Below, piece by piece: positions 1-64,000 of a stretch of DNA of 64,000 bases. Location of the stretch: the NCBI RefSeq assembly GCF_041146795.1, contig NC_135180.1, forward strand, positions 36,564,294 to 36,628,293, written 5' to 3'. Position numbers and translations under genes: made by a program. The number at the start of each line of letters is the position of its first letter. Within the stretch, counting starts at the first letter, position 1. This DNA is from Maylandia zebra (taxonomy: Eukaryota; Chordata; Actinopteri; Cichliformes; Cichlidae). Under the pieces are notes generated by a model. The model did no database searches. It worked only from the letters and a program-made list of their open reading frames with translations, and was not told where the DNA came from.

Positions 1-577
1 TTCCTGAGGGTTTGTTATATTATTTGTCCTCTCCCAAAACCCGAGTCCAAACCAGCCGGCTTACCACACGAAAAACAAAGCACATCTGCGTGCAGTGTCT
101 TCTTTCTGTTTGGCCTGGATGCTTTGCCAATTTCCAGATAAGGTGGATGGGAAGTGGAGATGAGGCAGATGAGATGGTGTGAGAAGACAATAGCAAATCG
201 GAGGGGAGAAAGAGAACATTTATAAACCCAGACAACAGATGGTGAGTGAAAAAGAAACACTTGGTCCATCATGGGAAGCCCCCAGCAGCCTTGGCCTATT
301 GCAGCATAACTAAGGGAGGATTCAGGGTCACCTGATCCAACCCTATAAGCTTTCAAAGCATAGAAAGTGCAAAGCCTAATCTTAAAAGTACAGTGTGCTT
401 CTGATAAAACACATGAGGAATACACTATGAAATAAGTTGTTACCTTAAGGTTTTTAATTAAATAGGCTACACAGAACAGCTGTTTTTGTGTGAAGGTCCT
501 TCGTTTCATTATTTTGGCTGCTGTAGAGCTGGAATGTACCAGCTTGTGGGATAAAGTGTGTTTTCTCTTCCCCACAG

Positions 578-1120
578 CCTGCGATGTTGCCGCGGCAGCA
601 TCAGACAGTTGGAAAGAAACAGACTCCATGTGGACGGAGGGCAGATGTCCTTCTGCCCAGCTAGAGAACACCAGGATGAATTCCTCAGACTCGGTATCTG
701 ACCTTGTGCTAGCGTGGCGGGCCCCGAGTTCCTTCTGATGCTGAACAGTGTCCGGCCTTATATGACCACAACGTGTAGGTGACAGACTCCCTCGTGTTCC
801 TCAGATCTGGATCACTGGCATCTTTTTTTTTTTTAAGCATATCTTAGTGCTGTTTAAGTTTTGTTCATGCACATTTCAAGGTATTTTACTTACCTCTTGG
901 TATTTTAATGTTATTCTAGGAATACTGCCTCGGTATCTTACTAAATATAATAATGCGACTTTTTCTTCATAATTGAGCGGTGCCTACTTCAATAAAGTGC
1001 GTTGTCAAGAATAGGTTATCTATATAAAAACCAGTGCTACAAATAAGATCTGGGTCTGACTCGCTCCCTGATGGAGACAACTTAGAATTATGTTGCCAAA
1101 TAAAACTGATTTTGATTGAA
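578..1120 (+). other. Probable 3'-terminal exon and 3' UTR of an unidentified plus-strand gene
   Basis: A pyrimidine tract ending in CCCCACAG at 570-577 looks like a splice acceptor. AATAAA signals follow at about 991 and 1099, with a third near 1297. Three frames stay open past the acceptor, with stops near 661, 699 and 736. The middle frame contains LERNRLHVDGGQMSF and looks the most protein-like, but I do not recognise it and cannot choose the frame without the upstream exons. The gene would converge tail to tail with hnrnpl, whose 3' UTR starts near 1310. A spurious acceptor in non-coding DNA is the alternative. Confidence 0.35.
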
Positions 1121-1309
1121 TATTCTCATTCTTGTTGATTCTGTTGGCTTTTATATGACCTACTTTATCCTGGTTTAACCTTAAAGCTCATCCATTTCTG
1201 CAGTACACCGCTCCACTCTGAGCTGCATTAAAAATGAGGGTCACGTTTACACTCAAGACACCGAAGAGTGAACGGTGAAGTCAGAATGATGGAACAATAA
1301 AGTTTGAAT

Positions 1310-1936
1310 TCAAGTTTTTTATTTTGTAAGAACAAAATTCTCTGCGCACCAGACACGAAGACGCAGACCTAAACAGACAAATTAAAATAACAAAAAAAAA
1401 AAAAAAAAAAAAATTTGATAAAAGTTGCAAAAGACAGCTTTTACAAAACCATGTTGTCCACTGCCACTGAACAACCCGAGCTTAGAACAATCTTTTAAAT
1501 GTTCTATGTCAGGTTCCTGTATGATACAAAAAAGTAAAAAGGACAACTTAATATTGAAGACACACAAAAACTGATACTCTAATGCCAACTTGTTCTCACT
1601 CTCAGGGTTACAAATACAGCTGTTATGTCAGAAGATAAGCGTCCAATGACATCTTGAGGCTTCTAACAAAAACGGCAGTAATTGAGGGGCTGGGGTGAAA
1701 ACATGTTGATGCCACACATCTGGGGGATAAATATCAAAAGTTTAAATGCTTGTTAGCATTAGTTAAGCTTAATATATCAAATACACAGAATCACAACTGC
1801 ATTGTGAGAGGTTACAATACATGACTGTTGAAAATCTGTTTCTCCCCCGTGGTGTGTCGCAAGCAGTTATGGTCTAAGTACACGTGAACATGGGAATGCA
1901 GGACCAATCTTCAGCTTCCTCGATACAAAAGAGCGC
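1310..1936 (-). other. hnrnpl: hnrnpl 3' UTR
   Basis: This region follows the TGA at 1937-1939. A reverse-strand AATAAA (TTTATT near 1318) is the likely polyadenylation signal. An A-rich run at about 1390-1413 reads as a U-run in the RNA. The exact 3' end is inferred. Confidence 0.6.
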
Positions 1937-4900
1937 TCAGTTGGCGTGCTGAACAGTGGAGAAGCACAGTTTGAGGGTGTACGGGTAGGGACCGGCTACA
2001 GAGAGAGGAGAGAGTCAGCGTTAGCTCAACCCAAAGAAACAAAAACAAACCATATACAAAATTCCTGCAATGAGCCAAATGAACTGAATGTGTGCTTTAA
2101 CAAGTGTGTAGGTGAAGCACGGTCAGCTCCTTAGAGTTAACTAACTCTTAACCTGACAACTGCTTACTGTGTATAATTTAAAAAAGGATACTTGAGAGCA
2201 TCATTGAAAACTTACTTGGATTTTTCATTTGGTAGTGGTTTATCATGGCCAGAGCTTCCATAGCATCGTTGATCGACTCCCACTCTAACAGACCTGAAGC
2301 ACTGCGATCACTGGGAGCTGCTCCGCCTGGTGGGCACAGATGCAGAAATGTGATGAGACGTTAGATTTTATTCAGATTCAGTCATCGTTTTAAATATTTA
2401 TCGGTGCATCTGCCAGTCTTCTTAAAGCTCACTGGCATAACTCAAATACACGTCAAGAGGAGGCGGGTGTAAAGCAGCGTACTTTTTCCTGTGAACATTT
2501 TGACATTAACAGGAGCCTTGACACCGATCTCGTCACAAATCTGTAAGAAGACAAACATCGTTAGGGTCTGCAGGTGCAACACTTGTGATAGTCACAGTTT
2601 GAATCCTTGGGCTGCATGTGCACAGTTCCTCCTACAGACCTGAGAGAAGATCTCCGGCGTGGCTTCTGGCTGAGCGTTGAAGAAGTGCAGCACGTTGCTC
2701 GGGTGCTGGATGCGGTTTTTAGCTGCTTGTTCTGGGGAGGTGAACCGGTTGTTCCTGGAGCCATGGAATTCCTTGAAGCTGCTTGTGCCATCTTCCAGCT
2801 CGTAGCATTGACCAGGAACGATGGCTTGCTGCTTGGATACGCTGCAGGGAATAGGAGGGGGGAGGGGGATCAGCCTTTTAAAATCATTTATGGCTCTTAC
2901 TATTTAAGTCTCCAAAACTCAGCAGCTTCAGAAGCTCAGGCATAAACCAGTGGGTGATGTGTCCATGTTTTGTGATGACATTTCCACAGCCTTTACTTTG
3001 GACTAAAACAGTGTGTCAGCCTTTGTGTGATTCAAGTCTTTAAAGTGAAACTAACATCAGCCACTCTGCTGCCCGTAGACTTCTTGTTTGTGATTGGTCA
3101 GATGTTTTCAACTCCAACTGCTATCCAGATGATCGATTAGAGAATCCGGGGCAAACGGCTATCAGTTAACACTGGGGCGAGTGAAACTGTTGTGCGTGAC
3201 TAGAAGCTGCTTTGTTCGGGCTCAGATGGTCCTGGAGCGATTTCATCAGTCTGACACTTGTAGATTAAACTGTTCAAGTTTAACTCACCACACATTCAGT
3301 TTCTGTCCAAACAGGAAGTTGTTGTTGAGGTGAGTGATTGCACGGTCCACAGCGTAGCAGTCTCCCATCTCCACCATGGCTGCTCCGGGCTTACTCTTCA
3401 TGAACTTCACCTGGAAGGGTTCAAAGACAGGATTGACTGGTGCTCTGCTATTTGCCTTTCGCTTTGACCTAAACACAGAATCAATTTGCTCTCTTGACTT
3501 GTGTGCGTGCTGATGAACTGGAACACAAGTGTGGCATTGTTGAGGTGGAAAATATTGACTCCGTTTCAGCCATGATAACACTTCCTGCTTACATTCCTTT
3601 GTTTCACTCTCAGTGTGAAATTTTGCTTGCTGGTAACTTCATCCTGCTCGCTGAGCTTTTATATCCAAACAGGAGTTAGAAAAACAAATGTGAGACACCT
3701 CCTGGGTCATTGTTAAATGTTCATGTCAGTGCATTTACTTCTGAAGGAATATACATTAACTGCATAAAAAGATTGAGACCGTTATGCAAGTTTAAGTAGC
3801 AAATCTGGACACAGCACCTGTACCAGTTACCATTTAAAATCATGAGCCTGTGCTGGTCCGACGCAGGATTTACATTTTCCTGTGTTCATTATTTTAAATG
3901 TTTGCATTAACTTAATGTTCACCTAAGTAATCTCACTTCAGGTTTTACTGTTCAAAGGTGCCATATTAGGTTTAAGTCATAATATAGAGTTACAGGGTTT
4001 TGTAAGTTCATATTAATTACTACAGCACACATGAAGACCCACAGGCACGACATCCCAGGGACTTAGACACGCACCAAAATCATCTTTTATTAGACCTGTG
4101 TTCTTTCTAATGGTCAGCAGAGGTCTGACTGCTGAAGACTTCTGGTCCTAAACCATAGGTGTCAAACTCTGGCCCGCGGGCCAAATTTGGCCCGCAGCGT
4201 AATTACATTTGGCCCACGAAGCCATACCAAATTACTATCAGAGCTGGCCTACTGGTATTATACAGCTAATATATATATTGTTTAGTATTAAGCTTTGCTT
4301 GTTCCATATTCAGTTTTTCAGCAAAACGTGTTTGAGTCCATAAGAAAAGATTCATTCAATAAATATTAACGTTAGCCCGTGACTTTGTTCCAGTTTTGAA
4401 ATTTGGCCAACTGTGTATTTGAGTTTGACACCCCTGTCCTAAACAATAAGAAAACATCCATCAGCTCCGAACTCTGACATCATCCACCGATGTCGTTAAA
4501 ATAAAGACCATAGCCTGATATAAAAGACTGATGTCTTTTATAAAAGACCCACCTTCATCTTAGCTCTTTCAAACCAGGACAGTTCTGACCAACTGTGGGA
4601 GCGTGAACATACCCATGATTATCAATACAGTACTTAGAACTCATGATTTAACCCACAGTATAAACAGGAAAGTGTTTACTGAGCTCAAGGGAGATGAAGG
4701 ATGTTTTCACATACACCAAACACAATCAATGATTGATGATTTACAATGCAGCAGCTCAACCATCAGCTTCGCAGCTAAAAAACAGGCACTGACCCGCTCT
4801 ACGTTCCCATAGAGACAGAAGATGTTGAAGACGCGGTCGGCATTCATCTTGACAGGGTCCAACCCGTACACCATGACAACCGGCGAATCAGCATGTGCGC

Positions 4901-6159
4901 CGTACTCGCCAGGAGGAGGGGGAGGAGGTCCGTAGCCTGGACCGTAGCTTCTCCCTCCACGCCCTCTCATTGGTGGACCCATACGACGACCTTCGTAGGG
5001 CGGGGATCCGTAGCTTTCATCGTAACCATGGTAACCGCCTCCTGAAGAACGAGGCAGAAATCAGGAAAGTGAGAAAACGTGAAAATAACCCCAGTAATCA
5101 AGCAGGGTGAGGTAAATACTGAAATCTGTAGAGCCAATTACATAGGACACAGCACCACCTCACTGCCACTGTGTGGAGGACCCAATTTACACAATCGTCT
5201 TAACTTGAACGTACCAAGTTTAAAATGACTGTTGACTCATATTGGATGTAGATAGTTTGGATTATTAAAGTTTAAACCTCAGTTTCCCCAGTTTAGGGCT
5301 AATAAACCTAGTCTTAAACTAGATCTCGACTGAATCCTTCTTTCAGTCTGGGACTAGGATTAATCCACATACAGAGGAGATTAGCTCAGCATTTTGCATG
5401 TTGTGTTTCAGTGGGTTCTCTTGTTCCCCAGGGGCGTGAGAGCCTTACCGTACTCTGGAGGGTGGTCGCCCAGCAGAGCAGGCTGTCTCTGGCGCTTGTT
5501 AGGGTTGGCATTCACATCGTCTATAAGAACAGGAAGACAAAAGGAAAGAAGAAAAGGATAGAGAAAGAAAAAAAAAAAAAAAGGTGATAAATATAACAAG
5601 AAAAGTCTGGAAACAGAACTGTAATCTCTACATGACAATGGGATGCTTGAGCACAAAATATGTATTATGGTAAACTGACATTTTGATGCCAAAGGTGCAT
5701 CAGAGTGCACACCAAAGCGTCTAAATAATCTGTCAGAGGAACAATTACAAAAACAAAAAAAGAAACTAATCAGAGTACTTAAGAGAAACGCATGCATTTA
5801 AAGATTGATGCATCTGGCTCTCACAGGCCAGATGCATCGGGCCTGCGAGAGCCGCTCAGATTACAGATTACACTCCAAACATCTCAACCATCTCAGCAGC
5901 TGCCCCTTTTGGTCTTGAGTGATTGTAAAGGAATGGTGGGGGAGGGCAAGGACGTGTAATGAATGACAAAGACAGCATTAGGGTCTAAGGAAATAACCCC
6001 AAAACCCCTTTAACTCAAAAACATCCACAATGCTAAACCCCTTAGCATGTAAAGTGGAACAGGAGTAAATGGCAAGGGTGAGGTGGATGCTGATGATCTC
6101 AGAGGTGAAGAGGGTAAGGGTATCAAACAAAGTCAGTCTGGATAAGTATGACAAATGGC

Positions 6160-6191
<32 letters not shown>

Positions 6192-8501
6192 GTTTGTACG
6201 CTCACACACACCTGCATTGCTCCCATTGCCATCTGCATCACCATCTGTACAGGTACACAATAATCATACACAATCAGAAGGGAAGCCAGGTTAATCATGG
6301 TTACATCTTAACTCAAGTGAAGTTACCCGAGGTAAGTGTGGAGAGTGCATTAAGACCACTCGTAAATGATAAGGCTTTCTGTCCTCAGTGGGGAAGAGTT
6401 TTATAAGAAATGCAAGCTTGGTACCTTTGCAGGTGACAAATTTAGACTCTCCTAGCTTTACCAGGTGTGTGCCGCTTTGTAATTAGCAGGGTTGGTCACA
6501 GACACAGACTAAATAAAAGAAGGACGTAACCACCATTGGTTTGCGAAGCCTTGTTAGGAAGTTTCAGGATGAGTTCTGAAACCACACGAAACGAGAGAAC
6601 CCGAAGGGCACCGCTCACTCTTTGGCTAACAACTTGTGACTCACAAGCAAATAGCCAATAGGACACCCTGGAAAACCTTATTGTGTCCATAGTTTATTTG
6701 GTAAACTTAATGCGTTACTAGGTGAGAACATAAACCAATCAGGAAAGTGTTAAATGAGGTCACAGAATGGAGCTAAGGACCAGTTTTCCATAGACGTCTA
6801 CACAGCTGCAAGTCTTTTTGCCCCCTACCGCCCATTTAGAAGAAACTTTTCAGCGTTGGTAGCTACGCCCATCTTTTATGCCATCTGTTGTCAAGCACAT
6901 CCGACACGAGCCCATTAAGTTCACACCCAAACTCCAGATTAAAACATGATTTATTTCCCAAAGAAACTAGCACAGCTCCAGGGAAGATGGATGAGATTAC
7001 TGATGGCTGTAAACTGCCAACAGAGGGAGCAACAACACAGCTTACAGACATACAGAGAGCAGGTTTGACATTAGAAAACAGAACCACAGCCTCTTCCAGA
7101 AAGAGAGATTAAGCCTGTGTGAGGGGAAGGAAAAAAATAATTTAAAAAGAATGGAGTCATGTCTGTCTTGTGTGGCGATGTTGGTAGCTGGGCTTTGGGG
7201 TCATGTGGTGCTGTGCAGTTATGTTCCTTGAGAACAGGTCTCGATTTACTTACTGCAAGTTTACAAACAGTGGGAGGAAGACATTTGCTGCGGCAGTTCC
7301 ACCACTCTCCACTCAACTCATTTCATCCCAAACTCTTATCCATTTCCTCTTTTTGGGGAGGGGGGGGCAAGTCTCCACCTCAGGATCGATTTCCTGGTTT
7401 AGCAAGCTGAAACGCCCACTGGTAGGTGGGGAGCTTGGTTGGCGTTTCCATCCTTTTTGTTGCGTTTTGGAAAGGTAGGACTTGAAGCTGCCATAGAGCA
7501 CATTTCAGTGGGGGGGAAGCTGGCTCCTCTTAGCCGCAAATTGCCAAACCTGCATCACATGGAAGGTGTTACACAGGTTCTAGAGACTTAAATATATTTA
7601 AAGAAAAAAAAGGAGAAAGAAGCTAAACAGGGATGCAAGTAGTAAGAAAATCAGAGGGAGAAAGAGGAGAAAGAGCGAGAGAGAAAAGCTGAACTCCATG
7701 TGAGGGAGGGACACAGTGGATGGTCTGACTGGACTCTGAGTGTGCTGATGGTGTTGTCAGCAGTGTCTTGTCTTCATCAGTTGTCTTGTGTTGACTCCAA
7801 TGTGAGTGGAAATGTCTTGATTCGAGGGTGTGAGGTGGATCAGTCGGTACGGCATCAGTGTGCTGCGTTCGTGTCGCAAAGCGTGACGAGCAGTTTAGCT
7901 CGAGGCTTTAAAAAAAATGTGATCTTGACTGATTGTTATCAGTATGCATCGTCTGCTGTGGTGAAAGATGCCTGTCACTAGCTTCTGACTGGGTGGGTGG
8001 TGCTGTGTCTTCTCTGGTGTCAGTCTTCGTTTGGTGTAGACAATGGGAGCACTGTAGCTGCTTGTGTCTCAAAGTGACGAAGAAGGGGGAAAACGGAGGG
8101 GAGGGACCGAGTGTAGCTCAGTACCAAAACTCCCCACACTCTACAAATGTCTCCATGGATCTTGTGCAAGAATGCAGAGATGACGATTGAGTGGTGTATC
8201 AGTCCTACATCGGCGTGTTGGATGGATGGTATCTCAGAGGACATTTGGCCCTCTGTGTGATAGTGGTAGTGTCCTCCCTGAAGAAGTGGATGCTTGAGAT
8301 GGTGGTCGCTGAGTGTTGATGTCAGCGTGTATCTGCACAAAGCTTCTGTGCATAGTTGGTTTTTTTTGAAAGTCACCCATTACAGAGAGCCAGTCAACTG
8401 ATGCTGGTCCAACACCTCTGTTCTCAGCCAAAATTAAATGTAATAAAATACAGAAGCAAACTTCAACTGAAGCACATTTGGCTTTTTACACCCGACTACC
8501 G

Positions 8502-8532
<31 letters not shown>

Positions 8533-11500
8533 AACATGTTTTGTCAACCGAAATGTAAATTTTAAGGTGTAATTAAAAACAGTGGGAAAGACCAGCATTA
8601 GTCTTGGTGGCAAACACATGTTTTTCAGTTAAGTGACTTTAAAGGTACCTTTTGTAATTGCCCTCTGCAGGCAGGAGGGCAACACTTAAAAACTTCAGAT
8701 GCTTAACCTTAATTAGAAAAAAACAAAAAAAAAAAAACCAAGCTTTTTTTAAAAAGTACAATTGTAAATAACTGTTCGCCTGGTTTAACAATGGTTAGGT
8801 TAAGTCACTGTACCTCGGGGTAGAAAGTGGCATTACACAAGAGTACAGCCCAACCATAGACCAACTTCAGTTGTACAAAAAAGTACCTTTAAAGTCAAAG
8901 TTTAACCACACTTTGAGAAAAAAAAAAAAAAAAAAGTAATAGTACTAACAGATATCCAAAAACAATCCTGCAAAAATGTGCCATGAGAAGGGCAGGAACA
9001 GCAAATGCCAGCAGAAAGAAAATGTGCACATAGCAGGTTAGCTTCTCTGTGACTGAACTGATTCAAGAGGACATTTAATGAGAAATAATAGAGCAGCCAA
9101 TGCTCAGTCAGTGTGACCATACAGACATCTGTCTCAAAACTGGGACTAGGAAAAATAAACCTTAATCTTCTCTACTTTAAGTTACATGAAGAATATCAAA
9201 ATGTCTTATTTAAATTTAAAAAAAATAAATACAAATAACAGTATAAAGGAGTAAATACTGTTGCTTCCAGTCAGTCACACTGCTGTAATGTGAAGAAAAG
9301 GCTGTAAGACATTTCGACCTTTTCTGCAGCAGAAAACAAAAACGCACTTTAACTGTCCAAGTTTGATTTAGACTTCTGCGGGAAATAGACGTCCTAACCT
9401 GTCACCTCTACCTTCCACGCCATTCAAGTCATTACATTTATCAGGACGCACACATCAGGTTACGAAGTAAGGTTAAAAGGATTTTCCATTTCCTGTTAAG
9501 CTTTGAGGCAGATTTGCTGCTGAAGCCTATTTCAGGCATTAGACTGGTCCCTGCAAACCAAGTAATTTTAACATCTTTACACAAGAAGCTAGCATAATCT
9601 TTAAGACTGAATACTAGATTTGTTTATATTATTGGTCTGAAACTGCAAAATGATTACCAACTTGAGCTTTAAAAATAATAGTAGTGGAGCAAATATTGCG
9701 CATTAGCTCTAATTTAGATTAGATTTAGTTTTAATCAAGCAAGAGAAACGCCTCCACCTCCCTGCTTTTTCCCCAGCCTTATTGTTTCTGTAATGTTATA
9801 GACTTCCTTTAACGTAAAACAGCTACAAGGAAAAGAAAGAAAGAAAAACAATGTTTAACGGTGGGTTCGCTTTGCAGGTGAACTGACTGGTATATATACA
9901 CCATCACTGGCCTGGCTGTTTTTAACCCTTTATGCATTTTGTTGTTTTGCAGTATTATTTATTATAAGACACCCAACTTTAGAAAAATCAACCCATTTAT
10001 TTAAATCACTCTTTGTGGAGGAGGACATATTGTTAATGTGCTGTCCCAGCATTAGGCAAACAGTCTCTCTACTGCTTTGGGGAAAAGAAAGCTGCTCTAT
10101 TCTTGAAACAGTGAAAACTACTTCCTGACAGTAACTTCCGCCCGAGGTGAACTGACTTAATGAGCTGCTGGGAAACACAAACTAGGTTAGACAGGTGCCG
10201 AAGCAGGATCTACAGTCACAAGCACCACAATTTACTCATCTTAAGAGTCTGAAGGGAGGGTCACGTAACAAGTAAAGTACACAAGTAAACCAGAACAACA
10301 AGATGCCACAGAAAATATTAGCCTCGCTATGTTATCTTTCTCTCTGTCTGTTCCTGCCAGTCTCTCCACTTAGCGATATGCTGGTTTGTAAAAAATAAAA
10401 AATTACAAGTTCTGCTTTTTTTTGTTTTTCCTTAATGAACCTGAAAACCCAGAGAAATGTAAAGACCCAAAGTAACGCTTCAGTCATAATGCCACATTGG
10501 TTTGTTTCAAAATATGCCACATACACTTAAAAAAAATAAAATAAATGGATCCATGTTGTAGCATTATCAGTGAAGAGTGCTGCCTCCATCTGCCCAGTAG
10601 CATGCTTGCTGCAAGTCCCCACAGTGGCAGTAAGGGTGCTGAACAGTATCAGGCTTCTCAGCTACAGAGCATATGTAGCACTAAGCAAATGTCTGGGGGT
10701 GTGTGTCTGCTGCTTGAGGTTTTACCTGGGCCTCCCAGATTGGGGTTTGTGTAGTCCCAAGTGTCCTGGTCATTCTTGAACACATTCAAACGAGTTGGCT
10801 GGAATAAAATGAAGAAAAAAAAAATTATATGAATAAACAAATCCGACTTTTAACCTGTCAAATGAAAATAAATTTTAACTGACTGGACCGGGGTTCTAAA
10901 CCGGTGGCTCTTTCCCTCCAATCTACTGTGGCTTTGGCTAAAAAACTATCTAGAATCAGTTTTACTTATAACTAGCTTTCATTACATGTCATTAACTCAG
11001 AAACATTCACTTTCTAACAAAGAATTTTATTTGCAGGTGTTACCTTTGCATACTCAATCTTCAGGGTGCAGCAGCCAGAGTAGATATCTGCTCCATTGAG
11101 TGACGCCTTGGCCCTCTGGGCACTTTGAACGGAGTCAAACGTGATGGCATGGTTAAGGGCACAAGGTGTGTATTTGGACTTTTTAAATGCCACTAAAGAA
11201 TGAAAAAGAAGACAGCAGACAAAAAACAAAACAAAAAAACCCCCCACATGCTGTTAGGCACTGTGGGTAAATTTTAAGCAACTGTAAAAACTTTTCTGAT
11301 CTCCACCCTGTTTCTTATATGTTTATAAAGATACCAGCTTTCCTTTGTTTCTCACAGTTAACAAATAAGATAGCAGCCAATGAGGACTTGAAAGGATATT
11401 CAACCATTGCCTGGACGCCGTTTTTCCTGAAGATAACGATTCTCTGGACCGGCCCACAGTTGTTGCAGATAGTGTAGAGGACGTCCTGAGAACATGAAAC

Positions 11501-14500
11501 AAAACACGTTTTATGATTAGATTTGTTATTCAAAACAATCTTAATGCAAGTTTTGACCCCCCCTTAAAAGTTTCATACTATTTAGTTATTTTTTTTTTTA
11601 AATAATCAGTTTTCTTGAAACTCCCAGATTTCCCCCCAATCTGAGCACCACCTTCTGTACAGTCTGAGAATCTGAGTTACAAAATTCTAACTGTGCAATT
11701 ACCCAAAGCAGCATTAAAGTGCAACCAGCAGGTGTGAAGTCAATTCCTGAGTGTACTCCCATTCAAAAGGTTTACAACTGTAATCATAAGCTAGGTGGAG
11801 TGCAGCGATTCCCAAATGGTGGCGTTCAGAACTTACTGATGCTGTTGGTGTGTCATTAACTATATAAAAGATCCATGTTAAATTTTAAAAATTGATTAAA
11901 TATGTCAATCTGAGGATGTGAACTTCTTCAGTAGGGTGCACCATATAAAGTGGATTAACATAACGCTACTCATTGTGTATTAGGGCTGGGGGTTATGGCC
12001 TAAAATCCATATCACGGTATAATTTGAAGCATGTGCGGTGACGATATATATATCGCAATATTTTCTTTTCTTCTGTATAACGTATTTTACACACTATAAG
12101 GCACACTTAAAATCCTTTAATTTTCTCAAAAATCGAGAGTGTGCCTTATGTATGTATGTATGTATGTATAACATTAGCACAGTGAAGCTGAAGGATGAAC
12201 GCTAACTTTTTCCACTCGATAAAAGTTAACGTGAGGGTTTCTGGTGGTTGGGGACAAATGCAATTGCATGGCAGGATGCTATAAATGGACCAAACTTCAG
12301 TCAGGAGAACAACTGAGATAATCCATCCACAATACGAGGTTAGTCATTAATATACTGCAACTACATGGGAATAGAGCAGCTGTGAGAGAATTTGGCATTA
12401 AAGAATCAAAAGGTAGGGAAGTGGAGGAAGCGCAGTTTTTGGCTTTCCTCATATTCCAAAAGTGCTTCGTCTCTTTGCTATTACTGTCGCCCGGCATAAT
12501 TTCCAGAGGTTGTTTGCAGCCGCTGCAATGCTTTCGACCAAAACGGGCGCAGCTTCATGTCACCATCAACATGCGCTATCGCGGTAGAGTGGTATAGTCA
12601 AAATCTCTGGCCAAATTTATATGGTTTCTACCGTATACCGTTTATACCGCCCACCCCTATTGTGTATGTGTATACACTTTCACTGACAGGACGTCTACAG
12701 GCTGGTACAAGCCTGGGGCTGTATGGTGTCCATGAATGATCTAAGCAGGGATGTCTTTCTACCGTTACATCGCCAGTACCGCCACTCAATTTTCAGAGAA
12801 AAGCAGCACATTCCAACAAATGGCAAAGACACTCTGTATTTGTATGGGTTGTAGCATTTGTGGTCTCTGCTTCCCTTTTATTTCAGCCACCGACACATAA
12901 CTGACATTGTTCCAAACTACCAGAGCGGCAGCCAACTTTAAAACTTTTCCTGCAGTGCATAACTACTAACAACCGTTTGTGGTAAAACAACAGCACTGAC
13001 ATTTAAGGACACCCGTCAGCTGGTACACAAAACAGTCCCAGGCAAAGTAATGACACAAATCGTTGCACTCACCGTTGTAATAGGGTAGATGGGGTTCATG
13101 ATAGTGAACAGAAGAACATTGTTAACGGTTCTCGAGTCATCAGAGTCTCCGGGCCTGGATATCTTCTGGCTGGTGGAGTAGTTGATGAACGCTGGGTGGC
13201 CGGCGATGTATACCTGGTTGTCTGCAGCATAAGTCACAGCTGTGGATGATCCGTTCATGTCCTCGTACTCTACCAGCGCCTGACGCTTATTGGGCATCAC
13301 CACCACATAGCTAAGACAAACAGAACACATTAGCTGGGAGTTGATAACTTTATTTATATCGCACCTTAAAAAAAAAAAAATCTTCAAAGCATGCCAAACT
13401 AAGACAATACACAAACTAAAAGCTGATAAATGAATGACATGTAAAAACCATCCTGTTGGATCTGACGAAGTAATCTGAAGGAAGTCATGAAGCGTTGAGC
13501 CTTGGTGAGGTTGTTCCAAAGTCTTCAGATATAAGCACTGACTTAAGGACCCTACCTGAGGGTCTAAAGGGATCAGCATTTCTCTATGTAGTTGAAGGCC
13601 AGAGTTGGGTTTGGTTTATAAGCAATCATTAAAAGTCACTCAGCTGCTGCTTGCGGAAAACTTTATTCCAAGTTTTTACCTGATTGCTCCAAATTCTTGC
13701 AAGGCTTCCACGAGGTCAGCTTCTGTAACACCATCCACCAGCCCCCGGACATGGACCACCACGGATGGAAGGGTCTTGTGCGGATCTTCGTATCCCTATT
13801 AAAAACACAATTTAAAAATCAAAACAAAAAAACAACTAACTGTAGACTTCTTCTTTATGAAGGTTTTTTTCCTGGCTCATAACGAGCATCCGTACAGTGA
13901 GAGACTTTGTAATTATGCAACTGTATAAGGACCACAAAACAATCGAGATGCGATTCTATTCAGACTTTTAGCTTTAATTCAGGATTTCAAGAAATTGAAC
14001 TATATTTATACAGCGCCAAATCACAACAGCAGTTACCTTGAAGAAGAAAGACAAGAAATTAACTGGATTATTCTGCATTTAAAAAAAAATGAAATACAAT
14101 ACTTGGAATTTTCCTTTTATTGGGCACCAAAATATTTGACAATCAATGAAGGAAAGTCGAAACATGTCCAGTTACTTGTGCAACCTGCGGACATCGGGTC
14201 ATCTATTTAAGGATTCTGACACGCTTAACGAATTTATCCTGCAGAAATAATTGCGAGTGGAAGGTAAATTCCCATATGTGCATTTTTGCGGGGTTTTTTT
14301 TTTTGTGTTAAACCGTCCCACAAAAGATAAAATATATTTTAATACTGTAACACGCTCTCTTCCACATGGTCTAATAAAATTACACCTAGCTACACCAACA
14401 AGCTACTCAGTGAGACACTCAGGATTTCCAGTTTGTTGCACTTCTGTGCGTCCTTCTCGGACTGAATACTGGTCACTATCCCGTTTGAGTTTTGAGCAGT

Positions 14501-15136
14501 TGGGGGGGAAGGGGTGCTAATCAGGCCCACGGTTCTAATAACGTGCTTTCAATTGCATAGTTATACAGTTCTGTATAAACGTAAATAATAATAATAATAA
14601 TAATAATAATTGGCTTGCTCAAAGTATGGACTAATGGTCAATGATCTCTACAATAAAAAGCGGGTTATTTCGTGGGGGACTAATAGCTAGCACGTTGCTA
14701 ACGTTACCGGCACTAGAACAAAGCCGAGCTACGGCAAGGCCGAGGCGGAGAAACCGCCCTCCGACATCTCCATTCAGAGGGCAAGGCACGGGCACAATAC
14801 TATTTACGCCCAGAGACACATCCCGAGCAGCTGCAATCGAAACTACACAGCGTTTAAATGGAAAAACATTGTAAAACGCCCAGTTTTGTTGGACAACTAT
14901 CTTCCCGGGCATGGATTTAATAACCTGCGGCGCGTCGTGACACATTTTTGCCAGCTCACATCTGAATGAATCAAACTGCACCGAGAAATGAGTTACCGAG
15001 CTGCGTATATTCACACTGTACGCTAAATTAATTCCCATTCTTCCTGAGACCAACGTACCGTGGCCATTCCGTCGGTTTTCTGTCTTTTCGTTGCCCTGCC
15101 GTCTTCGCTGTAGTAACGGTTAGCTGCAGTAGCCAT
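1937..15136 (-). CDS. hnrnpl: hnRNP L (heterogeneous nuclear ribonucleoprotein L), 13 coding exons
   Basis: This is a nuclear RNA-binding protein that binds CA-rich RNA and regulates splicing and mRNA stability. The exons, in transcript order (high to low coordinate), are 15059-15136, 13680-13795, 13073-13310, 11400-11485, 11044-11140, 10726-10798, 5449-5520, 4794-5041, 3289-3410, 2640-2841, 2483-2540, 2216-2326 and 1937-1995. They sum to 1560 nt, a 519-residue frame with every junction in phase. The start is MATAANRYYSEDGRATKRQK and the end is LKLCFSTVQHAN. RRM1 begins in exon 2 (VVVHVRGLVDGV) and RRM2 is in exons 3-5 (VLLFTIMNPIYPITT). A Gly/Pro-rich linker with NPNKRQRQPALLGDHP and GYGPPPPPPGEYG is in exons 7-8. 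RRM3 and RRM4 are in exons 8-13. KNDQDTWDYTNPNL and the linker separate it from hnRNPLL. The protein is shorter than human hnRNP L because it lacks the long Gly-rich N-terminus. Intron 4 is AT-AC; the others are GT-AG. Assignment is certain; exon edges were placed by hand. Confidence 0.96.
4154..4436. mobile_element. hAT-type non-autonomous DNA transposon (MITE), 283 bp
   Basis: Terminal inverted repeats CATAGGTGTCAAACTC and GAGTTTGACACCCCTG match at 14 of 16 positions. The element is flanked by a perfect 8-bp target duplication TCCTAAAC at 4146-4153 and 4437-4444, as hAT transposases make. It lies in hnrnpl intron 8. The interior has GGCCCGC-rich inverted sequence near the left end and no coding capacity. 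Confidence 0.92.
5521..10725 (-). promoter_or_regulatory. hnrnpl: Large hnrnpl intron 6 with a CA-rich stretch, candidate autoregulatory region
   Basis: This 5.2-kb intron is the longest in the gene and matches the position of mammalian HNRNPL intron 6. In mammals that intron carries CA clusters and a poison exon used for autoregulation. Here about 7690-8390 is GT-rich on the plus strand, so the pre-mRNA is rich in CA motifs such as CAGCACACTCAG and ACAACACCATCAGC. A second CA stretch lies near 6200. I did not define a poison exon. The intron also holds homopolymer runs (A near 6166-6191, C at 8503-8522). Confidence 0.45.
11141..11399 (-). other. hnrnpl: U12-type AT-AC intron (hnrnpl intron 4)
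   Basis: The intron begins ATATCCTTTC right after codon GTT and two bases GA, and ends CATCAC before G TTT GAC. The donor matches the U12 consensus ATATCCTT. CCCTTAAC, at about 11152-11159, matches the U12 branch site TTCCTTRAC, and its branch adenosine lies 12 nt from the AC. No GT donor fits at this exon end. Splicing here gives AMVEFDSVQSAQRAK, the expected hnRNP L RRM2 sequence. The minor spliceosome (U11, U12, U4atac, U6atac, U5) should remove it. Confidence 0.93.
11981..12659. mobile_element. hAT-type MITE, 679 bp
   Basis: The ends are TAGGGCTGGGGG and, read inwards from the other side, TAGGGGTGGGCG. A perfect 8-bp duplication TTGTGTAT lies at 11973-11980 and 12660-12667. It sits in hnrnpl intron 3 and contains a short (TGTA)n run near 12148. 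There is no transposase, so it must have been moved by an enzyme supplied elsewhere. Confidence 0.88.
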
Positions 15137-15939
15137 GTTGTCCCGGTTAAAAAGGATGGTGGTAGTGACGACGAAGTGAAATGGACGGAAAAGTCAAGAA
15201 AAACGAGGCTTGCGTATCCACGCCCACTTTCAATACATAACGCGATATGATAGGCCCAGGCAGCTGTCAATCAGCTTGTAACTTGAGTAAGAACCAATCG
15301 GAAAAAAGAAGCGTTTAAGTCATTATTTTGAAGTTAAACGCAGCATATACCAATACAAGGCTGGTTATTTTCAAGTGACCTCAGATTATGTACTTTTACC
15401 GAACAGGCGCAATATTATTCAGGTTTAGCATTTACAATAAAACCGTATTACTAATGATCAGATCTGATCTGAGGAGCCTCAGGTGCTACCATCTTTATGC
15501 GGTCTGAAATCATCGTTGGCTGAGTGTTACTGGTCAAAATAATGACAACTCAAAGTTTCAGAACAGAGCAACATTTTAAAGAAGCCATCCCTGTGAGGTT
15601 AGTGTTGCAGGTAATTGGTGCATACCAGGGAGTAGTTTTTTGTAGCCTTTGACCCGGTTCTTGTTTTCATAAACAGGAAACATGTTTATATAACATGTGT
15701 CAATACATTTGCACTTTGGGTCTCTGCCGGACAGCCGACAAACAAAACTAGTCTGGTTTTAATATCGTACACATGGAAGGATTACTGAGATAACAGGAGC
15801 CAAATACTTAGCATCGACCCATACTAATGCTGGCACAGAGGTGGTGTAAACCTTTGCTGAAACATCTTTACTTTAGACACATTTCACTCTTTATTAGTAT
15901 TAGTCAAATGTACGAAAATAAACTGGACACTGATGTTTG

Positions 15940-16744
15940 TCGAAGAGATTTATTGAAAAATAAAACTGCCACTGTCACCATATAAGCCAGGAAGAGCAGA
16001 AACTGTTGAAGGAGCCCTGTCAGAAATCCACCTGAACAACTGCATTTGTTTTAAAATCAAGTGATGGGGACAAAGCAGAGGAGGAAACTCCCGCTGCACA
16101 GTGATGCTGATCTGATTTTATCACAAAGGATGTGCAACAAAAAAAAACAAACAAACCAAAAAATAAAAAGCAAAAACAACAGGAATGTTGCATCATATTT
16201 AAAGGCATGCAAGCTGGCAATTATCTCCCTCTGCCATCATAATCAGGAACTAAACAGATCAACCCAGGCATCGAACAACAACATTTACAAATTTTCAATG
16301 GGGAACCTTTTTTTTTTTTCCCCTTTCCCAAGAAGAAATGGCTTCTTGGTTCTCAGAAATTCATCCATTTACTCCACGGAGATCCTCAAATTACTGCTAA
16401 AAGTAATCTTCAACATTACCTTCTTACAAATCAGTGTTGGGGAAAAAAAGGAAAAGAAATATGGCCTACACAGCAACAGCAACATTTAAAACAATCTGTA
16501 TCTAGTGGAAAATTTGTTTTTAATCTGCTGTACTGATTACATCTCAAACAAGGATGCACATAGACTACAGCCCTGGGGAGAAAAACCGCACGAAACCGGG
16601 ACAAGACAGACAAATTCAAAAACAACAAGAAAAAAAAAGAAGTTGCTGCCAGGGTGTAAAAGCAGAGAGGGTGCAGGGGTTAAGGGTTTGTCTTAGGGAC
16701 AGTGGTGGAGGGAAAGGGGGGGGGGGGCAAATAGTCGCCTTCGC
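15940..16744 (-). other. srsf7: srsf7 3' UTR
   Basis: This region lies between the srsf7 stop at 16745 and a reverse-strand AATAAA (TTTATT near 15947). It includes poly-purine and A-rich tracts. The cleavage site is inferred from the signal only. Confidence 0.6.
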
Positions 16745-19700
16745 TCAGTCGTCTGCTGGAGTAGGGCTTCGGTTTGGAGTTGCCGAACGGGAACGACTGA
16801 AACAGAAAGGAAGAGGAATTAGCCCGCCGCAGGGGAGGGGTGGAAGAAAGTTCGGACAGGTGTTAACATTCTTAACAACAACCCTTGACCTCTCAGGTAC
16901 ACTTCATGTCATCTGCCTCTAATCTTTTCAGAAATAGCTATCTATGTTCAAAAGCTAAATTCATAATTGAACCCCCAGAGCAAACGCTCATTGAAATAAA
17001 TGGCAGGTCTTTGATTGACACTGTCTCATGTTTTGCTTCTAGAGCTGCTGGTTAGCAGCATTTGTGCTCTAAGAAATGCAGAACTCAATCCTCCCCTTAC
17101 CTACAAACACAGACAAGTTGCTTCAAATGGTAACGATGAGGCAACAAGTGAGACACAGTGAGAAAAACGTATCAGACACATCATCCCACTAATATTCATG
17201 GTGCCTGTTTGTCTTTCACTCACTCGCCCAAGCGCTCTCACATGCAGACACACACTTACGTACTATGAGCATGCTTGTTAAAAAGGATCAACTTTAACTT
17301 CTACAAAACACCTTTTTTTTTTTCAGACTACATCAAGCCTGCAAATGTTTCTTTTCACCATCAACATGAGCTTGTCAGGGGGTTTGATTTTTGGTTACCT
17401 TTGGAGACAGTGGCAGAAACAACAAGTACAGAGAAGCGAAGGATGAAAGGACTGAAGGACGGATGACTACAACTTGGAGATACACTGCGCTGGGAGGCTC
17501 TTGAAGACTGATCTCTCGTCAGCTCTCTCACTTTCAGAAGCTAAGACAGAGGCGAAGAACTCTGGTAGGTAGGTAGGGGGTCTGGTAGGTAGGTAATGGA
17601 TTTAAAAATGCCGAACTGTGATCTGTGTGGGTCAGCCCTCTGGTACATCTGAAGGCTGGCTGGCTGGGTGACTCTAGTTGAGCAACTGTATGTGTGCACG
17701 GGCTGATCTCGTCTGAGCGTGTGCGTCGGTTGGAACAGACACCCATTCACTGTGGGGAGGGTTCGGTCGGTAGGTCGACCTCTTTCTCGCTGTCTAACAC
17801 CAGATGCAGGCGAAGGCTGATCTCAGGTCAGCGCTTAGTCAACCTCCCGCAGGACGTACACACCGCCAGCTGGCAGACCCTGGGCCTGGGATCAGCTGCG
17901 GTGTCAGTGCAGTGCTCAGCTCCCACCACACGCTTTAAAGAAAATATGAAAAATAAACAAACTGTGCTGCAAAGATGCTTACCGCAAGTCACACCTACGG
18001 CGTCGCTTTGTCTGATCTCTGCTAGTAGCTGTTTTTACTTTTTTCCTCTTTTGATAGAGCCAGATTCAGTCAATTTTAAGAAAGAATAAAAACATTAAAT
18101 TCTTTGTTTAACACTTGTCAATCCAGTAAATTTTTAAAAAGTAATAATTCTGTCAGCTTAAGATAAATTTAGACCAAGGTACATCAGTGAGGAAAATATC
18201 AAAGGAAGGCAAGAGCAGAGGTAGTCTTTCATGTGCTTTCTTTTCAGGGTAAAGGCCTGATTAAGAGCCAAGCTGCAAAGCGCTGACAATACAGAGCCAT
18301 CAAGAGCTGAAAAAGAGAGCACAGGAAAGAGATCCAGTCATTCCTCTAGGTATACCTCCCTAGACCAGACAGAGGGCCGGGATCCCTGTCCTAAACCCCA
18401 CCCACTCCACTGCTGGCAGCGGAGGCAGAAGATCTCTCTGTGCTGAAGAGGCTGACGGATCTCGGAGGTCGTCCATCTCGTCATCCCGCCATCCCGTGGT
18501 GGTCGGCTGACAGCAGCATGCCGCTTCCAGTTGGAAGGAGGGTCTATTTAATTCCCTGCCTTACTCTGGCTAAGGTGGAAAAACTTAACTGACCCTCAGC
18601 AGGAACGCAAGATATCTAAAATCTGTTATTCTTGATCTAAAACTTAGATTATGTTTTGGTTTAAAGAAGAAAAAAAAAAGACTAAGCATCAGAAACTCAA
18701 ACTGTCTACACCCTGTCCAAGTGAGAGAGAACATCTAGACCGAGGGCTTACCTGTTCCTCTTGTGGTTAGCAGACTGAGAACGTGACCGGGATCTGGACA
18801 CAGAGCGCCCTCTGGGAGCAGAACCGGACCGAGAACGAGACCTGGAACGACTGATTAAAGACAGAAAATATTTTAGACACCTTCAGATGATAAAGACGAT
18901 CTTATATCTGCAGACAGAGCTGCATTTCCCTGCTCAGCTGAATTCTGTTAAACACTTCAAGAAGTTCAACTCATCTTGCAAGCCTGTTATAATTAAGGAT
19001 AGGCATCTGTCAAACCAGAACACTATTCGATCCTCACTCTAAACCATTCCTCTAGTCTTTGAAGATCGCTCCCACCTAACGGCCATTAAATTTCTGCCCA
19101 GTCGTGGCACACCCGAGACATGCTCCCTTTACCTGGCAGAGTCTTTACTGAGCCTCACCTTCGTTTCTCACTCACACACATACCTTTGAAGGTTTTTCCT
19201 GCTGCATGCCATTCTTAATTGCTCCTTGGGTCTTTCTGATTCTGATCTAAACTCACCACCTGTTACACACCTGGGCTGCAGTCAATTAGTTCTTAGGAAA
19301 GTTGGTAATTGAGAGAAGTGACCCTGAAGTATGTGCAGCCAAAACACCAGAGTGTCAAGTTCTCTAAATACTAAGGAAGGATGGAGGATGCTTGAAGACT
19401 TGTCCAATGTCATTTATTTATTTAGATATTACAGCCGCATTACTGCCACCTTTTGGCAGTAGTAGTGTGTTCCACTGTAACAGTAGCCAGTAAGCATCGA
19501 CCAAGTCAACCATTTTTTAAATAATGTATTACTGAAGTGGCCATCACCATTAATAATGCTTGTTCATCATCACTACACCATCCATACATTAACATGAAAA
19601 GCACAGCGAGTCCATGTTACCACTGAAAAAAGTGATTTACAGGGAAGAACCGAGTGATATACAAATGTAATTTCTCATGTAGCAGCGGTCAGAGCACAGC

Positions 19701-22047
19701 ATCAGAGCAACAAACAAATTCACTGCGTCTCTCTAACAGTGAGTTTGGGATAAGAATAGCTGTGGACAACTCACCTTCTGGCTGGAGTCCTGGACTTTGA
19801 GCGGGCAGGGGATCCAGACCTGATGTCACAAAACAAAAAGCAGCGATTTCAATAAAACTTTGGCGAACAGCAGGAACACCCAGTAATTACTCTCCAACTT
19901 GTTTCTTAAAGAGGTTTCAGTATCACAGACAAATGTCCATATGCTACAATAACCACACTTTGTAACCAGTTTTAACGACACACCCGTCATCAGTGTTTGA
20001 TGTAAGATGGTCATAAAACTTTGTGTTTAACACTTTTAGAAGTGTTTTTAAATTTCCTCAGGTTTAAAATGTTTGAGAAACAAACAGCCAAAACATAACA
20101 GGATGTTAAGCACGATTACAGAAGACGTTTGGCTCAACTCTCTGTGGACTACCTGTGTTTTGTGCATGGTGACCAAGGAAACCCTGTAATGTGATCTGCT
20201 TTCAGTGATGCACACCACTCGCCCTACAACTGTGCAGGTCTCCTGAGGCTGCTGCCTGCGGCTCTCCTCACTGCGGCACTTTTTTCCTGCAGCAGAGGCA
20301 GACCCAGGCTACTCGGGTCTAACACCTAGTTCATGCTGGCTGCTGCCGTTTTGTCTCTTGCAAAGGGTGTTGTGTTTTGGTGTCGTTTTGCTTGCTTATG
20401 CACCTCATGATCTTTGTAACCTGGTGCATGAGGTGTGGCCAGGTTGATGACATGAATGTCACCTCCATTTCAATATCAGTCCAAGGGCTCAGATCAGCAA
20501 ATTATACAAAGTGTGAGCTGGAAAAGTTGAGACTTTCTAGAGAAAACTGATGCTCAATCAGAGAGTGAAGAAAACTTTGTCATTTCAAATTATTTACTCC
20601 TTTACCAGCTCTGATTCTGAGTTGTTTAGGATGTTTTCCTTATTGGAGTACCAACAGCTACAAGAGACCTCAAGTGCCAGTATCTACAGCGACACGGCTA
20701 CAGTCCTGTTACAGTTGGTGCATGCCCGTAAAACCAGCTTGTCCTGTCTCACACGTCTTTTTAATTGTTTTTATTGAGTCTTTACCTTTACATTTAAAGA
20801 TTAAGTAAATGCCATGCTAAAAGACTTGTTTAGAAATGTAAGAAATACATGTTTAAGTTTTTTAAGGTAAGTTGGGCTAAAATATTAAGATTTCAATAAT
20901 GACCAAAAGAGTTTTATTTTAAATAATTGAAGGCTTAACAGTTGACACAACTTTAGTTGCATAGTAGGCATCTGTTGTTATAGACCAACTTTAAGTCAGT
21001 TTCAGCCTCTGAGAAACTGAATTAGCAGCAGCTACTCATCTTCACTCATCATAGGAAACTGTATTCTTACCTGCTCCTGCGTCTGGAATAGGATGGCGAT
21101 CTGCGTCGGCTCCTAAAAAACATAAATAAATAAAAGTTTGCACAACAGAGTTGGCAGAATAAACACCAGAAAAATTACACAGCTTAAGAGATTGCAATAA
21201 CCACACGCCGACACAGTGATGAGCACATTTAGTCGTTGGCCTTTCCAAATCTACCACAACCAGATTTTCTTGTTGACATATCACAAGGTGTGTCTGTGCG
21301 TCAGTGTCGGCATACCTGCTGCGGCTGCGGGAGCGGGAGCGAGAGCGGTAGCGGCGCCCGCGGGACCTTGATCTGGAGCGGGATCGCGATCGAGAGCGAG
21401 ACCTGCAATGAAAAATAAGAAACGAGTCCATCCACATTAGTCATCCATAACATGGCACTGGTTTTATAATGGTACAAAATGGCAAACGAGCTACATGAGC
21501 CTTCAAATGAAACATGCTTTCACTTCACCTGCTGCGACGGCCTCGCTTGCTAAAGCGGTAGCAGTCATAGGCGTAGTGACCCCTGTCCCCGCACTGGTAA
21601 CACCGATCGTTGGGGTCGAACTGGCGACGGCTTGGCCGCCCACGGCCCTTTCTGGAGAGGCCTGTTGACATCTCCACACGAACACGGGAACCACAGAGGA
21701 TCCTGAGCAGAACAATTCAGTTTTTCACTGTTAAGCACAGAATAATTAAAGAAAAAAAAGAAAGAAAAGAAACACCCTGTACGTGAGACACACGAGACCA
21801 GTCCAAGGAAAACATTTACTCACTTTCCGTCCATGCCTTTGACAGCATCTTCTGCATCTCTGGGATCCTCAAACTCCACAAAGGCAAACCCAGGAGGGTT
21901 CCTGGCCACCCACACACTTCTCAGTGGGCCGTAATAACTGAAGGCTCGCTCCAGCTCCCCCTTTGCAGCGCCATTGCCCAGGTCACCGACGTACACTTTA
22001 CAGTCAGTGGCCCGAGACGAGCTACGGGAGGATGAGTAGTAGGACAT
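16745..22047 (-). CDS. srsf7: SRSF7 (9G8) serine/arginine-rich splicing factor, 7 coding exons
   Basis: This nuclear SR protein activates exon inclusion and takes part in mRNA export. The coding exons, high to low, are 21824-22047, 21529-21702, 21316-21402, 21071-21112, 19775-19819, 18752-18850 and 16745-16796. They sum to 723 nt (240 residues) with consistent phase. One RRM covers roughly residues 16-90 ([36 protein letters not shown]). A CCHC knuckle follows ([14 protein letters not shown]), which among SR proteins marks SRSF7. The rest is an RS domain ending [13 protein letters not shown]. The start [10 protein letters not shown] lies 11 nt inside an exon whose acceptor is at 22059-22060. 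A non-coding first exon ends at 25324 (AAG|GTAAG). Human SRSF7 is a similar 238 residues. Teleosts can carry two srsf7 copies, and I cannot say which this is. Confidence 0.95.
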
Positions 22048-23029
22048 TTTTTCCTCACCTGCAGGGAGATGGTAAATATATTTAAGACGGGGATCATAGT
22101 GAGAAGAATACAAAAACGTCCCTCTACATTTGGGAAATAAGATTAAATGGAGTAAACTGTTGTGTCCCATCAAATTTACTCAGATTTAACTTTTTAAAAA
22201 TTTTATATAGGAAAGGTTGAAATTTCTAGAATATGCTTGTTTTCTGCCAGATGTTACAGTTAGTGCATGACTTCATGCGTGGAAGTGTGTCAGAATCTTT
22301 CTTTCTTTTAAACGTCAGGTTACTCAGAGCAGCCGGAGCACAATAGCTCAACTTTTCATTGACAAATTGTATGTAATTTGTATAGTATTTTTTCTCTCTC
22401 TTATTTTCTTTTCTAAATGTACTTGTATATTGTTCACATGTTGAAATAAATTACCAATCAATCAATCGAAGTCAATGAAATTGAAGGACTTAATGGCAGA
22501 TTTTCAACAACCGTATTCATGTGAGTGACACATGGTGAAATATCCCTTTGTGTTTCATGTGAATGCATCATTAAATCCTCAGGTGTGGTCCTCCTGCCCT
22601 TTCCAAAAATTTACACTTAAATCTAAAGGTGAGCTTTTACCACTGGCTTTATAAGTACCTACATGTAGAGATCAGGTTTCCTGAATTAGCGACCGTGTTT
22701 TGTGTCTCCTACTATCTGGGTTGTACCTAATGCTTATCTAGTTTGGTTAATATTGCATACATTAAGACAGTTGGAAAAGTGATTATAAACCCATGACCCT
22801 TACAGCGAGGGGGACCTGGTAGCTCTGGTATATTTTGCTGGCATGGTTTGGAACTATAGAAAGACTCCCTGCAGATACTTGAATCAACCAGCTGTATATA
22901 AACTGGGGGGGGGGGACTATATTGCAGAACACCAAGGCTGTTTGAAGGAACAGTGAGATGTTAAAGTGCCATAATTGATCTGCAACCTTACAGCGTGCCA
23001 GAAACATCCTACACCTTTAAACAAAGATC

Positions 23030-23755
23030 TAGGGCTGTGCGATATGACCAAAATCTCATATCCCGATACAAGACATCTATCGTCCGATAACGATATAATA
23101 TTAAAAGAAAAAAAAAAAATTATATATATATAAATCACAAAAATTTTACATTTTCTGTACATTCTGAGAATCGCGGGCAGCTCGACTTGCGTAAAGTGTT
23201 TCCAGCTGGGCGTCGTGCACCTGGAGTCGACCGAAGCATGAAACGACACATTTTTAGACATAAGTTGTAACAGCCGCCGTTTTCTTTGTGAGTATTTATT
23301 ACACGGCGTGCTGCGGGGCAAGGCCTGTTCTAACGTTTGAGTCTAAGGTCTATTTTTTAGCACCTGGCGGCTCTTTTTTGCTTCTCATTCGTAAACACTC
23401 TGCATACTCTTTTATGTGATTAGGTGTATTTTGAAAGGTCTCAACAGGATCTTGAGCTTTATTGTGAAAGGTTTATGTAGAAGATAAACAAGCGGAGGTT
23501 TTACCGTTGCTGTTGCTAACGACAACGCATAAAAACAGTCACTTGTCTGTCTGTAGTGTGGTTGTATTAAATATAAGAGAAAGAGAGAACTTTAAGAAAT
23601 GAATATAGCCACTACAGTGACCATCAAAACCATGAAAAAAATATTGCTGTAAACGGTTTATTTTGCGACACCACGAAACAAACGATAGCGTAAAATGAAA
23701 CAATAGATGTTTTTATATCGTTATCCGATATATATCGTTATATCGAACAGCCCTA
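23030..23755. mobile_element. hAT-type MITE, 726 bp
   Basis: Terminal repeats TAGGGCTGTGCGATATGACC and, inverted, TAGGGCTGTTCGATATAACG. A perfect 8-bp duplication CAAAGATC flanks it at 23022-23029 and 23756-23763. It lies in srsf7 intron 1 and shares the TAGGGCTG terminus with the element at 11981, so the same transposase group probably moved both. It is not coding. Confidence 0.9.
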
Positions 23756-25324
23756 CAAAGATCAATCACCTCCTTTTAATTTTAAAGTCAAATTCAGCCA
23801 TTTCTGATTCAAACATATTCCTGGTGTATCCTGTAACCCTGGCAACTGACCACATGTGTGAAATTAAACTTGTCATCAAGCTCTGCAGAAGTACTTCCCA
23901 CATCACCATTTTTAAAAATGTTTAATGCAGTAGGACCTCATGTGGTTGGCCTGACACTGTTCCACCTATTTTAAACATGCCATTGTTCCACCCTGGCTGA
24001 AAACAAATGTAGCCAGGACCAATCTTTACTGCCTTATTTCCCACAGATTTTAGAAAAGGTTAGAGCTGAGCAGGATTTTCCTTTTCTGGAAAGGCAGAAA
24101 AAGTCAGTGACACTTTGATGGGCTCAGGAGCAAATTATACAAGTTTTGATACTGTACAAGTAGGTAATATCAAGTGGTCGGTGTGTTCAATTGGTGTCCT
24201 GCAGACAGTTATCTTGTCATCATTTCTTGGAGAAAAGGCTGCCTTATCCTGTGGCGATCCAGAAGGATCTACACCTCTTGGACAGATAATTGCTCATTTT
24301 AAAAACATTTGCCATCTATATCCAGTGACATGCATCTGTCCTGTTCTTGCTGACCTAAGGAGCTCTCCACACTTGGTTAAACGCCAATTTCCTAAAGTTA
24401 AATTCTAACAAAACAGAAACTCTTATCACTGCTCCAGATATTTCCACCCCAAGAATCGTAGCCTTGGTTTCCAGGTGCTTGTGTTCTAATCTACAACTAC
24501 TACTCGTTAAGATGTGTTATTTTTAAGATGGAAATGATGCAAACTGTTAATGCTTTTACATTTTTTGTAAATTTTAAAGCTTTGAAAAGCAAAGCACCCA
24601 GTATATTAATGCCTCTTACTCGTTTAAAAACGCAGAGATAAGAAATTTGGCATACTGGCTACATAAAGGCTTTCTTTTATTGATTCCGAGGTGGGTTAAA
24701 AACCGCTTAAAAAAATCCTATTGACACAGCCATTGGGGTGATTGTGTGTCCGACTTGGGTTGATCATGTCCGTTTCATTGTTTCGTTTCGTCTTCTTTTG
24801 TATCAGGTACTTAAAAGATAACCTTTATCCATCAATGCTTTTACAAAGGTCATCTTTCACACGCAGGTACGACGCTCGTCATTTATTAACCGGACCAGTA
24901 GCTTTTTGAAGTTCACTACATCTATATATCTGATAACGGCCAGGCCCCGAGGCCCTCCGATTTGGTTGGATTAAACTATATTCGCTGATCGATCTGTGTA
25001 ATTCACCGGCGTCTTATACAATACGATCGTTTGTCTCCCGCGTATTTTTAAGCGAACACCGCTGGGTATCCGTTCAGGAAACCGGCGCTAACCTCCGTGT
25101 GCGTCTCACAGACGGAAGGCCACGCCACTTCCAGTTCAACACCACACTTTTAAACACCAACTTTATGCACGCAAATAAGCTAATCGGCTACAAGTAAAAC
25201 AGAAACAGCAGCTCTTGTTGAGTTTGCTGCATACGCGCGAGCAGTTATTTTCGGAATTACTCGAGGCCTTGGTCCGCGCTTGCCTATAAACAATGGCGGT
25301 AGCACGCGTTAGCCCGATCTTACC

Positions 25325-25400
25325 TTCGTCCGATGATTTCTGATTCCGCTCCTAAGACGAACTTCAGCCGCGTCAAACTGAAGCCAGACGTCGTATCGTC
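25325..25400 (-). other. srsf7: srsf7 non-coding first exon and promoter region
   Basis: A donor AAG|GTAAGATCGG (GT at 25322-25323) ends a 5' UTR exon that is joined to the acceptor at 22059. Intron 1 is about 3.27 kb. Surrounding sequence (24880-25560) is CpG-richer than the flanks, as expected of a housekeeping promoter. The transcription start was not located. Confidence 0.6.
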
Positions 25401-26942
25401 ACAGTTCAATTTGATTTCTGCGATTTAAACTGTTTACAAAGCCGAACAGACGATCATCAGGGACGCTTCCACATGGCTCTGCCGCAAGATGAGCGGCTAC
25501 AAAAGCAAAAGAAACCAACCACCACTGCAAAGCGACTACCGCAGCTGCGCACTGTGACTTCAACAGCGAAGCCGGAAACGTCCGGTGAATATTTTCAAAA
25601 TAAAACGACCAAAATGAAGAATTACCACAGCAAGAACTTCCCACTTTAAGTCCCAAAGCAGAAAAGCTGATGTGCTTATAACTGCTACATTTCTTAATGA
25701 CTACAACAATTGGCTCCACATTAGCTAAGCACGTGTATGGTTTCACAAGTAGTCAGTATATCTCTAATATGATCTTGTAGTTTTGCTTGCACTTCCTTGA
25801 TTTAGTTTAATTTTAACCCTGAATTTTCCAAAAAGCCCGCTGATGCAAACCTCTGGACTCACAGATCGTTTGTCTACTTTAAACAAACACACAAACAAAA
25901 ATTTTAAAATGTACTGCTGATATAATATGAGGATATGCCATATCCTTATTGCCTACTGTCAAATTTTTGGAAACAAATTGTTTTAAAGATTATGAATAAT
26001 AACATTGACAGTAACTAAATCTCTCCATATTAAATTTAACTCACAGTTAATCTTAATGGTAGAGCACGACACTAAAAACAGTAGGCTCATCAAAAGCATG
26101 ATAAAGCTTTCTTTTTGAAATTTAAACATAAAACCTCCTGTTGAGACAAACAAAAACAATGTTGTAAATTGATGTTTGTTTTTTAATGTCCCCTTGTGCT
26201 GATGTAACAGATCAACCTTAATAGACAAGCTGTGCAGATACTGTCTTTATTGTATCAGTAAATGCATCCCTGATATAAAAGACATGTTCATTTCCTAACC
26301 ATGTGGTGGAAACTCAAGAGATTTCAAACTTATTTTACATTGTGGGCCATTTACAGCCAATGTTGGTCTTAAGTAAGCTGGACCATTGAAACTAGCCTGT
26401 GACTCAGAAGCTTAACTGCACATTCAATCTTCAGGATATCTTCATGTAAGAAAAAAAAAGTGCAATTTCCACACTGTGCTCATTTTTTCTGCATTATGAA
26501 GAAATGCTGGTGCAGTTATTGAAAATCATTCAGCAACTCTTTGGTCTTAAATTGTCAGAAATAAATGTATGAATTATATTATTCTGGTAGCTCACTGACC
26601 AAACTCACTGAATTAAATTAAGCTCCTAGGACCTGGCATCCACATTTGGGCACATCACATTTTAGGTTGTCTAGACAACAATACAAAATTTTGCTCTTTC
26701 AAATGGCTTTCAAATAAGCCATATTGCTCAAAGGGGCACAATTGTTTTTATACTCAGGAAAAAATGTTGCTGTGTTCGAGTTTTGCACATCATTACTCAA
26801 TTGTGGCTTTATAGGGTTCTATCAAACCCTATAAAGCCAAACAGCAAAGAGAAATTAAAATTGCATGTCATGAAACAGTTTAGGCCATAGGATTTTAAAT
26901 AAGCGTTACTTTTTCCTACTCCGTTTTTCAACACGTTATTTA
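25401..26942. other. Intergenic, no gene seen
   Basis: AT-rich sequence upstream of srsf7. No credible exon, RNA gene or complete repeat was found on either strand. A short inverted pair, GGGTTCTATC and AACCCTATAAAG, lies near 26814-26840. Confidence 0.5.
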
Positions 26943-27253
26943 TTAATAATAATGGATTGCATTTATATAGCGCTTTTTGGGGCCCTCAAAGCACTTTACA
27001 ATTCCACTATTCATTCACTCTCACATTCACACACTGGTGGAGGCAGCTACAGTTGTAGCCACAGCTGCCCTGGGGCAGACTGACAGAAGCAAGGCTGCCA
27101 TATCGCGCCATCGGCCCCTCTGGCCAACACCAGTAGGCGGCAGGTGAAGTGTCTTGCCCAAGGACACAACGACAGACTGTCTGAGCTGGGGCTCGAACCG
27201 GCAACGTTCCGGTTACAAGACGAACTGCCAACTCTTTGAGCCACGATCGCCCC
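26943..27253 (-). mobile_element. tRNA-derived SINE, about 310 bp
   Basis: Read on the minus strand it starts GGGGCGATCGTGGCTCAAAG. It has an A-box-like segment TGGCTCAAAGAGTTGG and a B box GGTTCGAGCCC, the internal RNA polymerase III promoter of tRNA-derived SINEs. It ends in a body with CAAAGTGCTTTGAGGG-type sequence and a tail ATAAATGCAATCCATTATTA. No clear target duplication was seen. It abuts the Penelope-like remnant. Family name not assigned. Confidence 0.7.
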
Positions 27254-28960
27254 TGTGACTATGATTATGATTATTCTGTTTATAATGTGAGTCATCACAA
27301 GAGCCAAGGTGTTAAAGGTGCGAGTCATTTTTAATCCTGGGGTCAACAGGTGAAACACAGCCTCAGATAGCTTCAATAGCTATCTGAGGTAAGGTGTGAA
27401 TGGGGGTTGAAGTGCCTGGGAAGGATTGAGAGGACTGCCTTGTAGGTGGCTGATAGCTGGTGTTGTAAACCACCCGCCCTCAGTTCAATAATGGTCGTTC
27501 ACTTTTCTCTCGAACGGCCTGTCTTCTTTGTATAGCTGAGTATTGTCCTATCGAAGTGGCTCTTCTATGTTGTGTCTTACATTTATGAAGTGACTGCTTT
27601 GTTTCTCCAATTTAGAACTCAGGACTCCTCGCTGCACTGCACAGCAGTTTTGTTGGGAGTTTTGTCCATGGCATGAATCAGTTTTTGTGCAAGTGTGTGG
27701 CTAGGGTCTGTGGTGCACTGGGATGTCATGCTTGGTGAAAAAGTTCCTGAATTTCTCTGAAAAACCTGCTACATAAGGGATGAGAAAATTGTTCCACCTG
27801 TTACTGTGTTTCTACCTAGATGGTGTCTGACCTTTTTTCCTGTGCAGCTTCCCAAATTTGATGAAGGCCCAAAAGCTTTCTTTCTGTGTGTGTTCCTTTC
27901 CTTTACCTTTTGCTTTTTGTAACGTTTCCTGCCGGTCGATAATATCAAACAGTTCGTCCAGTGCCCATGTGGTTTCAGCGTGGGGTGGGGGGGGGGGGGG
28001 GGGGGGGGGGGGGATAATATATCTGCAATCACGCCTCGCTGGCTTAAAAGCCAGGATTTTGAGTTAACGTTGTTGTTGTTATGTTGAGCTGGCAGCGGGA
28101 CAGCTGCAGCTGTGTGTGTCCAGCAACCGTCATTAAAGAAGTAAAAATTATCACAACGCCACTGGGTCTGTCGTGCATGTTTACAACGTCTAACAGGATA
28201 CTGATTGGAGGTAAAGCTAGTCCTGTCGTGTGAGGAGTTGACTCCCTCTAATCGTTTTCGGACTGCATCTGCACTGGCTCAATTGTAGGCTTACAACTGT
28301 GAGATGACATCAAAGGATGCTATGGTTTCATGTAGAGTAAGCTTACACACCTTATTGGTGAAGTCTGAGTCTTTGATGTGGGGCATGTGTAGTCAAGATG
28401 GTGACGAGGTGTTTGGTGGTTTTTATTATTAAAAGTAGGACTCCTCCTTTGTGGATCAGTGCACTCAGATATATGGACTTTGAGTATCTCCAGAATAAAG
28501 GCGGTGGTATGTTGGGTGGTAAAGGGCTTATTCGCTTAGAGGTTGTTAATGACTTTTGCAATTAATTACTTTGTAGCTGCTTGTGAGGTCTCCCTTAAGA
28601 CCTCATAAATGTTGCTGGGACTGAGGAATTATGCACCTTTCCAGTCAGCTGGTAGTACGTCGATGTTTTGGCCTTTACTCAGGGATGTGATGAGCTTTTC
28701 TTTAATGTTGAGGTTGGACAAAGGAATTCTTGCACTGTAGAGGGCCTCTTTAACAGTTTTCCCAATTTGCTTTGCTTCAGATAGTGTTCATTTATTAATC
28801 TTTATTACTGTTTCTGTAGCGGTGTTGAGATAAACTATGGAAGGCTGCTGTGGAGATATGAGAAACATGAGTCTTCTGAGTAGCACATCCTTTTCCGGTT
28901 TTCTGTTTGAGGTCCCCATCTAATAAGTTCATCGCCTACTTATTCTGGCTGGCTTTAGTT
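27254..28960 (-). mobile_element. Broken Penelope-like retroelement
   Basis: In minus-strand frames the 27340-27960 part has the connector and GIY-YIG endonuclease end typical of fish Penelope-like elements, for example KFRNFFTKHDIPVHH and QHQLSATYKAVLSILPRHF. Weaker matches to the upstream reverse transcriptase portion extend to about 28960. The copy is heavily decayed with many breaks, so it looks old. It contains a long G homopolymer at about 27987-28013. Edges are approximate. Confidence 0.65.
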
Positions 28961-29272
28961 AGCCATCCTCCTGTTCTTTTCCAGATGGTCTGGATATTGA
29001 CTTGAAGTGATACGTTTGTGTTTTTGGTTTACAAAGTTGTCTTTCTTTGTTTTTCATGAGTTGTGCCAACTGTGTCTTGTCCACAAACTTTTAAGATGGA
29101 GAAATGTAAGAGTGCTGCGAGTTCCTGCAGGGTCTGGTTTACTCTCGCTTTATAGCAAGAGTAAACCACCTATATTGAAATTAACCCATCTTATCCCTTC
29201 ACTCATGAACTGTTTCTGTGCTTCCCATAAGATGTCTCTTGACTGTAAACCCAAGTCTGGATTGTCTGCATC

Positions 29273-29810
29273 TCAGACCATGTCCACACTAATACGTTTT
29301 TGTTTGTAAACGCATCTTTTTCTCTCCATTTTGGCCTTCCGTCCACACTGAGACGGCATTTTTGGTCAAGGAAAACTGAGTTTTTTGAAAACGCTCTCGA
29401 AAGTGGATAAATTTGAAATCACTGTTTTTGTGTCACAGTGTGGACTGTGAAAACGGAGGCTTTCGAAAACGATGTCATACGATGCAGTCATGTGACCAAG
29501 TCAACTAAGATGGTGGACTGAATTCTACAGCAGTTGTTTTGTTTGCTCTCAATTTTGACAGCCCTATTAAAGATTCATATCAGTTTGTACATGCTCCAGA
29601 TAAAACTTGGCACTTTTCCTCAACATTTTGCAGCAACTTTTCAAAGAGCCGGAAAGTAAATAAACGGCAGATGGAAATGACGCAGCTCAATCATATTACT
29701 TTTCACGCATGCACAGTACAGGAATGTAGCGTTTTCAGTGTGGATGTGGAGCGTTTGTAGACGAAAACACAGTTTTCCAATTTATCTGGGTTAGTGTAGA
29801 CGTAGTCTCA
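29273..29810. mobile_element. MITE with long imperfect terminal inverted repeats
   Basis: The left end CAGACCATGTCCACACTAA pairs with the inverted right end GAGACTACGTCTACACTAA. Subterminal runs rich in AAAACG/CGTTTT also face each other. About 540 bp, non-coding, in intergenic DNA. I did not find a convincing target duplication, so superfamily is left open. Confidence 0.65.
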
Positions 29811-30655
29811 GGTTAAAGCAGAGGTGGTTCTGATACGTTTCCTAGAGGATAACAGAGTTCACAATGTCGAATAAACTTTTTCCTACTCCACTACTAACCG
29901 CCTGCTAACAACTAGAAATCTCACTCAATCCTAGTCTATGTGCATTGTTCTGCACAAAAATAAACTAAAACAAACCATTTTATACCAACCTTTTTAACCA
30001 TCTACAAACACTGTTTCATCAACAAATGTTCAGCAAACACAAACCAGTCCGCAAAGTATGGCTACTTACTCACATTACCAATAAATGGCTAACAGAGGAT
30101 TTAAGCTTTTCCAAAACAAATGATAGAACTTTGACAATGACAATGACAGCAACCTAGTGTTTGTAACCAGCAACAACAACAGGGACAAAACCCCATTTCG
30201 TTAAATGTGGCTCCAGCTTACAGCAAAGAGTCCAATTGAGCATTAATTTGTTTATAAAATAAAAAATAAAAAGTTTCTCAGTTTATAGTGTGTGCTTGGA
30301 CTTTATATATCGAATCCAAGCACACATTAAAGCTTTCTTTTTACATTAAAAGTTTAACTGCAGACAACACCTGTCAAAAAACAAATAACTAAACCTTTTA
30401 TGTGCTTAGCTATCAGCAAGGTGTTTAATTTAACCGGTCAGGTAAAGTTAGGACCAAGTTCTCTGTTCAGATGCATATTTTGATGTTGCCTTACTTCTGT
30501 AGCTTTACTGCAGATTTTCTTCTGTGTAACACAATTGGCGCTGGATGAAGCAGCTAAAAGAGTTCACTTTTCTTAATGTTGGATTTTGTTGATCAGGTGC
30601 TTTGATGAAAGACGCCTGCTAGTTTCTTCCCAGTAATGGTTTTACTGGTGATTAT
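29811..30655. other. Intergenic, no gene seen
   Basis: Only AT-rich sequence with a local inverted repeat near 30283-30330 (GTGTGCTTGGA and TCCAAGCACAC). No exon or RNA gene was recognised. Confidence 0.5.
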
Positions 30656-30689
30656 TGGAACAGCGCTGCTGTTTTGGACGCCAGAAAAG

Positions 30690-31053
30690 TGGTCTTTTAC
30701 TCAACTGACTTCACCGTCCCAGTAACAGCTCCATCTCTTTGCAGCGACTCCAGCTCCAAGTTAAAGTGGGCCACTAACACAACAGTCACTGCTGCTGTTG
30801 TGTTATCAGTGTTTTGGTTTAAAACTGGGCCCTGTGTTTGCTTAATGTTGTCAAACTTTTTATTCACATGCTGCTCCTTAATATGTTTGTATTGCAGGTC
30901 AGTTTCTAGTCGCAAATGTGTGTGAAATGCTTGCATTTACATCATTTAACACATTGGCAGGCTACAGAGCCGGGCACTGAAAGAAGCATTGAAGCAAATA
31001 CTGTTATAATCGAATCATCAACGTACTCGATGAATTGCTGCAGTCCTAATTTA
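30690..31053 (-). repeat. Fragment of a TAGGGCTGCAGC-ended repeat (reverse copy)
   Basis: On the minus strand it starts AGGACTGCAGCAATTCATCG near 31053. It matches the plus-strand sequence from 40080 over about 280 bp, including the shared GGGCCCAGTTTT block. The second terminus was not found, so both copies look truncated. It is probably a decayed DNA transposon. Confidence 0.6.
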
Positions 31054-31412
31054 AAACTACAATAAGATTTTTTTTCCATATCAGCAAGTCCTCTGTGAAA
31101 TACAGTGATTCCTCACAACACTGAATTTTTGTGGTTTCATTCCCATTGAAAACAGTCACAGATGTACCAGGTCACACAGTTCTCACAGTTCTATGTTAGC
31201 CCAAGCATTTTTCTGTTGTGTGTCTAGTAAAGCTGCACACTTAAGTTGGCAAACTTAAAGCTTCTTCTTATGGTAATTTTCATTCAACACGTTGGCGTGA
31301 TAACATCCGCTCATGTGGTTCGGCACATGAGCCACATGAAGCTCAAGTTGAAATCCTGAGACTTAATGAATACCATAAACCTGACTGCCTGGGTATGTAT
31401 TTTTCTCTGTTT

Positions 31413-31428
31413 TCTTTGAACATGTGAT
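31413..31428 (-). terminator. U1 3' box (copy 1)
   Basis: Just downstream of the split U1 copy, GTTCAAAGAAAACAGA matches the snRNA 3'-box consensus GTTTNNNRNARNNAGA at 15 of 16 positions. It lies about 7 nt after the RNA 3' end, in the usual place for Integrator-directed processing; edges are approximate by a few bases. Confidence 0.75.
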
Positions 31429-31554
31429 CAGGGGAGAGCGCGAACGCAGTCCCCCACTACCAGAAATTATGCAGTCGAGATTCCCACATTTGGGGAATTC
31501 GCAGGGGTCAGCACAACCGGAGTGCAATGGCTGAGCCTCGCCCTGGGTGAACCA
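31429..31554 (-). pseudogene. U1 snRNA gene copy 1, 3' part (disrupted by LINE)
   Basis: This segment encodes U1 nucleotides 39-164, including the second and third stem-loops, the Sm-site region AATTTCTGG and the terminal stem ending CGCTCTCCCCTG. The 5' part is 5.4 kb away at 36996-37042. The segment starts with the 9-bp target duplication TGGTTCACC (plus strand GGTGAACCA at 31546-31554). Its 3' flank keeps a 3' box. It is not functional as it stands. Confidence 0.93.
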
Positions 31555-31919
31555 ATTCAATTCAATTTTCAATTTTCAAAGGATTTTATTGTTCAGAAAA
31601 AAAATTACATCAATTCACTTTATAAATAAACCATCAAGATACAAAGGGGCCCAAATGGGGAAACCCACAAAGTGAAAAACAGAACAAAGGGGGAAAAAAA
31701 TACTTTCACATTAGTTCTACATACAGATACTCAAATATTTTCTTGGCACTTTCCATATCTTTCTCTTGTTCTCTTCATTTTCTCCAAATAGATTTCTTAT
31801 AATATAATCTTTTAACAGACAAACCATAAAATTGATCACAACTCTTTCGGGTATTTCATATCTTTTAAACACACAAATATTTCTCGCCCTCCATAATGCA
31901 TCTTTGACACAGTTCACTA

Positions 31920-34900
31920 TTATCCACCAACACTTTCCCCCCTCCCCCAACTCACTTTCAGAAACCCATACATTATGCTTTTGTATGTCAACTCTTCTTT
32001 ACACAAATCATTCAACCAATGACCTAATAAACTCCATACATTTTTAGTGAAGGGGCATTCCCAAAACAAATGTCTAACCGTCTCATCTTCCCCACACCAC
32101 CTTCTTGGACACTGCGCACTCCTCGTGCACTCCCCTTTTTCCAAAAACGCTCTTGTAGGTAAACATTCCTGAACAGCTTGCCATGCTAAATCCTTATGGG
32201 AATTTAACAGTAACTTGTTATTAACATTGCCCCAAGCTATTTTGCTATGGATTTCACAGAGTTTCCCTATCAGAGACATACTGACTGTCGGGAATAATAT
32301 CTCCTCTAAGTTGGCACGAGTTATCTCCCAAGGTGTAATCTGAGTCGAGAACTGTTTCAACGATTGAATCACCACATCATAAACTGCGGGGTATTGTTCA
32401 GAGAAGGGCACACTAAGGGGGAGGCGCACACCCCATGCCTGCAACACTCTCCAACCCACCCAAAACCTTGTAAAATATGGCCAAATCTTATCTTTAGGGT
32501 CACTGAAGCATGCCTTAAGCACTGGAGCGATAAACATCGCATTAAGCTTAGACGCAATTTCTGGGACTGCTCTCCCCCCTTTTTCTACCGGTCTGTACAT
32601 AGTTTCTCTCTTCAATCTCTCATGTTGGCCTCCCCAAAGGAAATGAAACATAGCCTTCCTCAGTGAGGTTAATATTTTGTACGGGATTGGTAGTGTAGTT
32701 GCCAGGAACGCTATAGACGCAATTACTTCAGCCTTTAACACCAAAACCATACCTATAAAGGAAAGCTCCCTGTCTTTCCAATTCAACAGCTTCCCTTGTA
32801 TTTTCTGTAGTTTTGAATTCCAATTCTTAGTTTGCATATTTTCTCCTATTTCCACCCCTAAAATTTTCAGCGTTTCAAATTTTTCTTTCAATCCCCAATT
32901 CTCCTTAATCTCCCGCCACTTAAAATGAATCACCTCACTCTTACCCTTATTGATTCTCATCCCTGAAGCTGCCGTAAAGGCTTCACAAACTGCCAGGTTT
33001 ACATCTATTGACTTGTTATCCGTAAGCAATAAAGTCATGTCATCCATGTACATAGAAAATTTAACTTCCAACCCCCCACTACCTGGTGGGGTCAGCCCTT
33101 TAATTGACTCATTTAATCTTAATGCGCATGCCAGTGGCTCCATCACCAATATAAACAAAATAGGGGACAAGGGACATCCCTGCCTTACTCCAGATTTCAC
33201 TGGGACCGTAGCGGTCTGTGCCCCATTCACAACCACAACACTACTACAACCAGTATATAACACCCGGATCCATCTCCTAAAACCTTCCCCAAATCCTAAA
33301 CTATCAAGAACTTTCATCAGAAAGACGTGACTGACGTTGTCAAAGGCCTTTTCTAAATCCAGGCCTAACACACAAAGGGGGATATTCCACTCTAGGCTAT
33401 AAAGGTAACTGTCCCTTATAACCGCTAAACTATCTGTCATCCTACGCCCTTGTATCCCGCATGTTTGTTCCACTCCAATTAACTTAGGCACTACTGCCTG
33501 CAACCGGAAAAAAAAAAAAAAAGGGCTTTAGCTAAAATCTTGATGTCTACACCTAACAATGTCAGGGGTCTCCAATTTCTTAAATCTTTTTTAGAGCCCT
33601 TTTTCCACAACAAGGAAATCACCCCTGTATTCATGGACACCGACCATACGCCTTTATCCCACACTTCTTTATAGACAGAGCACAACGAAGGACTGAGTTG
33701 TTCCCAAAAGGCCTGATAATATTCCTTAGGAAAGCCATCCAAACCTGGCGTCTTGTTATCTTGCATACTTATCATAGCTCTTGTGATTTCATCTAGCATT
33801 ATATCTTCATCTAACACTGTTCTGTCATCTGAATCTAATCTTTGTGTTAACTTGGAGATAAAGGATTCCACAATCACTTCATCAATACTTTGCTCTTTGT
33901 ACAAATTGGCGTAAAAGGAGTGTGTTGCCTCTAGAATTTCTTGGGTGCTTTCCACTTCTTTCCCTCCCCCATTAATCAGGCAGTCCATAACGGGTTTAGA
34001 TTTGTACAATTTCCTAAAAAAATATCTTGTGCAATTTTCATTTTCTTCCATATGTTTAACCCTACTCCTTATTAATACTCCTTTGCTTTTCTCATTTAAC
34101 ACTACCATCATTTCCTTTTTCAGGTTCATAATCTCCTCACTTACATCAAAACCTAGATTAAGGAGGTTGTAATACCTTTGTAATTTTCCCTGCTTTCTTA
34201 ATAGCCATTGTCTACTCGTCTTTGCCCGCTTTGTTCCTTCTAAACTGAAAAATACTGGAGTCCTAGTCTTTATACTCTCCCACCACTCACCTACCGAATC
34301 GTATAGCGGTTGTAAAGAGGCCCATTGTTGCAATTTGAGTTTATATCTTCCCACCACTTTCCCTTCCATTAATAAATTCAGGTTTAATTTCCATGGCCCC
34401 GGACACGGTTGAAAGGGAGTTTGAATGCTAAATCTACACGTTACCTTATGGTGATCGGAAAAGGGTACTGGTTCCACCTTACATGACAGAGGCGTTACGC
34501 CTTTGCTGGCAAACAAAAAATCCGTGAAGCGGTCTTCTTATTGGACCAGGTGTGTCCTGGGTCTGTAGGGTTAAGAGATCTAAACACATCTTTCAGATTA
34601 CCATCATTGATCAAATTTTCTAATGCACAAGTACTTGAGTCTTTCTTAACTGTTGAACTCGCCCCCTGGCTTGCACTCGTTTCCGGTGTACAGTTAAAAT
34701 CCCCGCCCATTACTATCTGTCGTCTATTACAAAGAAAGGGTTGTAATGTTTGAAATAATGCAGTCCGTTCTTTCATATCTGTATGTCCATAAACATTAAT
34801 AATCCTAAATTTACTCCCGTTTTTCTCTACGTCAATAAGTAAAGCTCTCCCATCCACCACAACTTCCACATTTTCTATGTTGATGGTTTTATTATTAAAC

Positions 34901-35140
34901 AAAAACCCCACACCAGACATTCGATTTTGGTTATCCCCTGACCAAAAGGATTGTCCATATGTCCATCGTTTTGCGAACTTCGCGTAATTGTCCATAAAGG
35001 GTAGGGCACATTCTTGGAGAAGACAAATGTCCCCACCCGTTTCATGTAATACACTAAAAACAGATTGGCATTTCACTGCATCATTCAACCCTCTTGTATT
35101 AATCGTAGATCCGTGAAATGTATTTATGTTGGTTCTAAAG
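31920..35140 (-). pseudogene. LINE ORF2: APE endonuclease, reverse transcriptase, C-terminal zinc motif
   Basis: The N-terminal part (35140-34495) shows endonuclease signatures TINTRGLNDAVK, DICLLQEC, INVYGHTD and MGGDFNCTPE. The middle (34516-33491) leads into NWRPLTLLGVDIKILAKAL. The third part (33503-31920) has RT motif A LDLEKAFDNVSH, motif B SGVRQGCPLSPILF and motif C YMDDMTLL. It also carries CPRRWCGEDETVRHLFWEC, a C-terminal knuckle common in L1/Tx1 elements. There are frame changes near 34505 and at a 15-T run near 33509-33523 (minus strand), the latter possibly slippage or an assembly error. Endonuclease nicking of U1 DNA would prime reverse transcription. Confidence 0.88.
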
Positions 35141-35194
35141 GGGGGTGGTCATTGTACTCTGAAAAACTTTATTATTGAGAGTTCTACTATAGCT

Positions 35195-36985
35195 TTACCT
35201 TCTTTTTCTTCTTCCGTGGAAACCACACCGAAGTCGGTGCTCTCTCATCGTTGCTTTCCTCCTGTTTTCCTGAGCAGCTCCCTGGGTAGGTGTCGGGACT
35301 TGTTCTTCAAGCGGGGGTATTGGCGAGGGGTCTGTATAGCCCTGAATTTCCAAATCAAGGTTTCCAGTAGAAGACTCTGTTGAGGTATTTATCTGTCGTT
35401 TATGTGAGGTCGGCGCTGCACAAAGGCCTACTTGTAGCGACAATTCAGAGGGGGTAGTTGTGTTATCTTCGATGTCACAAGGAGGTAACGAAAAACCTCC
35501 CTCTTCTAGGGTGATAATGTGTTTGGACTGAACCGTTGAAAGATCAGGGAACATGAGATCAAGCAGGTCTCTGCACTCTTTGGATGTTGACGGCCGCGTA
35601 AGAATTTGGGTGCCTTAGAGAGATGCCATTCCCTCCTGAATCTTGGTTTCCATTTCTAATTGAGATACATGCACGTCAGGATTAGTCGTAGGCACTCTTT
35701 GCGTCTTTAATAGTTGTTCATTCCCGTCCGTTAACCCTGTGGTCTTCCCTGTCACCACTGTCGTTGAATCCTCGTGTGTAGTTACTTGAGAGGGCTGGTC
35801 ATCTACTCATTCCCCACCCCAGCTGTAGGTCGTTTGGCCCTCAACCACTTCCTGCTGGAGCTCGTTGGCTTGGTCGTTACTTACATCTTCATCAACTTGC
35901 GGACCTCCTCCAGTTAGCATTGGTATCTCCTCTAATTGCTGCAGCTGTGGTCTTTTCACCCTGTTTGCATAGGATTGGGGACATGCCCTAAAGGTATGTC
36001 CTTCTCCCCTGCAAAGGTTACATTTCCTTGGGAAGGGGCATTCCCTTGCAATGTGCTCGTCACTGTTACAGTTTTTACAAACCACACTGTCGCACTCTGC
36101 GGCTAGATGGTCGTTGCTGCCACATTTACGACATGTCTTGGGTTGCCTGGGGTAGAAAACATATCCTCTGATTGCCCCTAATTGGGGGAGGTGAGTTCTC
36201 ATCTCTATGCAGGTGAACATAGAAACGATATGCTCCGGTTCGGATACCATCTTCGTCTTTTAAGTCCAAACCTCTCGTCACCGCACATTTAAAGGACAAC
36301 CAGGTCTTAATATCTTCCACTCTCACATATTCCGAATGCATGATCACTGTCACAGCTTTGGGTTCTCTGCCTGATAACGGTGTCATCTTAATATTCTCCA
36401 GCTGAGGTCTTGATTGTTTAAGTCTATTAAACTTGTCAATACATGATTCAAAGAACGTATTGGTGGCAAACATCACCTCATAACTTTTCTTTCAAGGCAA
36501 GCCGAAAATGTAGTTGATCTCCGTTGGAGAAAATCCCAATTCCTTCTGGATGACAATCCTGCTGAACTGCATCTATTATTTAGATGCTGCATTTATTATT
36601 ACTCCATAATAAAGACTTTAACTGATCAAGCACACACATCCATACATATGCAATAATACTAAGTGCAATAATCCTTTCTGTCATCGTTGTATTTTTACTC
36701 AGTTGTATATAGTATTTGTATTCTATTTTTATCTTATTGTATATTTATTTTATTTTATTCTACTGTATATAGTATTTTATTTTATTCTATTCTGTACAGT
36801 TGTGTACTGTATTTATTCTTATTGTATTCTAATTTTTGCCTCATAACTTTTGCACTGTCCACTTCCTGCTGTGACAAAACAAATTTCCCACGTGTGGGAC
36901 TAATAAAGGTTATCTTATCTTATCTTATCTCAAAACGCACAGCATTCCTCCTGGAACCTGTCATATTAGCAGTCGATGTCGCCAT
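35195..36985 (-). pseudogene. LINE ORF1: RNA-binding protein with three CCHC knuckles
   Basis: The start is CCACCATGG at 36985 (MATSTANMTGSRRNAV). It is interrupted after about 18 codons by a LINE tail, then resumes with RIVIQKELGFSPTEINYIFG, one in-frame TGA, and VMFATNTFFESCIDKFN. The knuckles are CRKCGSNDHLAAEC, CKNCNSDEHIAREC and CNLCRGEGHTFRAC. A frame change lies near 36200. The probable C-terminus is basic (HGRRKRR) near 35195. In L1 and Tx1 relatives this protein packages the element's RNA. Exact ORF1 length is inferred. Confidence 0.8.
36570..36931 (+). mobile_element. 3' end of a second LINE nested in ORF1 (L2/Rex1-like tail)
   Basis: AT-rich sequence ending with ACAAATTTCCCACGTGTGGG, ACTAATAAAGG and repeated TTATC units, the usual 3' end of L2/Rex1-type fish LINEs. 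It interrupts ORF1 between codons RF and FSR, so it landed after the U1-inserted LINE. The left edge is approximate. Confidence 0.75.
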
Positions 36986-36995
36986 GGTGGGTCTC

Positions 36996-37042
36996 GGTGA
37001 ACCACCGTCGTGATCATGGTATCTCCCCTGCCAGGTAAGTAT
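36996..37042 (-). pseudogene. U1 snRNA gene copy 1, 5' part
   Basis: U1 nucleotides 1-47: ATACTTACCTGGCAGGGGAG at the 5' end, then GATCACGACGGTGGTTCACC. It keeps the 5'-splice-site recognition sequence. The 9-bp duplication lies at 36996-37004. Together with 31429-31545 it makes exactly 164 nt. Its upstream 75 bp runs straight into the 3' flank of copy 2 and has no PSE at the expected position, so it may have been promoterless. Confidence 0.9.
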
Positions 37043-37100
37043 ACTGTAAGTAAGCTTTCAGAGACTTGATAAACACCATCTGTTTTTGTTTCTTCTATTT

Positions 37101-37116
37101 CCTTTGAACATGTGAT
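37101..37116 (-). terminator. U1 3' box (copy 2)
   Basis: GTTCAAAGGAAATAGA follows the U1 3' end ATCACAT and matches GTTTNNNRNARNNAGA at 15 of 16 positions. It directs 3' processing of snRNA transcripts. Edges are approximate by a few bases. Confidence 0.8.
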
Positions 37117-37280
37117 CAGGGGAGAGCGCGAACGCAGTCCCCCACTACCAGAAATTATGCAGTCGAGATTCCCACATTTGGGGAATTCGCAGGGGTCAGC
37201 ACAACCGGAGTGCAATGGCTGAGCCTCGCCCTGGGTGAACCACCTTCTTGATCATGGTATCTCCCCTGCCAGGTAAGTAT
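37117..37280 (-). ncRNA. U1 snRNA gene, copy 2 (intact, 164 nt)
   Basis: U1 snRNP RNA that pairs with 5' splice sites. The 5' end ATACTTACCTG, the first stem-loop, CATTGCACTCCGG in stem-loop II and Sm site AATTTCTGG are all present, with 3' end TCTCCCCTG. The length equals human U1. A PSE sits 47 nt upstream, a ZNF143-like site about 190-205 nt upstream and a 3' box downstream, so it looks functional. It differs from copy 3 at one or two positions. Confidence 0.97.
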
Positions 37281-37327
37281 GAGTTGTTCACCTCACACAT
37301 GGGGGACTCTTTCACACACAAACCCTG

Positions 37328-37339
37328 CACACTCACGGT
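37328..37339 (-). promoter_or_regulatory. Proximal sequence element (PSE) of U1 copy 2
   Basis: ACCGTGAGTGTG occupies -48 to -59 relative to U1 +1. The same spacing and a near-identical 12-mer precede U1 copy 3 and U2. The PSE is bound by SNAPc. Confidence 0.85.
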
Positions 37340-37468
37340 GCTCACAATCTCACAATCAACACAAACACAGCCTGCAGGAGGCTGGGACTACACACTATTT
37401 ATATACACAGGAAGGAGCTTCCAACAGAGCCACATCAGGTTATTGAGTTTAAACTATACGGGGAGTCT

Positions 37469-37485
37469 TTCCCATCATGCATTGC
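37469..37485. promoter_or_regulatory. ZNF143/Staf-like distal element of U1 copy 2
   Basis: TTCCCATCATGCATTGC closely matches the ZNF143 (Staf) site TTCCCANNATGCNNTGC, about 189-205 nt upstream of U1 +1. This is the normal position of the distal sequence element of vertebrate snRNA genes. Confidence 0.85.
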
Positions 37486-38525
37486 TGCATCTGCACAACA
37501 AAAGCTAACTGAAAGATCACTTTTTTCATCCATTTAACCTCCTTAAATCCACCAACAAACCAACAGGAAGTTCAAGTAACTCCAAGTTGAATCAAACTGC
37601 AGCTGAAAACTGTTTGATTCACGTCTGATGTTTAGAAAAAAGGAAAAAACGCATAAAGCGCACACGTTTTCTGCTAACAGCACAACCACTTCCTGTTCCT
37701 TTGTTATGTGCTGCTGAACAGTTCACTCTCCTCCTGCTGCTGCCCCCTACTGTCCCGGAGCAGGAACAACACTGTTTATTGCACACACATATTCTAAGAG
37801 CTTCCTTGTGTGTAAACGACAGCAAAGAAGGAATAAGATGAGTTTCTGTCATGATCAGACTGAACATCCACTCTATGATCACATTACACTACCTGCAAAG
37901 CTCATTTCAGCCTTGTAGAAACATCTGCACAGATTAGAGGATGGTGGCATGTAAGGCTACCAGTGGCATGAAGTCGTATATGAGGGACAAGCCCACAAAG
38001 TGTGAATACAAACGGTTTGTTCGAGCTGATTGGGCACCGGCTCACACGTGACAGTTTTTTGTGTACACAGGAAAGAGTGAGGTCAACATAAGTTATGGTC
38101 TGAGCTGCTCGTCTGTCATAGATCTTTAAACCATTTTCTTTGCTCGGTGGTGGCTACACTTTGGCTAACTGTTCTACCAGCCCTGCCCTCTTCCACAATC
38201 TGCATAACACACATGCTGGCTGCTGTGGAACCATTAGAGGAAAGAAAAGGGAAAAAACAGGCTGTCTTTCTGCACATGGACAAAAATGACTTTCCTAACA
38301 CGACTGAGAGGGACGAGCTGCCCTGGATTAGAAAAGAAGCTGCTGTTTGTTAAGTGGATGAACACTCGGGAGGTGACAGTGTGCTCCACAGTGCACAAAG
38401 GACTTCAGTGAAAAGACTGTGCAGCACAAAGCTTTCACTAACATCTTCCTCAAATAACACAACAACGGAGATTTCTGAGCCTTAATAAACGCAGAACACT
38501 GCCGCAGTATCTGCTTCCTCTGTTT

Positions 38526-38541
38526 TCTTTGAACATGTGAT
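38526..38541 (-). terminator. U1 3' box (copy 3)
   Basis: GTTCAAAGAAAACAGA, 15 of 16 to the 3'-box consensus, directly after the RNA 3' end. Edges are approximate by a few bases. Confidence 0.8.
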
Positions 38542-38705
38542 CAGGGGAGAGCGCGAACGCAGTCCCCCACTACCAGAAACTATGCAGTCGAGATTCCCAC
38601 ATTTGGGGAATTCGCAGGGGTCAGCACAACCGGAGTGCAATGGCTGAGCCTCGCCCTGGGTGAACCACCTTCTTGATCATGGTATCTCCCCTGCCAGGTA
38701 AGTAT
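38542..38705 (-). ncRNA. U1 snRNA gene, copy 3 (intact, 164 nt)
   Basis: Full-length U1, same layout as copy 2. One visible change turns ATTATGCAG to ACTATGCAG on the plus strand near 38580. About 470 bp upstream of it is nearly identical to the same stretch upstream of copy 2, so the two units are a recent tandem duplication or are kept alike by gene conversion. PSE, distal element and 3' box are all present. Confidence 0.97.
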
Positions 38706-38752
38706 GAGTTGTTCGCCTCACACATGGGGGACTCTTTCACACACAAACCCTG

Positions 38753-38764
38753 CACACTCACGGT
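38753..38764 (-). promoter_or_regulatory. PSE of U1 copy 3
   Basis: ACCGTGAGTGTG at -48 to -59, identical to copy 2. Confidence 0.85.
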
Positions 38765-38890
38765 GCTCACAATCTCACAATCAACACAAACACAGCCTGC
38801 AGGAGGCTGGGACTACACACTATTTATATACACAGGAAGGAGCTTCCAACAGAGCCACATCAGGTTGAGTTTAAAATATACGGGGAGTCT

Positions 38891-38907
38891 TTCCCATCAT
38901 GCATTGC
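38891..38907. promoter_or_regulatory. ZNF143/Staf-like distal element of U1 copy 3
   Basis: TTCCCATCATGCATTGC about 186-202 nt upstream of U1 +1. It is identical to the copy 2 site. A 3-bp indel between the copies accounts for the shifted spacing. Confidence 0.85.
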
Positions 38908-39318
38908 TGCATCTGCACAACAAAAGCTAACTGAAAGATCACCTTTTTTCATCCATTTAACCTCCTTAAATCCACCAACAAACCAACAGGAAGTTCAAGT
39001 AACTCCAAGTTGAATCAAACTGCAGCTGAAAACTGTTTGATTCACGTCTGATGTTTAGAAAAAAGGAAAAAACGCATAAAGCGCACACGTTTTCTGCTAA
39101 CAGCACAACCACTTCCTGTTCCTTTGCTCTCTGCTGCTGAACAGTTCACTCTGCTCCTGCTGCTGCCCCCTACTGTCCCGGAGTAGGAACACTCACTTTA
39201 ATGATTTCAAACTACATTCTGCAGCTTCAGACTCCTCTCAATATTTGACTCTCATTGTTTGACTCAATAGGTCAAACGAAAGTATTTGAACCTGTCACTG
39301 CTTTTATTGGAGATTCAT

Positions 39319-39910
39319 TCACATCTGTCTGCATTCAATTTCTAATTGCTCTTGGCTGACGCTCGCTCTTGCCATCTGATTACTCAATGCGATTCCATTT
39401 TTAAAAGTCTGCAGCCAGTCACATACTTTGGGCATTTCCTCTCTGGTTGTAAGTTTGCCGTACCCTGAATGTTCACCTTGACCAGTGATAACAGTGAGAA
39501 AGACAAGATCGACTGACCTATCAGAAAACACAGATTAAGGACGAGTCCACCGCATGAGCTCCCTGCAGCTCACAGGGACCAAGAACAAATGCTGCAGCTG
39601 GAGTTGAGTTTAGGCCCTTCTGCACATAACAAAGCCTGGACTGCCATGACTGCAGAAGTATGCTTCTCCTTCTTAGAGAGGACATCCCAGCCAGTGGAAG
39701 AGAAGTATGTGGTACACCTGAACTAACAAATATAAATGTCATGCTTGGTGAAATACACGACAGCTGCAGAGAAAAACAAATGGCACCAAATGGTCAAGAT
39801 GAGATGCTGCTATCAGCCAGATATCTGGAACTACATCGGACATTCTGCAGAGCAGCATTCCTGTCCACTTTTGCAGTGACAGGAAACAAGACGATGAGGG
39901 GGTGATAGCT
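39319..39910. other. Unrecognised possible coding fragments
   Basis: On the minus strand 39319-39531 could encode about 70 residues (VDLVFLTVITGQGEHSGYGK then EEMPKVCDWLQTFKNG), preceded by an acceptor-like TTTTCTGATAG. On the plus strand 39660-39905 has a short open frame containing TNINVMLGEIHDSCREKQM. I recognise neither. They may be remnants of a transposon or old gene, or chance. Confidence 0.25.
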
Positions 39911-40079
39911 GGATCAATATTTCCTACTATTCTCCCTCGTCTCACAGGCGACCCTCAGTAACTGTCCAGATCCAAAATCAAATACAAAACCTATTACAGA
40001 AGAGCCGAAGCCTTTTCTTACTTTAAATGTTACTTCAATGCATGCATTTTGCAAGAATTACACTTCTTACAGCGAAATA

Positions 40080-40365
40080 GGGCTGCAGCGATTCATCAAG
40101 TATTTTGAAAAATTGGATTATAAACAATCCTCAACACAGTCTTTGCTTCGCTGCTTCATTTAATGCCCAGCTCTGTAGCCTGCCGATGTGTTCAAGGATG
40201 TAAACGCGTGCATTTCACATGCATTTGCGACTAAAAGCAGACCTGCGATACAAAGGGATTTAGGAGCAGCGTGTGAATAAAAAGTCTGACAATATTAAGC
40301 AAACACAGGGCCCAGTTTTGAAAAGAAGCACTGACATCACCACAGCAACAGTGACGTTACGTTGG
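40080..40365 (+). repeat. Fragment of a TAGGGCTGCAGC-ended repeat (forward copy)
   Basis: Starts TAGGGCTGCAGCGATTCATC. It matches the reverse copy at 30690-31053 through the GGGCCCAGTTTT block. Likely a decayed hAT-like MITE; the right end is uncertain. Confidence 0.6.
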
Positions 40366-41264
40366 ACACTAAATTATTATTAATATTAATTAATGTCTAC
40401 ACCATCATAACATCTTGTTTGCAGCAGCATAAAAACTTTGCATCAAAGGCAAACTTCAGACTGCTGATATACTCGCATCGCTGCATTGCAGGCACCACAT
40501 TCTCCTTTAAAGGCTTACAGACAGAAATTCACTGCACACTTAAACAAGCAGACGCATGAACAAAAATCACAAAGCCTTCCACGAAGACAGTAAAGATTCA
40601 TTTTTTATATCTTATTTTAGATTGCATATTTATCTTACTTTATTTGGCTTTGACTTTACTTGAGCGCATTTATATATTTTGGCAGCTAAGAAAATATTTT
40701 CTTTAAAAAATTACAATTTCAGATGTCACGTAAATACAAAAGGTTTGGGGGTCTTTTTAGAAAAATGAAACAGATGATGGGTAAAAAAAAAAAAAACATC
40801 AACAGATCAATCTATTACCAAAATAACCCAATAGATGCAGCTGATATAGTCATAGTCAGATTACCAAGGAATGAGCCAACTTTAAGAGAAAAGCGCTTTG
40901 AATAATAAACATATACATAAAGACCAAACCCACAGCCCACAGAGAGCTGCTGGGTGACACAGCCACTTATTTCATGAACAACAGAACAGTTTTCATAGCA
41001 AGAGATTGTTATACGTCACTGGACACAGGCAGACACGTACTAGGGTCTAACATTTTCTCTCTCAGGCACATTCAGTGAAACACATAAAGACGACCCAGGT
41101 TCTACTTGAGAAAATAATAGATGGTTAAGAAGCAGACTGGACTACTGTAAATAAGACATTTAGTCTCACTGGAACTAGCTGTATAAATGAAGGTTAAATA
41201 AATTAAAAATATTTACTGCAAGCAAAATAAAAATATTATCCACCAGCACTGCACCTTTTTCTTC

Positions 41265-41345
41265 TCTAATCAGAATACTTTAATAATCCTTAAGGAAATT
41301 GTGTGGGTTACAGTTGCTCCAGGAGGATAACAGTAACAGACTGAA
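41265..41345 (-). mobile_element. Short L2-type LINE tail
   Basis: On the minus strand ACAATTTCCTTAAGGATTAT followed by TAAAG resembles the 3' end of fish L2-like LINEs. Only the tail remains. Around it (40370-41820) there is no recognised gene. Confidence 0.45.
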
Positions 41346-41826
41346 CTAATTAAATAATATAATATATTACAAAGCCTACAAAATATGAGAAATAGCTCTA
41401 AATCACAAGCTGCTTTCTGTTTCTACTGAAATAAATGTGCCAATATATAGAAAAGGATATTGGAAAATGATCAATAGAAGACTTAAAGACAATAAATGTA
41501 GATGTGGTTTTGTTTCACACTGTAGATGGATAAATAAACAATTTTCCACGAACTGCAGACAATTTGTTTCCTTGCCAGCTTTAGTCAGGCATTGGAAAAT
41601 CTCATTAAATACATTTTTTTAAAATCTACCAAGATACAATTTTTTTGTGTGCTGCTTTGTCTGCAGCAACTATGTGTTTGCATCATTGTTGTGTTGCAAC
41701 TTAATATAATAATTTGGAATCTAACATTCCAAATTGGTAATCAGCAACAAGAAACCATAAGGGGTGTCAGTTATTCTGGTGCTGTGAACACCTGGCCAAG
41801 CGTTCAATATTTTTCCACATGTTTAA

Positions 41827-42016
41827 GGGGGTGCACCGTTCCTGGAGATACTGCAATACCAGGTCGATGCGTGGAGTGGACGGAGCAAGCCCCTAGTCCA
41901 TCTCCCTGTTCCAAAAATCAATTTAATATATGGTCCCCGGGTAGGGGACGTATCAGATATTAAACTGATAAGAACAGATACTACACTTGATCTTAGCCAA
42001 AAGGCCGAGAAGCGAT
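41827..42016 (-). ncRNA. U2 snRNA gene, full length (190 nt)
   Basis: U2 snRNP RNA that pairs with the branch site. The 5' end is ATCGCTTCTCGGCCTTTTGG. The branch-recognition segment GTGTAGTATCTGTTC is present, stem-loop IIa is intact, and stem IIb is CCCCTACCCGGGG. The Sm-type site is GATTTTTGG, followed by GGTATTGCAGTATCTCCAGG and the 3' end GGTGCACCCCC. No truncation or tail suggests a retrocopy, and a PSE lies 47 nt upstream, so it is probably functional. A 3' box is not clear. It lies about 3.1 kb from U1 copy 3, on the same strand. Confidence 0.96.
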
Positions 42017-42063
42017 ACCGGGAATACGTCGGAGCAGACGGAGTCACTCCCCGCACCGTCTAC

Positions 42064-42075
42064 CTCACTGACGGT
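42064..42075 (-). promoter_or_regulatory. PSE of the U2 gene
   Basis: ACCGTCAGTGAG at -48 to -59 from U2 +1, at the same spacing as the U1 PSE ACCGTGAGTGTG (10 of 12 identical). A CCAAT box (ATTGG on the minus strand) lies further upstream near 42098. No ZNF143-like site was found near -200. Confidence 0.8.
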
Positions 42076-42119
42076 TCGGAAACGTGGTCCTCTTCCGTCC
42101 AATAGGAAGCAGAAAAGCA

Positions 42120-43050
42120 AAAAACAAGTAGTACACTTAATTTAACAATATTAATGTTATAAAACTCACGCCCATTACGTTAAATACAAGTGCTATTTTC
42201 ACTAACGAAACAGAGATTTAATTTAGCAGAAAGAGTTAATGTTTTTACGTTTCTAGTTAAGAAAAAACGAACTTCACTAGCGGTCTCTGGTGGCGCGGAG
42301 GGCTAACTGCACTCTTTAAGTTACACTCTAGGGTATTTACAACAGTCAACTCCATGAACAAATTGTAAATATTAACGAAAATCCTTTTTGTTCTGGCTCG
42401 AGAATGTAATATGTTTCACAATAATGAGCATTGTTTTCAAAATGTGTTCCATTATTTCACAATATCATTCTCACATTACATATCTGTGTCTTATTTATTC
42501 ACATAGTTATTTATTTCATCTTGACCTATTTATTTATTTAATTTTGAACACTTTGGAGTTCCATAGAAACTGACTTACTAAAAGTCTCCGTCAACCTGCT
42601 AATTGATGCTCAGGTGGCGTCGAACTAGATCTGAGCATGCGCAGTGGTGGTGAGTTTGACCCACTAACTTGAACCCTCTATTAAGTACCAACAGTTTTAT
42701 TGTTACTTCGTGAAATAGTTTGCCATCATATAAATGTTGTTTTTTTTTATCGGAAGCTTAATGTAGCCTTTTCACAAATAATTATGTTGGAGTTTTTATA
42801 CAAATATAGCATTTATTCTGTATTTAGTTATTTTTATTTAACTTTTATTTTCATTTTTAAGACTTTCACTAAGGACTCACTACTGATGGACTGTGCCACT
42901 TAACAAAATTTAATAAAAACAAATCTCCTTTTTTGTATTTTATTTATTGATTTATTTTTACAAATATCCTCCCCCTGCTTGAATTAGCCTATGATCTTTG
43001 GTTTAGGTTTGAAACACCAGGATGAACAAGGTAGAGGCAACTGCTACAGA
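42120..43050. other. Intergenic, no gene seen
   Basis: AT-rich sequence upstream of U2. No convincing exon, RNA gene or complete repeat was seen. Confidence 0.5.
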
Positions 43051-43123
43051 CCCTGGATAGCTTAGATGGTAGAGTATCAAACCGTTAACCCAAGGGTACA
43101 GTGTTGAAGTCCCTATTCAAGTG
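43051..43123 (+). pseudogene. Degenerate tRNA-like sequence (tRNA-Lys-like)
   Basis: CCTGGATAGCTTAGATGGTA followed by GAGTATCAAACC resembles the D arm of tRNA-Lys, and TGTTGAAGTCCC a T arm. The acceptor ends do not pair well and the anticodon loop has drifted, so it is a tRNA pseudogene or the head of an old SINE. Confidence 0.5.
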
Positions 43124-43189
43124 AAATGAACGTCTCTTAAGTGCTTGTATTAAAGTTTAAAGTGGTGGATTTTGGGCTTAACGTTTCTG

Positions 43190-43660
43190 TAGCGAGCCTG
43201 GAGAGGTGAAGTTATGCTCAAGAGAGAAGTCAGTAGAAACAAAGACAGAATACATGTGTGTGAAGGAGAGGGCAACAGGTAGAAAAGTAAAGATGCAAGG
43301 AGTAGAGAGGGTGAAGGTTTATGATTTTAAATACCTGTGGTCAGCCATCCAAAACAACACGCAGTGAAGAAGAGTACAGGTGGGGTTGAGTGGGAGGAGA
43401 TGATTGTCGGTGGTGATTTGTGATAGAAGGATAACAACAAGAGCGAAAGAGGAGCTTTACAAGCTGGTAATGACGCCTGCTGTCATGTATGTTTGGAGAC
43501 GGTAGCACTGACAGAAAGGCAGGTGGCAGAGTTGAAGATGCTAAGATTTTCGTTGGGAGTGAGCAGGATGGAAAAGGTTAGAAATGAGTACATCAGAAAG
43601 ACAGCTCAGTTTGAGCTAGTGTCAGCGTATGGATGGGCATCGGGGGTCCGGCCCACCAAG
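43190..43660 (+). mobile_element. RTE-clade LINE, 3' fragment
   Basis: Plus-strand frames contain remnants of the RTE C-terminal region, for example GVERVKVYDFKYL and a stretch matching the SRMEKVRNEYIRKTAQ type. It is decayed and 5' truncated. The 61.7-63.8 kb copy belongs to the same group. Confidence 0.7.
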
Positions 43661-45165
43661 TAAAGTCACTTTGCCCTCTCAGCTGATACAGTTCCACAAT
43701 AACTTATACTAATCCAAACCAGATTCAGGAGACAAATTTGGGAGCTACTTTAAGATTAGGCTTCAAATTTTCCTTTTTGATAGAGCATATAGGGTTGGAT
43801 CAGTTGACCCTGCATCTTCCCTTAATTTTGCTGCTTAGATTTGGTGCTATATTAAATACAACTGAATTGAAATAAAATTCAACTGCTGCATGGCTGCAGT
43901 GTGAGTTCAGTGTAACTATTTAGTTCACAGCAGTTTAGTGCTTCAGCAGCAATCCTGCTAACCAGCGTGACAGAGGACACTGAGCAGATAAGACTGCACA
44001 CACCAGACACTGAAGTACCTTTCATGTGTCTTTGAAACTTAAAAAGAGGTCATTCATGTGTGCTTGTGCAGCTAGTTTGAAAGCATGACATGCCCATCAA
44101 GTTCAAATAGTCTGTAGGCGGTGTTGAGTTGAGCAGTTTGGAGAAAAAGTGGGAGAGGGTTGAGATGTGCAGAGGAGGGTGATTCTTAGTTGAGGTAAAA
44201 AGAAAGAAAAAGTTAAACTAACCAAGTAGTCAAAAACTAAGAAACACTCAGATTAAGCTGAGAACCATTAGATAGATAGACCCTTTTAAAACCAAAAATG
44301 AACACTTAAAGAAGCTATGGTTGCTATATTTTAGTGCCAATTGTGATAGCTGTCTCACTGAACTGTGATGACTGACAATGATGCCATTATTTATCCTTGT
44401 TCTAGTGTAATATGTGTTAATTACCGCGTGGTTGTGTTCACTGATAGAATTTGTGGTATGTTTTTTTTTGTTCCAGGGACAAACATATTGATCCCTCCAG
44501 TTTTTCCACTTCTTTGTGCATTCCCACATGTCCATTCCTTTAGTTTCAGCGATCTTCCTCCAATAATTTGCTGATATTTCTAAGTCCTTGTATTATTATT
44601 ATTATTATTATTATTCCTTGTATTTAGATGAAGATTGTTATTTTGTTATTGATAAATTCAAAAACTGGGGCAAAAAGGAAATAACCTGGAAATGCACAGG
44701 AGGACTAGAACAGAAGCAGAGCAGGTCAATCAGGAGTTGTGGGCAGCACCGACGTGACAAGTACTTACGTTATAGGGATCTGTGTGTCTCCACAACTGTT
44801 CTCAAACTAACGAAGGCGCTTGGACAGGAGACGAAACCTGATGTCCTCCTTCACTTTCAACATTTCTTTCAACTTTTTACTAAGCGTGTCAGTGAAAAGC
44901 TATGAAACGGAAGTTCAGCCCTCAAATCAATCCCAGTTGTTTATCCGCTTTTATTGTGATAATGAGGGAACGGGCCTCACATGGCCAAGAAAGTGCATAT
45001 GGTACTTTTGAGTCTTTTAAAATATATTAAAATAATAAATCCTCAGCTAATCCAACCCCCTTGAATTAAAGCTTTAAGTTTAAAGAAATTCAATCATGTC
45101 TTCAGCGTTTGAGTTAAAATCCACTGTGACACTGTACAGAGATACAAAAACTGTATTACTGCCCC

Positions 45166-45196
<31 letters not shown>

Positions 45197-48100
45197 AAAA
45201 CCAACCAAACAAACCTTTGCCTTTATAGCTAAGAATTAAATTAATTACATTTGTTTTTACCTGGTGACCGGTCTGTCGAAACAGAGACACAGGCATCCAT
45301 TCATTAAGCTAATTTAGCGTCACCAGTTAACCTAACATGCATAAAGGATACTCATGTGGGTACACATGGGAAAGCCCCCAGCCCACCGATTCAAATCCAG
45401 GACCCTCTTACTGTGAGGTGACCACCACTACTTATTAATCTGCAAAACATTTCACTGTATTTATGAGTCGAGACATGAAAAATGTCCTTTACGTTTCAGA
45501 TTACAGCAAGTGTTTGATAGCTGGATGACTCTACGAATCACTGACTTTGATTGTTATATTGGTTCAGTTATAAAAAAAGACTCAGACACGTTGAACCTTG
45601 AAAATAAATAAACTATATTTAAATAAGGTCAACTTCACTTGATTAAAGACCTTCGTTTTCTTTCAGGAACACGTTACACCTCATGCCATGATTCAAAACC
45701 GAGTTTTTTTCTACGATTTTTTTTGTTGCATTTCATAAAAAAACTTAAATATCATCTTTAGTTAATTTATTACAGTATCGAATAAATGTTTATGTCTATC
45801 ACATGACATCGTAATAATTTCAGTCATTATTTCCCTACAAAGATTCAGGCAGAGAGAAATTTTCATCATCACAGGAAACGACTTCACAGAGAGACACACT
45901 GAAGAGAGCAAGACCCGGGAGGGGAGGAGAGGAGGCTGAACACGAACACAGACACTGAAATATCATACAGCAACAAACAAAAAGATGACCTGGGATGTAG
46001 CCTGGACCCAGCACAGCAGGATCTCTTTTCACAGCTTCTACAGAAACAGGTGAGGAGGAGACTCTGACTCCAGGAATGGTGCTTGTTTGTGTTTCTGTTC
46101 AGTCTGTCTGAACCGAGCAGTGGTTGTGCGTGTCACACTTGCTCACTTTATTTCACAAGGGGAATCGATCTGACAGAATGACCGACAGGCATCCATCACA
46201 GTAGACCATGCTGCTATAACGCACGTACACCGGGCTTCTTCGTCATGCATGTGCAGGGGAACACAGGAGGGGATGTAAACATGGATGCACACTGGGGAGG
46301 GGCAGGTAAGGAGGGGAGGCTGATAAGAGCCGGGGGTGGGGGCATTACATCTAGCTACAGAACAGCGAAGACCAAAGGCCGACAGTTAGTACAGAAGTTT
46401 GTGGAAACATGGAACATTGTCCGGACATTGTAGACAGTTCTGTTTTTGGCTCCTGGGCCACACCGAGGTCACAAATGCACACATTGTGGAGGTGATTCGC
46501 TCTGTTCCTGCTGGTGCTGGTCATTACACAAGAGTTCAGCAGACCTCTGCATGTGTGCGTGTGTGTGTTTCATATCTAATGTTGGTCCCACCTGGTGGTT
46601 TGAGTGAGTACTGTTCAGGGGATTGTTTGAACCTCACACACAACAAACCTGCCTCACAGCCACAGCTAATATCTACAAAACTTTAGCTCACAACAGCCTG
46701 AGACTGACAATTATACTGGCAATGTTCCACACTGTTTCTTTATGTAAACATGCTACTTACACTCAAAGTTCCTCCGTCACAAGGACAACATGAAGAAGTG
46801 TACACTGGCGGAGGGTTACAACAAACACTGCGGCAGGAAAAAAAGACACGGACCGAGCTCGAACAAAGTAAGCTGCAGCTGAACCTTTTCTCGTATTGCA
46901 CATTGAAACTTAATTCCATGAATAAACTCCAAACTGTTCTCCTCAAGGACCTGCAGCACATCTTATGCTTAGAGAAATAATCTTCTATAAATAAATAAAT
47001 ATATAAATTATCTACTATACATGAAAAACAAAGACACAAATGAGTTAGCGGACCGTGTATTTCAGTAAATTAGATGCTTTAAAGTTTGGTTATGATGCAC
47101 TACTACACCGTTAAAGGGGAGATTCCTCTCTGTGGAAAATATATCAAAGTCTAATCCACTAAATTCAGACACCATGTAGTCTACATACCAGCTTTATACA
47201 CTGAAACTATCCTAAATGTCGTTTAGAAATACAAAAAAATCTACCTTGGCTACATCTGCAAGGAAAAAGATACAAAACTGGATTTTAGAAAGTTTACAAA
47301 GTTAGTCAGGGTTAACCAATCGAATCCTTTTCAAATTGTCATGTTTAACAACAATAATGAAGAGTTCCACTTGTATAGCACTTATCATCTGTGGGTGAGA
47401 GGTTTAAAATGCAATGTCCTCAAAGAAATATATTTAATAGGACTGAAATTAGGCAGTTACAATACTAATAATAATAATAATTGAAGCTTTTAGTCATTAT
47501 TATTATTATAAGACAATCTTACTGCTGTTTGTTGTGACATTTTTCACATGCTGGCTTTCTTGCTTCATGCATCTCAGTGCTGAACATAGTAGCTCTGAAA
47601 TGCCAGCGTGGAAATGTCGAAACAAATCAGAGCGTGTTCGCACACCGTCCAGTGTTTTATGGTGTATTTAGCAGCCAATTTCTTCAGTAGCTTGTGAACA
47701 TTTGTTCCAAGTCTGCCATGCAATACTGAGCAACACATGCATGCCTTGCAGAGCCGTGTTTCCTAAAGCATTTCCCATAGAAACCAGTCTCTGCTGTGGC
47801 ACTATGCCACTCCCGTGTAGACATCCTCATTTGAAGTAGACCCTCTGGTGAAGGAGAGGCGATGAATTACATTGCACGGGACAACACGATGGGTCCACCT
47901 GGATCTGGTGTTAGCCGAACCAGTGGAAACTCGAGACAGTTCTCCCTTCGTATATTGCACAGTAACCACTTATAGAATGATGGAGGAAAAGATAAGCACA
48001 ACACAGTGTTTTAGTTATGTTAAATAAAGTGCAGCCTGGGCAGTTTGTACAGCAGAAATCTTGAATACTAGATTTTTTTACTTGAGCTTCCCTTAAGGCA

Positions 48101-49702
48101 TTTTTTGTTTGCTATCTTAAAGCATCAGTGTGCTGTAGACTACAGTCCTGCAGCCTAATTAATGTGTAGATTATTAGCTTTTTCCTAACAAATGCTGCAG
48201 ACCGGATGTTGATGATCGCAGTCAGCAACTTTAGAGACTTTATTTTTGAGAGTAAACTAACACTGTTGAGTCCTGTTGTCTGCCCATGCTGCTGTTGCTT
48301 ACGATAAAGGAATGGACGAGTCTGCCACTAACAGTAACACAGTGATGGCTGACTGCAGCTCATCAGCCCATCTGACTGCCTCAGACAAAGTTTTTAAATG
48401 ACACTGCACACATCGGGAGTGTGAGAGCGCATATTTGGTCCTTCAGGAGATGAAAATGTCCTTTTTGTTCCTCCTGGACCAAACGGCTTCTTCTGTTTTA
48501 TACAGGAAGATTTAACATCAAGGACTAGCTGACAGTTTCTGTTCACCGAGTCGACACAAAAACACAGGGATGTAATTTACAGGTGGATAATCAGGCTGGT
48601 TATTCCCTTTTTCATAGCATGTACATGACATATAATGTGAAGATGCTCTGTACATGGCTATACATGCAAAAAATAATCCTTCAGCTTTATATGCAAGCCC
48701 CTGTCAGAGGGGCTGTGGTCTGGTAAAGCGAGTGGTACACGGATGTTCTTTTAGTCAGTGTTACACTTATGCAGCTTCCTATTTGCTTGTTTTGGTTGCT
48801 AAAACTTTTATTTTCCACTTAGCATGTCGCTAAAACTAAAACCGCTGACATTTGTAATCTTTGCAACTACCAGTGTTCCAGTCTGTGCATGAATTCGAAA
48901 ATCATCTAAGCTTTGCTGACAACGACAGTAGAAACCTGCGTTTCTGCCTCTGCATCCTTTTGTGTGGCAGCCTGCCCTGTGAAATTACTGCACTCTATAT
49001 TTGTACTATTTACAGCGCGTGTGGAGAGCCACCTTCAGCTATACTGTGTATTAGACAAGCATCACCACTATATAAGAATCTCTTGTAGTAAACAAATGTA
49101 ATGTTGTTGTAAACATTTGACTCCTTATTTGATGCAGTGCTCCTCCACTTCCTCAGTGAAGAAACATGAAGCTGCAGAGTTGGTGGACTGAATGAGAGAC
49201 TAAAGGAAAACAAAAGTATTTTTCCTTCTATGCTCACAGGATTGTGATCCATCTCAGTGGTCTGATCCTGCAAGTGAGCTCCTCAACTCAACTCAACTCA
49301 AAAATAAATAAATACACACCTGGCTTTAACGTGAATAAAGCATCCTCTGACTGACCTGACCTTCTTTTTACCTCTGAATCTCCCGTCACAGTCATTCTCT
49401 GTCACTCTCCGTCTGCTCCCCGTTAACTATCTGCAGTAACCTTTCGTTTTCACGCTCTCACCCTCCAAAAATACTTCCTCTTAACCCTCATCTTTCAAGT
49501 AACAATGAGTGTGTTTGAAATGCGCTGTTTACACATGCTTAAATGTAGTGTTTGTGTGTTTGTGAACATGTATCTGAAGCCCTATTAACCAGATGAATCT
49601 TACACTTGTTTCGTGTTAAACCGTGGACCGAATGGACTGACAGTCAAAGATTTTGTGTGTGCTGCTGTGCAAAATTCTTCTGGAACATTCTTCATCTCCT
49701 CT
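43661..49702. other. Intergenic DNA and probable slc8a2 3' UTR
   Basis: No protein gene was recognised. Contents: a (TTA)n run at about 44586-44620, a C-then-A homopolymer at 45162-45200, and a degraded dispersed repeat at about 45260-45430. ATTTATTTATTTA-type AU-rich sequence lies near 46990-47010 (minus strand). Several reverse-strand AATAAA signals (near 46147, 48240 and 48808) could end the slc8a2 transcript, but I cannot choose among them. Confidence 0.45.
44586..44620. repeat. (TTA)n microsatellite
   Basis: Run of TTA triplets in intergenic DNA. Confidence 0.85.
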
Positions 49703-52700
49703 TTAAAAGCCGTTGATGTGACAGTAGGCCTCCAGGCTGGAGAAGAGGATGTAGAGGAACCACAGACCCAGGAACAGGAGGGTGGTCAGGAGGCGGGACC
49801 CCTTCGGGCCGCCGAGCTCTCCGCCGATGGAGGGCCGGCGTCTGAACAATAGCACGGACATGCAGATGAACGCGAAGATGGTGAAGAGCGTGACGGAGAA
49901 CGCCAGTGATCCAGGATCCACCTGGAACTCCTTTCCTTTGATTCTCCAGTACACGGCAGCCACTGACCACGCCACTCCGATCCCCAGGAACACGTTAACT
50001 GCGTTGCTGCCAGTGACATTTCCAACCGATGCGTCCGCATGCTGGTCCTGTATGGCAGCCACTTTGCTAGCAAAGGTGTCTGGGGGAGGAAAAAGTGGAA
50101 AATGTGGGTCATACACCTTCAAGCACACACAAACAAACACACAGACAGAAAGACAATCGCCCTCCCAGAAAATGTTTCTTATCCATCCATCCATCTATTC
50201 GCTTCCACTTCTCCTTTTCAGGGTCACGGGGGGCGCTGGAGCCTATCCCAGCTGTCATAGGGCGAGAGGCAGGGTACACCCTGGACAGGTCACACAGAGA
50301 CAGACAACCATTCGCACTCAGCTTCACTCCCGCATTCACACCTGTGGACAATTTAGATTAAACAATTAACCTATCCCCACAAACTGCATGTCTTTGGACT
50401 GTGGGAGGAAGCCGGAGTAATGTTTTTAATAGAAAGCAATTAGATGATTCCAAAGAGACAAACAATGACCAAAAAGATACAAAAAAAAAGAAAAAAAAAC
50501 AACTGCAAAGGTACAAAATGATTGACAGAAACTCAAAGCAACTACAGAGAGATCCAAAATTACTTTAATGAGGCTCAAAGCTTGTGTCCAATAAGATATA
50601 AAATAATTTAGAGACACAAAAATGACAAAAAAGTGACTAAAAACAACTAAAAAGATGCAAACTGACAAATAGACACAAAATGGCCAGAAAGACAAACAAA
50701 TCACCACTATTCTTATTGTATATATTGTATATCATATTCCTCTGTTCCCTGTCTCTCTTGCTGCATTGAGCATGTGTATGACAAAAGAATTTACCTCGGG
50801 ATAAATAAAGTTCTTCTTATCTTATCTTACAAAACAAAAGATACAAATAAATGATTATAAACAGATGCAAAAAAGCAAAATGGCTGAAAGACACAAAACA
50901 ACTACAAAGAGTTACAAGTTACAAAGTGACACTACATGCACTCATAAATCTGGGTATTCTCCCATAATCCATCAAAAACTCCTTTCTGCCTTTTCTTTCT
51001 CTCACACAGTGAAACGGGACATTTACTCACCTGGAATGGAAGTTCCCAGCGCCACAAACACCACGGCGGTCACGGTGTCCCGCAGCCCCACAGTGCAGCC
51101 GAAATGTGATGCCAAATCCCCGATGATGGCGGTGAGGAGGCCGATGACGCTGATGGACACGAAGAAGCAGGCCCAGCCGTTCCAGTACTCTGTTGGCGGG
51201 ACGCAGGCGAACAGAACCTTCCAGAAGACAGTGAGGAAATGCATGACGTAGTCATAACAAGATGGAAGGCGCTCCTCACGACCTTCCTCCTCGTCATCAT
51301 CGCCATCACCTGGAAGAGCCAAACACACAGTGATATTTTTTACAGGTTACGAACAGCATGGAGATCATACTACTCAGAGTACTCAGGGGGTTTGGACCCA
51401 GTACGTGACCTGGGTTTACGCTGTCACGAGGAAGGTCTTTTTGATTCTGTAGGTGATGTGTGGGATTCATGTCCTGCCAGTTTCATGGCGTGGCAGGATA
51501 TTAATCCCATAAATGTGCTGTTGCAGTCGTAGCTCTCTAACCCTGAAGTGACCAAACTATCTTAGCACCTTAAAGGACAGAGCGGCCTTTGACTTTTGTA
51601 CAGGAACACTTTAAAAAATCTTTATCATACTTTTACTGGGTCCTTTATCTATTATATATTTCTTAAATGTTGAAATGTTAAAGAAATAAGCTTATTTGAA
51701 CAGTCATCATCTCTTACTTCATACAAACCAGATTAAAAAAAAAAAAATCTTATATTTAACATAACAAAATACAATGAAAACAAAACCCATCACGGTAAAA
51801 ACACATTTTTCATTATCCACTCCATAACAGGGGCTAATTCCTGTAAAAAGCTATGAAAAGTTGTAGAATTAGACAAATTAATGATATAGGAAACATTTTT
51901 ATAATAGAAATTTCACAGCTACACATAGAAATATGCTTCAAGGAATACAGTTAGCTGACTGTCTGCAGAGATCTGTTACTTCCACTAGATGGTGGCCTTC
52001 ACTTACAAATCTGACCTCCACCGACCCTTCGTGCCTGAAAAAGGCAGCTATTTAAAATATTAGACTTATTATTTTTCTTACACTACAGACTAGAAGCATG
52101 CTAATATATTTTACTGATTAGAGGAGCAGTTTACAGCAACATTTGGTGCTTTGTTTTTAGGGATTGAATTATGTCTAATTCAAGCATCTTTTTCTCATTT
52201 AGCATAATTTACCTGCGATGTTGTTACGGTTTTACATTTCAGTTAAATCACACTGTCACACAGAATTCAATGACAGACAGAGAGATTGGTGTTTCCATAA
52301 GAACAGATGACTCTGTTTTCTTCAATGTGTTTTTTCTATACAACATTTACAGATCAATGCCTTTGGAAGTGACACAATAAAACAACAACATTACAAGCTA
52401 GCATGTTTTTGTACATGTGACATGCTGGAGATGCTGTCTGAATCCAAGAAGAGGAAACGGCACACACTGGGCTACAGGGACCGGTAGAGGTGGGTGTAGG
52501 ACTAGACAATAATGATGATTAAACACCTCAGCGACCCTGGGTAAGGTGTTCCCACAGCTCTGCTGCTACCCTGCTCTCTCTCGCTAAGGGCAACGTCTCT
52601 GTGATGAATCAGCTGTTTATGTGCTTGAGAAGAGGAATGAATCTTTTCTTTTTTATCTGACTAATTTTTGGGGCGAAGATACAATGTAACAAATGCACGC

Positions 52701-55700
52701 TGAGTACATACTGTGTGTAAAAATAGATGTAGCAACCAGGTCTGGAAAATAAAGCCTTTCTTTTAAATGAAATTCTTTTAAATCACCAGAAAGCTGGGAA
52801 CTCTTGAGGTTGAAGAAAGGAGACTTGTACATGAGCTCCCTCACCTTCCTGATGCGTTTATGCTCTTAATTGGTAATTTTAGATGACAACACAAAGAACA
52901 TGAAGGTCATTTTGTAGCATTTGAGGATAGAGGATAAAGCAAGGTATGCTTCATCAAGGGATTTACAAGTCACCCACATATGAAGACACAGTGTCACTTT
53001 GATTCTAACTCCGATCCACCCCTCCCTTAGCTGATGATGCCACAACGGTGACGTCACAGTATATCTTTTATATACAATCTGTGATCCTGGTATAAGGCCC
53101 CGCCTTGGTAAAATCCCCCTTTTACCCACAACATTTGATCAGTCTTCTCCTTCAGTGAAATTCATCTGGCAGCTTTTAAACAGCCAATGTCAGTATCTTC
53201 TAAAGCAAAGCTGGGAAAACTCTGCATCTCATTATTAAAACAAAACACAAAGAGGGCAGACTTCATGTTGCCTGAGTGATTTTGAGTTCACTGTTTTGAG
53301 CACATTAAAAGGTGATTGGACATTTTTTAACATGAGTTCTGGCTTAATGTGGAGATAGTTAACTTGCCAGTGAACACAGACAGGAAGCTGTATTACAGCT
53401 GATGGTGCTCAAGTCTGAACAGCTGTTGAACTATAGCTGTGTTAAACATCCCTGTAAGCGGGAGCCCAGGGAGGGAACTTCCCCTCCTATCTATCTATAT
53501 TAAATCTTACTATTACTGACCAGACTGGTAACCACTGAGCATCTTAACTGGGAGGAGTGATTTTCTGTGTATCCTACCAAGAGACTGTAACTTGGCTAAA
53601 TTCTAGTCATCAAATGAAAACTTGTGCATACAAATCTGAGTTACCAAAACTGTCTTCCTGAAGAATCTTTAATAAAAAAAAGACGACGATGCAAACAATC
53701 AGGTGTCGGTAGCTAACAAGGCTTTGTTCAGGCTGGCGTAACATTAATACCAGTCTGCTGGCTGGGTGAAAGCTCACTCATTCAGCAGCCTCCTTCTATC
53801 CTAATCCTGTGCTGTCTTATAGCTATACACACATTAGGCCAGACAGTCTACATGAATTACACCAGCATGAAGCAACATTACAGTAGCACTCCTATCTCTT
53901 ACTTGAACCTAGTAGTAGTGGACTAATTGGGTAATGACACGGTTTTGTAATTGTGTCCCTGTACACCTAATGGTGGATTTTAAAACATAATCAAGATGTG
54001 ACTGAAGTGCAAATGTTGGGGCTTTAGTGTAAAAAAAGGGATCAACAGCTTTTCTTTGAGTTTCATTCGTTTACAAAATGCTAAAACGTCAATTTAATTC
54101 ATTATGAATCAAGTCGATGTGTCACAGCAGTCTGCGTGAGGGTGTGGATCAATTTTTAAAGCACAGTAGACTCTTTAATGGCACTTTTACAGATGGCCAA
54201 AATCAAAATCATTGTTACGTGTCTGCAGGCTGCATGTTTTCTTTCCCTCTCCTTTTGTTTGCCATTTTCTCAGGTACACAGACTGCAGGCTGGTGTCAAT
54301 TTGGGGATTTCCAGCTAATTAGAGGAAGGAGGCTTTGATTGGACAAACCAGGAGTGCACACCTTGATAAGGAGACTCACCTGTGGCTGGGGGCAGATCTA
54401 TCTTCCTTGCTTAGAATTGTTTGGCACATGTGTAGAGTGCTGCTGGTGTATTTCATTTGTTTGAAGGTTGTGGTTTGAGTAAAGAGGAGTAGCTAAGTCT
54501 GGGGACCCCATACACCTACTCACATGGAGTCCTTTCTGTTAGAAACACTAGATAAGTAGGTTGGTGTCATCCATGTTTTTTTTTGGCCCAACCTAACTGT
54601 CCCTTTCTCCCCCATATTTGTTGTGTGAATTTTGGTTATTGTTTTTGTGAGAAAGCTGCCATTAAACTTGTTTCTGTTTATAAAACTTGTACCGAGTATC
54701 TGGAGTTGTTGTGTTACCCCCTCCTGCCCTCGAGGAGGCGTAACAATCCTAAACTTCAGATGATCCTCGGTCACACTCACAGCTTCTGCTTAGACTGGCT
54801 GACTGTGTCGTTAAAGGGGGGAGAGCGTCCATGTGACAGCTGTTTGTTCACTCTAGTAATGCGTCCACTGACAGACTCTCACAAACAGAGCTCACCTGCA
54901 CTGACAGTGACCGCCTCCACAAACTGTTCCCTCCAGGAGTGTGTGCCGATAACCAGCGCCAAGTTGGTCTTCTTAATGAGCTTGTCAACAGTGCTCTGCC
55001 AATCACAAGCACAACACACTTCATTAGCAAGCAATTAAATCCAAGGATAGGTGACAAGAGTCACTCAGGTGAGATAGAGCTTGTTAGTCATGCTTTGTGC
55101 AGCTGAAGGGAAGAGGAGAAAAGTTTAGGGGGCCTTCAAAAACTCACACATATGAGTTTACCTGTCAGGAGGACGGTTTTGGCTTAAAAGTGCAGCCGGC
55201 AGGTGGGACGGCTCTAATAAAAGATGCTCCTGCGCTGCGTTATAGGAAGTGTTAGGAGGAAGACTATTTCTGGGCATTTGATTCAGTTTTGACAGTTACA
55301 GTGTATGAAAAAAGGATTTGCCCGCTCGTTTGTATTTCAGATCATCAAACACAATGTAACATAAAGCTAGGCAAAGGAAACCTGAGTAAATGCAAAATGC
55401 AGTTTCATTTCATTTATTAAGGGGAAAAGCTCTGCACTCTGATTTTCATACTAACAGTGCTGACCATAAGGACAACCAACCAGATCCAGCTGACGGTTTA
55501 CCTGCAAACTCTCACAGAAGCTGAACAGATGCATATCATAAAGACGAGCTTTGTTTGTCTTTGTGATTTCTTACTTGCAAAGAATCTCGGGACCTTTTGC
55601 ATATTAGGTGATCGTGTTAACCACGACCACCTAAATTAAATGACACTGTATTTAGTTACGAGTTGCGTAAGCTTTCATGACATCTGTCATATATGAAGTG

Positions 55701-58700
55701 AGGCCGACAAAGACACCACATCAGATATTTCACTCACTGCTGCATGTGTTACACATTTTTTTCTTTTTCTTTTCAGATTATTTAATTTTCCATATAATGA
55801 CACACCCATCATCAGTTCGATTCAGTTAGAGGAGCTGTGTGTAGACCTCGAAGCCAAAACGTCAACATCTGGGCATCGATGATAAAATCGTCTCTGTATG
55901 ATTGAAGTACGTGCAGTTTGTCTGCAGCTGCACAAACACATGAGGTAAAAGCTCAGTGTGCTCGGTCGAGTTTGGAGCTGTGAAACTCACTTCAGCAATT
56001 TAACCAGCAAACACAAGAAGGAGCAGATGATACAGTGCAAACATGCACACCTCTCCCACTGTTTTACATACTTCACAGTGACTGCGTTATTCCTCAAGGT
56101 CACTCACACTATCCACTAATGATGAGCGACAAGTACAATTTTATTTGATCACAAGGGGTTGGTTTAATCAAGCGGAGGATGACGATCTGGTGTCTCAGTG
56201 GACGGTGTTTGATGTGATGATGGAATGATGGCTCTCCTCCGTCGGCGTTGTTGATGTTTGTTCAGCGCTCGTTCCTCGTGTAATTAATCCTCAAACAAAT
56301 CCAAGCTTCTGCTCGCGTTTAATTGGCTTAGAGTGAGACTGGTGTTTGAGTTGTTCGTGTCCTTCGTTGAGCTGACCTTATCTGCTTTGACACATTTTGT
56401 GTTAATTAGATTTCAGATCATTCAGAGGAAAGCATAAAAGCAAACAAGGTGTATTTCAGCGACTGCTTATTGTGACAGCACTTGTGTTATTCACTGCATT
56501 TAAGAAGGATTTTCATGATTTAAAACCTGTGAAACACCCACTGCTTACATAAGAGCTGATGATAACAGGAATTAAGAGAACTTGTTGATGGTTAAATTAT
56601 TTAATTTTGTGTATTTCACACAGACTCAGACCTGTAATACAATAAAAACCTCCTAGCAAAACAGAAAATGGTCCTTTCACATGAGTGACCTGATACGATT
56701 CCTTAATTAAACGTTCGTGAAGTGTAATTAAAAATGACGGATTATCATCCATCCAAATGGTCCTTCTGCATGTTTGTCACCAGTAAACTAATCTAATGTT
56801 ATTGCTTGGAGCATGCAGGAGGCAGAGGGCTTATGTGGAGGTGGTGGCTGCTTTTATTTGCTTAAAATACAACCTGAGCTCAGCCCAAAGCACCATGCAA
56901 ATATCTGGACAGCTTGCAGAAGAAAGAAGCACACGGAGGATGCTTTGCAAACTCTGAGAGAGTCTGCATCCTCCGTGCGCCTCGACAGAGCTGCTATATT
57001 GAGGGCAACTCATGCATTTTCAATAATTTAAACCCACTTTAGACCGGCACACTGAGAGAGGGTTAAGACCGAGGTTTAACAATGTGAGAAAGAGTGTAAA
57101 GGTGGATTGCATAACTCTGCCAGGAGAGCACAGTTCCTTCTATTTAGCATTTGTTTTTGCCCTCAGAAATCAGTAAATTAACCTCTGTCTGCAGTGCAAT
57201 GGAAATATCATGAGGTCAAAGAAAGATGTGAGGGAAAAGAGAGTCTCAGTGCACAGAAAATGCAACCTCTCTACTCTAAAGGCTTCTTCGTGATGTGACC
57301 GTAGATGCCTGCTGGGTTGATAACACCCTGAAGATTGTGACTCATGCGTGCATGCTCTCCCTGTGTCTGCATGTCCTCCAGCTTCCTTCCACAGATGAAT
57401 AACGTGAATATTGGGTGATTGTAAATTGGTCGTAGGCATGAATGGTTGTGTCTCTCTCTCTCTGTGTTAGTGCAGCAGTAGACTGATAACTTCCATAGTG
57501 TACCCTGCTACTGGGCCTACAACAGCTCCAGCACCCGAGAGACTCTGAACTGGTAAGAACTGGTTAAGAAAATGAATGGATGGATCACCATAATTAACAT
57601 TTACATGGTGGGATAGAATTATCTTCGTTTCTTTCATAAATAAAAGGTCCAGCAGATGCTAAAGGTGGTAATAGAAAAGCACTGAGCCACCTGTCCTTAT
57701 AAATAAACAGTTGCCATGCTTATATGGAATATGTGCATGGCATGAGGTGTGTGTATAAAAAAGTGAAATTCATCAAAGTAATAAAATACAGACATTATTA
57801 GTTCACTTGAAATTAAAATAGCACAAAATAAAATGTTATTTACTCGCTGGCTCTGGACCTGTGGTGGCTCTGACTCACTCCTCCTGCCTAAACCAATTCT
57901 TAGTCCTAAGCCACTAAACACAACCCAGTCAGAGGAGCTGTAGGGCGAGCTGCAAGTTTGTAGCGTTCCCTTTGAGGCTTTTCAAAGTTAAAACCATGCA
58001 AAGGGTCATACATACACTCACTACATACGCTGGCACGGCTGGCAGCCTTAACCCAATTTCCCTCGGGATGAATAAAGTATGATCAAACGATCACTGCCCT
58101 CATTTAGGAACTACAACCCAACTGCTATGAAAGACTGTTGGAGTTTGTATTGAGGCCACAGGAGGAAAAGCCCTTTCTTGGAAACACTGAGGTGTGCATT
58201 TAAACTTGTTGCAAGTCAGCTTAGGTTTGTTGCGTTTCTTCTAATAACACTACAAATCTAGTGTTACAAAACAAGCCCACATCCTATCACACTCTGTCCT
58301 CTGCAGCTCCCTCAAACAACGTGCTGAGCTCTGCTTTATCCCAAATGGAGTTTCTATGCTGCTTCTTCTCCTTTCCTTTTTTTTTAACTGCAATAAATAA
58401 ATCAAGTGGAGTGATAAACGTTAAAGCTGCTGTGGGGCAATAATCAATAAGTCATCAATGTGTTAAATTTTAACACATTCAATAACTTCAATAAAAAAAA
58501 GACATGCAGCAATAAATTTATTTTTACTGCACAGAGAGGACAACGGTGTGACAGAGGAAGAAGAGAAGATGAATCATCACCTTGAACTCATACGACTCTT
58601 CAATGACCACCTCCAGACGGCTGTGCTCTCCCAGGATGGGCTTCCCCATCTCTGCTATCCTCCGAGCCTCCTCCTCCTCAGCAGTCATCTGGCCCTCTGT

Positions 58701-58705
58701 CCCCT
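49703..58705 (-). CDS. slc8a2: Sodium/calcium exchanger 2 (SLC8A2/NCX2), C-terminal four exons; partial
   Basis: A plasma-membrane antiporter that uses sodium influx to export calcium. The exons are 58581-58705, 54896-54995, 51031-51309 and 49703-50079, in phase (881 nt). The first carries TAEEEEARRIAEMGKPILGE and VVIEESYEFK, the end of the regulatory loop. The second is STVDKLIKKTNLALVIGTHS. The third holds YDYVMHFLTVFWKVLFACVP, the alpha-2 repeat and ALGTSIP. The last gives DTFASKVAA, NVTGSNAVNVFLGIG and EAYCHINGF before TAA. VIGTHSWREQF, GREERLPSC, LGTSIPDTF and LFLGLWFLYIL fit NCX2 better than NCX1 or NCX3. The large exon with the N-terminal half and CBD1/CBD2, and the alternative cassette exons, lie beyond the right edge. 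The family is certain; the paralogue is likely. Confidence 0.93.
50185..50415 (+). repeat. Dispersed teleost repeat with (CATC)n start
   Basis: It begins with CATCCATCCATC, continues GGGGGGCGCTGGAGCCTATC and AGGGTACACCCTGGACAGGT, and ends with CATGTCTTTGGACTGTGGGA. This pattern is very common in fish introns. Degraded copies lie near 45260-45430 and, inverted, 57360-57590. Class not assigned here. It lies in slc8a2's last intron. Confidence 0.7.
50705..50831 (+). mobile_element. LINE 3' tail (L2/Rex1-like)
   Basis: GAATTTACCTCGGGATAAAT followed by AAAG and TTATC repeats, like the tail nested in the U1-inserted LINE. Only the 3' end is present. Confidence 0.6.
57360..57590 (-). repeat. Inverted degraded copy of the (CATC)n dispersed repeat
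   Basis: Contains GTACCCTGCTACTGGGCCTA, CAGCTCCAGCACCCGAGAGA and AATGAATGGATGGATC, the reverse complement of the pattern at 50185-50415. It lies in an slc8a2 intron. Confidence 0.55.
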
Positions 58706-58874
58706 CTGTGGAAGATGGATGTGAAGGAAAGAGAAGGGACAGCACAGTGAGACTGGCCTGAAACTAAGAAACTTGTAATGGTACTTCCACAATGAAGTGT
58801 TTTATTTTAAGGAGCACTTGTGCGCATCACCATGAGCCTGAAATACGAGTTTTTATGTGTCCGTGACAGATACC

Positions 58875-58877
<3 letters not shown>

Positions 58878-58953
<76 letters not shown>
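58878..58953. repeat. (GT)n microsatellite, about 76 bp
   Basis: Uninterrupted GT repeat about 170 bp upstream of an slc8a2 exon, on the intron side of its acceptor. In the slc8a2 pre-mRNA it is a (CA)n tract, a good hnRNP L binding site. The ORFs across it are artefacts. Confidence 0.95.
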
Positions 58954-58954
<1 letters not shown>

Positions 58955-60562
58955 GCTCCATGGAGACAAAGGGTGGGTGGCAGAATATTTGTACCATATG
59001 TTCAGAGAAATACTAAAATAAAAAAATAATTTAAGGCATAAGCATGTCACATTATGTGAGTCAGTCTAAGGGATTTACATAAGAGTCATTCAATTCATAT
59101 TTGATCAGAGTGGATTTTTTTAAAAACTGAAAACCCCAAAAGATTTCACTTTTGTCAGTTTTAGTTTCATTATTATCATAATCAAAATGATCATCTTCAC
59201 CATCATAGATATGGTGATTTAAGCTGCAGTGTTTCCAATTTTACTTACAATAAATAAACAACCTGGTTAACTCAAATTTTCTACCAGCATTAAAACCAGA
59301 CCAACTGGGGCATAAATGTTTTTCAAACAGGTTAGGGTATGTTTCGGGTGGGGCTTGTACGGCTTAAAGTCAGTAATTCAAGTCAGTTTTAAAATGTTGA
59401 TACCACAAACAGGTTGACTTGGTTTAAGTGGCAGGCAATAAACAGAATGGAACACACTGAAATGTGTTGAAATCACTGATTTGTTAGTGAATCCATTTCC
59501 GTCCTGGAGGAGTTTACTGTACATTTTTTCTTATGAAATTTAAGTTAATGACACTCTTTGTGGAAAACAGTGTTGCTTATGTAAACTATATTTCTGAAAA
59601 AATAAAATTGACCCATGAAACCCACATATTGAAACTTAAACCAACAGTTTTGGACTCAAAGATTTATTTTCCTGTGACCCAGAGCAAAAAAAATAAATTA
59701 ATTTTGCATAATAAATGACTTAAACAAATAACAAATAAAATTTATAACTGCACAAATCGACTCACTGTGCCTTTGTTATTAAAAAAAATAAATCAGTGTT
59801 AACAAATGGAAAATTAGTTATGTGAGGCCTTCCTCTTAACCAAGCAACATTGTTGCTTATGACTTATGAGGGGAGGAGCTAAAGCAGCTTGTTTGAGACT
59901 GTGGCTAAGCCGAGGCTGCAGTATAGCCCTTCAGTTTAAGGATCATCATGAATGTTGACTCATGAAAAGCTTCTCCAGTGGAGTCTGATAATAAAACTAA
60001 GCAGCTGAAAATGAGCATAAACGGTCAACTTTAAGCCAAAACAACTCTAACATTTTTCTATGGCATAAATTCAGCTGGCTGAAACAATGCAAAATGCTAA
60101 TAAGCTAAACCGTGTGCTTTATATACACACCTGCTTCAGTCTGAGAGAGAAAACACTAAAGAGCTTGCAGAAAGAGTTCATTTACGCTGACATATGGCTC
60201 AGTTTGGTTTACTGATCAACAGAGTGGCAACGGCAGCTACACCAACCAGAGTTCATCTTGGAGAAATAACCGAGAGCCAATCAGGGTTTGTATTACAGCC
60301 AACAATATTTTCCTTACACTAGAGACAGGTAGTAGCTGTCTGGGGGTTCACAGAGAGCTTGAGTTTAAGGCTCATTGTGTTTCGAGCGGGATTTACTCGC
60401 GTGGCCTTTCTGCTCAGAGAAAAGAAGAAAGGAAAGAGACGAGGATTAGACCTCCCCTCTCCACTTTATGGTGTATACATCTAATTCCAAAAAGGCTGAG
60501 AGCGCAAAGCAGCATATGGCAGTATTCACTGGCACTATTTCAAGCTGTCATAAACACCGACG

Positions 60563-60585
60563 CACACACACACACACACACACAC
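60563..60585. repeat. (CA)n microsatellite
   Basis: Short CA repeat in slc8a2 intronic DNA. Nothing else was recognised between 59000 and 61660. Confidence 0.85.
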
Positions 60586-61679
60586 TCGGCTTGTGTGACT
60601 TCTCTTAGCTTTAAGGTACTTCTCTGAGCACAAACATATTTACCTCAGGGAAGGAGCTCTGCCTCCCCCAGTGTGACAGTCGATGGAGTTGAATGAGAAA
60701 TTACCTTCAGGTCAACAAGTGTCATTGTAAACCACTTCTACTGGAGAGCTTCCTGCACTCAGCGCACTTTTCCTCAGTCTATGAGCATCTCATTCATGCT
60801 TTTTCTGCCTCTAATGGTCGGTCATTTGAGGTTAAAGCTGCTCAGTTGCTTTGATAGCAAGTTTGACAGGAAGTATACTCTAAACTCTGGAAGGTTTAGT
60901 TAATGGAAAAATGTTATGGCTGCCTGTTTGTTTACTGCTGGCAGAGCTGAGCATTGATTTTTGATTTTTAACTGTCTGTGTTGATCATAAACTTAAAAGA
61001 GCTCCTGAAATGAAAATGTGGGAGGACTGCGATTTTGATTTGACATATATTTAATTAAATGTGATCTGACATTTATTGGTAACTGGGTAAGCTCTTTTTG
61101 TGGAGCTATTTCTTTTAATAAAACGCTTATATAGATTTTTACTTACTGAGCTACGTGATTTTATGTTGCTTTATTTTTTTGTACTTGTTAGACTGTTTTC
61201 TTTTTACGTTATTGAGCTTTTTGAGCTGTTCTATGTTATTATACTTCCCAAGATGGGATTTAACAAAAGTATATCTCACCTCATCTTCTTTCCTTTCCTT
61301 TAGCATTATGGATATCATGTAAGACAGCATTTTATTTTAATATAAACAGTTTTGCTTTTTTAAGCTTTCCACACGTGAAACTCCAGAACAATAAGCTGTG
61401 TATATAATATAGTATTAATATTCATAATATTCTTGACTTAGAAAGGCCACAAACACTCTGACAAATCTGTACAAACCACCAAGTGTTGATTTTTTTGTGA
61501 GTCTTTATTCACAAGCTGCTCACAGCTCTGCTGTGGTCCAGATGCAAACAGGTGGCTATAACAACTTTGCTGTATCTAGAATATAAAAATCATCTGGAAT
61601 AATTATTGCATCTATGAGTGATTAAAATTGTTAAATTAAAAATTGGAAACGCTTTAAATTAAAATTTCAGATGGGATCA

Positions 61680-63761
61680 TGGGTTTGAAGCTGGAAATCA
61701 AAGGGGTGATGTTGGGTGGATATGCTAAACTGTGGAGTGGAAGTGAGTGTCCTCAGGGCGAGGAGCAGAATGGACATGTAGGTGAATTGAACTGAAGTGA
61801 TGAAGAGGTGTTGGGTAGATTTGTTGTAAGGAGAAATGTGGAAGAACAGATATATGGTTGCTACCAGGACAAAAGGACTGTGGTGAACACCGACTTCAAG
61901 AAGAGGCAGGAGCGCAGGGTGGCATAATGGCGGAGAAGGTGCACATAGGTGGATGCAAGCTGGTGTCAGAGGAGAATGCAGCTTGGCAGTCTGTAGGATG
62001 ACTTTGGAAATTAAGGAGATGATGAATGGTGGAAGCTGAAGAAGGAAGAATGTTGCACAGAGTTCAGGGAGAGTTGAGGCAGACTGAGTGGTAGGAAGAG
62101 TCAGTAGATAACTGAGAAAGCACAGCTGTAGGAAAAGTCCCAAGATTTGGTATTTGGTTTATCCTTTGGATAAAGGAAAGAGGGTAGGAAGACTTGGTGG
62201 CGAAACAAGGAAGTATAGGACAACATTCAAAGGAAGAAGTTGGATAGTCAGGATGGAGAAAATAGACAGGAGTACCGAGGGCCTAGCTGGCAAAGAAAAA
62301 GACTTACAGTGAGTTATATGTAAGGCTAAGGAAGGAGAAAGGGACTTGTATTGATTAGCCAGGCAGAGAGATTAAGCTGGAAAGGATGTGCAGCTGGTTG
62401 GGGAGATTAAGGAAAGAGATGGAAATGTAGTAATGAGTGACGAGTGTGGAAGGAGTACTCTGAGTAGCTGATAAGTAAAGAAAATGAGAGAGAGAAGGAC
62501 GGATGAAGGACAGTTAGTGGATCAGGAAGTGTAGAGGATTAGCACGCAGGAAGTGAGAGCAGCTATGGAGAGGATGTGGAAGTGTGCAATGAGCACTGGT
62601 TAAGGTGACATACCTTTAGAGGTATGGAGATGTCTAGGTGAGAGAGCAGTGGACTTAACCAGATTGTTTAACACAATCTTGGAGAGTGACATGCCTGCAG
62701 AATGGAGAACAAGTGTTGGAGAAGAGGTGGAGTAACTACAGAGGGATAATGGTGATAAGCATGAAGCTATGGCAAAGAGCCGTTGAAGCTAGGTTAAGAA
62801 GAAAAGTGGAGATCAGTGAGCAGAATGGCTTGATACTGAGAAAGAGATCTATAGAGGCAATATTTGGTTGGAGAGAGCGGATGGAGAAGTATAGAGAAGG
62901 TCAGAAGGAGCTTCACTGTGTCTTTGTGGATCTACAGAATGCCTATGATAGGGTGCTGAGAGAGAAACTGTGGTACTATGGCTCCGAGCTCCTTCTTGTC
63001 TGCAGTGGTAAAGAACATGGTGACTGACGAGAGTCTCTGTGGATTATGATGGTTGGAAACGACATTGTGATCTGTAGGGAGAGCAAGAAGCATGTGGAAG
63101 CGAGCCTGGAGATGTGGAGGTATGCTCTGGAGAGAAGGGGAATAAAAATCAGCAGAAGCAAAACAAGATATATGTGTTCGAATAAGAGGGAGGCAGATGG
63201 AAAATTAAACATGCAAGGAGCAGTGCCAGTGAAGGGAGATGGGCTTAAATACCTGGAGTCAACCATACAAAGCAAGAGATGTGAAAAAGAGAATGGAGAC
63301 AGGATGAAGAGTGTGGAGACGAGTGTCCAGGGGGCAAGGATAGTAGTAAGTGTGTAAGGAAATGATGGTTTGGAGATGGTGGCGGTAACAAAAAGACAGG
63401 AGGTGGAGGTGGCACAGACGAAGACCATAAGGTTTTGATTGGCAGTGAGCAGAATGGACAAGATCAGAAAAGTTAGCAAAGTTGGAGAGGAAGGGCTGAG
63501 ATGATTTGGACATGTGCAGAGGAGTAACGAAACATTTCTCCCACTGAAAACGCTACGACCAGATGAACAGAATCAACTTTTGGGGACAGTGGATATATTG
63601 GGCAAAGGATTTTAAAGATGGAGCTGCCGAGCAGGAGGAAAAGAAGAAGACGACAAAGAAGATTCATGCAGAGGCTTGGTGTGACAGAGGAGCATGCTAG
63701 GGATAGAGTGAGATGATGCTCGTGGCGACCCTAAAAGGGGGTAACTGAAAGAAGAAGACAG
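61680..63761 (+). mobile_element. RTE-clade LINE, 5' truncated and decayed
   Basis: About 61730-62050 matches the endonuclease end of RTE elements. 62700-62980 holds RT motifs NYRGIMVISMKLWQRAVEAR and HCVFVDLQNAYDRV. 63046-63300 holds an RT-derived DIVICRES and the YALERRGIKISRSKTRYMCS segment. The end is RTE-like (GTAACTGAAAGAAGAAGA near 63740). A block between RT motifs A and C is missing near 62975-63045, and several stops and frame changes make it inactive. It lies antisense inside an slc8a2 intron. Confidence 0.85.
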
Positions 63762-64000
63762 CAAATGCAGCCTTTATCCCTTTATCTCCTGCTTGAGTGC
63801 TGCTTAACCTTCCTCTGTTGGTTTCGAGGACATGTCTACAATCATCAGTTAAGTTGTGTTTCCTCCAAGGTAGAAGTCAAAAATCCATGTTAGTGATTTC
63901 AGTTAGCAGAAGTGAGACTTAGCAGACAGCAAAGTGATGCTTGTCAGGGTGGCCAGCCCCATAACTCCAGTGTCCAGACTACTCTACAAATCCTCTGGCT

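What the first reader, a model, noticed from the sequence alone, without database searches (positions are those of the whole stretch)
31429..37042. A LINE inserted cleanly into a U1 snRNA gene: possible U1-targeting retrotransposon
The Tx1-like LINE at 31555-36995 lies inside a U1 gene. It is flanked by the 9-bp duplication GGTGAACCA (31546-31554, 36996-37004), equal to U1 nt 39-47. Removing it restores 164 nt exactly. The related Tx1-clade families Keno and Mutsu are known to target U2 snRNA and 5S rRNA genes, so a U1-specific lineage would extend this group. I do not know of a described U1-specific LINE. Specificity from one insertion is inference.
Basis: partly seen in the sequence, partly recalled or inferred. 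Interest (0 to 1): 0.88.

Follow-up and report, generated by a model that had tools for sequence, protein, structure and literature searches.

The report
LINE family that targets U1 genes
An animal genome (probably a fish) carries a family of jumping genes that insert at one exact spot inside the genes for U1, a core splicing RNA; its nearest relatives there sit at the matching spot in U2 genes, so it looks like a new U1-aimed branch of a known kind of gene-targeting parasite.

Summary
A 5.4-kb LINE (31555-36992, minus strand) splits a U1 gene. The duplication is better read as 12 bp (U1 nt 39-50, one mismatch) than 9 bp.

The window's own genome could be searched. Of seven LINE 3' ends found by homology (the window's included), five join U1 at nt 39, on two contigs; two join LINE-internal sequence in U1-linked blocks. 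Two of the five run on into the rest of a U1 gene, two into U1 39-50 and then the next LINE, one into only 7 nt of U1. The five fall into four sequence groups (65-87% alike between groups), with different truncations and duplications, so the site was hit independently more than once. One relative, a fragment present in four duplicates with both ends lost, shows no U1 junction.

The next relatives (32-40% RT identity) have 3' ends at U2 nt 39, the known Keno site, in 19 of 20 loci examined. This is a U1-specific sister lineage of Keno-like elements. Copies with a complete 5' end begin a few nt before a start codon, so the U1 promoter may drive them (inferred). The papers I could search report no U1-specific LINE; Repbase was not available.

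The parts
31429..31554 (-). 3' part of the split U1 gene (U1 nt 39-164); its 3' flank 31402-31428 matches the neighbours' flank
   Evidence: Rfam RF00003 100.6 bits; identical over these nt to the U1 at 37117; flank homology
31543..31554 (-). 3' copy of the target-site duplication, U1 nt 39-50
31555..36992 (-). LINE with both ends present and a nested insertion; 3' end is a short TTGAA-like repeat
31920..33527 (-). ORF2: reverse transcriptase and C-terminal zinc motif (RVT_1 1.3e-26, zf-RVT 2e-8)
33494..34537 (-). ORF2 middle part, in another frame; no Pfam domain over its cut-off
34498..35148 (-). ORF2: AP-type endonuclease (Exo_endo_phos 6.5e-6)
35198..36491 (-). ORF1 pieces: RNA-binding region (ZCCHC3-type RBD, 1.3e-12) and CCHC zinc knuckles (1.7e-11), broken by stops and a frameshift
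36593..36935 (+). approximate extent of an unrelated TE nested in ORF1, opposite strand, (TATCT)n tail
   Evidence: sequence; borders read by eye
36983..36985 (-). ORF1 start codon (CCACCATGG context) 7 nt from the LINE's 5' end
   Evidence: same layout at C18:4030322 and 4047837
36993..37004 (-). 5' copy of the duplication, U1 nt 39-50 with one mismatch
36993..37042 (-). 5' part of the split U1 gene (U1 nt 1-50), starting exactly at nt 1 and without a promoter
37043..37116 (-). 74 nt that belong to the 3' flank of the intact U1 at 37117
   Evidence: alignment of flanks
37117..37280 (-). intact U1 gene, empty site
   Evidence: Rfam 169.4 bits
38542..38705 (-). intact U1 gene, empty site
   Evidence: Rfam 166.5 bits

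Best explanation
It is one copy of a non-LTR retrotransposon family that inserts specifically into U1 snRNA genes. Shown: copies from four sequence groups have their 3' end joined to U1 at nt 39, in the same sense as U1, on two contigs and sometimes head to tail. Inferred from the general mechanism of non-LTR elements: the AP-type endonuclease nicks the antisense strand of a U1 gene between nt 38 and 39. The free 3' end primes reverse transcription of the LINE RNA. The sense strand is cut about 12-19 nt further on, giving a duplication of U1 nt 39-50 or 39-57. Inferred with moderate support: the element has almost no 5' leader of its own and is transcribed from the U1 promoter as a U1(1-50)-LINE RNA. 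That would explain why three copies with a complete 5' end join U1 at nt 50 while shortened or rearranged copies join at nt 57, 53 or 41. It would also explain the window's U1 piece that begins exactly at nt 1 with no promoter. The nearest relatives found in this genome are Keno-like elements at U2 nt 39, so U1 and U2 targeting share common ancestry.
For: 3' junction at U1 nt 39 in 5 of the 7 LINE 3' ends found by homology (window included). The window and C18:4093920 run on into U1 nt 39-164; C18:4030322 and 4047837 into U1 39-50 and then the next LINE's 5' end; C18:4052826 into only 7 nt, TGGTTCA. Two more ends found through the U1 motif itself: C18:4022858 (U1 39-57) and 4025093 (U1 39-48). 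Pairwise identity of the five LINE 3' ends is 65-94%; the end at 4022858 is 42-45% like the others. Duplication length differs: 12 bp in the window, 19 bp at C18:4093920/4095299. DNA searches of 962 Mb place 7 of 7 LINE 3'-end matches and 5 of 5 ORF1 matches in or beside the two U1 clusters. In the RT tree the U1 group is one clade (100/100) inside a clade with the U2-inserted elements (100/100). In 19 of 20 loci of the U2 group (L033-L052, all but L035) the U2 nt 39-50 motif follows an A-rich end; U2 nt 39 is the published Keno/Utopia site (PMC4640811 section 6). The first in-frame ATG lies 7 nt from the 5' end in the window and at C18:4030322 and 4047837, 3 nt at 4025093.
Against: Two of the seven LINE 3' ends found by homology (C14:36436822, C18:4038358) join LINE-internal sequence, not U1, inside U1-linked blocks. 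One fragment, LINE 2002-4194 in four duplicates on C14 (one of them seen near U2 and U5 sequence), shows no U1 junction. Only two 3' ends run into a long stretch of U1. Many C18 copies form one nest, so not every junction is an independent event. Searches score only the best candidates, and one search missed one 3' end, so counts are lower bounds. No other species' genome could be searched. Transcription from the U1 promoter was not observed. U1 nt 1-50 contains an ATG at nt 26, out of frame with ORF1 (by eye), which would not help translation. At 4052772 the 5' boundary is unclear (leader 2-23 nt), and at 4025093 the 5' junction is at nt 48, not 50. The window copy's reading frames are broken.
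Confidence: 0.9

Rival explanations
1. A non-specific LINE that happened to land in a U1 gene once, the other U1-linked copies being duplicates of that event.
For: Only two U1 clusters carry clear copies; several C18 copies are nested in one block, and two C18 3' ends are 94% alike.
Against: Two flanking stretches of the C14 cluster have no match at E 1e-3 in the fetched C18 block. LINE 3' ends at the same nucleotide are as little as 65-68% alike. Truncation and duplication length differ. The two DNA searches list no family member in ordinary sequence. One search scored 42 U1 matches in 962 Mb, so a hit at one nucleotide of U1 by chance is about 4e-8 per insertion.
Confidence: 0.02
2. A U2-specific Keno element that strayed into U1 because U1 and U2 genes are neighbours and share some sequence (GATCA upstream of both sites).
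For: A U2 gene lies 4.8 kb from the split U1. The sister elements are at U2. Both sites are at nt 39.
Against: The U1-group copies form their own RT clade (100/100) at about 35% identity to the U2 elements, so this is a separate lineage and not a stray. The U1 site does not stand out in similarity to the U2 site: anchored rank 26 of 140, 7 of 134, 8 of 128, 8 of 124 same-strand positions for k=12, 15, 18, 20; worse unanchored.
Confidence: 0.04
3. Same U1-specific element, but the promoterless U1 nt 1-50 came from the RT jumping from the end of the LINE RNA onto mature U1 snRNA (as recalled for SINEU heads and U6/L1 chimaeras), or from ordinary recombination at the array edge, and not from a U1-driven LINE transcript.
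For: At C18:4057636 a shortened LINE is joined to U1 nt 1-41 with a TGG overlap, again starting at nt 1 and about 30 nt after an intact U1 gene; template jumping explains this simply. Other 5' junctions are scattered (nt 48, 53, 57).
Against: Three copies with a complete 5' end of the ACCCACCATGG type share the junction at nt 50 (window, C18:4030322, C18:4047837), which random jumps would not give. Two U1 pieces (C18:4095299, C14:36435507) do have a promoter-like flank. Two breaks exactly at nt 1 are unlikely for plain recombination.
Confidence: 0.35

Closest known systems
Keno (U2-specific non-LTR retrotransposon with AP-type endonuclease; Tx1 clade as recalled)
   Same: Same ORF2 domain set (AP-type endonuclease, RT, zf-RVT) in the Keno-like relatives here, 3' end joined at nt 39 of a spliceosomal snRNA gene, short 5' leader and head-to-tail copies (by eye in L048, L053); closest RT relatives in this genome
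   Different: Target is U1, not U2; separate clade with about 35% RT identity; 3' tail is a TTGAA-like repeat, whereas the U2 elements here mostly end A-rich. No Keno reference sequence was compared.
Utopia (U2-specific, restriction-like endonuclease; PMC4640811, passages and section 6 seen)
   Same: snRNA gene target with 3' flank from nt 39; intact snRNA genes found directly upstream of copies in Phytophthora
   Different: Different endonuclease class, U2 not U1
Dada-U1 (DNA transposon; PMC3706591, passages seen)
   Same: Also inserts into U1 genes, in zebrafish
   Different: DDE transposase, different U1 site (GCGAAT/GCGAAC), 6-7 bp duplication
R2 (28S rRNA gene-specific; recalled apart from passages)
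   Same: Site-specific insertion in a multicopy RNA gene; dependence on the host gene's transcription is the model proposed here
   Different: Restriction-like endonuclease, single ORF, 5' ribozyme; no ribozyme family reached threshold in the window
SINEU and Tx1-Mar of crocodilians (recalled; paper not held)
   Same: Tx1-type machinery adding U1- or U2-derived sequence to the 5' end of copies
   Different: U1 serves there as a SINE head, not as the insertion site

Membership tests
Site-specific non-LTR retrotransposon | Several independent copies joined to the target at the same nucleotide | tested here: met
   5 of 7 LINE 3' ends found by homology (window included) at U1 nt 39, in four sequence groups on C14 and C18; two more found by motif
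Site-specific non-LTR retrotransposon | Few or no copies elsewhere | tested here: met
   7 of 7 and 5 of 5 DNA matches, window included, in or beside U1 clusters; exceptions: one U1-less fragment in 4 duplicates and two 3' ends joined to LINE-internal sequence; searches not exhaustive
Site-specific non-LTR retrotransposon | Empty target sites present | tested here: met
   Two intact U1 genes in the window; 38 of 42 U1 matches in the genome score 147 bits or more; 31 of 38 motif hits in the fetched C18 stretch sit in intact-like U1. Orthologous empty sites in other species not testable
Tx1 clade | AP-type endonuclease + RT with C-terminal zinc motif, ORF1 with CCHC knuckles | tested here: met
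   Pfam; L1 ORF2p is the best solved RT match, L1-type endonucleases the best EN matches
Tx1 clade | RT falls among reference Tx1 elements | not testable with these tools
   No reference Tx1, Keno or Mutsu sequences held; the tree holds only elements of this genome
Keno | Insertion at U2 nt 39 | tested here: not met
   U1-group junctions are in U1; the sister groups' are in U2
Keno | AP-type endonuclease | tested here: met
   for the window element; for a U2-group relative (L037, Exo_endo_phos 1.1e-12)
R2-like co-transcribed element | RNA made from the host gene's promoter | tested here: inconclusive
   Leader of 3-7 nt in four copies and nt-50 junction in three fit; no RNA data

The most novel reading that the evidence does not exclude
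[quoted passage not shown] The targeting cue would then be partly the snRNA promoter or transcription complex, i.e. position downstream of the start, and not only local sequence, and the element would live entirely off the U1 promoter as a U1-headed RNA. Consistent with this: the U2 groups do not form one clade in the best trees, though a single U2 clade is not rejected (AU p 0.064 and 0.085); the local sequences at the two sites are not notably alike; and the unrelated Utopia also uses U2 nt 39 (PMC4640811).
Probability: 0.2. Interest if true: 0.85.

Novelty: new variant of a known kind. Interest (0 to 1): 0.72.

Why it matters
U1 is essential for splicing, and a LINE that lives in U1 genes adds a new snRNA target for non-LTR retrotransposons; [quoted passage not shown] U1- and U2-targeting sisters in one genome, both at nt 39, allow a direct test of how target choice changes. 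Site-specific AP-endonuclease LINEs are also of interest as insertion tools, where a new natural target is useful.

Tried and rejected
Searches for RT relatives in viral contigs and in bacterial and archaeal genome contigs found none. Similarity between the U1 and U2 target sites was tested and is not significant (anchored rank 26 of 140, 7 of 134, 8 of 128, 8 of 124; worse unanchored). A 5' ribozyme was looked for with Rfam; none reached threshold. The asymmetry of the two U1 substitutions is weak: p about 0.05 for nt 1-38, 0.08 for nt 1-47, if uniform. A strict histone-H2A specificity for the related group X was considered and rejected: its 3' ends also join H4, the region by H3, and DNA with no histone seen. 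Whether U2-group elements are one clade stays open.

Literature: searches showed no U1-specific LINE in their listings (titles and starts of abstracts). Papers seen only as passages: PMC3706591, PMC8869645, PMC4640811 (plus its section 6 in full), PMC5753468, PMC5035012. The SINEU paper and Kojima and Fujiwara 2004 are not held; what I say of them is recalled. Repbase could not be consulted.

Full report
What is there. On the minus strand of the window a U1 gene is split by a LINE of about 5.4 kb. U1 nt 39-164 lies at 31429-31554 and U1 nt 1-50 at 36993-37042. With one copy of the duplication kept, the joined flanks give 164 nt that differ from the intact U1 at 37117-37280 only at nt 33 and 36. 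Two further U1 genes (37117-37280, 38542-38705) are intact and a U2 gene lies at 41826-42016. The LINE has ORF1 pieces with an RNA-binding region and CCHC knuckles, and ORF2 pieces with an AP-type endonuclease, RT and zf-RVT motif. It carries stops, frameshifts and a nested TE, so this copy is very probably dead.

Two relatives on contig C18 read LINE 3' end, TGGTTCACCCAG (U1 39-50), ACCCACCATGG (4030322, 4047837). Read that way, the window duplication is 12 bp with one mismatch and the LINE ends at 36992. Also, the U1 5' piece starts exactly at nt 1 but has no promoter: it follows 74 nt of the 3' flank of the intact U1 at 37117.

Genome search. The window is G000:C14:36564294-36628293 in a 962-Mb genome of 63 contigs. 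The LINE 3' end has 7 matches: the window itself and six pieces on C18:4.026-4.095 Mb. The ORF1 region has 5 matches: the window and four on C18:4.029-4.058 Mb. C18 there holds a tandem U1 array of about 1-kb units with LINE copies at both edges. One search scored 42 U1 matches in the genome, 38 of them at 147 bits or more.

Junctions. LINE homology shows seven 3' ends in the material fetched, the window's included. Five join U1 at nt 39. Two of these run on through the rest of U1 (window 31554, C18:4093920). Two run through U1 39-50 into the 5' end of another LINE (C18:4030322, 4047837). One has only 7 nt of U1, TGGTTCA, before other sequence (C18:4052826). The remaining two of the seven do not join U1: C14:36436822 and C18:4038358 run into LINE-internal sequence near position 3590-3610. 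Two more ends at U1 nt 39 (C18:4022858, 4025093) were found through the U1 motif and so do not add to the proportion. The 600-base 3' ends of the five are 65-94% alike, in four groups; the end at 4022858 is 42-45% like the others. Two stretches flanking the window's U1 genes do not match the fetched C18 block at E 1e-3. The C18:4093920 copy is 5'-shortened with a 19-bp duplication (U1 39-57), unlike the window copy. So the same nucleotide was hit in separate events.

Exceptions. An RT protein search listed 85 matches, a lower bound. The group closest to the window element (66-86% identity) contains the C18 copies, a rearranged copy at C14:36.435 Mb that begins with U1 nt 1-53 and holds other U1 pieces, and one fragment in four duplicates at C14:9.46-9.71 Mb. 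That fragment spans LINE 2002-4194 with both element ends missing and no U1 junction found. One search had missed the C14:36436822 3' end.

Relatives. The next group (32-40% identity, many with long open frames) lies on C14 and C15. Rfam found U2 in 7 of the 14 loci of this group given to it. In 19 of the 20 loci L033-L052 (not L035) the motif TCTGTTCTTATC, U2 nt 39-50, follows an A-rich end. The Utopia paper gives U2 nt 39 as the Utopia site and says Keno's 3' flank is identical (PMC4640811 section 6). In an RT tree of 22 rows the U1 group is a clade (100/100), two U2 groups are clades (100/100 each), and all three together exclude a further group X (100/100). Which of the three split first is not resolved: U1 with one U2 group has 81/76 with a long-branch warning, and holding all U2 rows together is not clearly rejected (AU p 0.064, 0.085 with six short rows dropped).

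How it works. By the general scheme for AP-endonuclease LINEs (established knowledge), the antisense strand is nicked between U1 nt 38 and 39 and primes reverse transcription. The second cut 12-19 nt on leaves the duplications seen. The first in-frame ATG lies 7 nt from the 5' end in the window and at C18:4030322 and 4047837, and 3 nt at 4025093; at 4052772 the boundary is unclear (2-23 nt). So there is no room for a promoter before it. Three copies with a complete 5' end share a junction at nt 50 (window with one mismatch, 4030322, 4047837); a diverged type has nt 48 (4025093). One shortened copy has nt 57 (4095299), a rearranged one nt 53 (C14:36435559), another shortened one nt 41 (4057636). 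At 4022858 the U1 stretch after a LINE 3' end also stops at nt 57, before a LINE piece in reverse. A U1(1-50)-LINE RNA made from the U1 promoter would give the shared nt-50 junction. It would also give promoterless U1 pieces starting exactly at nt 1, seen twice: window 37042 and C18:4057636. In the second case a shortened LINE joins U1 nt 41 over a TGG overlap, which a jump of the RT onto U1 RNA explains as well or better. Two other U1 5' pieces keep a promoter-like flank. I hold U1-driven transcription as likely but unshown.

Novelty. A 2015 paper states that only Keno and Utopia (U2), Dada-U1 and Dada-U6 were reported as snRNA-gene-targeting transposons (PMC4640811, passage). My searches of the open library (listed under Tried and rejected) showed no later U1-specific LINE, but most subscription papers and Repbase were out of reach. 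I rate it a new variant of a known kind.

Noticed in passing
L058, L060, L067, L068, L070 (contigs C3, C17); L063, L066, L069 (C3): A related LINE group (27-30% RT identity to the window element) often sits in or beside histone genes. Of 15 3' ends viewed (14 of the 26 LINE-containing matches, plus L058), 3 join H2A coding sequence at the same place, 2 join H4 at two places, 3 lie just before the H3 3' end in antisense, 7 show no histone (H4 in L058 by translation, the rest identified by eye). The query held H2A, which favours H2A-joined copies. Possibly a histone-gene-preferring LINE lineage; no report seen in the listings of searches.
   Followed up: partly
C14:9.45-9.71 Mb, C14:36.44-36.49 Mb, C15:12.29-12.71 Mb (L033-L052): Large nests of Keno-like LINEs at U2 sequence, many with open frames over 1,100 aa.
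   Followed up: partly
L033, L034, L045, L046, L051: In several U2-site junctions the U2 nt 39-56 stretch is followed by sequence that resembles antisense U2 nt 20-34 (CACTTGAT..CTTAG; by eye).
   Followed up: no
C14:36437006 and C18:4038364: LINE-internal position about 3610 (CCTTTGTGGGTTAAGC) is joined to a LINE 3' end or to U1 nt 39 in two separate blocks; perhaps a secondary target or a recurrent rearrangement point.
   Followed up: no
C18:4057596-4057636: Promoterless U1 nt 1-41 starting exactly at nt 1, about 30 nt after an intact U1 gene, fused to a shortened LINE.
   Followed up: partly
C18:4073019-4073140 and 4078288-4078409: Two U1 copies match only over nt 1-122; something else replaces or diverges the last 42 nt.
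   Followed up: no
window 36593-36935: Unrelated TE with a (TATCT)n tail nested in ORF1 of the LINE, opposite orientation (by eye).
   Followed up: no
window 31429-42016; L055: U1 and U2 genes are close neighbours here; a U5 gene lies beside a U2 fragment at C14:9.638 Mb.
   Followed up: no
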